This document shows positions 1 to 38,439 of a stretch of 38,439 nt of DNA, one piece after another. Under the pieces are notes generated by a model. The model saw only the letters and a list, made by a program, of their open reading frames with translations, ran no database searches and was not told where the DNA came from. The DNA lies in assembly GCA_903860985.1 (NCBI GenBank), contig CAIOSO010000124.1, forward strand, positions 1 through 38,439, written 5' to 3'. A program made the position numbers and the translations under genes. The DNA is from an uncultured Flavobacteriales bacterium. Lineage in GTDB: Bacteria; Bacteroidota; Bacteroidia; Flavobacteriales_D; Crocinitomicaceae. The stretch's first letter is position 1; every line of letters begins with the position of its first letter.

Positions 1-2450
1 AGTCCCAGCGCCGACATTCGTTAAATCTTCTGTCGTTGCGCCATTACTCCAACTGTAGGTATAGCCTGGTACGCCGCCATTTACCGTTAAATTCACTCCG
101 CCACTTGTTCCTCCGAAACATAAAGAAGCGGAGCTTGTGAGTGCAATTGTTAAAGATGATCCCGGTTCAGTAATTTGTCCCACATAACTTGCGCTACACC
201 CATTGGCATCCGTAATGGTTCCCGAATAAGTTCCAGAAGTTAAGTTAGAAAGATCTTGAGTCGTTTGTCCGTTTGTCCAAACATAGGAGTATCCTGGAGT
301 TCCACCAGAAACCGTTAAATCAACAACTCCATTTTGTTGTCCGAAACAAATGACATTGTTATTTTGTCCTGTCACCGTTAAAGGACTTGTAGGTTGTTCA
401 ACGATAAAGGTCATAAATAATCCACAACCTAAGACATCGTCGACATTTACAAAATAATTTCCAGGGGATAAATTCGTAATATCTTCAGCAATTGCTCCTG
501 TGCTCCAATCAAAGACATAGCCTGGCATTCCACCAGAAGGAGTTAGATTAATGGATCCATCAGCTCCACCAAAACAATTTACTGAATCGACTAATGAAGT
601 TACCACAACCGTATTCGATGGGTCAATGACCAAAATGGTTAAATCCGCAACACAGGCATTATTATCCGTCACTTGAACCACATATGTTCCACTTGATAAA
701 CCGGTAATATCCTGATTGGTTGATCCATTATTCCATGAATACGTGTAAGCCGGAACACCACCTGTAACTGTTAAATCAATTGCACCACTGATTGTACTCA
801 TACAAGAGGCATTTGTATGTGTTTCTGTTAAGTTCAAGCCAGAGATGGGTTGTACAATCGTTGTTACTAAAGTATCTGTACAGTTATTTGCATCAAGCGC
901 AATAACACTATATGTTCCTCCACCTACATTTGATAAATCTTCTAGTGTCGAACCATTATTCCATAGGTAAGTAAAAGGTGCTGAACCACCAATAACCGTT
1001 AAATCAATCGTTCCTGTAGTATCTCCAAAACAAAGTACATTCGAATGTGTTTCACTCATCAAAATTGGATTAGATACGTTTATCAAGGTAACTGAAAGTG
1101 AGTCTTGACAGCCATTCGCATCTTCTACTTGAAGTTGATACATTCCTGATGGGATCGAAGTTAAGTCTTCCGTATAGACAAAATTACTCCACGCAAATGA
1201 ATAAGGCGTAGTTCCGCCAATGGCAGTTACATTAATATTTCCCGTTGCTGCCCCATAGCAATAAATATTATTGTGAATTTCTGACAAACTCAAAGGAGAT
1301 AATGGTTCCGTTATTGTGTAACTTGAAGTTAGTATACAATTGTGATTATCTGTAATTAGCACAGAGTAGTTTCCTGAAGGAAGTGCGGAAATATTTTGCA
1401 AGATGCTACCATTGGACCAAGAATAAGAATAAGGTAAGGTTCCACCCGAAACACCAATATTTATTGCTCCAGAAGATTGGCCTAAACATCCAATTGGGGT
1501 GACCAATCCTGAAATAGATAATGGTGCAACTGGTTGGGAAACAGATACCGTGTATTGTGATGTACAGTTGTTATTATCCGTGATGACTACTTCATAGGAC
1601 CCTACAGGAAGGTTCGATAAATCTTGACTCGTCGCACCAGTATTCCAAGAATACGAATAATTTGGAGTCCCTCCCGAAACTGTCAAATCAATGGAGCCAG
1701 TTGAGCCGCCATAACACAATACATCCGTGTGCGTATCTTGACTATTTAGTGGTGCTGAAGGTTGTGTTACACTTGCCTGTACAGAAGTTAAACACCCATT
1801 AACATCAGAAACTTGTACGGAATAAGTACCAGCAGATAGTCCATTTAAATTTTGTGAGATTTGTCCATTGGACCAAATATACGAGTAAGGGAATGTTCCG
1901 CCAGAAACCGATAATCCTATGGAACCTGTTGAACCTCCAAAACAAAGGACGGGTATTGAAATGGTACTTAAAGTTACTGCTGTTGGTTGAGTTAGGGTGA
2001 TTGATTTTGTGGAGACACATCCCTTCGAATCTGTGACAGTTACGGTATATGTACCTGCAGAAAGTCCAGTTGCTGTTGCACTTGTTTGTCCATTTGACCA
2101 TAAATACGTGTAGGGCAATGTTCCCCCAGTAGCTGAAGCGATAGCTGAACCATCGGTTGCATTATAACAAGAAATATTTTGACCGTGATAATTCGAAGAA
2201 ATCACAATATTTGAAACAAGCGTATCTGGTTCGGAAATAGCATAAGTTGCTGTATTCGTGCATAGGTAGACATCTTGAATATTGATTGTATACAAGCCCG
2301 GACTTAAATTCGTGATGTTATTGGTCGTATTTCCTGTTGACCAAGTATAATTAATTGGCGCTCCACCTGATGCAGAAACAGAGATAGTACCATTATCGGA
2401 ATTAAAACACGAGCTGTTTGTTAAATTAACGAGGTTTACTAATGGTGTTG
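1..2450 (-). repeat. Array of eleven SprB-type protein repeats (about 225 bp period)
   Basis: Tryptophan-centred W[ST]NG-type motifs recur on the minus strand near 60, 285, 515, 745, 970, 1195, 1425, 1650, 1880, 2105 and 2345, one about every 225-230 bases. Each unit carries a Cys near its start (SCF, LCY, NCF) and another near its end (NGC, NNC), probably a disulfide. At DNA level the copies are well diverged, so this is an old protein-level repeat array and not a recent tandem amplification. The eleventh copy is cut by the window edge. A twelfth apparent unit near 2610 is an Ig/PKD-like domain. Confidence 0.85.
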
Positions 2451-4314
2451 GGTTTACAGTTACTGTTTCCGTTAAATTACTGAAGGCACATTGTGATCCT
2501 GTAAAGGTTATATTCAAAGCATAAGTGCCTGAATTGCTAGAGGTTAAATTTGGTATTGATGGGTTAAGTAAGGTAGAGGTAAATCCATTCGGTCCCGACC
2601 ATGAATAATTAGCCCATTGTGAATACAAAGAAGTTAATTGAAGGGTGCCCCCGACACAAAGAGGTGGATTTGAAGTTATTCCAACCACTGGACAGCCTGT
2701 AGTATTTATGGTAACCAAATTATTGGCTGAAGTCGCACAACCCAAGGCATCGTACACATCAGAAGCACCATTGTTATTAACTGTAGATCCCGATAATACA
2801 CCTGTACCAAAAATATACGCCTTATTTTCAAGCGTACTATCACACGCGAGAATCAAACAATCATTTACCACAACCACTCTAAATCGAACAGATGAGCTAT
2901 CAGCACCATTTACTGAATTAACCATTTGTCCACCAATTGCAGCCGTTGCTCCAGTTCCAACACGCATTCTCACAACACGATTAGCTGCATCGTATTCAGC
3001 TTGATCATCGTTAGTTCCATCGGTTTTGGCACCTGCAAAAGGTCCATTCAAGTATGTAATTGAGTTCGGAACATAATTTGTCCTGATATCCAGCGTGTCC
3101 GTTATGAAGGTATTGATAGAAACGTCAGAACCAATGTTTTTTCCGGTTACGGTATATTCTAAAACGTCACCTGGAACTACTGCTCCTCCATTTAGGTCAT
3201 TTACTGTTACGGATGCCCGTAAGTCTGGTTCATAAATATCAATTGCTGAAGTGAGGACCCTGGTAATAATCGTTTCCGAAGAAGTCGTCACGCGAATATT
3301 TGCTGAACTAGCATTATTCCCCAGATAATTTTGGGCGGCATTATTAGGTAAATAAATCGTGGCATCATATCCCAAATTGTTGTTATTACTTGGGTTTCGA
3401 AAAGGTGTCATAACCCCGCCGTAGGCAATGGTACTATTGAACATATCCGTTGCATTGTGCAAAGCATCTGTTACTTGAACATAATTGGTTCCTACACCAT
3501 TGAACAACAATTGATCTCCTGTTTGATTTCTATCACCATCATAAGCTACTACGCCCAATTCAAAATTAACGGCGCCGCTAATTGGTGTCAAGAAACCAGA
3601 TACTGGTATAGTAACCGTGTTTGAACTCGTGCCTTGACTGACATTTGCCAAACCATCAAATACTGTTAAATTTTTAAATGATTGAGCTGTATTCTTATAG
3701 ACAACGACGATGGTCCAACCTCCCCATAAATTAGTAGAATTTGTCTGGGTTACCAAATTCGCTAATGTAAACCTTGCTTTAATTCCAGCAGATTGAACAA
3801 TAGAAGTGATATTTTTAAAGCAGAAATAAGATACTGTTCCTGAATATGCAAGGGTTTGGTCGGCAGTCAAATCTTGATATGCACCACTATTTACTTTTAA
3901 TTTAACGTTGCTGCGACTCGCATAGTTCGTTGTTGACGTAGTAATTTTTGCTCCCCAGTAAAGTCCTGCCCATAAAATCTCACTACAGTTAGCTAAATTC
4001 AAACTATCCGATGAAGACATGAATGTGCTTGCATCACCGTCCATGTCAATGTAGCTCATCGTAAAATTATTGTTCTGACCTGTTCCTGCCGGTGGGAATT
4101 CTGCCTTCGCAGTTGTACATGAAGTGGAAGAATTACACGTTACAGAAGAATTCGAGATATAACGAAGCCCACCCTTTTGAGATGTTTGGTAACGGATTGT
4201 AAAGGGATTTATTACTTGCGATTGCACACTAAGATTCACAAGCACTCCTATGAAAGAAAATACCAAAAAGAAAAATCTAAGTCGGAAAAAAGAGTATTTT
4301 TTCAATTCATTCAT
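1..4314 (-). CDS. Giant secreted SprB-repeat surface protein (partial, C-terminus beyond window)
   Basis: One uninterrupted frame runs from ATG at 4314 to the window edge: 1438 codons, no stop. The start is fixed by an ATG opening a signal peptide (basic start, hydrophobic core FFLVFSFIGVLVNLSV, then QSQV). Residues about 30-530 are an unrepeated exported region with the motif ILWAGLYWGA, common in Bacteroidota surface proteins, and a DUF11-like part (LEYTVTGKNIGSDVS). An Ig/PKD-like domain follows at about 538-615 (NPPLCVGGTLQL). From about residue 620 there are eleven SprB repeats of about 75 residues. Each has a core such as VLCFGG..G.IDLTVSGGTP.YSY.WSNG..T.DLSNL..GTY.V...D.NGC. The protein is inferred to be T9SS-exported; the sorting domain would lie off-window. 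It could be a gliding adhesin like SprB or a non-motile surface fibre. The family call is firm, the role is inference. Confidence 0.9.
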   Translation of the reverse strand, partial: MNELKKYSFFRLRFFFLVFSFIGVLVNLSVQSQVINPFTIRYQTSQKGGLRYISNSSVTCNSSTSCTTAKAEFPPAGTGQNNNFTMSYIDMDGDASTFMSSSDSLNLANCSEILWAGLYWGAKITTSTTNYASRSNVKLKVNSGAYQDLTADQTLAYSGTVSYFCFKNITSIVQSAGIKARFTLANLVTQTNSTNLWGGWTIVVVYKNTAQSFKNLTVFDGLANVSQGTSSNTVTIPVSGFLTPISGAVNFELGVVAYDGDRNQTGDQLLFNGVGTNYVQVTDALHNATDMFNSTIAYGGVMTPFRNPSNNNNLGYDATIYLPNNAAQNYLGNNASSANIRVTTSSETIITRVLTSAIDIYEPDLRASVTVNDLNGGAVVPGDVLEYTVTGKNIGSDVSINTFITDTLDIRTNYVPNSITYLNGPFAGAKTDGTNDDQAEYDAANRVVRMRVGTGATAAIGGQMVNSVNGADSSSVRFRVVVVNDCLILACDSTLENKAYIFGTGVLSGSTVNNNGASDVYDALGCATSANNLVTINTTGCPVVGITSNPPLCVGGTLQLTSLYSQWANYSWSGPNGFTSTLLNPSIPNLTSSNSGTYALNITFTGSQCAFSNLTETVTVNPTPLVNLVNLTNSSCFNSDNGTISVSASGGAPINYTWSTGNTTNNITNLSPGLYTINIQDVYLCTNTATYAISEPDTLVSNIVISSNYHGQNISCYNATDGSAIASATGGTLPYTYLWSNGQTSATATGLSAGTYTVTVTDSKGCVSTKSITLTQPTAVTLSTISIPVLCFGGSTGSIGLSVSGGTFPYSYIWSNGQISQNLNGLSAGTYSVQVSDVNGCLTSVQASVTQPSAPLNSQDTHTDVLCYGGSTGSIDLTVSGGTPNYSYSWNTGATSQDLSNLPVGSYEVVITDNNNCTSQYTVSVSQPVAPLSISGLVTPIGCLGQSSGAINIGVSGGTLPYSYSWSNGSILQNISALPSGNYSVLITDNHNCILTSSYTITEPLSPLSLSEIHNNIYCYGAATGNINVTAIGGTTPYSFAWSNFVYTEDLTSIPSGMYQLQVEDANGCQDSLSVTLINVSNPILMSETHSNVLCFGDTTGTIDLTVIGGSAPFTYLWNNGSTLEDLSNVGGGTYSVIALDANNCTDTLVTTIVQPISGLNLTETHTNASCMSTISGAIDLTVTGGVPAYTYSWNNGSTNQDITGLSSGTYVVQVTDNNACVADLTILVIDPSNTVVVTSLVDSVNCFGGADGSINLTPSGGMPGYVFDWSTGAIAEDITNLSPGNYFVNVDDVLGCGLFMTFIVEQPTSPLTVTGQNNNVICFGQQNGVVDLTVSGGTPGYSYVWTNGQTTQDLSNLTSGTYSGTITDANGCSASYVGQITEPGSSLTIALTSSASLCFGGTSGGVNLTVNGGVPGYTYSWSNGATTEDLTNVGAGT

Positions 4315-4409
4315 AGCTTTTAGGAGAGTTTATAGCTTGTTTATAACGAAATTGGAGGCAAAAGGTTGCCCTATATTAGATTACTTTAACAACTTTTACC
4401 TGCGCTTCA

Positions 4410-5951
4410 TTAAAGAGGGATGTTGCCGTGTTTTTTTTTCGGTAAGGTTTCGGACTTATTTTCTAACATGTTATAACCATTGATTAACTTTTGACGTGTT
4501 TCTTTCGGCAAAATAACATCATCAATTATTCCCCTTTCTGCAGCGCGATATGGATTGGCAAAAGTATCAGCATATTCGGCTTCTTTTTCTAACCATTTTT
4601 CCTGTGGATTCTCTGAGGAAGAGATCTCTCGTTTGAAGATAATCTCCGCAGCACCTTTGGCACCCATCACTGCAATTTCAGCAGTGGGCCAAGCAAAACT
4701 TAAATCAGCACCTAAACTTTTTGAGTTCATCACGCAATAAGCTCCACCATATGCTTTTCGTGTAATAATTGTTATTTTTGGAACTGTCGCTTCGGCAAAG
4801 GCATATAATAATTTTGCTCCATGTGTAATGATTCCCCGCCATTCCTGATCCGTTCCGGGCAAGAATCCAGGTACATCCTCAATCACAAGTAAAGGAATGT
4901 TGAAAGAATCACAAAAGCGAACAAAACGCGCTCCTTTACGCGATGCATCAATATCTAAAACCCCTGCCATTGCAGCTGGTTGATTGGCAATAATCCCGAT
5001 GGTTTTTCCTTCTAAACGGGCGAATCCAACGACAATGTTCTTTGCGAAGTCCTCTTGAACTTCTCTGAAACTTGCGTCATCAATAATACACTCGATGACC
5101 TTTTTGATATCATAAGGCGTATTCGTGTTTTCAGGGATGATTTTTTCAATTTGATTCAACTTAGACGAAGAGAACTCAAAAACACTTGGTTCTGGAGCCA
5201 ATTCATAGGAGTTTTGAGGTAAATACGTGATTAAATCGCGCGCTTTCTTGATACACTCCATATCATTCACCGCAGTGAAGTGATTTACTCCGGATTTTTC
5301 CGCGTGCGTTTTTGCACCACCTAAATCTTCCGAAGTCACTTCTTCATGCGTAACCGTTTTTACCACGTTAGGTCCTGTTACGAACATGTAAGATGTTTCT
5401 TCCACCATAAAGATGAAATCTGTTAGAGCAGGTGAGTACACCGCACCGCCAGCACATGGACCCATGATTAGGGAAAGTTGAGGGATGACACCTGATGCTC
5501 GAGTATTGCGAAAGAAAATATCCGCATATCCACTTAAGGAAACCACTCCTTCTTGAATTCTTGCACCACCAGAATCATTCATTCCAATGATTGGAGCTCC
5601 ATTTTTCATGGCAAGGTCCATTACACGACAAATTTTTGCTGCCTGCGTTTCCGAGAGGGATCCGCCTAAAACAGTGAAATCCTGAGAGTATACATAGACT
5701 AATCTTCCGTGAATGTTGCCAAATCCAGTGATGACACCATCACCCGGATATTTTTGTTTTTCCAAACCGAAATTCGTTGAACGGTGTTCTACGAAAGCAC
5801 CAATTTCATTGAAAGAATTTTCATCTAACAAAAGTGTAACACGTTCTCTTGCTGTTAACTTTCCTTGTTGATGCTGTTTTTCGATGCGTTCTTTTCCGCC
5901 CGCTAAGTGTAGCTCTTCTCGTTTTTGAGCTAAAAGTAAATTTCTGTCCAT
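4410..5951 (-). CDS. Acyl-CoA (propionyl/acetyl-CoA) carboxylase, carboxyltransferase beta subunit
   Basis: This 513-residue protein transfers CO2 from carboxybiotin to an acyl-CoA, and its length is typical of PccB/AccD5-type subunits. Both halves of the carboxyltransferase fold are visible: the N-terminal half with GGARIQEGVVSLSGYADIF and GPCAGGAVYSPALTDF, and the C-terminal half with GFLPGTDQEWRGIITHG, RKAYGGAY and AWPTAEIAVMGAKGAAE. I start at the ATG at 5951 (MDRNLLLAQKREEL). The in-frame ATG at 5969 lies inside a probable -7 promoter box. Residue 406 is Cys where Streptomyces PccB has the specificity-setting Asp (AYGGAYC versus AYGGAYD), so propionyl- versus acetyl-CoA preference cannot be read directly. 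The biotin carrier at 17872-18333 is a plausible partner; no biotin carboxylase is in the window. Confidence 0.92.
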   Translation of the reverse strand: MDRNLLLAQKREELHLAGGKERIEKQHQQGKLTARERVTLLLDENSFNEIGAFVEHRSTNFGLEKQKYPGDGVITGFGNIHGRLVYVYSQDFTVLGGSLSETQAAKICRVMDLAMKNGAPIIGMNDSGGARIQEGVVSLSGYADIFFRNTRASGVIPQLSLIMGPCAGGAVYSPALTDFIFMVEETSYMFVTGPNVVKTVTHEEVTSEDLGGAKTHAEKSGVNHFTAVNDMECIKKARDLITYLPQNSYELAPEPSVFEFSSSKLNQIEKIIPENTNTPYDIKKVIECIIDDASFREVQEDFAKNIVVGFARLEGKTIGIIANQPAAMAGVLDIDASRKGARFVRFCDSFNIPLLVIEDVPGFLPGTDQEWRGIITHGAKLLYAFAEATVPKITIITRKAYGGAYCVMNSKSLGADLSFAWPTAEIAVMGAKGAAEIIFKREISSSENPQEKWLEKEAEYADTFANPYRAAERGIIDDVILPKETRQKLINGYNMLENKSETLPKKKHGNIPL

Positions 5952-5968
5952 ATGCACTACTAAGTACA

Positions 5969-5976
5969 CAAATTTA
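5969..5976 (-). promoter_or_regulatory. -7 promoter box for the carboxyltransferase gene
   Basis: The minus strand reads TAAATTTG, an exact match to the Bacteroidota -7 consensus TAnnTTTG, ending 17 bases before the ATG at 5951. No clear -33 TTG is present at the expected spacing. Confidence 0.5.
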
Positions 5977-5983
5977 AGGGAAA

Positions 5984-6571
5984 TTACCGCGGGAAAAAAG
6001 CGCTGAATTTATCTGCGAAAAGGGTGATGCAAGCAAAGCCCAAAATGAGGCATAAAAAGCTCGCTGTTTTTGACATTTCCGACACTGTTAATCCTATACT
6101 CAACAAAAGAAACAGCATAAAGTAAGCAAAGATTTGAACAGAGTGATTTTGCCAGGATTTGAGGTGCATATCGTTTGAAAATTGTTTCATGTTCATCTTA
6201 AAACGCATTCGTTCACCGATAATCACCAATGGAAATAAGAAGAATCCTTGTGCAAAACCGGAATCTTTATACCAGAAAAAAGCATTCATTTCATGTGCAA
6301 AATTTATGGATGGATGTAACATGAAATTATACCAATGAACCATGAAAACGAAGGCAATAAAAATGAGCGCGTTTAGCAAATAAGAGCGTTGACTGATTTG
6401 CTGTTGTTTTTTGACATAACGCATTCGATACAAGTGTGATACTTCACGTGCCAATTGATCCAATAAAAAGAAAAGACAAATAAAGTAGATGCTCCAATCC
6501 CACATAAAAAACCCTAAAATTGGGATGAGAATGTCCCCAAGTAAAGAAGCTATTTTCTCTTGTCGATTCAT
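5984..6571 (-). CDS. Polytopic inner-membrane protein of unknown function
   Basis: The 195-residue protein is not one I recognise. It has about five hydrophobic segments: around residues 10-36 (DILIPILGFFMWDWSIYFIC), 68-85, 107-121, 144-163 and 168-188. A basic cytoplasmic-looking loop RMRYVKKQQQ lies after the first pair. Aromatic residues are frequent (W, Y, F) and I see no catalytic motif. Its ATG overlaps the stop of the upstream TPR lipoprotein by 4 bases, so the two are almost certainly co-transcribed and translationally coupled. It ends 32 bases before the carboxyltransferase start. A small-molecule transporter or membrane scaffold is possible, but nothing in the sequence decides it. 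Confidence 0.75.
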   Translation of the reverse strand: MNRQEKIASLLGDILIPILGFFMWDWSIYFICLFFLLDQLAREVSHLYRMRYVKKQQQISQRSYLLNALIFIAFVFMVHWYNFMLHPSINFAHEMNAFFWYKDSGFAQGFFLFPLVIIGERMRFKMNMKQFSNDMHLKSWQNHSVQIFAYFMLFLLLSIGLTVSEMSKTASFLCLILGFACITLFADKFSAFFPR

Positions 6572-7575
6572 CGCTTGTTCTTCAAGACGGCAACACGTTC
6601 TTTCGTTAATGCGTAGTCAGGATCCATTTTTAACACCTTTGCATACGTGAATAATGCATTGGTGATGTCGTTCTTTTCCTCGTAGACCATTCCTAAATTA
6701 TGGTAAGATGGAATGTGTTCCTGATTCGCTTTAATCGCTTTTTTATAATAAAAAATGGCGGAGTCTAACTGAGGTTTATCGAATTGATAAATTCGCGCTA
6801 TGTGAAAATACGCATCAGCATAGGAAGAGTCAATTCGCGCCATTTTTCGGTATAAACCCAATGCTTGATCTGTTTGACCTAAATTTTCTTTTGCAAAGGC
6901 AAGTGCATAAATGACTTCGGTGTTTTTCGGGTCTAACTGATAAGCAGTTGTGTATTTTTCCATCCCTAGTTTTGCGTCCCCGTTCAGTTCATATAGTACG
7001 GCTAAGGACAAATACGCCATGGTGCATTTCGGGTCGATTTGCACAGCCGTTTCATAAGAGGAGATGGCTAATTTCAAATCTTGTTTTAAGCGGTAATTGG
7101 TTCCTTTTAAAATATAAGCATCACGGTACCTTGGATTAATGCGCAAGGCTTTATTGATGTAGATAAAGGAATTATCCATGTCTTCCAACATTGTGTACGT
7201 ATTCGCTAATCCGACAAGTGCTTTTTCGCTTTTAGGATTAGCCTTCACGAGCGATTTATACATCAAATGTCCGCGTAACATGTCATCCGCAGAGCGTGAA
7301 GGTTTATTGATGAGCGCTTCCGCATACAACACGCGTGTTTCGAAAGAGAGACTGTCTAATCGATATGCTTTTGCCGCGATTTCAAGTGCTTTTTGATATT
7401 GTACTTTTTCGATCAATTCGTTTCCTTTCTTCACGAGAAGCGGCACACTATCTGGATAAAGTATGATTAAACTGTCAAGGCTGAGTTTTGACGTGTCGAT
7501 TTTTTTTGCTGTATCACCACAACTCAAAAGTAGGGATGAAAGTATCGCTGAAATAAGTACAAATAATAAACGCAT
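6568..7575 (-). CDS. TPR-repeat lipoprotein
   Basis: The protein has a lipoprotein signal peptide, MRLLFVLISAILSSLLLSC, with lipobox LLSC; the Cys at about residue 19 would be acylated. About eight tetratricopeptide repeats fill the rest (for example ALRINPRYRDAYILKGTNYR and VQIDPKCTMAYLSLAVLYE), with the usual A/L/Y/P spacing. TPRs form a superhelical binding scaffold, so this is likely a periplasmic, membrane-anchored adaptor. I start at ATG 7575 (335 residues); the frame can be extended only to a TTG at 7581, which is less likely. It is probably the first gene of an operon with the membrane protein below. SprE/PorW is also a TPR lipoprotein of the T9SS, but it is much larger, so I do not equate them. 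Confidence 0.85.
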   Translation of the reverse strand: MRLLFVLISAILSSLLLSCGDTAKKIDTSKLSLDSLIILYPDSVPLLVKKGNELIEKVQYQKALEIAAKAYRLDSLSFETRVLYAEALINKPSRSADDMLRGHLMYKSLVKANPKSEKALVGLANTYTMLEDMDNSFIYINKALRINPRYRDAYILKGTNYRLKQDLKLAISSYETAVQIDPKCTMAYLSLAVLYELNGDAKLGMEKYTTAYQLDPKNTEVIYALAFAKENLGQTDQALGLYRKMARIDSSYADAYFHIARIYQFDKPQLDSAIFYYKKAIKANQEHIPSYHNLGMVYEEKNDITNALFTYAKVLKMDPDYALTKERVAVLKNKR

Positions 7576-7578
7576 GAA

Positions 7579-7586
7579 CAAAAGTA
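7579..7586 (-). promoter_or_regulatory. -7 promoter box before the TPR lipoprotein gene
   Basis: The minus strand reads TACTTTTG, matching TAnnTTTG, only 3 bases before ATG 7575. If used, the transcript would start at or within the start codon. It faces the promoter of the divergent gene at 7641. Confidence 0.35.
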
Positions 7587-7592
7587 AGTATT

Positions 7593-7622
7593 TTGAATTG
7601 GAATTAATCTTGCCTACCTTTG
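7593..7622 (+). promoter_or_regulatory. Bacteroidota-type promoter (TTG-N19-TACCTTTG)
   Basis: A -33 TTG at 7593-7595 is followed, after 19 bases, by TACCTTTG at 7615-7622. This fits the TTG-N17-23-TAnnTTTG consensus and is the best complete promoter in the window. It lies 18 bases before the ATG at 7641. Confidence 0.65.
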
Positions 7623-7640
7623 TGAACGAATAATTTAGAT

Positions 7641-7886
7641 ATGAAGGTTAAACTACTTGTACTATTAATTGCCTTAATTTCCTTTTCTCAGGACCTGTTT
7701 GCGCAGGGGTGTTCACAATGTAAGATGTTGGCAGAGCAAAATGCTGGATTGGATGAAAATTCTTTCGGATCTAACATCAATGGAGGGATTCTCTATTTGA
7801 TGATTATCCCCTATTTATTATTGATGTTTTTGTTTAGAAATCAACTCATTGGTTTTTTAATAAGCTTCTTTTCGAAAAAAGCTTAG
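7641..7886 (+). CDS. Small exported membrane protein with CxxC motif
   Basis: This 81-residue protein has an N-terminal signal peptide (MKVKLLVLLIALISFSQDLFAQ), a short extracytoplasmic part beginning GCSQCKMLAEQ with a CxxC pair, a hydrophobic helix (GILYLMIIPYLLLMFLF) and a short basic tail FFSKKA. CxxC just after the cleavage site suggests a redox or metal-binding role in the periplasm, but no catalytic context is visible. It has its own promoter and stands alone between a divergent TPR lipoprotein and a convergent oxidoreductase, whose stop codon overlaps its own (TTAG at 7883-7886). Its length and clean signal peptide make it a credible gene rather than a chance frame. Confidence 0.8.
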   Translation: MKVKLLVLLIALISFSQDLFAQGCSQCKMLAEQNAGLDENSFGSNINGGILYLMIIPYLLLMFLFRNQLIGFLISFFSKKA

Positions 7887-8911
7887 TTCCAACGAACGGT
7901 GATTTTCCCCATCGATTTACCACTTTCCAATAAATCGTGTGCTTCCGTGATTTGATTGTCTGTAAAAATTCCACCAACATATGTGGTGATTTCATTCTTG
8001 CGATATAACTCAAGCATTTCTTGAAGACAAGTGGAGATGACTTCCGGATAGCTGTCTGCAATTTTCAACATATTTACACCTACCATACTTTTGGATTGCA
8101 TCATAAGTCCGATTGGCAAAACAAATCCCATGTCCCAAAGAAACTTTAGTTTCGAAAAAAGACCGAATTTTCCTCCGATCATTTGCGATCCTCCAAACAA
8201 ATAAAGTCTTCCATTTGGACCTAACAACTTCATGTCCTTTTTAATGGTGTCACCAGCAACTGGGTTGAAGCTAGCGCTCAACTGTTGATTTCCCAGAAGC
8301 TTTTTTAATTCCACCTCGTATTGCGTCGTTTTGTAATTAATCACGAAATCGGCCCCTAATTTTTGTGCTAATTCGCGCTTATCTTCAGATCCTATTTTTG
8401 CATATACGGTTGCACCTTTTCGTTTTGCCAATTGAATCAATAGAGACCCTACTCCTCCGGCTGCCGCGTGAATTAATACCTGTTCATTTTTTCGAATTGG
8501 GGAAACAACTTCGGACATATAGTAAGCGGTGACGCCTTGTGTTGACAGGGACATCGCCATTTCGGCAGGTAAATCATCGATGGCTACAATTGCATTCACT
8601 TTGGTTTGAACAAGTTTCGCGTAGCCACCAAATCTAGAAAATGCTAATACCCGTTTTCCCATCCATTCGGATGGACAGTTCGACCCAACTTGTTTGACAA
8701 TTCCGACTAGCTCATAGCCTAAAACGCAAGGTAATGGCGGGGCTTCTTTGTACAAACCATGACGCGCCATAACATCGGCATAATTTAAACCAAATGCTTC
8801 GCTCTCAATGAGAACCTCATCAGCTCCTAAGTTTGGAAGTACGACGATTCTTCGTTCAAATGCTTTGGAGGAAGGTCCGATTTGACACAGGACAATTGCT
8901 TCAGTTTCCAT
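7883..8911 (-). CDS. Zinc-independent MDR-family quinone/NADPH oxidoreductase (VAT-1-like)
   Basis: This is a 342-residue medium-chain dehydrogenase/reductase. The N-terminal GroES-like half has EAFGLNYADVMARHGLY and PPLPCVLGYELVGIV. The NAD(P)-binding Rossmann half has IHAAAGGVGSLLIQLAKRKG and KLGADFVINY. The C-terminal stretch FNPVAGDTIKKDMKLLGPNG, LYLFGG and DLLESGKSMGKITV resembles the VAT-1/quinone-oxidoreductase branch. The structural and catalytic zinc ligands of alcohol dehydrogenases are absent, as expected for quinone or enone reductases using NADPH. The natural substrate cannot be read. It starts 3 bases after the stop of the outer-membrane barrel gene, so it may be co-transcribed with it. 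Confidence 0.88.
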   Translation of the reverse strand: METEAIVLCQIGPSSKAFERRIVVLPNLGADEVLIESEAFGLNYADVMARHGLYKEAPPLPCVLGYELVGIVKQVGSNCPSEWMGKRVLAFSRFGGYAKLVQTKVNAIVAIDDLPAEMAMSLSTQGVTAYYMSEVVSPIRKNEQVLIHAAAGGVGSLLIQLAKRKGATVYAKIGSEDKRELAQKLGADFVINYKTTQYEVELKKLLGNQQLSASFNPVAGDTIKKDMKLLGPNGRLYLFGGSQMIGGKFGLFSKLKFLWDMGFVLPIGLMMQSKSMVGVNMLKIADSYPEVISTCLQEMLELYRKNEITTYVGGIFTDNQITEAHDLLESGKSMGKITVRWN

Positions 8912-8914
8912 TTT

Positions 8915-10633
8915 TTAGAACCGAGCTGTTACACCACCCATCACTTGGAATGGTTGAACAGGATAATTGTACCAACGATTATAGCGTTGTGCTGCCACAT
9001 TATTTAACTGCAAGAAAGCAGAAACTCTTGGGCTATATCGGTATTCAACACCCAAGTTAATGTCGACAATGGTACCTAAGGAAACGAAATATTGTCCATT
9101 CTCTTTTTTGACTCCTTCTCCGGCAGCATAAACTAGGGCATTGCGACCCGTTTCTAATGTGCCATCCAAATTGATTAAGAATTTATCGTATAAGTTATAA
9201 GATCCTCTGATTAAACACTGAAATTGAGGAAGGTTCCATGCGCGTGCTTGGTTATACATTTCGTAGGAATAGAAACGTGCGTTTCCATCAATTTTCAATT
9301 TTTCGCTCATTTGGTAGCTCAATGATCCTTCGATGGTCGTTAAGTTCAAGGTATCATAAATCACGTTAAATTGATTTCGGTATACTCCCAAGGTGTCCGT
9401 TGTAAACAACGCTTTGTTTTCTATGTGAGCAAAGCTAGCCCCAATGTTAAAGCTCATTCGTTTACTTAATGTTCCTTTGAATCCGCCATAAATATCAAAT
9501 GGATTGTGTTCATTCACTAGGCGTTGGTTAACGCGCACAAATGGATTTTGAGCACTCAGACTTTGAATCGTGTTTTGTTTCAGTCCACCTTTTATCCCAA
9601 CATAAGGAATAAAAATATCCTTGAACATCGCATATTTAAACTCCGCATGTGGATACAAATAGACCATGTTTTTATCTGCATGCAAATCAGCTGTAATCCC
9701 TACTCCAATTTCGATTTTCAATCGATTATCGAGCATTTGTGTCCATACGCCTGGTTTAAAATCGATGATGGTATTTTGATTTGAGATTCCCGTATCGCCT
9801 GCAGACATGACAGAATCTAAAATCCCATACGTATAGCCATTGTAGCGCAGGCCTATGTCCCCGTAGAAACGTTCATTTCGATTATTGTACCAAAGGCGAG
9901 ATTTCAAATTAACGTGGTTTTCACGCGCTCTCCAATCCGTCAATGAATCCGATAATTTCCTAGACTGAAAATTGCTGTAATCCATTTTAACGTTGGCATT
10001 TAAGCGTGCACTATCACCTCTATTGGCATTATATTCAGCGCTCCCATTATACAACTGGAATCGTTGTGCAATGGAATCTTTCGAGAGGCTATCGTTTTGG
10101 ACTCCGTAATAATGAAAGCCATTATTTTGATAGTTAAATGCCCCAGCAAGGTTGTAATTCCGTTCGTTGATTTTCCCATAAACGGTTCCACTCGTTCGGT
10201 CATATTGCGCAGGAGCGTATGCTACTTTTTCCCTGTCTTTGATCTCTCCAAAGGAACTTAAGTGTTTGATATTTGCTCCGTATTCATAGGCACGTGAACG
10301 CGTTGAACTAAAATAGATTTCACCCATTGGCATAATGGTGGAGCCAACTCCGACTTTCGCATAAAACGGATATAGCTGCTTTAATTTTTCCGTTGTTTCA
10401 ACCGTTGCAGCATCAATAGTGTCTAAGGTTATTTGCGTAGGTACTTGAAAAAACAGGAGTGGATAAGCCTTGACTTGAGCCGCTTTCACCGTGTCGATGA
10501 TTTTTGGGTGAGCTAAAATTCTGAAGGCAGGTTCAACCGTTCTATATGCCCGCATCTCAAGAATTAAATCATCTTGTTGGGACCACACCCCTGAAACGAA
10601 TACTAGCGCAATGATGGTGAGTATGTATTTCAT
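8915..10633 (-). CDS. Outer-membrane beta-barrel protein, TonB-receptor-like without plug
   Basis: The signal peptide MKYILTIIALVFVSGVWSQ precedes a region of about 80 residues rich in T/V/P (VEPAFRILAHPKIIDTVKAA). A long series of amphipathic strands follows (YNLAGAFNYQNNGFHYYG, IGLRYNGYTYG, KIDGNARFYSYEMY, GVEYRYSPRVSAFLQLNNVA) and ends in a C-terminal Phe (GGVTARF), the usual outer-membrane insertion signal. I see no carboxypeptidase-like domain, plug or TonB box, so this is a barrel related to TonB-dependent receptors and not a canonical one. I prefer the ATG at 10633 (572 residues); an in-frame ATG at 10648 would add five residues and overlap the upstream gene. It sits 4 bases after a large TPR gene and probably works with it. 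Confidence 0.85.
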   Translation of the reverse strand: MKYILTIIALVFVSGVWSQQDDLILEMRAYRTVEPAFRILAHPKIIDTVKAAQVKAYPLLFFQVPTQITLDTIDAATVETTEKLKQLYPFYAKVGVGSTIMPMGEIYFSSTRSRAYEYGANIKHLSSFGEIKDREKVAYAPAQYDRTSGTVYGKINERNYNLAGAFNYQNNGFHYYGVQNDSLSKDSIAQRFQLYNGSAEYNANRGDSARLNANVKMDYSNFQSRKLSDSLTDWRARENHVNLKSRLWYNNRNERFYGDIGLRYNGYTYGILDSVMSAGDTGISNQNTIIDFKPGVWTQMLDNRLKIEIGVGITADLHADKNMVYLYPHAEFKYAMFKDIFIPYVGIKGGLKQNTIQSLSAQNPFVRVNQRLVNEHNPFDIYGGFKGTLSKRMSFNIGASFAHIENKALFTTDTLGVYRNQFNVIYDTLNLTTIEGSLSYQMSEKLKIDGNARFYSYEMYNQARAWNLPQFQCLIRGSYNLYDKFLINLDGTLETGRNALVYAAGEGVKKENGQYFVSLGTIVDINLGVEYRYSPRVSAFLQLNNVAAQRYNRWYNYPVQPFQVMGGVTARF

Positions 10634-10637
10634 GTTC

Positions 10638-13600
10638 TTAATTTTCATTGATTTCGATTTTCATTTCTGGTTCCTTTTCTTCCGTTGCAGGTGGGTTTTT
10701 GAGTTGCATTAATTCGTCCCAAAGATCATTCGCCTCCGATTGAATTCCATCATTGGAGTCAGGATAAAAATCAATCACTGACTTCAACGTTTGTTCAGCT
10801 TGGAAAAGATCATCATTTAACATGTGAATCCTTGTTTGAAGCATTAAACCTTTCGCTACCCAGAAATTATAACTCGGTTTCATTTTCACGAGGGCTTTAA
10901 TTTCTGTTTCAGCGAGCGCCAATTCTTTGTTTTTAAAGTAGATGTCCGCTAACAAATACTTGGCCTCTGAACCCATTGCGGTGGTGGTGTTTTTCACTAA
11001 CCATTCCAATGAAGGTTTTGCATTGTCAAACGATTTCAAGTTGTAATTCGAAATTCCGATTGCGTATTCTGCCTCCACTTTGATTTGAGGTGTTATCGCG
11101 GCGTTTTCGAGGACAAACTTGGCATTGACAATGGAGTTTGCAAAATCTTCGATGAGGTACGCACAGCGCATTTGTCCAAGTTTTGCTTGAAAAGTGGCGG
11201 AAGGCTTAGACGCTAACTCGTCTAATTTTTTATAGTAACCGTTTGCTTTTCCGTACTCTTTTTTACCATAAAAATAACTCGCCAATTTCGCCGCAGCGAA
11301 TTCTGAATAGGCGGTAGTTGGTGTCTCCAAGAATTTCTCGAAATAATTCATGGCATTCACGGAATCTTTGATTTTGAGGTAACTATTTCCTAAGTAAAAA
11401 TAGGTTTCATTGGCAAAGCGACCATTTGGAAATTTGCTTAAGTAGATTTCAAAATTTGGAGCGGCCTCGGCATAGTTGCTATCCAAATAGCTATTCCATG
11501 CTGGAGAATAGAACATGTTTTCTTTCTCTTCTTTCGAGATGTTTGCACAAGGATATTGATCGGCAATGGTTGACGCCAATTCTGGGTTTTTTTGCGCATT
11601 GTAGACATCAATTAAGGCCTTCACCACTTTTTCACACACTTCGCGCTGTTGTTCAAATTCTGCTAAAATACTTTTGTATGCTGATTCTGCTTTTACGTAA
11701 TCCCATTTCTTATAATACGCGTCAGCTATATCCAGGCGGACATCCAAAACATAGGTTGAATTCGGGTATTCCTTGAGGAAATTTTCGTAGGCATTTAATG
11801 CGTCATCAAAATCCCTTTCGGACATATACGTTCTTCCTAATTCATATGAGGCATTCATTCGGTATTTTGATTTCTTAAAATTACTTAATAGGTCATTTAA
11901 GGTGTTGATTTTATCTGTTGGTTGTCCGTTATAACCATACGCTTTTGCCAAGTAATACATTGCTTTATCGTTCAATCCTGAATTTAATGCCAACGCATTT
12001 TTGTAGAATTCAACGGCCAATAAATTTTGACGTGTCAAATAATAGGAATCAGCCACTCGGAAAGTCGCATCAAGCACCTTGTTTTTGTCTTTTGGCGCAA
12101 ACTGTAAATAGGTTCTAAATGATTCGATACATTGATCGTAGGCTTCTTGACTCATGTATGCATAGCCGATATTATAGTATGCATCAATTTTTTCCGGCAA
12201 TGAGTTTGATGCCGGTGAAGAAATAAATTCGCGGTACATGGAAATCGCTTCTTTCAGTTCTTTTTTGCGGAAATAGATATCTGCCACCCAATAACGTGCT
12301 AATGCAACCATTTGAGGATCCATAGGGTATTTTTCCACCAATTTAAACGCACTCATTGCGTCGTTAAATTCATTTTTCTGGAACAATTCTACTCCGTAAT
12401 TGAATGCTACTGTTTGATAAACTCGTTTCAATTTGGCATCCATGGAAGGTAATTTATCTAAGCTTTCTATAGCCTTCGCATAATTACTGGTTGTTGTATA
12501 TACATTCACCAAGTATTGGAAAACGTCTGATTTTCGCTTGGTATTTGGATAGCGCGCTAAATAATTTTCAAAGGCGCGAACAGACTCATCGTATGGATTA
12601 ATGTCCACCTTAAAGGAAATCACTGCGAATTGATATAAGGCATCTTCTTGAATATTCGGAAGACTTGTCATATCGGAAGCACGTTCAAAAGCACTTCTAG
12701 CCGGCAATAATTTATCCGCTTTCAAATAGGCATCGCCTATTTGGTACATGGCAATATGTCCGAGGCTGTCGTCTACACGTGTGACTTTATCAAAGTTCTT
12801 AATTGCTTTCTCGAATTGATTTGTCTTGTAATAAGAAAATCCGAGTTCATAAAAGTCGTCGCGGGTACCTTTCGATTTCGCATGGTATTTTTCTAAATAA
12901 GTGATGGCTTCTGGATATTGTGCCAGTTGGTAATAGGCATCTCCGATGATGTGCTGGATGTCCGCTTCGTTGTTTACCACAGAACAACTTAAAACAGTTG
13001 GCGCTAAATCAATGACCTCTTGGTACTTTCCTTGTTTATGCAAAATCTGGGCAATGTAATAAGGAACTACGCCACAGAAGGTTGAATCCGTGCGTAATTT
13101 TTGGAATCCTTCCAGTGCAACTTGCAATGCATTTTTTGTATAACTGATATGAGAATAAAAGTACAAACTTGGTTTCGCATATTGCGTGGTGCCATCTTTG
13201 ACATCGCGAAATGCGTCATAAGAAGTTTCGAAATCCCCATTTTGAAAAGCTGAATACCCCATTTTGAAGAGGACCTCTTCTTTTTCATCCGACTCAACTT
13301 CACGCACAGGAACCTTCGAATAGGCCAATTGAGCGGATTCAAAATCTTCGTTTTGAAAATGGAAATTTCCAATTTTCAAGGCGATTTTATTTTTATAGAT
13401 GTTGTCTGGATATGCTTTATTAAAGGCGTCCAATAAAGGAATCGCATCATTGTTAAACAATTCCAACGCAGAAATCCCTTCGTAATAATATGCTTTGACG
13501 ATAAAGGGGTCGTTTGGATTTCTTTTGGATTCTTTACTCCCATTGATAAACGTTCGGAATTCTTGTTTTGCCGAGTTAAACTGGGCTTTTTCATACAATT

Positions 13601-13712
13601 CTTCAGCTCTGAAGTAGGAAGCATTTTCAGCGGCATATTTAGCCGATTCTTGTGCCCAAAAATGTAAGGGCAGCAAGATTGCAAAGACGAGATGGCGTAA
13701 GTTACGATTCAT
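10638..13712 (-). CDS. Large periplasmic TPR-repeat protein (1024 residues)
   Basis: The signal peptide MNRNLRHLVFAILLPLHFWAQ is followed by TPR and TPR-like helical pairs over nearly the whole length, from YFRAEELYEKAQFNSAKQEF at about residue 33 to about residue 1000. Many units have the YP/FP...A.Y pattern (FKLVEKYPMDPQMVALARYW, YENFLKEYPNSTYVLDVRLD, EIYLSKFPNGRFANETYFYL). This is like the YbgF/BamD type of TPR found in cell-envelope proteins. The acidic tail (EEKEPEMKIEINEN) is not repetitive. There is no lipobox, so it is soluble periplasmic or held by a partner. The adjacent downstream barrel gene suggests a TPR-barrel pair in the envelope. The exact role is unknown to me. Confidence 0.88.
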   Translation of the reverse strand: MNRNLRHLVFAILLPLHFWAQESAKYAAENASYFRAEELYEKAQFNSAKQEFRTFINGSKESKRNPNDPFIVKAYYYEGISALELFNNDAIPLLDAFNKAYPDNIYKNKIALKIGNFHFQNEDFESAQLAYSKVPVREVESDEKEEVLFKMGYSAFQNGDFETSYDAFRDVKDGTTQYAKPSLYFYSHISYTKNALQVALEGFQKLRTDSTFCGVVPYYIAQILHKQGKYQEVIDLAPTVLSCSVVNNEADIQHIIGDAYYQLAQYPEAITYLEKYHAKSKGTRDDFYELGFSYYKTNQFEKAIKNFDKVTRVDDSLGHIAMYQIGDAYLKADKLLPARSAFERASDMTSLPNIQEDALYQFAVISFKVDINPYDESVRAFENYLARYPNTKRKSDVFQYLVNVYTTTSNYAKAIESLDKLPSMDAKLKRVYQTVAFNYGVELFQKNEFNDAMSAFKLVEKYPMDPQMVALARYWVADIYFRKKELKEAISMYREFISSPASNSLPEKIDAYYNIGYAYMSQEAYDQCIESFRTYLQFAPKDKNKVLDATFRVADSYYLTRQNLLAVEFYKNALALNSGLNDKAMYYLAKAYGYNGQPTDKINTLNDLLSNFKKSKYRMNASYELGRTYMSERDFDDALNAYENFLKEYPNSTYVLDVRLDIADAYYKKWDYVKAESAYKSILAEFEQQREVCEKVVKALIDVYNAQKNPELASTIADQYPCANISKEEKENMFYSPAWNSYLDSNYAEAAPNFEIYLSKFPNGRFANETYFYLGNSYLKIKDSVNAMNYFEKFLETPTTAYSEFAAAKLASYFYGKKEYGKANGYYKKLDELASKPSATFQAKLGQMRCAYLIEDFANSIVNAKFVLENAAITPQIKVEAEYAIGISNYNLKSFDNAKPSLEWLVKNTTTAMGSEAKYLLADIYFKNKELALAETEIKALVKMKPSYNFWVAKGLMLQTRIHMLNDDLFQAEQTLKSVIDFYPDSNDGIQSEANDLWDELMQLKNPPATEEKEPEMKIEINEN

Positions 13713-13851
13713 AGTATGTAAAATTACAATTGGCGCGCTGTTTCTGTGGGGGAGCTTTCAAAAGTTTTAAACCTGAAAGTGTTAAGATATTATCGAGGGA
13801 TGAATTAAATGGTTACAAGATAATGAGCACTTTTGTTTCAAAGTAAAGACC

Positions 13852-14529
13852 GTGTCAAAAGTAATAACCCTCGCAAATGCCCAAATCTATCAGCAAGAAA
13901 AGCTGATACTGAAGAACGTATGGTTCGATTTGGAAGAAACTGAATTCGCTTATTTGATTGGAAAAACGGGAAGCGGGAAAAGTAGTTTACTCAAAACCCT
14001 ATATGGAGAACTGCCATTGGTAGAAGGAGAGGGACATGTTTCCGAATACAATTTAAAACGCATTACCAAAAAAGAGATCCCTTTTCTTAGAAGAAAAATC
14101 GGGATTGTATTTCAAGATTTTCAGTTGCTTTCGGACCGAACAGTCATTGACAATTTAGCCTTTGTTTTGGGTGCAACCGGGTGGAAGGACAAAGAACTCA
14201 TTCGCAAAAGAGCACTTAGTTGTTTACAGTTGGTGGGGATTGAGCAAAAAGCAAATAGTTTTCCGCATACATTATCTGGTGGAGAGCAGCAACGTGTTTC
14301 CATTGCAAGAGCCTTGCTAAATCAACCTTCCTTAATTCTTGCCGATGAGCCAACGGGTAATTTAGACCCTGAAACATCCGAAGAAATTATGCAATTGCTC
14401 ATTGCGGTAGCGAAGGAAGAAAAAACAGCCATCCTCATGGCAACACACGATATGAACATGGTGGAGAAATTCCCGGGAAGAATCATAAAAGTAGAAGAAG
14501 GAGAAATAATTGAGGTGAAAAAACTTTAA
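13852..14529 (+). CDS. ftsE: ABC transporter ATPase, FtsE-like
   Basis: This 225-residue ATP-binding cassette contains Walker A (GKTGSGKSS, about residues 38-46), Q-loop (VFQDFQLL), signature LSGGEQQRVSIARALL, Walker B with ILADEPTGNLD, and the switch His in ATHD. The length and the pattern LLSDRTVIDNLAF / ADEPTGNLDPETSEEIM fit FtsE, the ATPase of FtsEX, which links cell division to peptidoglycan hydrolysis. Lipoprotein- and MacB-type ATPases are close relatives and cannot be excluded. The start is GTG at 13852; no in-frame ATG precedes it, and the ATG at 13823 runs into a stop after seven codons. No FtsX-like permease is next to it. Its stop shares TTAA with the convergent asparaginase gene. 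Confidence 0.8.
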   Translation: MSKVITLANAQIYQQEKLILKNVWFDLEETEFAYLIGKTGSGKSSLLKTLYGELPLVEGEGHVSEYNLKRITKKEIPFLRRKIGIVFQDFQLLSDRTVIDNLAFVLGATGWKDKELIRKRALSCLQLVGIEQKANSFPHTLSGGEQQRVSIARALLNQPSLILADEPTGNLDPETSEEIMQLLIAVAKEEKTAILMATHDMNMVEKFPGRIIKVEEGEIIEVKKL

Positions 14530-15539
14530 TCCATTTCACCAACCAACGATTCCTGCAATTTTTCTCGAATGTCTGCATGTCCTTTGCCGAGCAAGTACAT
14601 GATTTTTGTGAGCGCCGCTTCACTGGTCAAGTTTCGTCCACTGATCACCCCAATTCGTTCAAAAAAGGAACTGGTCTGATACGCCCCTTGTTGCACGGCA
14701 CCAGATCCGCATTGGGTAATGTTCAGTACAATTCCTCCTCGTTCGATAAACGATGTTACTAATTCTTGAAAAAGAACATCGGAGGGCGCGTTACCAGAAC
14801 CGTAGGTTTCCAATACAATCGCTTGAACGTGTTGATCAGAGAATATCGCCCGGTAGAATTCGAAATTCATTCCTGGGAACAAACGAATCAATGCGACATT
14901 ATTTTTCAAAGAGGTAAACACGATAAATTCAGCTAAATCGGTTCTGAAAAGACGGTCCTTTTGCCATTCTATTTGCACACCTGCTTTGGCTAATTCTGGA
15001 TAATTTGGAGACTGAAAAGCTTCAAATTGATTGGCCGATATTTTAGCACTTCGATTTCCTCGGTATAAGGAATATTCAAAGTATACTGCCACTTCCTGAA
15101 GAATTGCCGCTCCATTTTCATCCTTCATTCCGGCTATTTCAATGGCAGTGATTAGGTTTTCTTTTCCATCTGTTCGGATTGTACCGATGGGTAATTGAGA
15201 TCCTGTGAAAACTACTGGTTTCCTTAAGCCTTGTAGCATAAAACTCAATGCTGAAGCAGAAAATGCCATGGTATCCGATCCATGTAAAATCACAAATCCA
15301 TCGTAAAGCGCATCGTTTTCTTCAATCAATTCAGCCATCATGGTCCAATGATTCAAATTCATTTCAGAAGAATCGATGGGCTCTTCAAAACTAATGCTTT
15401 CAATGTCCACATTTAAGCGACTTAATTCAGGCACGTGGTCGTGGATGTGTTTAAAATTGAAACTTTCCAACTCACCAGTTAGGGGATTTTTAATCATCCC
15501 AATCGTTCCGCCTGTATAAATGAGAAGAATTTTAGTCAT
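14526..15539 (-). CDS. ansA: Type I (cytoplasmic) L-asparaginase
   Basis: The 337-residue protein hydrolyses L-asparagine to aspartate and ammonia. The N-terminal active-site Thr lies in LLIYTGGTIGM (residues 5-15), and the second catalytic motif is ILHGSDTMAFSASALSFML at about residue 84. Also present are the family blocks KPVVFTGSQLPIGTIRTDG and VLETYGSGNAP. There is no signal peptide, so it belongs with cytoplasmic type I enzymes and not with periplasmic type II. It overlaps the tatD gene upstream by 8 bases and is the last gene of a galE-tatD-ansA operon. Its stop overlaps that of the convergent ftsE-like gene. Confidence 0.93.
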   Translation of the reverse strand: MTKILLIYTGGTIGMIKNPLTGELESFNFKHIHDHVPELSRLNVDIESISFEEPIDSSEMNLNHWTMMAELIEENDALYDGFVILHGSDTMAFSASALSFMLQGLRKPVVFTGSQLPIGTIRTDGKENLITAIEIAGMKDENGAAILQEVAVYFEYSLYRGNRSAKISANQFEAFQSPNYPELAKAGVQIEWQKDRLFRTDLAEFIVFTSLKNNVALIRLFPGMNFEFYRAIFSDQHVQAIVLETYGSGNAPSDVLFQELVTSFIERGGIVLNITQCGSGAVQQGAYQTSSFFERIGVISGRNLTSEAALTKIMYLLGKGHADIREKLQESLVGEMD

Positions 15540-16335
15540 GGCTTAAATGTATGAATTTTTGCAATTGAAACAATTCAATGGCATTCTGACTAGTGATTTC
15601 TTTCACTTCATCCATGGAACGCCCTAAAATATCTACCATTTTTCCAGCAACTTCAGCAACATAGCTCGATTCGTTGCGTTTTCCACGGTAAGGGACGGGA
15701 CTTAAGTAAGGTGCGTCCGTTTCAAGGACAAGGCGATTCAAGGGAATGTGCGGAAGAACCTCTTGCAATCCAGCATTTTTGTAAGTTAATACACCACCAA
15801 TTCCAAAATAGAATTGCTCGTATTTCAGTATTTTTTTGACTTGTTCCACACTTCCAGTGTAACAATGAAAGACACCTTTTAGCTCTGGTATCCACTCTTT
15901 GTCCATGATTTCGAACAATTCGTCAAATGCTTTGCGGACATGAATGGCAATGGGCAAGTTCAGTTCTTTTGCCCAACGAATTTGTGTGCGAAAAACTTCC
16001 TTTTGTTCTTCGATGAACGTTTTATCCCAGTAAAGGTCCATGCCGATTTCTCCTACCGCACAATATTGACCAGGATGAGCGAATAATTTATCTTCGATAA
16101 TCTTTAATTCTTCCCTCCAGTTTTCTTTCACATATGTGGGATGTAAGCCCATCATTTGAATACAGGAAGCATCTAGCGCGGCCAATTTTTCCATAGGTTC
16201 AATCGAACTACTGTCGATATTTGGCAATAGCATGACTTGAACTCCTGCGTTTTTTGCCCTTTGTAGCATTTCCATTCGATCTTCATCAAATTCTTCTGCG
16301 TACAAATGTGCGTGTGTATCGATTAAAAAGGACAT
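15532..16335 (-). CDS. tatD: TatD-family metal-dependent hydrolase (3'-5' DNase type)
   Basis: The 267-residue TIM-barrel protein carries the full set of TatD metal ligands: IDTHAHLY at residues 6-13, GEIGMDLYWDKTF (metal-bridging Glu), IHVRKAFDE, FHCYTGS and LETDAPYLSPVPYRGKRN. Family members are magnesium-dependent deoxyribonucleases that help in DNA repair or degradation. The exact substrate of this branch (TatD, YcfH or YjjV) is not decided by the motifs. It starts 1 base after the galE stop and overlaps the asparaginase gene, so all three are probably on one transcript. Confidence 0.92.
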   Translation of the reverse strand: MSFLIDTHAHLYAEEFDEDRMEMLQRAKNAGVQVMLLPNIDSSSIEPMEKLAALDASCIQMMGLHPTYVKENWREELKIIEDKLFAHPGQYCAVGEIGMDLYWDKTFIEEQKEVFRTQIRWAKELNLPIAIHVRKAFDELFEIMDKEWIPELKGVFHCYTGSVEQVKKILKYEQFYFGIGGVLTYKNAGLQEVLPHIPLNRLVLETDAPYLSPVPYRGKRNESSYVAEVAGKMVDILGRSMDEVKEITSQNAIELFQLQKFIHLSHD

Positions 16336-16336
16336 G

Positions 16337-17362
16337 CTACTTTATTTCATTTAAGGCCAATTCCCAATTCCATGCATCTCGAACAGCATCTTCAATGCTG
16401 CGTTTTGCCTTCCACTGGAGAAGCTCTTGGGATTTTGTTGCGTTGGCGTATATTTCAATCACGTCCCCTGCTCTTCGTGGACCAATCTGGTAATTTAACT
16501 GTTGATTACTCACTTTCTCAAAGACATGAATGACCTCCAAAACGGTTGTTCCGGTTCCGGTACCGATGTTCACTGCTTCCAAACAGCCTTTCTCTTGTTT
16601 TTCTAAAAATTGTATCGCTTGGACATGCGCTTCGGCTAAATCCATCACGTGAATATAATCTCTTACACATGAACCATCACGCGTTGGATAGTCATCGCCA
16701 AAAACCGTCAAACACGCTTGTTTTCCGATAGCTGTTTGTGTTACAAATGGCAATAAATTATTTGGTTTCCCCAGCGGGAATTCACCGATCTTCGCACTTG
16801 GATGTGCCCCAACTGGATTAAAGTAGCGAAGATTCATCAGGTGAAAATCTGGAGCTGATTTAAAAAAGTCTAGGATGATTTGTTCACCAATCCATTTGGT
16901 ATAACCGTATGGAGATTCCGGTAAACTTTTCGGTGTTTCTTCGTGAACTTCTTTAGTTTCTTTTGGCTCTCCATAAACGGTACAAGAAGAAGAAAAAACG
17001 AAATTGAGCACCTTGAATTCTTCCATCAAGGAAAGCATGTTTAAAAGTCCAACAAGGTTGTTTTGATAGTACTGTAATGGTTTTTCGACGGATTCTCCAA
17101 CGGCCTTGTATGCGGCAAAGTGAATGATGCCATGAAAGGAATATTCATTGAATATTTCTCGCATTTCATCAATTTGACAAACATCTACGCGATGAATCGT
17201 TGGTTGAAAACCCAAAATTTCCGTTAAACCATTTAAGGCTACCTCGGTAGCATTGCGAAAATCATCCACGATAATCGGTGTATATCCTTTTTCCACCAAA
17301 GCGACAACCGTGTGTGAGCCAATATAGCCTGCGCCACCCGTAACTAAAACATGTTTACTCAT
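16337..17362 (-). CDS. galE: UDP-glucose 4-epimerase
   Basis: The enzyme interconverts UDP-glucose and UDP-galactose using bound NAD. It is an extended short-chain dehydrogenase of 341 residues with glycine-rich VLVTGGAGYIGSHTV at the N-terminus, FSSSCTVYG (catalytic Ser/Thr), YGYTKWIGE (YxxxK) and RYFNPVGAHPS; all are GalE hallmarks. I choose ATG 17362 (MSKHVLVTGG); an in-frame ATG at 17380 would only add a non-homologous MANFVG, and the box TAACTTTG lies between the two. First gene of the galE-tatD-ansA operon. It supplies galactose for surface polysaccharide or handles galactose catabolism. Confidence 0.95.
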   Translation of the reverse strand: MSKHVLVTGGAGYIGSHTVVALVEKGYTPIIVDDFRNATEVALNGLTEILGFQPTIHRVDVCQIDEMREIFNEYSFHGIIHFAAYKAVGESVEKPLQYYQNNLVGLLNMLSLMEEFKVLNFVFSSSCTVYGEPKETKEVHEETPKSLPESPYGYTKWIGEQIILDFFKSAPDFHLMNLRYFNPVGAHPSAKIGEFPLGKPNNLLPFVTQTAIGKQACLTVFGDDYPTRDGSCVRDYIHVMDLAEAHVQAIQFLEKQEKGCLEAVNIGTGTGTTVLEVIHVFEKVSNQQLNYQIGPRRAGDVIEIYANATKSQELLQWKAKRSIEDAVRDAWNWELALNEIK

Positions 17363-17367
17363 GCCAA

Positions 17368-17375
17368 CAAAGTTA
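17368..17375 (-). promoter_or_regulatory. -7 promoter box for galE operon
   Basis: The minus strand reads TAACTTTG, an exact TAnnTTTG match, 5 bases before ATG 17362. Its position makes the longer start at 17380 unlikely and implies a nearly leaderless mRNA. Confidence 0.5.
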
Positions 17376-17447
17376 GCCATGATTCTGAGGAAAATAGCAT
17401 TTCATCATCGAAACGAACAAATTTTCCTTATCCTTGTTAAGCGAACA

Positions 17448-17870
17448 ATGAAACTCATCCCCATTCTTCTTTTCTTTTTGTTCACTTCCTTTCAATGGAA
17501 GATGGATTCCAAAAGTAATTTAACCGTTACTGTTACGAATATTCAGAATGCAAAAGGGAAAATTTCTTTCGGATTATTTCGTAAGATCGATTCCTTTCCC
17601 GTCAAGGGAAAACAATTCAAAGGAGTCTTTATTGACACGAAGAAACCGAGCACAAAATATACCTTTGAGAACCTAGATGATGGGCAATATGCCGTCGCTA
17701 TTTTTCACGATGAAAATGAAAATGGCATCATGGATAAGAACATGTTTGGTGCGCCAACAGAAGCTTATGGATTTTCCAGAAATGCACGAGGAATGTTCTC
17801 TGCTCCAAGTTTTGAAGAAGCCAAAATTGATTTGAAAGAAAACAAATCGATTGAAATTTGGATTAAATAG
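17448..17870 (+). CDS. DUF2141 family exported protein
   Basis: This is a 140-residue protein with signal peptide MKLIPILLFFLFTSFQW and one DUF2141 domain. The Ig-like beta sandwich begins LTVTVTNIQNAKGKISFGLF, and the family signature is YAVAIFHDENENGIMDKNMF followed by GAPTEAYGFSRNARG. The acidic D.N.NG.MD.N stretch looks like a calcium-binding loop. The molecular function of the family is unknown; members are periplasmic or surface proteins in many Bacteroidota. The open frame extends upstream to an ATG at 17361, but only the ATG at 17448 gives a proper signal peptide. It faces the galE promoter and ends 1 base before the stop of the convergent biotin carrier gene. Confidence 0.88.
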   Translation: MKLIPILLFFLFTSFQWKMDSKSNLTVTVTNIQNAKGKISFGLFRKIDSFPVKGKQFKGVFIDTKKPSTKYTFENLDDGQYAVAIFHDENENGIMDKNMFGAPTEAYGFSRNARGMFSAPSFEEAKIDLKENKSIEIWIK

Positions 17871-17871
17871 C

Positions 17872-18333
17872 TTATTCGAAGGAAACCAAAACGGATCCTT
17901 TTTCCACCACATCTCCTTGTTGAATATTGATGGCACTCACAACGCCGATTCCTTCTGCTTTCAGCACGTTTTCCATCTTCATGGCCTCCAAAGACAAGAT
18001 TGGATCTCCCGGTTGAATCGCTTGACCCAATTCAATGTGAATGCTTGTAACGCGTCCAGGCATCGGTGCCGCTAACTCTTTCAACTTGCGGATTTTTGGC
18101 TTATCGAAGCCCAAAGAAGCGATGATTTCATCCAATTCTCCTTTGCGTTTCACCTGAAACACGCGGTGATTAATCTTAACCATTAATGCACGATTTTCCG
18201 AATCATCCTTCATTATTTCTCCATGAAAAACCACACCATTATGGGTGATGTCAAAAAAGCGATGATCATGCCAAGTAATTGCTGCTCCGCCTGCCGTTGC
18301 GACATCTTTTCCGTCAAAAATCCAATTATTCAT
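17872..18333 (-). CDS. Biotin carboxyl carrier protein of an acyl-CoA carboxylase
   Basis: The C-terminal biotinyl domain (residues about 85-153) has APMPGRVTSIHIELGQAI and the attachment motif EAMKMEN; the biotinylated Lys is residue 119. The N-terminal half (VFHGEIMKDDSENRALMVKI) resembles the BT/linker part next to the biotinyl domain in stand-alone carriers of propionyl-CoA or oxaloacetate decarboxylase-type enzymes. The 30-base APMPG-first arrangement and length (153) differ from AccB of fatty-acid synthesis, which has a proline/alanine-rich linker. It would shuttle carboxybiotin between a biotin carboxylase (not in the window) and a carboxyltransferase such as 4410-5951. It lies 3 bases after ileS, probably as its last operon member. 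Confidence 0.9.
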   Translation of the reverse strand: MNNWIFDGKDVATAGGAAITWHDHRFFDITHNGVVFHGEIMKDDSENRALMVKINHRVFQVKRKGELDEIIASLGFDKPKIRKLKELAAPMPGRVTSIHIELGQAIQPGDPILSLEAMKMENVLKAEGIGVVSAINIQQGDVVEKGSVLVSFE

Positions 18334-18336
18334 GGC

Positions 18337-21300
18337 TTAGTTTGATTTAGTTATGTTAAAAACGGTATCTCCTTCCGCTTCAATTGCTTCTTGTTGTCCT
18401 TCCGCTAGCGTAGTAAATTGTATGCTATTCGCTAGGACTTCCGTACAAATATACTGTTCAAATTGTTTGATTGCATCGGTGATCACATCCGTTGTTTGAA
18501 TTTGAACGACAATGCGATCCGTTACTTCAAATCCTGAATCTTTTCGCATATTTTGAATACGGTTCACCACTTCACGTGCAAGGCCTTCTGCTTTTAATTC
18601 AGGGCTTAAGGTAATGTCTAATGCAACGGTGATTCCACCTTCGCTTGCCACTAACCAACCTGGAATGTCCTGCGCATTGATTTCAAAATCTGCCATTTCT
18701 AATTCAATGGTCGTTCCATCAATTTCGCCTGTCCAGCCGGCATTTTGTTCTACTGAAGCAATGTCTTCTTGCGTAAAGTTTGACACAATTCCAGCAATAG
18801 ACTTCATTTGCTTACCATATTTTGGTCCGATGGTTTTGAAATTTGGTTTGATGCTTTTCACAAGCATTCCTGCTCCATCCGTCAATAATTCTAGTTCTTT
18901 CACATTCACTTCGGAAAGAATAAGGTCTTTGACATGCATTAAATGTTCCGCTACTTCCTGATTCAATACAGGAATCATGATTTTTTGCAGTGGCTGACGA
19001 ACACGTAACATGTGTTTTTTACGTAAGCCAAGTACGAGTGAGCAAGACTTTTGTGCCAATTCCATTTGACTTTCTAAAGACTTGTCGATGAAGTGCTGAT
19101 TCACTTTCGGGAACAGCGCTAAATGCACTGATTCCTCCTGATGTTTTCCAGAAACCGCATTCAAATCTTGGAACAACTGATCCATAAAGAAGGGAGCAAT
19201 TGGTGACGCAAGGATGGAAACCGTTTCCAAACACGTGTACAAAGTTTGATACGCTGCCAATTTATCACTCGGATCGTCATTTTTCCAAAAACGGCGACGA
19301 CACAAGCGAACGTACCAATTGGACAATTGTTCGGTCACAAAGTCCTGAATGGCGCGACCAGCTTTTGTTGGCTCGTATTCGTTGTACGCTGCGTCCACAT
19401 CCGCGATTAAGGAATGTAGTTTTGAAAGCACCCATCGATCAATTTCTGGACGATCTTCCAAAGCGATATCAGCAGCGGAGTAATCAAATTCATCCAAATT
19501 CGCATACAATGCAAAGAAAGAATAGGTGTTGTAAAGTGTTCCAAAGAATTTACGTTGAACTTCGGTAATTCCTTCAAGGTCGAATTTCAAGTTGTCCCAC
19601 GGTTGTGCATTGGTAATCATGTACCAGCGAGTCGCATCCGGACCATATTTCTCCAAGGTGCTGAATGGGTCAATGCCATTTCCTAAACGTTTAGACATTT
19701 TCTGTCCGTTTTTGTCCAGTACTAATCCATTGGAAACCACATTTTTGTACGCAACTGAATCAAATACCATGGTAGAAATCGCATGCAAGGTATAGAACCA
19801 ACCGCGTGTTTGATCCACTCCCTCCGCAATGAAATCGGCTGGATATCCAGTTCGATTTTCGATGAGTTCTTTGTTTTCAAACGGATAATGCCATTGTGCA
19901 TACGGCATCGAACCGGAGTCGAACCACACGTCGATGAGATCCGCTTCTCGTTTCATTGCTTTTCCCGATGGAGAAACTAAAATGACCGCATCCACTTTGT
20001 GTTTGTGTAAATCGATTTGCGCATAATTTTCTGCGGACATATTTCCCGTTTCAAACTCAGCATAAGGATTTGACTGCATGAATCCAGCCGCAATAGACTT
20101 TTCACATTCTGCTTTCAATTGCTCCACCGATTCGATGCAAATACGCTCATCTCCTTCTTCTGTTGACCAAATTGGGATAGGAATTCCCCAATACCTTGAG
20201 CGCGACAAATTCCAATCGTTTGCATTCTCTAGCCATTTTCCGAAGCGACCAGTTCCGGTAGATTCCGGTTTCCATTGGATGGTATTGTTCAACTCCACCA
20301 TGCGGTCTTTTTTGTCCGTCACACGGATGAACCAAGAATCCAATGGATAATACAAAACAGGTTTGTCTGTTCTCCAACAATGTGGATAGTTATGCTCGTA
20401 TTTTTCGACTTTAAAAGCCTTGTTTTCTTCTTTTAGTTTGATGGCAATTTGCACATCTACTGAACGTTCTGGCTCTTCTCCTTCGTTGTAGTATTCATTC
20501 TTCACATACATTCCGGCGAATTCACCCAACTCTGGACGAAAACGACCTTGTAAATCGACTAATGGTACTAAGTTTCCACGGTCATCGTGAACCAGCATCG
20601 CAGGAACTCCAGCATCCGCTGCAACTTTCGCATCATCCGCACCAAAGGTTGGCGCAGTATGAACGATTCCTGTTCCGTCTTCTGTCGTCACGAAATCACC
20701 TGGAATCACCACAAATGCTTTTTCAGGATGTTCCGCTGGTAAGGCATAAGGCAATAATTGCTCGTAGGTATTTCCCAGCAAATCCTTTCCATGACAGCTT
20801 CCTAAAACAACGAAAGGAATCACTTTTGCTCCGGCTTCGTAGCTTGATAAATCTGCGATAGCCTCTTTCGGTTCAAATCCTTTACTGAACTGATATCCAA
20901 TTAAATTCTTTGCGAGAATAACGGTAATCGGTTCGTATGTATATTGGTTGTATGTTGCAACCATTGCGTATTCAATGTTTGGTCCAACAGTCAGTGCTGT
21001 GTTTGAAGGCAGCGTCCAAGGAGTGGTTGTCCAAGCTAGAAAATGAATGTCCTTCGTGTGTGCACTTAGCTCATCACTTACTTGAAAAGTAGCCGCAAGC
21101 GTTGCAGGATTGTTCGCTTTGAACATGGCGACTACTGTCGTGTCTTTCACATCCTTGTAGCAACCAGGTTGATTCAATTCGTGTGAAGAAAGTCCGGTTC
21201 CCGCTTTTGGTGAGTAAGGTTGGATGGTGTATCCTTTGTAAATCAAATTTTTCTGGTACAATTGAGACAACAACCACCAAACGGATTCCATGTATTTTGG

Positions 21301-21765
21301 TTCGTAGGTGATGTATGGATTTTCCATGTCCACCCAATACCCCATTTTCACGGTGAGGTCATTCCAGATATCGGTGTAACGCATGACTGCTTTTCGACAG
21401 GCATCGTTATACTCATCGATACTGATTTTCGTTCCGATGTCTTCTTTGGTAATTCCAAGTTCTTTTTCCACGCCAAGTTCAACCGGTAAACCGTGGGTAT
21501 CCCAACCAGCTTTACGTTTGACTTGTTTTCCTTTCAAGGTTTGATAGCGACAGAAAATATCTTTAATCGCTCGTCCCATCACGTGGTGAATGCCCGGCAA
21601 TCCATTCGCCGAAGGAGGTCCTTCAAAGAACACATAGGAATCATTCCCCTCTCTTGTGGAAATAGATTTTTCGAAAATGGAATCATTTTGCCATTTTTCT
21701 AAAACCGATTGAGCCACGTTGGGCAAATTTAATCCGTTGTATTCCGGATATTTTGAGCGCATCAT
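18337..21765 (-). CDS. ileS: Isoleucyl-tRNA synthetase
   Basis: A 1142-residue class I synthetase charging tRNA-Ile. The HIGH motif appears as GLPGIHHVMG (residues 55-64), and KMSKRLGNGIDP has its first Lys at residue 689. The CP1 editing domain contains LAWTTTPWTLPSNTALTVGP and DDRGNLVPLVDLQGRFRPEL. The anticodon-binding part follows (RPEIDRWVLSKLHSLI, SNWYVRLCRRRFWKND). The long C-terminal region and GxHHVM form resemble the eukaryote-like type II IleRS, known to be less sensitive to mupirocin; this subtype call is from recalled motif patterns. Two adjacent ATGs (21765, 21762) are possible starts. The biotin carrier follows directly. Confidence 0.96.
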   Translation of the reverse strand: MMRSKYPEYNGLNLPNVAQSVLEKWQNDSIFEKSISTREGNDSYVFFEGPPSANGLPGIHHVMGRAIKDIFCRYQTLKGKQVKRKAGWDTHGLPVELGVEKELGITKEDIGTKISIDEYNDACRKAVMRYTDIWNDLTVKMGYWVDMENPYITYEPKYMESVWWLLSQLYQKNLIYKGYTIQPYSPKAGTGLSSHELNQPGCYKDVKDTTVVAMFKANNPATLAATFQVSDELSAHTKDIHFLAWTTTPWTLPSNTALTVGPNIEYAMVATYNQYTYEPITVILAKNLIGYQFSKGFEPKEAIADLSSYEAGAKVIPFVVLGSCHGKDLLGNTYEQLLPYALPAEHPEKAFVVIPGDFVTTEDGTGIVHTAPTFGADDAKVAADAGVPAMLVHDDRGNLVPLVDLQGRFRPELGEFAGMYVKNEYYNEGEEPERSVDVQIAIKLKEENKAFKVEKYEHNYPHCWRTDKPVLYYPLDSWFIRVTDKKDRMVELNNTIQWKPESTGTGRFGKWLENANDWNLSRSRYWGIPIPIWSTEEGDERICIESVEQLKAECEKSIAAGFMQSNPYAEFETGNMSAENYAQIDLHKHKVDAVILVSPSGKAMKREADLIDVWFDSGSMPYAQWHYPFENKELIENRTGYPADFIAEGVDQTRGWFYTLHAISTMVFDSVAYKNVVSNGLVLDKNGQKMSKRLGNGIDPFSTLEKYGPDATRWYMITNAQPWDNLKFDLEGITEVQRKFFGTLYNTYSFFALYANLDEFDYSAADIALEDRPEIDRWVLSKLHSLIADVDAAYNEYEPTKAGRAIQDFVTEQLSNWYVRLCRRRFWKNDDPSDKLAAYQTLYTCLETVSILASPIAPFFMDQLFQDLNAVSGKHQEESVHLALFPKVNQHFIDKSLESQMELAQKSCSLVLGLRKKHMLRVRQPLQKIMIPVLNQEVAEHLMHVKDLILSEVNVKELELLTDGAGMLVKSIKPNFKTIGPKYGKQMKSIAGIVSNFTQEDIASVEQNAGWTGEIDGTTIELEMADFEINAQDIPGWLVASEGGITVALDITLSPELKAEGLAREVVNRIQNMRKDSGFEVTDRIVVQIQTTDVITDAIKQFEQYICTEVLANSIQFTTLAEGQQEAIEAEGDTVFNITKSN

Positions 21766-21784
21766 TCTTGAACTTTTAAGATTG

Positions 21785-21815
21785 CGAATTTACGATAAAT
21801 GGAGCAAAGGAGCAA
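21785..21815 (-). promoter_or_regulatory. Candidate ileS promoter (imperfect)
   Basis: The minus strand has TTG at 21815-21813, a 20-base spacer, then TAAATTCG at 21792-21785, one mismatch from TAnnTTTG. It sits about 20 bases before the ileS start. Plausible but not exact. Confidence 0.3.
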
Positions 21816-21899
21816 GGTGGAAATGGAACGGAAAGGAGGAACCTATTTTATGCAATGTGCATGGAATTCAAGTTCGTTTTATTTACGTTTTGAAAAGCT

Positions 21900-21907
21900 T
21901 ATATTTG
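21900..21907 (+). promoter_or_regulatory. -7 promoter box for the type B adhesin operon
   Basis: TATATTTG matches TAnnTTTG exactly. It lies 25 bases before the chosen ATG at 21933 and 10 before the alternative at 21918. No TTG stands 17-23 bases upstream. Confidence 0.45.
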
Positions 21908-21932
21908 TTTAAACCAAATGCTGAATTCCGCA

Positions 21933-24900
21933 ATGAAAAAACGACTACTTCTATGCCTTGGCCTATTCGGATTTTTTTCGCTTTTCGCTCAAGAGAAGAA
22001 CGGAAATAATTGGACTGTATCCTATCAAAAAGCACGTGTTTTTATCGAAAACAAAGGGCAGTTTGATGAATTTGCAACAAATGAAACCGGGAAAATACTT
22101 TACGGTGTCGACTTCGGTTCCACACGCATTTTCTTTGGGAAAAGCGGAATAAACTATTCGTTTTTAGAAGCGATTAAAGTCCCGAAAGCGGAGCGCGATG
22201 CGTTGAGGGCTTCCTTGGCACAGGTTCCAAAGCAATACAAAGAGCAAGAGCGAATCGTTGGAAAGTTCAAGTTCAAAAGCGACGAAGTATCCATGCGCTA
22301 TGTCAACGCCAATAGAAAAGTAAAATTATCCGGACTCAAACCAAGGACCGATGATCACAATTATTCAGTTCAATTAGCAGATGGTAGCTATGAAGCCATT
22401 TCACATGCAAAGGCTTATGACGAGCTCATTTATGAGAACATTTATCCACTGATTGATTTAAAATTTACCGTTCATCCTCAAATTGGATTGAAATATGTGT
22501 TCATTGTGCATCCCGGAGGAAATCCAGCGGATATTGAAATGGAATACGATCGTAACGTGCAGGTTCTTCAAGGAGAAATTCATATTCCAACAGCCTTTGG
22601 AGACATCATTGACCATGCACCGTATTCCTTTCAAGGCACGAACGAAACCGAGTTATCCAGTTCGTTTAGCGTGCAACAAAAAACCGTCAAATTTGAAGTA
22701 GAAGCATACCAAAAATCAACAGATTTATTCATTGACCCGTGGATCCAAACACCAGTTTTTGCGACGAATTGGGATGTTGTATGGGAATGTGATCGGGATG
22801 GCGCAGGTAACGTGTATGCACTCGGTGGAATCATGCCCATGCAAATTTTAAAATACAATGCAGCCGGAACCTTGCAATGGACCTACAACACACCATACGA
22901 CACCTCCAATGTGTGGTTAGGAACATTTGCTGTCGACAACGTGGGGAATTCCTATGTAACGGCAGGATCGGTCGCACAAATTCAGAAAGTGAGCCCAACG
23001 GGTGCGCTTCTCTTAAATAATGCAAGTCCGGGCGGAATACTTTCCAGCTCCGAATTTTGGACCATCGCCTTTAACTGTGACGAAACCAGTTTGGTGATTG
23101 GAGGAACAGGAGGTGCGCTGTTGCAATTGGACGCCGTCATTTACAATGTCAATACCTCCACCCTGAATATTACGAATCAACAGTTTGTTTCCAATGGACC
23201 AACCGTTAGTATTCCACCAAATTTGGAAGAGGTTAGAGCAATCACATCAGCTAAAAACGGAAAATACTACTTCATGACCCAGGACACCATGGGTTATGTG
23301 AACGACAATTTTACGCTTTGCCCTACTGGAACAACAAGTTTTTTCAAAATGAATCACGGTGCAGATTGGGGATATAAACTGGAGAATTACCGTTATGACA
23401 ATTCGGGGATTTGTGCTCTTGCCACGGATCAGTATCATTTGTATGTCAACCGCGGAAACAAAATTGAAAAACGCAGCTTACAAGACTGTTCTTTTCTTCA
23501 AGATAACACCATTCCTGGGGGACAATATAGTTCCGTCTTTTTAGGCGGTCATACGGTCGGGAATTCAGGAATTGCGATTGACCAATGTGGGAACATTTAC
23601 GTTGGATCTACGACTGGGGTCGTGAAGTACGACCAGCTTTTGATTCAACAAGCATTTTATCCAACCACTTTCGCGGTATACGATGTAGAAATAAACACGA
23701 ACGGCGAAATAATTGCAGTCGGGGGAACTGGCACTTCTACCGCTGGAACACGGAGTGGGGCCGTTCGCTCCATCGCTGTCGGTGCTTGTGCGCCCATTGC
23801 TATCACATGCTGTGATGCAACGATTTGTCAACCAAGTTCGGTGTGTATTACAGACGCTCCAATCACCTTAACCGCTGGTACTGCTGGTGGAACCTGGTCT
23901 GGCGCTGGCGTCAATGCAAGTGGGGTATTCAATCCGAGTTCCGCGGGAATCGGAGTTCAAACGATTGTTTACACACTACCATGTGGTGCTGATTCGATTC
24001 AAATCACGGTGAGTCCATGCGCTGGTTTGCAAGTTTGTTTGGAATCGAATGGTCAATTCACCGTCAATGGTGGTGTAGGACCTTATACTTGGACGAACTA
24101 TGTTCCCGCAACAAATACACCTATTACGAATCAAACGGAATGTCAAAATTGTGGCTATACTTGGTTTTTTGGACAATGTTTAAATGGATTTACCCCCGTA
24201 ACTGCATGTAGTTCTCCTGCAGCTTATGTGAGTTTTGCCACCGGAACGACGGTTACTCCTCCCGCTGGATCAACACAATTTCAAGTGACTGATAATGCAG
24301 GAACTGTTTACACCTTCACTGCTGCAAACCTTGTTCCGTGTACAACCGCACCGTGTACTTCTTTAACGGTGAACGCTAGTACCGTGACGAATGTCTCATG
24401 TTTTGGTGGAAGCAACGGAGCAATTACTGTAAATGCCAGTGGCGGAATCGCACCTTACTCCTATTCTTGGACGCCCAACATTGGGAATGGAGCGACCGTA
24501 AACAATTTACCTGCGGGAACGTATTCGGTATCCATTTTGGACGTGAACAATTGTCCTGGAAGTTTAAGCATCACTATTACGCAACCATCAGTACCACTTT
24601 CTGTTACGACAAGCTCAACCAGCACATTATGTGGTACAGCGAACGGATCAATAACAGCGAATGGAATTGGCGGAACCGCTCCATATAGCTATTTGTGGAC
24701 ACCCGGAAATGGGAACACTGCAACTGTTTCAAATTTAGCAGCTGGAGTCTATTCGTTGGTGATTACCGATGCAAATGGATGTTCGAGCAATGGAACTGCG
24801 ACCGTGAGTAATTCGAACGGTCCGACAGTCAATTGTACCGTGTCGAATATTTCCTGTTTTGGCGGTACAAACGGTGCAGCGATGGCACAAGTTTCAGGAG

Positions 24901-25787
24901 GAACTTCACCTTACACCTATGCTTGGACGCCAAGTGGAGGAACAAATGCCACGGCGAGTAATTTGAGCGCTGGAAGCTATGTCGTACAAGTGACGGACAA
25001 CACCGGTTGCATTGGAACGGCAGGCGTAACGATAACAGAACCATCGCAATTAGTGATCACAGAAACCATTGTTCCTTCTTCATGCACAACGGATAACGGT
25101 TCGGTGTCCGTACTTGTTACAGGTGGCGTGAGTCCGTATACATACACTTGGAATCCCGTAAGCTCGAATGTAAATTCCATTTCAAATCTTGCTCCAGGGA
25201 CAAGTGTTTCACTAATTGTCAGTGATGCCAATGACTGTGGGACATCAGAAACGTATCAAATAAATGGAACGGGATCAATTAACGTAACGGCGAGTCCGAT
25301 TTCTACGTCAATTTTATCGGGACAAAGTGTCGTAATTAATGCCTTTGGTGCAACGAGTTATCAATGGAGTCCCCCGGATGATTTAAGTTGTCCAAGTTGC
25401 GCAACGACAAGTGCTTCACCCTCGGCCACTACACTATATACGGTAACTGGAACGGCACCAAATGGGTGCACAGGTCAAGCCGAGGTGATGATTTACGTTA
25501 CAGAAGTATGCGGTGATATTTACGTGCCTACCGTCTTTTCACCTTCTAGTTTAAACAATGAAAACAAGCAGGCCTGCGTATATGGAAATTGCATCGCGGA
25601 ATTAGACTATTCGATCTACGATCGTTGGGGACAGCGTGTGTTTGAAACCAAAGATCAAAATGCTTGTTGGGATGGAAAATACAAGGGAAAAGAGCTGAAT
25701 GCTGGAGTTTTCGCATACAAGTTAACCATCAAACTTCAGAATGGTGATTTTGTCATTCGTTCTGGGAATATTACTTTATTAAAATAA
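21933..25787 (+). CDS. T9SS-secreted surface protein: DUF7948-like, propeller, four SprB repeats, type B sorting domain
   Basis: From ATG 21933 the protein has 1284 residues. The signal peptide is MKKRLLLCLGLFGFFSLFAQ. A DUF7948-like module follows (VFIENKGQFDEF, GVDFGSTRIFFGKSGINYSF, YENIYPLIDLKFTVHPQIG). Next is a bead-like propeller region with VYALGG, NSYVTAG and IYVGSTTGVVKYD. There are then four SprB repeats (SCFGGSNGAITVNASGG, LCGTANGSITANGIGG, SCFGGTNGAAMAQVSGG, SCTTDNGSVSVLVTGG) and a PKD-like unit. The type B (CHU_C) sorting domain ends it: VPTVFSPSSLNNENK, YSIYDRWGQRVFE, CWDGKYKGKELNAGVFAYKL. The frame can be extended to ATG 21918, but 21933 gives the clean signal peptide. It is exported by T9SS, and the next gene encodes its likely SprF-type partner. 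Confidence 0.92.
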   Translation: MKKRLLLCLGLFGFFSLFAQEKNGNNWTVSYQKARVFIENKGQFDEFATNETGKILYGVDFGSTRIFFGKSGINYSFLEAIKVPKAERDALRASLAQVPKQYKEQERIVGKFKFKSDEVSMRYVNANRKVKLSGLKPRTDDHNYSVQLADGSYEAISHAKAYDELIYENIYPLIDLKFTVHPQIGLKYVFIVHPGGNPADIEMEYDRNVQVLQGEIHIPTAFGDIIDHAPYSFQGTNETELSSSFSVQQKTVKFEVEAYQKSTDLFIDPWIQTPVFATNWDVVWECDRDGAGNVYALGGIMPMQILKYNAAGTLQWTYNTPYDTSNVWLGTFAVDNVGNSYVTAGSVAQIQKVSPTGALLLNNASPGGILSSSEFWTIAFNCDETSLVIGGTGGALLQLDAVIYNVNTSTLNITNQQFVSNGPTVSIPPNLEEVRAITSAKNGKYYFMTQDTMGYVNDNFTLCPTGTTSFFKMNHGADWGYKLENYRYDNSGICALATDQYHLYVNRGNKIEKRSLQDCSFLQDNTIPGGQYSSVFLGGHTVGNSGIAIDQCGNIYVGSTTGVVKYDQLLIQQAFYPTTFAVYDVEINTNGEIIAVGGTGTSTAGTRSGAVRSIAVGACAPIAITCCDATICQPSSVCITDAPITLTAGTAGGTWSGAGVNASGVFNPSSAGIGVQTIVYTLPCGADSIQITVSPCAGLQVCLESNGQFTVNGGVGPYTWTNYVPATNTPITNQTECQNCGYTWFFGQCLNGFTPVTACSSPAAYVSFATGTTVTPPAGSTQFQVTDNAGTVYTFTAANLVPCTTAPCTSLTVNASTVTNVSCFGGSNGAITVNASGGIAPYSYSWTPNIGNGATVNNLPAGTYSVSILDVNNCPGSLSITITQPSVPLSVTTSSTSTLCGTANGSITANGIGGTAPYSYLWTPGNGNTATVSNLAAGVYSLVITDANGCSSNGTATVSNSNGPTVNCTVSNISCFGGTNGAAMAQVSGGTSPYTYAWTPSGGTNATASNLSAGSYVVQVTDNTGCIGTAGVTITEPSQLVITETIVPSSCTTDNGSVSVLVTGGVSPYTYTWNPVSSNVNSISNLAPGTSVSLIVSDANDCGTSETYQINGTGSINVTASPISTSILSGQSVVINAFGATSYQWSPPDDLSCPSCATTSASPSATTLYTVTGTAPNGCTGQAEVMIYVTEVCGDIYVPTVFSPSSLNNENKQACVYGNCIAELDYSIYDRWGQRVFETKDQNACWDGKYKGKELNAGVFAYKLTIKLQNGDFVIRSGNITLLK
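24358..25270 (+). repeat. Four SprB protein repeats in the type B adhesin
   Basis: Units begin with Cys-containing cores near 24398, 24625, 24851 and 25080, about 225 bases apart. Each has a PYSY.W or PYTY.W centre. The period equals that of the larger array at 1-2450, but here WTP/WNP replaces the WSNG core, so the two arrays are separate lineages within the family. Confidence 0.8.
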
Positions 25788-25791
25788 TCCC

Positions 25792-26793
25792 ATGAAGAAA
25801 GCAGTCCTCATTTTAAGCATCGCTTGCAGTCCTTTCGGATTATTAGCGCAAGATTTACACTTTTCACAGGTGGATCAAATTCCTTTGTTGGTTAATCCAG
25901 CTCAAACGGGAAGTGAATCGCAAATTCGAGCGGGAATCAATTACCGCAACCAATGGAAAAGTGTCGCAAGTCCTTTTCAAACGATGGCCGCTGGATTTGA
26001 TGCCCGACTACAAAAAAGCAAACGCAGAAGCGATGGTTTTTTTGCACTTGGATTACAAGTTTACAATGACCAAACAGGCGATTTATCCATTCGAACTTCT
26101 CAAGTTTCCTTGAGTGGAGCTTATCACTTAAATTTTGGGCGGAATTCCACTATCGGACTTGGGATTTATGCTGGATTTGGGCAACGAAGTATCGATGGGA
26201 ACAATGGTCGTTGGGGGAACCAATACAACGGATTGGCTTATGACCCAAGTATATTAAACGGCGAACCACTGCCTACCGCGCAGTTTTCTTTTAAGGATGC
26301 AGGGGCGGGAACTTTATACCGCTATCGAAAAAACAATGCAGGAAGTCAATCTTGGGTGGTACATAGTGCCACAGCTGGACTTGGATTTTTCCATGTGAAT
26401 CGTCCATTTTATTCCTTCTTGGCCAATGAAAATGAACGTTTATGGATGCGTTATACTATTTTTGGCTCAGCAGAGATTTCCATGAAAAACACCAAAACGG
26501 CGTTGGTTCCTCTATTCTTTTACCAACAGCAAAAATCTGCGCTTGAATGCGTGTATGGCGCTTCCTATCGCTATTACCTCAAAGGAAGTCTTTCAGGAAA
26601 ATCCGCTAGTAATAACTTCTTGTCGTTTGGACTATACAATCGATGGAAAGATGCGATGATTGGTAAAGTGGGCTTTCAAATGAATCAATACCAATTGAAT
26701 TTATCCTATGATTTCACCATTTCTGGTTTATCCGATTTAGCGAAAACGCAGGGGGCATTTGAGTTATCTTTTTGCTACTTATTCGGTAAATAA
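25792..26793 (+). CDS. PorP/SprF family T9SS outer-membrane protein
   Basis: The 333-residue protein has signal peptide MKKAVLILSIACSPFGLLAQ and the family opening DLHFSQVDQIPLLVNPAQTG, then GINYRNQWKSVASPFQTMAAGFDA. Alternating beta strands of an outer-membrane barrel follow (GFFALGLQVYNDQTGDLSIR, GAYHLNFGRNSTIGLGIYAG), ending in FELSFCYLFGK. Members of the PorP/SprF family (TIGR03519-like) assist secretion of a partner cargo. In gliding flavobacteria SprF is required for SprB, and cargo with type B sorting domains generally needs a cognate SprF-like protein. The gene begins 4 bases after the adhesin stop, so this pair is very likely cargo plus dedicated partner. There are several paralogues in most genomes, so it need not be PorP of the core system. 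Confidence 0.92.
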   Translation: MKKAVLILSIACSPFGLLAQDLHFSQVDQIPLLVNPAQTGSESQIRAGINYRNQWKSVASPFQTMAAGFDARLQKSKRRSDGFFALGLQVYNDQTGDLSIRTSQVSLSGAYHLNFGRNSTIGLGIYAGFGQRSIDGNNGRWGNQYNGLAYDPSILNGEPLPTAQFSFKDAGAGTLYRYRKNNAGSQSWVVHSATAGLGFFHVNRPFYSFLANENERLWMRYTIFGSAEISMKNTKTALVPLFFYQQQKSALECVYGASYRYYLKGSLSGKSASNNFLSFGLYNRWKDAMIGKVGFQMNQYQLNLSYDFTISGLSDLAKTQGAFELSFCYLFGK

Positions 26794-26797
26794 ACCC

Positions 26798-27244
26798 ATG
26801 TTAAAATCCACTGTCCACGAAGCCCTGACCGATGTACTTATCCAAAAGCACGAAGAGTTAAATGCCATCCGTTTAGAAGCATCTGATGGAAAATCAAACG
26901 ATGCAAAAAGTTCAGCGGGAGACAAACATGAAGTTGGTGTTGCCATGGTTCAATTGGAACAAGAAAAACTTGGGAAACAAATCCAGATCATCGAAGAACA
27001 ACTCACTTTATTGTCTCGAATCGATTCCTCAAAAAAACACCTGAAAGTTAGTTTGGGTTCATTGGTTCATTGTGAAGATCAATGGTATTATTTTTCGATC
27101 GGGCACGGTCTTTTACATGTCGAAGATCAAGCGGTGTTTTGTTTGAATCCACAAGCGCCATTAGGAACGGCACTTCTCGGTAAGTCTGCGAAGGACGAGG
27201 TCAGCTTTCAAGGAAGAAAAATGGTCATTCAATCCATATTTTAG
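26798..27244 (+). CDS. GreA/GreB-like short protein
   Basis: A 148-residue protein that starts at ATG 26798, 4 bases after the PorP/SprF stop. An in-frame ATG at 26759 lies inside the preceding gene and is rejected. The N-terminal half is charged and helical (MLKSTVHEALTDVLIQKHEELNAI), with the family marker SSAGDKHEVGVAMVQLEQEKLGKQIQI. The C-terminal half (about 85-148) resembles the FKBP-like domain of GreA/GreB transcript cleavage factors: SLGSLVHCEDQWYYFSIG and PLGTALLGKSAKDEVSFQGR. Homologues in Bacteroidota are, as I recall, often labelled '3-oxoacyl-ACP synthase' in databases, which the sequence does not support. It probably binds RNA polymerase, but the coiled-coil tip is shorter than GreA, so cleavage activity is unproven. 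Confidence 0.8.
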   Translation: MLKSTVHEALTDVLIQKHEELNAIRLEASDGKSNDAKSSAGDKHEVGVAMVQLEQEKLGKQIQIIEEQLTLLSRIDSSKKHLKVSLGSLVHCEDQWYYFSIGHGLLHVEDQAVFCLNPQAPLGTALLGKSAKDEVSFQGRKMVIQSIF

Positions 27245-27246
27245 GC

Positions 27247-27254
27247 TAATTTTG
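27247..27254 (+). promoter_or_regulatory. -7 promoter box for the flavoprotein gene
   Basis: TAATTTTG matches TAnnTTTG exactly, 3 bases after the stop of the GreA-like gene and 8 bases before ATG 27263. The flavoprotein may therefore be transcribed separately from the adhesin operon. Confidence 0.4.
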
Positions 27255-27262
27255 CCCATCAT

Positions 27263-28483
27263 ATGTCGAAACATCACATCATCATTATTGGAGGAGGAGC
27301 TGCGGGATTTTTTGCTGCGTTAAGCGCGAAAAAACACCATCCGCACGCACAGGTCAGCATCTTGGAAAAGTCATCAAAACTACTGTCGAAAGTAAAAATT
27401 TCAGGAGGTGGCCGCTGTAATGTCACACATGCCTGTTTCGACAATAAACAGTTGGCGGGCTATTATCCAAGAGGAGAAAACTACCTGAAAAAAGCCTTCG
27501 ATCAATTCAATGTGCAGTCCACCATCGACTGGTTTGCTGAACGTGGGATTCCCATGAAAACCTATCCGGATGGTTGTTTATTCCCAGAAAGCAATGATTC
27601 ACAGACGATCATCGATTGTTTTTTATCCGAAGCAAATAAACGTGGGATTCATATTTTACTGAACCAAGGCATCAAGCGAATTGAAGCAGTTAAAAACGGA
27701 TTTAAACTTCACGCCGATCAGAAGGTATTCGATGCAACGCGTGTCATTGTAACCACTGGTGGACAACCAAAACGAGGTAATTTCGATTGGTTGGAACAAC
27801 TTGGTCACGACATCATTGAACCACTTCCGTCCTTGTTTACCTTCAATATGCCCGATAATCCGGTACGTGAATTAATGGGAACGGTGGTGGAAAAAGCAAG
27901 CGTGAGAGTCGAGGGAACAAAACTACTCGGACAAGGTCCCTTGCTAATCACACATTGGGGAATGAGTGGTCCAGCAGTACTGTTGCTTTCCGCATGGGGT
28001 GCTCGGATTTTAGCTGAAAAAAACTATCATTTTCATGTGTTAGTGAATTGGTTACACGAAATGAAGGAAGCTGATTTGCGTCAAAAAATCGAGATGACCG
28101 CTCATTTGCACGGCGCCAAAAAGGTACAGAACCTCAATCCTTTTCACATCACGAACCGACTTTGGCATTTTTTAATGGCGAAAGCGGAGATTCCGAGTGA
28201 AATACGCTGGCAAGAACTTGGCAAAAAGAACACCAATAAGCTGGTAAACATCCTCCTGAACGATCGTTACGAGGTCAAAGGCAAAACGACCTTCAAAGAA
28301 GAATTTGTGACGGCAGGTGGCGTTTCTATGACGAACATCGATATTCGAAATATGGAAAGTAAACGCGTTCCAGGCTTGCACTTCGCTGGAGAAATATTAG
28401 ACATCGATGGAATAACGGGCGGATTTAATTTCCAAGCCGCCTGGACCACTGGATTCATTGCCGGGAAAAACTGCCTTGATTAA
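27263..28483 (+). CDS. HI0933/YhiN (BaiN)-family FAD-dependent oxidoreductase
   Basis: The 406-residue flavoprotein has the N-terminal dinucleotide motif [20 protein letters not shown], then [16 protein letters not shown] at about residue 46, the typical HI0933 signature. Further features are [38 protein letters not shown] and the C-terminal FAD block [10 protein letters not shown] / [27 protein letters not shown]. The family includes BaiN (bile acid reduction in Clostridium), but most members are of unknown substrate. It lies in the same orientation as the T9SS genes, has its own probable promoter, and its stop shares TTAA with the convergent asnS gene. The fold is sure, the substrate unknown. 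Confidence 0.93.
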
Positions 28484-29928
28484 AACTCAGCGTTCAATGG
28501 CGTGCGAGGGAAAGGAATGACGTCGCGAATGTTGGACATTCCCGTTACAAACATCACCATGCGCTCAAATCCAAGTCCAAATCCAGCATGTGGAACCGTA
28601 CCGAATTTACGTGTATCCATGTACCACCAAAGTTCTTCCGCTGGAATGTGGAATTCTTCACATTTTTGAAGAAGTACGTCATAACGTTCCTCACGTTGTG
28701 ATCCACCAACGATTTCGCCAATTCCTGGGAACAAGACATCCATCGCAGCAACCGTTTTTCCATCTTCGTTCAAACGCATGTAAAATGCTTTGATTTTCGC
28801 TGGATAATCCGTTAAAATGACTGGACAATTGAATTCTTTTTCCACTAAATAGCGCTCGTGTTCACTTTGAAGATCGATTCCCCACTCCACTGGGTACTTG
28901 AATTTCTTCTTTTTGTAGTGATTTGAATTCATCAATACATCAATCGCTTCCGTATATGTCAAACGTTTGAATGGATTTTCGATGACAAATTTCAAGCGTT
29001 CCAACAAGGTCATCTCGTTGCGCTCATTTTGCGGTTTTTGTGCTTGTTCTTGCGCATCGCGCTCACTTAAGAACTTCACATCCTCCGAACAATTGTTGAG
29101 GATGTATGAACAAATGTATTTTAGGAAATCTTCTGTTAAATCCATGTTGTCCTTCAAATTATTGAAGGCAACTTCTGGTTCAATCATCCAAAATTCAGCA
29201 AGGTGACGCGAAGTATTTGAATTTTCTGCTCTAAACGTTGGTCCAAATGTGTACACTTGTCCGAGCGCAGTTGCTGCTAATTCCGCTTCCAACTGACCAG
29301 AAACCGTCAAGTTCACTGCTTTTCCGAAGAAATCTTCTTTATAGTTCACGGATCCATCTTCATTCAACGGTGGATTCTTCGCATCTAAGGTTGTTACACG
29401 GAACATTTCTCCTGCTCCTTCGGCATCAGAACCTGTAATGATTGGTGTGTGTAAGTAATAGAATCCACGGTCATTAAAGAACTGGTGAATGGCAAATGCC
29501 ACCGAGTGACGGATACGGAAAACCGCACCAAACGTGTTCGTTCTAAAACGTAAATGTGCTTGTTCACGCAAGAAATCCAAACTATGGCGTTTTGGTTGCA
29601 TGACTGTTTTTTGAACCTCATCCGGATGTGCGTCACCTAGTATTTCGATGTGCTCCACTTGCAATTCTACTTGTTGTCCTGCTCCTTGAGATTCTACTAA
29701 TTTTCCCGTCAAGGATAATGCTGAAGCGGTGGTGATGCGCTTTAAAAGTGCTTCATCCCATTGTTCAAAATCAACAACGGCTTGAATATTTGCCATACAA
29801 GAACCATCATTCAATTGAATGAAACGGTTACTACGGAAGGCACGCACCCATCCTTTTACATTGATTTCTTCACCGGTTTTGAGTGGTGAATTTTCAGCTA
29901 AAATCTCGGAAATTCGGTATCTTTTCAT
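28480..29928 (-). CDS. asnS: Asparaginyl-tRNA synthetase
   Basis: The 482-residue class II synthetase charges tRNA-Asn. The N-terminal OB-fold ([20 protein letters not shown]) binds the anticodon. Class II motif 2 is [20 protein letters not shown] and motif 3 is [20 protein letters not shown]; the [11 protein letters not shown] ending is typical of AsnRS rather than AspRS. ATG 29928 directly follows the promoter box TAACTTTG. Having AsnRS means Asn-tRNA is made directly here. The convergent flavoprotein gene overlaps its last 4 bases. Confidence 0.96.
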
Positions 29929-29933
29929 GGATG

Positions 29934-29941
29934 CAAAGTTA
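29934..29941 (-). promoter_or_regulatory. -7 promoter box for asnS
   Basis: The minus strand reads TAACTTTG (exact TAnnTTTG), 5 bases before ATG 29928. Bases 29942-30042 before it, up to the pth stop, show no gene; only the short palindrome GCTAAATAGC near 29952 and an unexplained GGAGG-rich stretch on the minus strand. Confidence 0.5.
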
Positions 29942-30042
29942 GTTGATTTCAGCTAAATAGCCGAGAACCTCCTTCAATTCCTCCAAGAAAATTGATATAA
30001 ATGAGATTTTGACTAAAAAGAATCAATAAATGTATCTTACTT

Positions 30043-30606
30043 CTACCTCCCGTTCCAAGTGGTCATTGTCATATCTAGACCAACAAAGGAGAAGCTTTTG
30101 ATGAATTCTGTTGCTGTTTGAATGCGCTCAGGCAACTCTAATTGCTCGTCTTTGGACCATTCGCCTAGGACATAATCGGCCTGTCTGCCTTTGGAAAAGT
30201 CGTTTCCAACGCCAAAGCGTAAACGGGTATATTCAACTGTCTTGAGAACCGCTTGAATATCTTTTAGTCCGTTGTGTCCACCATCGCTTCCTTTTCCTTT
30301 CATGCGGAGTTTTCCGAAAGGCAATGCGATGTCATCTGTAATTACGAGGAGGTTTTTTAGATCGATTTTTTCTGTTTGAAGCCAATAGTTGACCGCTTTT
30401 CCAGAAAGGTTCATGAAGGTAATTGGTTTGATAAGAATGAGGGTTCTTCCTTTGAATTTAGCTTCTGTGCGAAATACCGCTTTATCTAGGGTAAATGTTG
30501 CGCCAAGTTCTCGCGCAAGTTCATCCACCACTTTAAATCCAATATTGTGGCGTGTTTCTTCGTACTCTTTTCCTGGATTTCCTAATCCAACAACTAAGTA
30601 TTTCAT
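30043..30606 (-). CDS. pth: Peptidyl-tRNA hydrolase
   Basis: This 187-residue enzyme frees tRNA from peptidyl-tRNA dropped by stalled ribosomes. The N-terminus KYLVVGLGNPGKEYEETRHNIGF contains the catalytic His (residue 21) and the Asn/Gly-rich loop. Also present are LIKPITFMNLSGKAV, VITDDIALPFGKLRMKGKGSDGGHNGLKDI and YTRLRFGVGND, so all family blocks are intact and the length is normal. It begins 3 bases after the stop of the 289-residue outer-membrane protein gene, as last member of the rluB-lipoprotein-OMP-pth run. Confidence 0.96.
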   Translation of the reverse strand: MKYLVVGLGNPGKEYEETRHNIGFKVVDELARELGATFTLDKAVFRTEAKFKGRTLILIKPITFMNLSGKAVNYWLQTEKIDLKNLLVITDDIALPFGKLRMKGKGSDGGHNGLKDIQAVLKTVEYTRLRFGVGNDFSKGRQADYVLGEWSKDEQLELPERIQTATEFIKSFSFVGLDMTMTTWNGR

Positions 30607-30609
30607 GTC

Positions 30610-31479
30610 TTACCAGTTAGGGCATCCGCCACATTTATCGCCTTGATTCAAATAGAACAGGGCGCCTATTACGATGTTTCCTTCGCTATAGACAAAAACC
30701 TGTTTCGCGTGGGAATCATAATCATTAGGTCTTGTTTTCACTCGAAGCTGATCAATAAACCCACCAGTTAGGTTTGTTTGAACAAAAACGCGTCTAAAAA
30801 ACTCCGCTCTCAAACCGGCGTGCGCTGAGACGCCGAATCCCGATAAGGATACCGTTGCGACATTTTTTTGTCCGGCGAAGGTAAAATCGTTAAACGACAA
30901 AATAGGTCCAGCACCGAAACCCCAAAGTGTCGATAAAGCAAAGCGAGCCTTATCGGATTGATAAACTTTGAAAACATTGGAGATATCTGCATGAATGTAA
31001 TTCAAGCCATTGGTGTTTTCGTAATGAAAGGTGTTTGTATTTGTTACAACGGGCTCGTTATTGTATGTTCCCGACCAATTGGTTACTGGGTCAATTCCAG
31101 GATTAATGGTTCCGCTTAGGTAATATGTTGGGCCAGCTTTCAATACGTATTTCATGTGGTCATATCCCAAAGAGATCGCCCAATTTTTCTTGATATTATA
31201 ACCAATTCGAAAGTTGAATTGTGGAACGGTAAAGTCGGTTAAACTGACATATGTTTTAAAGTCTTCAGAGGGACGGTCTTTTGCTTGTACTCCTTTCAAG
31301 GTGAAATCATAACCTGATCCAATGAAGTGCAAATTACTTTTTGAGTAGGCGCTGCGGTTATATCCCCAATAGACAAACATAGCGCCTTTCGCTGTCGAGC
31401 GTTTGTTATTTTTGCTGACTTGTTGAGTCCAAGAGATGGAGCAAATGGTCAATAAAAGAATGAGTAAACTATTTTTCAT
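30610..31479 (-). CDS. Putative outer-membrane beta-barrel protein, unknown function
   Basis: The 289-residue protein has signal peptide MKNSLLILLLTICSISWTQ followed by strand-rich sequence typical of small barrels. Examples are GAMFVYWGYNRSAYSKSNLHF, FNFRIGYNIKKNWAISLGYDHMKYV and GVSAHAGLRAEFFRRVFVQT. The C-terminal end GALFYLNQGDKCGGCPNW is unusual: it carries a CxxC pair after the last strand where most barrels end in an aromatic residue. ATG 31479 overlaps the stop of the lipoprotein gene by 4 bases, so these two products are made together. I do not recognise a specific family; the barrel call rests on strand pattern alone. Confidence 0.75.
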   Translation of the reverse strand: MKNSLLILLLTICSISWTQQVSKNNKRSTAKGAMFVYWGYNRSAYSKSNLHFIGSGYDFTLKGVQAKDRPSEDFKTYVSLTDFTVPQFNFRIGYNIKKNWAISLGYDHMKYVLKAGPTYYLSGTINPGIDPVTNWSGTYNNEPVVTNTNTFHYENTNGLNYIHADISNVFKVYQSDKARFALSTLWGFGAGPILSFNDFTFAGQKNVATVSLSGFGVSAHAGLRAEFFRRVFVQTNLTGGFIDQLRVKTRPNDYDSHAKQVFVYSEGNIVIGALFYLNQGDKCGGCPNW

Positions 31480-32174
31480 CGTGCAATCATTTTAATCCAT
31501 TCTTGTTGTGTCAAAACTTGTTCAAGACGGAAGTGAACTTTTTTATTTAAGCTATGCCACTCTACCAAACCAAATCCTTCAGAGAAGTAACTTATGCGTG
31601 TTACACTTTTTGAATTCTCTTTTCTAGTGAATGGATTTAATACGGTCAATCGTAGGTCATCGGAAAACACCAACGATTCTACTTCATCATCGATCACTTG
31701 GTGGGACTTCTGTTCTTTAAATTGTCTTTTTACTTCGCTTAACATCACTGTAGAGTCAACAACTCCTCTAAATTTTGCTGCGAACCACGTTTTTTCCTTC
31801 AGATTCATCGGGAAAAGTTTGTCTTTATACAAAAGGGTTTTTTCTTTTTCTTGGTTGACATCAACGACCATGTAATCTTGCAAATTCAAGGAATCTATGT
31901 TGTAATTATAGGCTTCACAAATGCGTCCATCACTCGCGTAGACCTCCACAATTAAATGAGCTCCTGCATTATCTTTTAATGCATAAATTCTGTGGAATTC
32001 TTCTTCAAGTCCACCTGAAACATCACGGTATAAATAAATTTTTGGTATGGTATCAAGCGGATAAAAATACTTTGCGTTGGGATTTTTTGAGACAAAATCA
32101 TTCGAGTCACTGCATGCCGTGAGTCCGATTAAAGCGGTTGTAAATAGTAGTAAATAAACACCGAAGCGTATCAT
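31476..32174 (-). CDS. Lipoprotein of unknown function
   Basis: This 232-residue protein has lipoprotein signal MIRFGVYLLLFTTALIGLTAC with acylated Cys about residue 21 and SDSND after it. Asp at position +3 and nearby acidic residues would be compatible with export to the surface. The mature part is beta-rich with DTIPKIYLYRDVSGGLEEEF and ENSKSVTRISYFSEGFGLVE; it resembles extracytoplasmic lipoproteins of Bacteroidota but has no named motif I can identify. It shares one base with the rluB-like stop (32174) and overlaps the next gene by 4, so it is tightly coupled on both sides. Confidence 0.78.
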   Translation of the reverse strand: MIRFGVYLLLFTTALIGLTACSDSNDFVSKNPNAKYFYPLDTIPKIYLYRDVSGGLEEEFHRIYALKDNAGAHLIVEVYASDGRICEAYNYNIDSLNLQDYMVVDVNQEKEKTLLYKDKLFPMNLKEKTWFAAKFRGVVDSTVMLSEVKRQFKEQKSHQVIDDEVESLVFSDDLRLTVLNPFTRKENSKSVTRISYFSEGFGLVEWHSLNKKVHFRLEQVLTQQEWIKMIAR

Positions 32175-33115
32175 TATTTAGTCATTTTTAAAAAAGAAAC
32201 TTCTTGTTCAGTTAAATGCCTATAATATCCTCGCGGCAAGTCTTTTTTGGTTAAACCGGCAAATTGCACACGGTCTAATTTTACCACCACGTAGCCTAAT
32301 CCTTCAAATAATCTTCTAACGATGCGGTTTTTACCAGAATGGATTTCCACTCCAACTTCGGTAGATTTTCCATTTTCGATGTAAGAAACCTCATCCACTC
32401 GTGCTTTACCATCATCCAAATCGACACCTCGTAGCAAATGCTCCATGTCCTCTTTGGTAACGGATTTATTTAATTCAACGTGGTAAATCTTTTTTGCCTG
32501 GTAACGAGGGTGCGTCAATTTCTTGGCCATATCTCCATCATTAGTAAACAAGAGCAATCCAGTGGTTTCACGGTCTAGTCGTCCAACGGGATAAATGCGT
32601 TCTCTACACGCTTTTTTCACCAAGGTCATGACTGTTTTTCTTCCTCTTGGGTCATCCATTGTGGTGATGAATCCCTTTGGTTTGTTCAATAAGACGTAAC
32701 GTTTGGTTTCTGCATTGATTGTTTCTCCGTCATATTGAATGACATCTTCTGGAGCAATTTTGTAGCCTAATTCAGTGACAATTTTTCCATTCACGGAAAC
32801 GACACCAGTTTGAATAAGGACATCCGCTTCACGTCTGGAACAAATACCTGCGTTTGACAAGTATTTATTCAAGCGGACTTGGTCCTCGTTAAAAGAAGGC
32901 AAGGGATCGCCTTTTTTCACTTTGATTTTATAGTCAATGTATTTTCGTTTGTCACGGTCTGTGACTGTTTTTTTATCTGTTGGACTCTTTTTATCTGATG
33001 CTGGTCCCTTTTTATCTGATGCTGGTCGTTTAGAAGCCACTGGCTTTCTTCCAGCCGCAGCCGGACGTTTGTCAGTAGATTGATTTCCTCTCGATGTTCC
33101 GCGTGTATTTCTCAT
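32174..33115 (-). CDS. 23S rRNA pseudouridine synthase (RluB/RsuA family)
   Basis: The 313-residue enzyme carries an N-terminal basic tail (residues 1-70), an S4 RNA-binding domain (about 79-138: VRLNKYLSNAGICSRREADV), and the RsuA/RluB/RluE/RluF catalytic domain. The active-site Asp is residue 181 in YPVGRLDRETTGLLLFTNDG. RLNKYLSNAG with VLLNKPKGFITTMDDPRGRK and IVRRLFEGLGY places it with RluB, which makes pseudouridine near helix 89 of 23S rRNA, but RluF or RsuA substrates are possible. The basic tail is rich in K, P, A, S and T and contains a 21-base tandem repeat, as often seen in Bacteroidota RluB. First gene of the run ending in pth. Confidence 0.9.
   Translation of the reverse strand: MRNTRGTSRGNQSTDKRPAAAGRKPVASKRPASDKKGPASDKKSPTDKKTVTDRDKRKYIDYKIKVKKGDPLPSFNEDQVRLNKYLSNAGICSRREADVLIQTGVVSVNGKIVTELGYKIAPEDVIQYDGETINAETKRYVLLNKPKGFITTMDDPRGRKTVMTLVKKACRERIYPVGRLDRETTGLLLFTNDGDMAKKLTHPRYQAKKIYHVELNKSVTKEDMEHLLRGVDLDDGKARVDEVSYIENGKSTEVGVEIHSGKNRIVRRLFEGLGYVVVKLDRVQFAGLTKKDLPRGYYRHLTEQEVSFLKMTK
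32987..33027 (-). repeat. 21-bp tandem repeat in the basic tail of the rluB-like gene
   Basis: The 20-base plus-strand unit starting CTTTTTATCTGATGC is found at 32987-33006 and identically at 33008-33027 (period 21). It encodes two PASDKKG/S heptads. A diverged third partial copy lies at 32967-32979. It is within a disordered, lysine-rich tail and likely expands or contracts. Confidence 0.7.
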
Positions 33116-33123
33116 AATTCAAG

Positions 33124-33131
33124 CAAAGATA
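33124..33131 (-). promoter_or_regulatory. -7 promoter box for the rluB-pth operon
   Basis: The minus strand reads TATCTTTG, an exact TAnnTTTG match, 8 bases before ATG 33115. No -33 TTG at expected spacing. Confidence 0.45.
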
Positions 33132-33158
33132 GAGAAAAGTGTTCGGTATTCCTTTTAA

Positions 33159-33818
33159 TCACTCTTTTAGAAGGCGATTGACATCTGAAATGAGTTGATT
33201 TACTTCCTTTTCTGAGGTCCCATCGTAATACCCACGAATTCTGAGTTGTTTATCTACCAATACGAAGTTATTGGTGTGAATGAAATCACTACCGGCATCA
33301 CCTAGGTTTTGAGCTTCGGCAGGTTTAAGTACAAAAAAGGATTTTCGAGCGAGGGAATAGAGGTCTTCCTTTTTCCCCGTCAAAAAATGCCATTTGCCAG
33401 AAGTAGCTTGATGACTTTTGGCATATTTTTTCATTTGAGCGACATCATCTGTATCGGGATCAACGGTAAAACTGAATATTTTCAGGTTCTTTTCTTTTTT
33501 AAATGCCTCATTCACGCGTTGCATTTGTTGGTTCATGATGGGGCAAATGCTTTTACAAGTGGTGAAAAAATATTCTACAACAGCAACGTTTCCCTTCATG
33601 TCCGCTAAAGCAATTTCTTGATTGTATTGATTTTGAAAAGAAAATGCGCCAATGTGATGTCCAAAACCCAAGCGCAGCAGCTCTGGATCCACCATTTCTT
33701 CGTTTACATCAATCGGATTTATAATTGGTAGGGGTTTTTCCTTTTTCGCGCTCATGATGTAATATCCAACGGGGACACAAATCAGAAAAAGTAGGCCTAA
33801 AAAGAAAATGCGTTTCAT
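33159..33818 (-). CDS. SCO1/SenC family copper chaperone (thioredoxin-fold)
   Basis: The 219-residue protein has an uncleaved-looking N-terminal membrane anchor (FFLGLLFLICVPVGYYIM), then a thioredoxin-fold domain with the SCO CxxxC copper site (Cys88 and Cys92 in FFTTCKSICPIM) and the third ligand His181 in DFIHTNNFVLVD. SCO proteins deliver copper to the CuA centre of cytochrome c oxidase or act in redox maintenance. All ligands are present, so copper binding is expected. The promoter box TAACTTTG overlaps the stop of the upstream nadR-type gene, suggesting independent expression. The oxidase genes are not in the window. Confidence 0.93.
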   Translation of the reverse strand: MKRIFFLGLLFLICVPVGYYIMSAKKEKPLPIINPIDVNEEMVDPELLRLGFGHHIGAFSFQNQYNQEIALADMKGNVAVVEYFFTTCKSICPIMNQQMQRVNEAFKKEKNLKIFSFTVDPDTDDVAQMKKYAKSHQATSGKWHFLTGKKEDLYSLARKSFFVLKPAEAQNLGDAGSDFIHTNNFVLVDKQLRIRGYYDGTSEKEVNQLISDVNRLLKE

Positions 33819-33822
33819 GCGA

Positions 33823-33830
33823 CAAAGTTA
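33823..33830 (-). promoter_or_regulatory. -7 promoter box for the SCO gene, overlapping the nadR-type stop codon
   Basis: The minus strand reads TAACTTTG, with its first three bases being the stop TAA of the kinase gene, and ends 4 bases before ATG 33818. It is an exact TAnnTTTG match. Confidence 0.45.
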
Positions 33831-34313
33831 GCGATTTAGTACAAATTGCACTTGTTTTTGTCGTTCTATTAATGTCCCTTTTAAGATGATATATGGCCGA
33901 TTGTTCTCCTTAAGTTCCTTTTCGTAGAGCTCAAACAATTCATGGCGATTCAATGGGTTTTCTCTCAAAGGATCTGCCTCCCAAGGAATATCCGGTGCGC
34001 ACAAGAAATAGTGATCGAATTGTTGATTTGTGTAGGCCATTTGAATGAGGGGAGATAGCTTTTGAAAACGAAATTCAGACCAAATTTTCATCACGGTCAT
34101 TTCCGTATCTGCCACGAATTTCGATCCTTTATTCTCCCAATCTTTCAGTTGAGCAATCGTGATAGCGTCTAGGTCATTTTGATCGTAAGCCGCCTTTTTT
34201 TCTAAGTGTATTCGTGCATATTCTGTACTGAGAGGTAATTGATGAAACTCCGCACACCATTTTGCCATGGTTGATTTTCCACATGATTCTGGACCCGTAA
34301 ACGCAATTTTCAT
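33828..34313 (-). CDS. NadR-type nicotinamide riboside kinase (kinase domain only)
   Basis: The 161-residue protein has a P-loop GPESCGKST (residues 7-15), typical of the ribosylnicotinamide kinase domain of NadR, then LPLSTEYARIHLEKK, FVADTEMTVMKIWSEFRF and a C-terminal nucleoside-kinase fold (HYFLCAPDIPWEADPLRENP). It would phosphorylate nicotinamide riboside to NMN for NAD salvage. Full-length NadR of enterics also has a repressor helix-turn-helix and an NMN adenylyltransferase domain; both are missing here, so only the kinase step is covered. It overlaps the preceding pnuC gene by 4 bases, the standard salvage pair. Confidence 0.9.
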   Translation of the reverse strand: MKIAFTGPESCGKSTMAKWCAEFHQLPLSTEYARIHLEKKAAYDQNDLDAITIAQLKDWENKGSKFVADTEMTVMKIWSEFRFQKLSPLIQMAYTNQQFDHYFLCAPDIPWEADPLRENPLNRHELFELYEKELKENNRPYIILKGTLIERQKQVQFVLNR

Positions 34314-34882
34314 ATCGCCTCCGTTTTTTTATTCCATTCGCGCAATCCATATATTCCTAGAATGAAATAACTTGCATATAATATTGTGGTAGCATATAAG
34401 TTTGCTTGTAAATACAATACAACGCAAGCTAAATTGATGAATATCCAATACATCCAATTTGACTTTTCTTTCAAGATTCCTAGCGCTGTGGCGAATACAG
34501 AAAACAGGGCAATAAACAAATCTAAGACAAACGTTTCCTTTTCATGAAAGGTAGAAAAATCGGATTGTTTCATCCATATCACTGCGCCCCCGAACAAAAA
34601 AATGAGCTGTATAGCAAGCAAGTGATGTCCTAGACGCCAAGAAATTAGCGTTATTTTATCCTCACGGTTCCATGACCAAAAGGCATAAATGCTCATAAAG
34701 ACATAAGCAATAGCTAAAAATGCTTGCGCTTGTAAGTTGGATTTAAAAAAAACAAAGACGTAAATAAACGAGCTAATCCCACCAAAAGACCAAGCCCATT
34801 TGTTTTTTTTAGCAATCAGAAAAAGGTAAACAAGGCCTAAAAGTGAAGCTGTCCACTCGAGCACAAATTGCTTATCTGGCAT
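34310..34882 (-). CDS. pnuC: Nicotinamide riboside transporter PnuC
   Basis: The 190-residue inner-membrane protein has about seven hydrophobic segments starting TASLLGLVYLFLIAKKNKWAW, and includes the PnuC features WAWSFGGISSFIYVFVFF, IYAFWSWNRED (WxxW/R area) and CVVLYLQANLYATTILYASY. PnuC imports nicotinamide riboside by facilitated diffusion, and the kinase encoded next traps it as NMN. Its ATG at 34882 follows immediately after the stop of the DUF6150 gene, so the repeat protein gene and pnuC lie on one transcript. Length is normal for the family. Confidence 0.92.
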   Translation of the reverse strand: MPDKQFVLEWTASLLGLVYLFLIAKKNKWAWSFGGISSFIYVFVFFKSNLQAQAFLAIAYVFMSIYAFWSWNREDKITLISWRLGHHLLAIQLIFLFGGAVIWMKQSDFSTFHEKETFVLDLFIALFSVFATALGILKEKSNWMYWIFINLACVVLYLQANLYATTILYASYFILGIYGLREWNKKTEAI

Positions 34883-35218
34883 TTAGTACAACAATTGTTT
34901 TTTCGCGGCGTTCCTCCATCCTGCTTGGTTTTCATAATCCACAAAGAAGATTTTAATGTCCGCTTGGTTTTCATAAGGAACAAAAAAAATGGACTTTTTT
35001 GCTTGGTTTTCATACTGCGTAAAGAACCATTTGCCATTATTATCTCCTGCTTGGTTTTCATATTTAACCTTAAAGACTTTTAAATCTGCTTGATTTTCGT
35101 ATTTCACCACGTAGACTTTAACATCCGCTTGGTTTGCATAGTTCACAGAAAACACCTTTTGAGCGTAAAGTTGCTGGCCAAAAAGAAGAGATAGGGTACA
35201 AAAAAAGAAATTTTTCAT
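34883..35218 (-). CDS. DUF6150-like 13-residue-repeat exported protein
   Basis: From ATG 35218 the 111-residue protein has signal peptide MKNFFFCTLSLLFGQQLYAQ, so the mature part is about 91 residues. This consists of six near-identical 13-residue units (the third is 16): KVFSVNYANQADV, KVYVVKYENQADL, KVFKVKYENQAGDNNG, KWFFTQYENQAKK, SIFFVPYENQADI, KIFFVDYENQAGW, then RNAAKKQLLY. Alternating hydrophobic strands joined by YENQA turns suggest a compact beta array. I recognise this as the DUF6150 pattern, with moderate certainty. The open frame continues upstream to 35353, but overlaps porZ and lacks a signal peptide. Function unknown; it lies between porZ and pnuC. Confidence 0.85.
   Translation of the reverse strand: MKNFFFCTLSLLFGQQLYAQKVFSVNYANQADVKVYVVKYENQADLKVFKVKYENQAGDNNGKWFFTQYENQAKKSIFFVPYENQADIKIFFVDYENQAGWRNAAKKQLLY
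34923..35140 (-). repeat. Six 39-48 bp coding repeats in the DUF6150 gene
   Basis: The plus-strand core gcttggttttcata or a close variant occurs at 34923, 34962, 35001, 35049, 35088 and 35127, spaced 39, 39, 48, 39 and 39 bases. They encode the YENQA turns. The spacing is a codon multiple, showing that selection acts on protein. Confidence 0.85.
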
Positions 35219-35230
35219 CGTGTTTTTTAT

Positions 35231-35238
35231 CAAAAATA
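35231..35238 (-). promoter_or_regulatory. -7 promoter box for the DUF6150-pnuC-kinase operon
   Basis: The minus strand reads TATTTTTG, an exact TAnnTTTG match, 12 bases before ATG 35218. It lies between the porZ stop and this gene, so the downstream genes may have their own promoter. Confidence 0.4.
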
Positions 35239-35258
35239 AGGAAGCTTTTGGACTTTCA

Positions 35259-37577
35259 CTAACGAATGACCATGACTTTACCAACTTTTCGATCTCTGCC
35301 GTCGAAATTAGTTGCTGTCCAAATGAAATACACACCTGTTGGCACCTTTTCACCGTTCAAATTTTGTGTGTTCCAGGTAGCTGTTCCACCGTTTGATGTT
35401 GTGCGATAGACAAGATTTCCTGCAACATCTGTTACTTTCACGTCAGAATCAAAGCGTATTCCTTGAATGCTTACTGGTCCAAAATAGTTTGGTTTCACAG
35501 GATTTGGAAATACCTTTACACTCGCATAATCAGGGTCTTCGTAGGATGCATTCGTTCGGAAGGAAACCAGTCCTTTATCGGTCACAATATACAATTCCCC
35601 GGTTTCTTGATTCAATTGAAGATCAAAAATTACATTGGAGATGATGGGGGAATTATCGGTTGTATATTGCTCAAGGATTTCTGATCCATCTGCTGATAAA
35701 AGAATAATCCCTGCGTTTGCCGTTGCCATCCACTTTCGATTTCCGCCATCCACTTCAATATCTGTGATGTGTGTTTTCCCTAGCACGTATTCTACATTCC
35801 CTTCAAAATTCACTTTAATTTGTTGTACATTATAATCTCCCGGTTGCGCATCAAATGCACCCGAAGCATTGTATAAAATAGCGAATCCTGTTTCGGTTCC
35901 TATCCACAATTCGCCGTCAAAATCAGCTGCAAGTGCAGTTACCGCAATGGAAGGAAGATTTCCGCTGAATTCACCTTCGTCCAAGGAAATGACTTTATCA
36001 TCACTTGGATCAGATATGGTGCCATTGTGATCATATCCAATAATTCCATCCGATTTGGTTGCAAACCAAATAATTTCGTCGAAATCTTGTATCAACTTGG
36101 TCGTAAACTTATTCTTCCCGTTTGGTCCACAATCAAAGTTATACCAATTGCCTGTTTTGTCTCTAACGGTCAAAGGTTTATCTGAATACCCGTTCAATGC
36201 CCATAAGTTCCCTCTGTTATCAAAATGAACATCTGAAACAAGGCTCCATCCATTGCCAATACTTGTTGGTTTAATGGGTGAATTCCCTCCGTTAAAAACG
36301 AGGGTATCTGTTGCGTTCATTAAGGTCAACGGAAGGTAGGAATAAGTGCTCATTGCTACTTCAGAAGTGTCGTTCGGATTAATTGCAACGTCAATAAAAT
36401 CCCAAATATTTGCTTCTGGCCATTGTGAAACATTCGATACATTGAGTAAATCCCATTGTGCATTTTGATAAAAATGCACACCATTTCTCGTAAATCCAGG
36501 TAAGTTATCATTTAACCTTCCGGATGCGATGGCTAATTTTCCCTTTTGTACATCCATGGAATAAAACTGGTTGTTTTTAGATCCTTCAATGGGATACGAC
36601 TTATAGGAAATTTCCGTTGGATACATGACCAAACCTAATTTCAAATCTGCTGACCATAGTCCAGATTGATTTCTAGCGGTCCGTGCAGAAGAAAACCAAA
36701 CGTTAAAGTTTCCCGCTCCATATGATTCAGGGATTTGCAGGTTATCGTTATATAGATTAATCACTCCGTCGATGTTGACAGACAAGTAATTATATACGAC
36801 GTTAATGGAATTAATCTCAACAGAAAATGGCAAGTTGGTGACAAGTTCTAAATCGGATGCATTGATGCGATAAACGGAATCAGTGCCATATTCCTCTGAT
36901 TTTTTCAAAACAACCAAACGGTCATTAAACACATCCATTTCGGTATATTTATTCGCGGTTTGGTATGGAAGGCGAATATCTCTAACCCACTGTGAATAGT
37001 CCGGCAATATTGGATTAGGAAGAAATCCTTTCAAAAGTTGCGTAGGTGTTAAGGCGTAAATGGAGTCTTGGTAAATGGCTACATCTAAGATGGGCTCGTT
37101 GGAATTAGTAGGATAGAATGTTTCCTTGACTTCGTTTTTAGCAGCATTGAGTTGTACGATGGAAAAGTCATTTGCAGCATAAACGTACAGTCCACTTCTC
37201 TCAAAACGATTGATGCGTTTAGACACGGAAATCTGGGCTAGTTTGATAGCAGGAATATTCGTGATCGCACCATTTTTATACTTATCAATGTTTCCATTTG
37301 TGTATCCAATGTACACTGCGTTTTCCACCTCATCGTAATAAAGGCAAGAGATTTCTATATCCGACAAGCCGTTTAAGGCAGTTAATAAACGGTGTTCCTC
37401 TGTAGAGATTGTATAGATAGACAAGCCATTTGCATAAGCGGTAAACACCTCTTTTTCAGAGGCTACGACATCAATTGCTTTTGATGTTGAAACATGGAGT
37501 TTCCAAGTGCCCATACCTATTTGAGCCCTTGAAACAAAGGTGAATATGCATAGAGAAAAGAAGATGGTCCATTTCAT
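35259..37577 (-). CDS. porZ: Type IX secretion system surface protein PorZ
   Basis: The 772-residue protein has signal peptide MKWTIFFSLCIFTFVSRAQ. The PorZ opening is GMGTWKLHVSTSKAIDVVAS followed by VFTAYANGLSIYTISTEEHR. Several propeller blades follow (AVYIGYTNGNIDKYKNG, LWALNGYSD, ELWIGTETGFAILYN, RKWMATANAGIILLSADGS). The C-terminal type A sorting domain contains VKVFPNPVKPNYFGPVSI, VKVTDVAGNLVYR and VPTGVYFIWTATNFDGR. PorZ, with PorU, PorV and PorQ, forms the cell-surface attachment complex that cleaves T9SS cargo and, in Porphyromonas, brings A-LPS for linkage. The PorZ assignment rests on domain order and N-terminal motif. It begins 27 bases after the end of a membrane protein gene. 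Confidence 0.86.
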   Translation of the reverse strand: MKWTIFFSLCIFTFVSRAQIGMGTWKLHVSTSKAIDVVASEKEVFTAYANGLSIYTISTEEHRLLTALNGLSDIEISCLYYDEVENAVYIGYTNGNIDKYKNGAITNIPAIKLAQISVSKRINRFERSGLYVYAANDFSIVQLNAAKNEVKETFYPTNSNEPILDVAIYQDSIYALTPTQLLKGFLPNPILPDYSQWVRDIRLPYQTANKYTEMDVFNDRLVVLKKSEEYGTDSVYRINASDLELVTNLPFSVEINSINVVYNYLSVNIDGVINLYNDNLQIPESYGAGNFNVWFSSARTARNQSGLWSADLKLGLVMYPTEISYKSYPIEGSKNNQFYSMDVQKGKLAIASGRLNDNLPGFTRNGVHFYQNAQWDLLNVSNVSQWPEANIWDFIDVAINPNDTSEVAMSTYSYLPLTLMNATDTLVFNGGNSPIKPTSIGNGWSLVSDVHFDNRGNLWALNGYSDKPLTVRDKTGNWYNFDCGPNGKNKFTTKLIQDFDEIIWFATKSDGIIGYDHNGTISDPSDDKVISLDEGEFSGNLPSIAVTALAADFDGELWIGTETGFAILYNASGAFDAQPGDYNVQQIKVNFEGNVEYVLGKTHITDIEVDGGNRKWMATANAGIILLSADGSEILEQYTTDNSPIISNVIFDLQLNQETGELYIVTDKGLVSFRTNASYEDPDYASVKVFPNPVKPNYFGPVSIQGIRFDSDVKVTDVAGNLVYRTTSNGGTATWNTQNLNGEKVPTGVYFIWTATNFDGRDRKVGKVMVIR

Positions 37578-37604
37578 GATGTTCGTATAACGTATGTTCT
37601 GTAA

Positions 37605-38439
37605 TTAAATTGGCTGATTATGTGAATATTTCGATCGGTATTTTCTCAAATCATATAAATAGACGTTCCCTTTGTGATATATGGGGTAAGACAAGAACAT
37701 TTCCCAATCTTTATTGGGTTCCCAATTGGGTTCATGAATGATTAGTGCAAAGTTAGCGCCTTTCTGAATAAACTGTACGATTTGTTCGGTTTCATCGTGA
37801 AAAGGTTCGTGAAAGTTATATTGAGTGAAGCCGATTCTTTCCAAGGTGTACAAGTGAATATTTGGCGAAGGATCAGATAGACAAAGTATGGTGTCGTTTT
37901 TCGGAATCAATTGTTGTAGTTCTTTCGCGCAAGCTTGTAGTTGTCCAAGGTGTTCACGGTGGTAAAAATGAAAGTAGCCCCAATTACCTTTGACATACTG
38001 ACTAACAAACGGTGTGTTTTTCGTTAAGATGTTTTCCTTTCCAAAAGACCAATGTGCCAAGGATATTGCTTGTAAAAAAGTAAGCGCAAGCCATATAGCA
38101 TAGATGATGCGTCTGTTTTTTTTAGAGCGATTTATTCGACTAGCAAATTGAATCAGCACATAGAAAAGAACGAGCGGGAAAAACAACATTTCGATGAGGT
38201 AATAATCGTGGACATCAAAGACCCAGAACCAAAGCATGAAATAGGCAACAAGTCCACAGAAACCAATGATGACCAGCCAGATCACATAAGAAGGAATCCA
38301 CTTTTTCCAAGCGGCATAACCAAAGAAAATCAGCGATAGCAACAACATACTTGGGTGGTAAAGTCCGGGGAGCATGTACTGCCAAAATTGCTGCCAAATT
38401 GCTTTGCGTGTCTCCGCATCAACTTCCCAGATTGGACGA
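37605..38439 (-). CDS. Polytopic membrane protein, GT-C-like C-terminal part (N-terminus beyond window)
   Basis: The reading frame is open past the window edge (the first ATG inside, 38375, is not the start: codons upstream read IWEVDAETRKAIWQQFWQY). What is visible is about 277 residues. Four hydrophobic helices are seen (MLLLSLIFFGYAAW, YVIWLVIIGFCGLVAYFM, IEMLFFPLVLFYVLIQF, IYAIWLALTFLQAISLA). A soluble C-terminal domain of about 130 residues follows (QLQACAKELQQLIPKNDTIL, FALIIHEPNWEPNKDWEMFL). This layout and a YHPSM loop before the helices resemble the C-terminal half of GT-C (PMT/ArnT-type) glycosyltransferases, but the catalytic N-terminal DxD/ExD loop is not in view. Assignment is tentative. 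Confidence 0.65.
   Translation of the reverse strand, partial: RPIWEVDAETRKAIWQQFWQYMLPGLYHPSMLLLSLIFFGYAAWKKWIPSYVIWLVIIGFCGLVAYFMLWFWVFDVHDYYLIEMLFFPLVLFYVLIQFASRINRSKKNRRIIYAIWLALTFLQAISLAHWSFGKENILTKNTPFVSQYVKGNWGYFHFYHREHLGQLQACAKELQQLIPKNDTILCLSDPSPNIHLYTLERIGFTQYNFHEPFHDETEQIVQFIQKGANFALIIHEPNWEPNKDWEMFLSYPIYHKGNVYLYDLRKYRSKYSHNQPI

Follow-up and report, generated by a model that had tools for sequence, protein, structure and literature searches.

A six-unit DUF6150 protein from an uncultured Flavobacteriales bacterium with a predicted fold resembling the 7_1 knot protein Q9PR55 enlarged by one unit

Introduction

The closest described relative in fold of the protein analysed here is Q9PR55 of Ureaplasma, a 7_1 knot protein whose knotted core is given as residues 27–83 in the available text of PMC9278004 (PDB numbering is assumed to be identical) and whose structure is described as solved in PDB entry 8IWA (PMC13352647); the entries considered below are 8IWA, 8IWB and 8JRM. 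By its description, P73136, a 5_1 homologue of Q9PR55, belongs to the same torus-knot series, ordered by windings (Brems et al. 2022). Designed knotted tandem repeats, as outlined by Doyle et al. (2023), also place tandem units on a (2,q) torus path, although they are designed and alpha-helical whereas our protein is natural and beta-rich. The Knotted Solenoid (PNAS 2026) is likewise a knotted repeat fold in bacteria but, as described, it is a trefoil (3_1), unlike the Q9PR55 kind of fold. These comparisons draw on the available portions of PMC9278004, PMC13352647, PMC11223836, PMC11184937, PMC10672856, PMC10598012 and PMC13123833.

We analysed a 38,439-nucleotide stretch of DNA from an uncultured Flavobacteriales bacterium (contig CAIOSO010000124.1), hereafter the window, which encodes a member of DUF6150 (PF19647), a Pfam family of unknown function. 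We take '7(1) septoil knot family protein' to be an NCBI product name. The name DUF6150 was not found in the open-licence PMC literature searched, nor was any description of turn words. The kind of fold, and DUF6150 as a family, are already known; the features that seem to be new are a unit beyond the 7_1 core, the existence in nature of forms with five and with six units, and turn words whose uniformity is under selection.

Results

Gene, signal-like start and repeat units

The gene and the parts of its product are listed below, with strands numbered as in the model of the mature chain.

34883..35218, minus strand: DUF6150 gene (PF19647), 111 amino acids, coordinates including the stop codon
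35162..35218, minus strand: signal-peptide-like N-terminus read by eye, residues 1–19, LYA before Q20, no lipobox cysteine at +1
35123..35161, minus strand: unit 1, QKVFSVNYANQAD, model strand 2–5
35084..35122, minus strand: unit 2, VKVYVVKYENQAD, model strand 14–18
35045..35083, minus strand: unit 3, LKVFKVKYENQAG, model strand 27–31
34997..35044, minus strand: unit 4, DNNGKWFFTQYENQAK, 16 residues with the conserved N-x-G-x-W loop, model strand 44–47
34958..34996, minus strand: unit 5, KSIFFVPYENQAD, model strand 56–60; a 13-residue unit is missing approximately here in L021
34919..34957, minus strand: unit 6, IKIFFVDYENQAG, model strand 69–73
34886..34918, minus strand: C-terminal WRNAAKKQLLY, the end of a two-residue seventh strand (81–82) and then helix 85–91

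The open reading frame was confirmed at the position originally predicted, on the minus strand and with a length of 111 amino acids. Codon differences from the related gene L003 in the mature part (22 synonymous, 1 non-synonymous) mark it as a real gene; the corresponding numbers for L008 are 46 and 11, and purifying selection on the mature part is strong. In the signal region, the differences from the seven relatives compared are mostly replacements. The mature chain, starting QKVFSVNY after a 19-residue signal-like segment, has 92 residues counted by eye, close to the approximately 91 first claimed. In most relatives an A or S precedes Q at the putative cleavage site, and judging from the sequence the window protein is probably exported via Sec, with a putative type I signal site.

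The repeat alanines lie at mature positions 12, 25, 38, 54, 67 and 80, at spacings of 13, 13, 16, 13 and 13. The original prediction of six units ending in YENQA[DG] was right as to their number but not in every residue: the turn motif reads YANQA in unit 1 and YENQA in the other five, and the residues that follow it are, in order, D, D, G, K, D and G. Tandem Repeats Finder reported a single DNA array (39-bp period, 2.6 copies, 77%), so that the repeats stand out more clearly at the protein level than at the DNA level.

Family membership and number of units

Membership in DUF6150, suggested earlier from the sequence, was borne out by a Pfam match with an E-value of 2.8e-24 and 85.4 bits against a cut-off of 27, covering model positions 6–98 of 98. 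The protein has the six strand–turn units and the N-x-G-x-W loop that characterize the family in a description drawn from alignments. The tryptophan of this loop (W45) is invariant in an alignment of 88 sequences, and the loop length is identical in 179 of 205 unique collected proteins. No family was found for the window protein, L136 and L110 in an NCBIfam scan, or for four DUF6150 members in a PHROGs scan.

Six units were counted in 197 of the 205 proteins. The remaining eight comprise two truncated sequences and six flagged with an internal gap, among which only L021 and L202 are clean (in this count L110 and L111 were reduced to their C-termini, and L109 and L214 were broken or odd). L021 and L202 are five-unit forms with a signal-like start that occur in different genomes and carry different words; L202 (177–536, minus strand) has SDYK in all five units, and its genome also encodes the six-unit L201. 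The 16-residue unit had been thought to mark an extra loop, and this loop does exist; both L021 and L202 have it, however, so it is not the extra unit discussed below. By alignment, five units are also found in L110 (985–1701, minus strand) and L111 (1411–2070, plus strand), which have no signal-like start. In these two proteins the five-unit DUF6150 domain leads into a linker rich in serine, then a hydrophobic segment and finally an SH3-like domain, the C-terminal bacterial SH3 match being above the cut-off in L111 and below it in L110.

Predicted fold and comparison with Q9PR55

Structure prediction from the 88-sequence alignment gave a confident AF2 model of the mature chain (pLDDT 95.9, pTM 0.83; 91.9–95.9 over five models), with strands 2–5, 14–18, 27–31, 44–47, 56–60, 69–73 and 81–82, the last of only two residues, and helix 85–91. 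The top four Foldseek matches in the PDB were Q9PR55 chains, albeit with a poor global fit (E 8.5e-3, TM 0.32, rmsd 10 Å). When the 154 best PDB chains from Foldseek were realigned with VIA-align, four reached Z ≥ 2, and all three entries listed were those of Q9PR55. In this gapped alignment, model residues 1–82 match Q9PR55 chain 25–84, and with it the knotted core, over 60 residues at 1.9 Å, with 22 model residues unmatched and a Z of 6.4, which is middling by the tool's own scale, as is the range of 6.4–7.7 for the two chains compared here; the program gives end points only, and the placement of gaps is inferred. The link to the Ureaplasma 7_1 protein proposed earlier is thus upheld in fold but not in sequence: Q9PR55 was not matched by DUF6150 profiles A1 and A3 or by single queries against PDB sequences, a set that may not include it. 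These queries returned no match or only weak unrelated ones, such as lysostaphin repeats. In the viral structure library, the model had no match at E 0.001 or better.

The five-unit L021 provided a comparison for which the expectation had been set beforehand, namely about 60 aligned residues if the extra unit was real and about 50 if it was not. Its model (1–69; five AF2 models ranging from 92.4 down to 57.7) matched the identical range of Q9PR55 over 60 residues at 1.5 Å (Z 7.7), with nine residues unmatched. This spoke against the explanation that we had first preferred, in which there was no extra unit and the turns were longer. The difference between nine and 22 unmatched residues on the same Q9PR55 range amounts to one unit. 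Thus, L021 resembles the 7_1 core and, as far as the models go, the fold of the window protein looks like that core plus one 13-residue unit. The original prediction had expected fewer or equal turns; the fold comparison suggests one unit more. Besides this apparent additional unit, the window protein differs from Q9PR55 in its signal-like start and clear 13-residue repeats.

Turn words are largely uniform within proteins and differ between them

Turn words were compared in 166 of 180 unique ORFs that could be aligned (effective number 47 at 80%). The 14 left out (L021, L109, L110, L111, L122, L123, L124 twice, L125, L126, L130, L138, the second copy of L143, and L166) were fragments, a five-unit form, and very divergent or oddly spaced members. 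At offsets −4 to −1 from the conserved alanine, agreement among the units of one protein was 0.85, 0.60, 0.88 and 0.83, as against 0.34, 0.31, 0.15 and 0.24 between proteins of less than 65% identity (4000 of 8321 such pairs). The strand positions showed the opposite pattern: at offsets −11, −9 and −7 agreement was 0.07, 0.27 and 0.19 within a protein and 0.84, 0.74 and 0.79 when the same unit was compared across proteins. For the words, identity among the units of a protein was 0.869, compared with 0.451 when units were permuted among proteins (maximum 0.468 of 200 permutations), whereas the strand core showed no excess (0.180 versus 0.184). Modal words include YENQ, YESQ, YESR, SKYD, AEYK, YKSD, NQAY, YKYD and RESY. 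Uniformity is not absolute, as many YENQ proteins have this word in three to five of their six units.

Among 18 genomes or records with multiple copies that were read, 11 had at least two copies with one word in at least three units, and in ten of these 11 the copies carry different words (for example YKSD, RESY and NQAY in G404), G024 being the one with the same word. Genomes G826, G384 and G545 were left out because of a pseudogene or fragments, and some of the ten are not independent, since G006, G404, G021 and G395 share orthologous sets. In one genome, the paralogues L192, L198, L065, L089 and L196 lie near one another, each with its own uniform word.

Distribution

At E 0.001, and with the genome of the window counted, DUF6150 is encoded in 30 of 60 genomes of relatives and in 129 of 249 genomes sampled across the order. 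For the class the count is 60 of 345 genomes, 57 of them above the cut-off, and for the phylum sample it is 17 of 296, with 16 above the cut-off; in each of these four whole-genome surveys it was found in none of the 14 control genomes. A scan of genome contigs gave 153 relatives, 80 of the 153 being among the matches listed.

Eleven contigs classed as viral also encode relatives (L001 and L129–L138). Two of them, of 344 and 348 kb, are near-identical at the DUF6150 locus, with YKYD in all six units. The proteins on these contigs also have signal-like starts (e.g. L136, 4947–5276), and all six that were scanned scored above the DUF6150 cut-off. The neighbours at six viral loci, read by eye, are partly phage-like, and flanking gene families are common to L001 and L132–L135. 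Collections of phage and plasmid records held no match for the window protein, the L110 domain or L122, and no relative of L122 was found on the viral contigs.

Genes around the locus

The neighbours of the DUF6150 gene in the window are as follows.

33828..34313, minus strand: NadR-like protein with an AAA_28 domain (PF13521, 75.6 bits; TIGR01526, 58 bits, below cut-off)
34310..34882, minus strand: PnuC nicotinamide riboside transporter (TIGR01528, 65.8 bits; PF04973, 128.3 bits)
35259..37577, minus strand: PorZ of the type IX secretion system, the upstream neighbour (NF052228, 497.8 bits)

The ATG of pnuC directly follows the stop codon of the DUF6150 gene (window positions 34880–34885), an arrangement that may couple their translation. 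Clustering the neighbourhoods of DUF6150 loci revealed no widely shared partner.

Discussion

On balance, we favour the explanation that the window protein is an exported DUF6150 protein with a knotted fold of the Q9PR55 kind, enlarged by one unit and displaying six like turns. After cleavage of the Sec signal, the six strand-plus-turn units would coil up in a torus-type knotted fold akin to that of Q9PR55 (7_1), with one further unit of 13 residues. The knotted strands would give the protein a core of great stability and resistance to proteases; Q9PR55 itself reportedly shows high resistance to unfolding and to ClpAP. The turns, which carry nearly the same four-residue word (YENQ; YANQ in unit 1), would form one repeated surface on the rim, an exposed position suggested by the AF2 model, in which the polar words sit on short three-residue helical turns. 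Word uniformity suggests either like-with-like packing, turn against turn in a ladder tolerating only like residues, or one repeated surface for binding a partner. The different words of the paralogues favour a binding surface or orthogonal assembly, and these paralogues may serve different partners. We infer that the protein could act as a scaffold, knotted and stable, that displays six similar turns.

The superposition on Q9PR55 suggests that the chain is knotted; this match would fit 7_1, 9_1 or another crossing number, and our toy models, where they were informative, did not favour 9_1. Within the favoured explanation, it is quite conceivable, if short of probable, that the knot is the same 7_1 as in Q9PR55, with the extra unit lengthening the chain and leaving the knot unchanged, since the range of Q9PR55 that the window model matches contains the whole core. 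With seven strands, 12 to 18 of 40 closures were 7_1 in four of six hand-set ring patterns; of these four patterns, two had 9_1 in 3 and 5 closures, and the remaining two did not have it among their four commonest types; in 77 helical models with a six-strand 7_1 knot, a seventh strand never gave 9_1 but other, non-torus values. These models are crude, however: a non-torus type was the commonest in one of the four patterns, the two further patterns had overlapping chains, and overlaps in several ring patterns make those closures meaningless. An unchanged knot also sits poorly with the extra residues, which, as a strand and a turn, resemble all the other units, and one added winding is described as converting 5_1 to 7_1 (Brems et al. 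2022). The bolder proposal, that six-unit proteins form 9_1 or another knot beyond 7_1 and the five-unit L021 and L202 form 7_1, in a series stepped by one repeat and tied once Sec export has taken the chain out of the cytoplasm, with turns locked to one word, we consider somewhat doubtful. For the five-unit form, the commonest type obtained with hand-set ring steps was 7_1 in two of the patterns, and in the remaining two it was 5_1. Flat-sheet models, built with three crossover depth rules only, reached at most 3_1 with five strands, 5_1 or 4_1 with six and, among torus knots, 5_1 in 646 orders of seven strands. A first set of random helical models was entirely unknotted (21,399 of 21,399), as were 28,456 of 28,783 in a second set, in which the commonest knots with four, five and six strands were 3_1, 5_1 and 7_1, respectively. 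Taken together, ring torus curves, flat sheets, helical models and ring steps do not separate 7_1 from 9_1. Nine-crossing knots are present in the AlphaKnot database according to the available text of PMC11184937, which gives no family name for them; a nine-crossing prediction for DUF6150 may already be among them. That the chain is instead an unknotted beta-solenoid locally resembling the knotted fold, or an AlphaFold artefact, is unlikely.

Repeat sequences invite register errors in prediction, and the poor global Foldseek superposition would suit such a reading. AF2 is also described as ignoring chain crossing, although the same text regards the predicted 5_1 and 7_1 knots as possibly real (PMC10672856). 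Against this reading stand the five confident models of the window protein and the fact that two related chains, this protein and L021, match 60 residues of a crystallised knot. Nor do we give much weight to the view that the uniform words arose by gene conversion or repeat expansion and have no functional meaning, which seems more improbable still. It draws on the five-unit forms, in which the number of units has changed, and on an excess of identical codons at offset −2 (0.546 versus 0.456 expected) and slightly at −4 (0.539 versus 0.500), the former leaving room for some local conversion. Yet the same-codon fraction at the other offsets departs from expectation by no more than about 0.06 in either direction, and the alternate strand positions inside the same units, which remain unit-specific, have not been homogenised, which argues against conversion of whole units. 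Serine is encoded from both codon boxes within one gene in 22 of 49 cases at offset −2 and in 16 of 19 at −4; no single synonymous change bridges these boxes, which points to selection rather than gene conversion. Arginine likewise uses both of its boxes in seven of nine genes, weaker evidence because these boxes are one step apart. From these codon patterns we argue that word uniformity is probably kept by selection. The position of the gene might instead suggest an accessory protein of nicotinamide riboside uptake working with the adjoining PnuC and NadR-like proteins, and besides the abutting pnuC start, 12 of 25 loci from the same genus have pnuC no more than 400 bases downstream. However, pnuC is adjacent in only 25 of 192 loci with a DUF6150 gene (some contigs being counted twice) and in none of the viral loci L129–L138, and outside same-genus and near loci no neighbour family occurs in more than six of 153. 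The pnuC linkage is a lineage feature, and such a role is very unlikely.

If the favoured explanation of an enlarged, knotted Q9PR55-like fold is true, DUF6150 would be a widespread family, found in over half of the genomes surveyed in the order, of natural proteins whose knot may change by one repeat, and this change would occur among close relatives differing by little else. The periplasm, if that is where the protein sits, is without ATP-driven chaperones, and the knot would be tied there. The uniformity of the turn words offers a direct, testable handle on stability or binding, and the presence of DUF6150 proteins on contigs classed as viral raises the question of why these contigs encode them.
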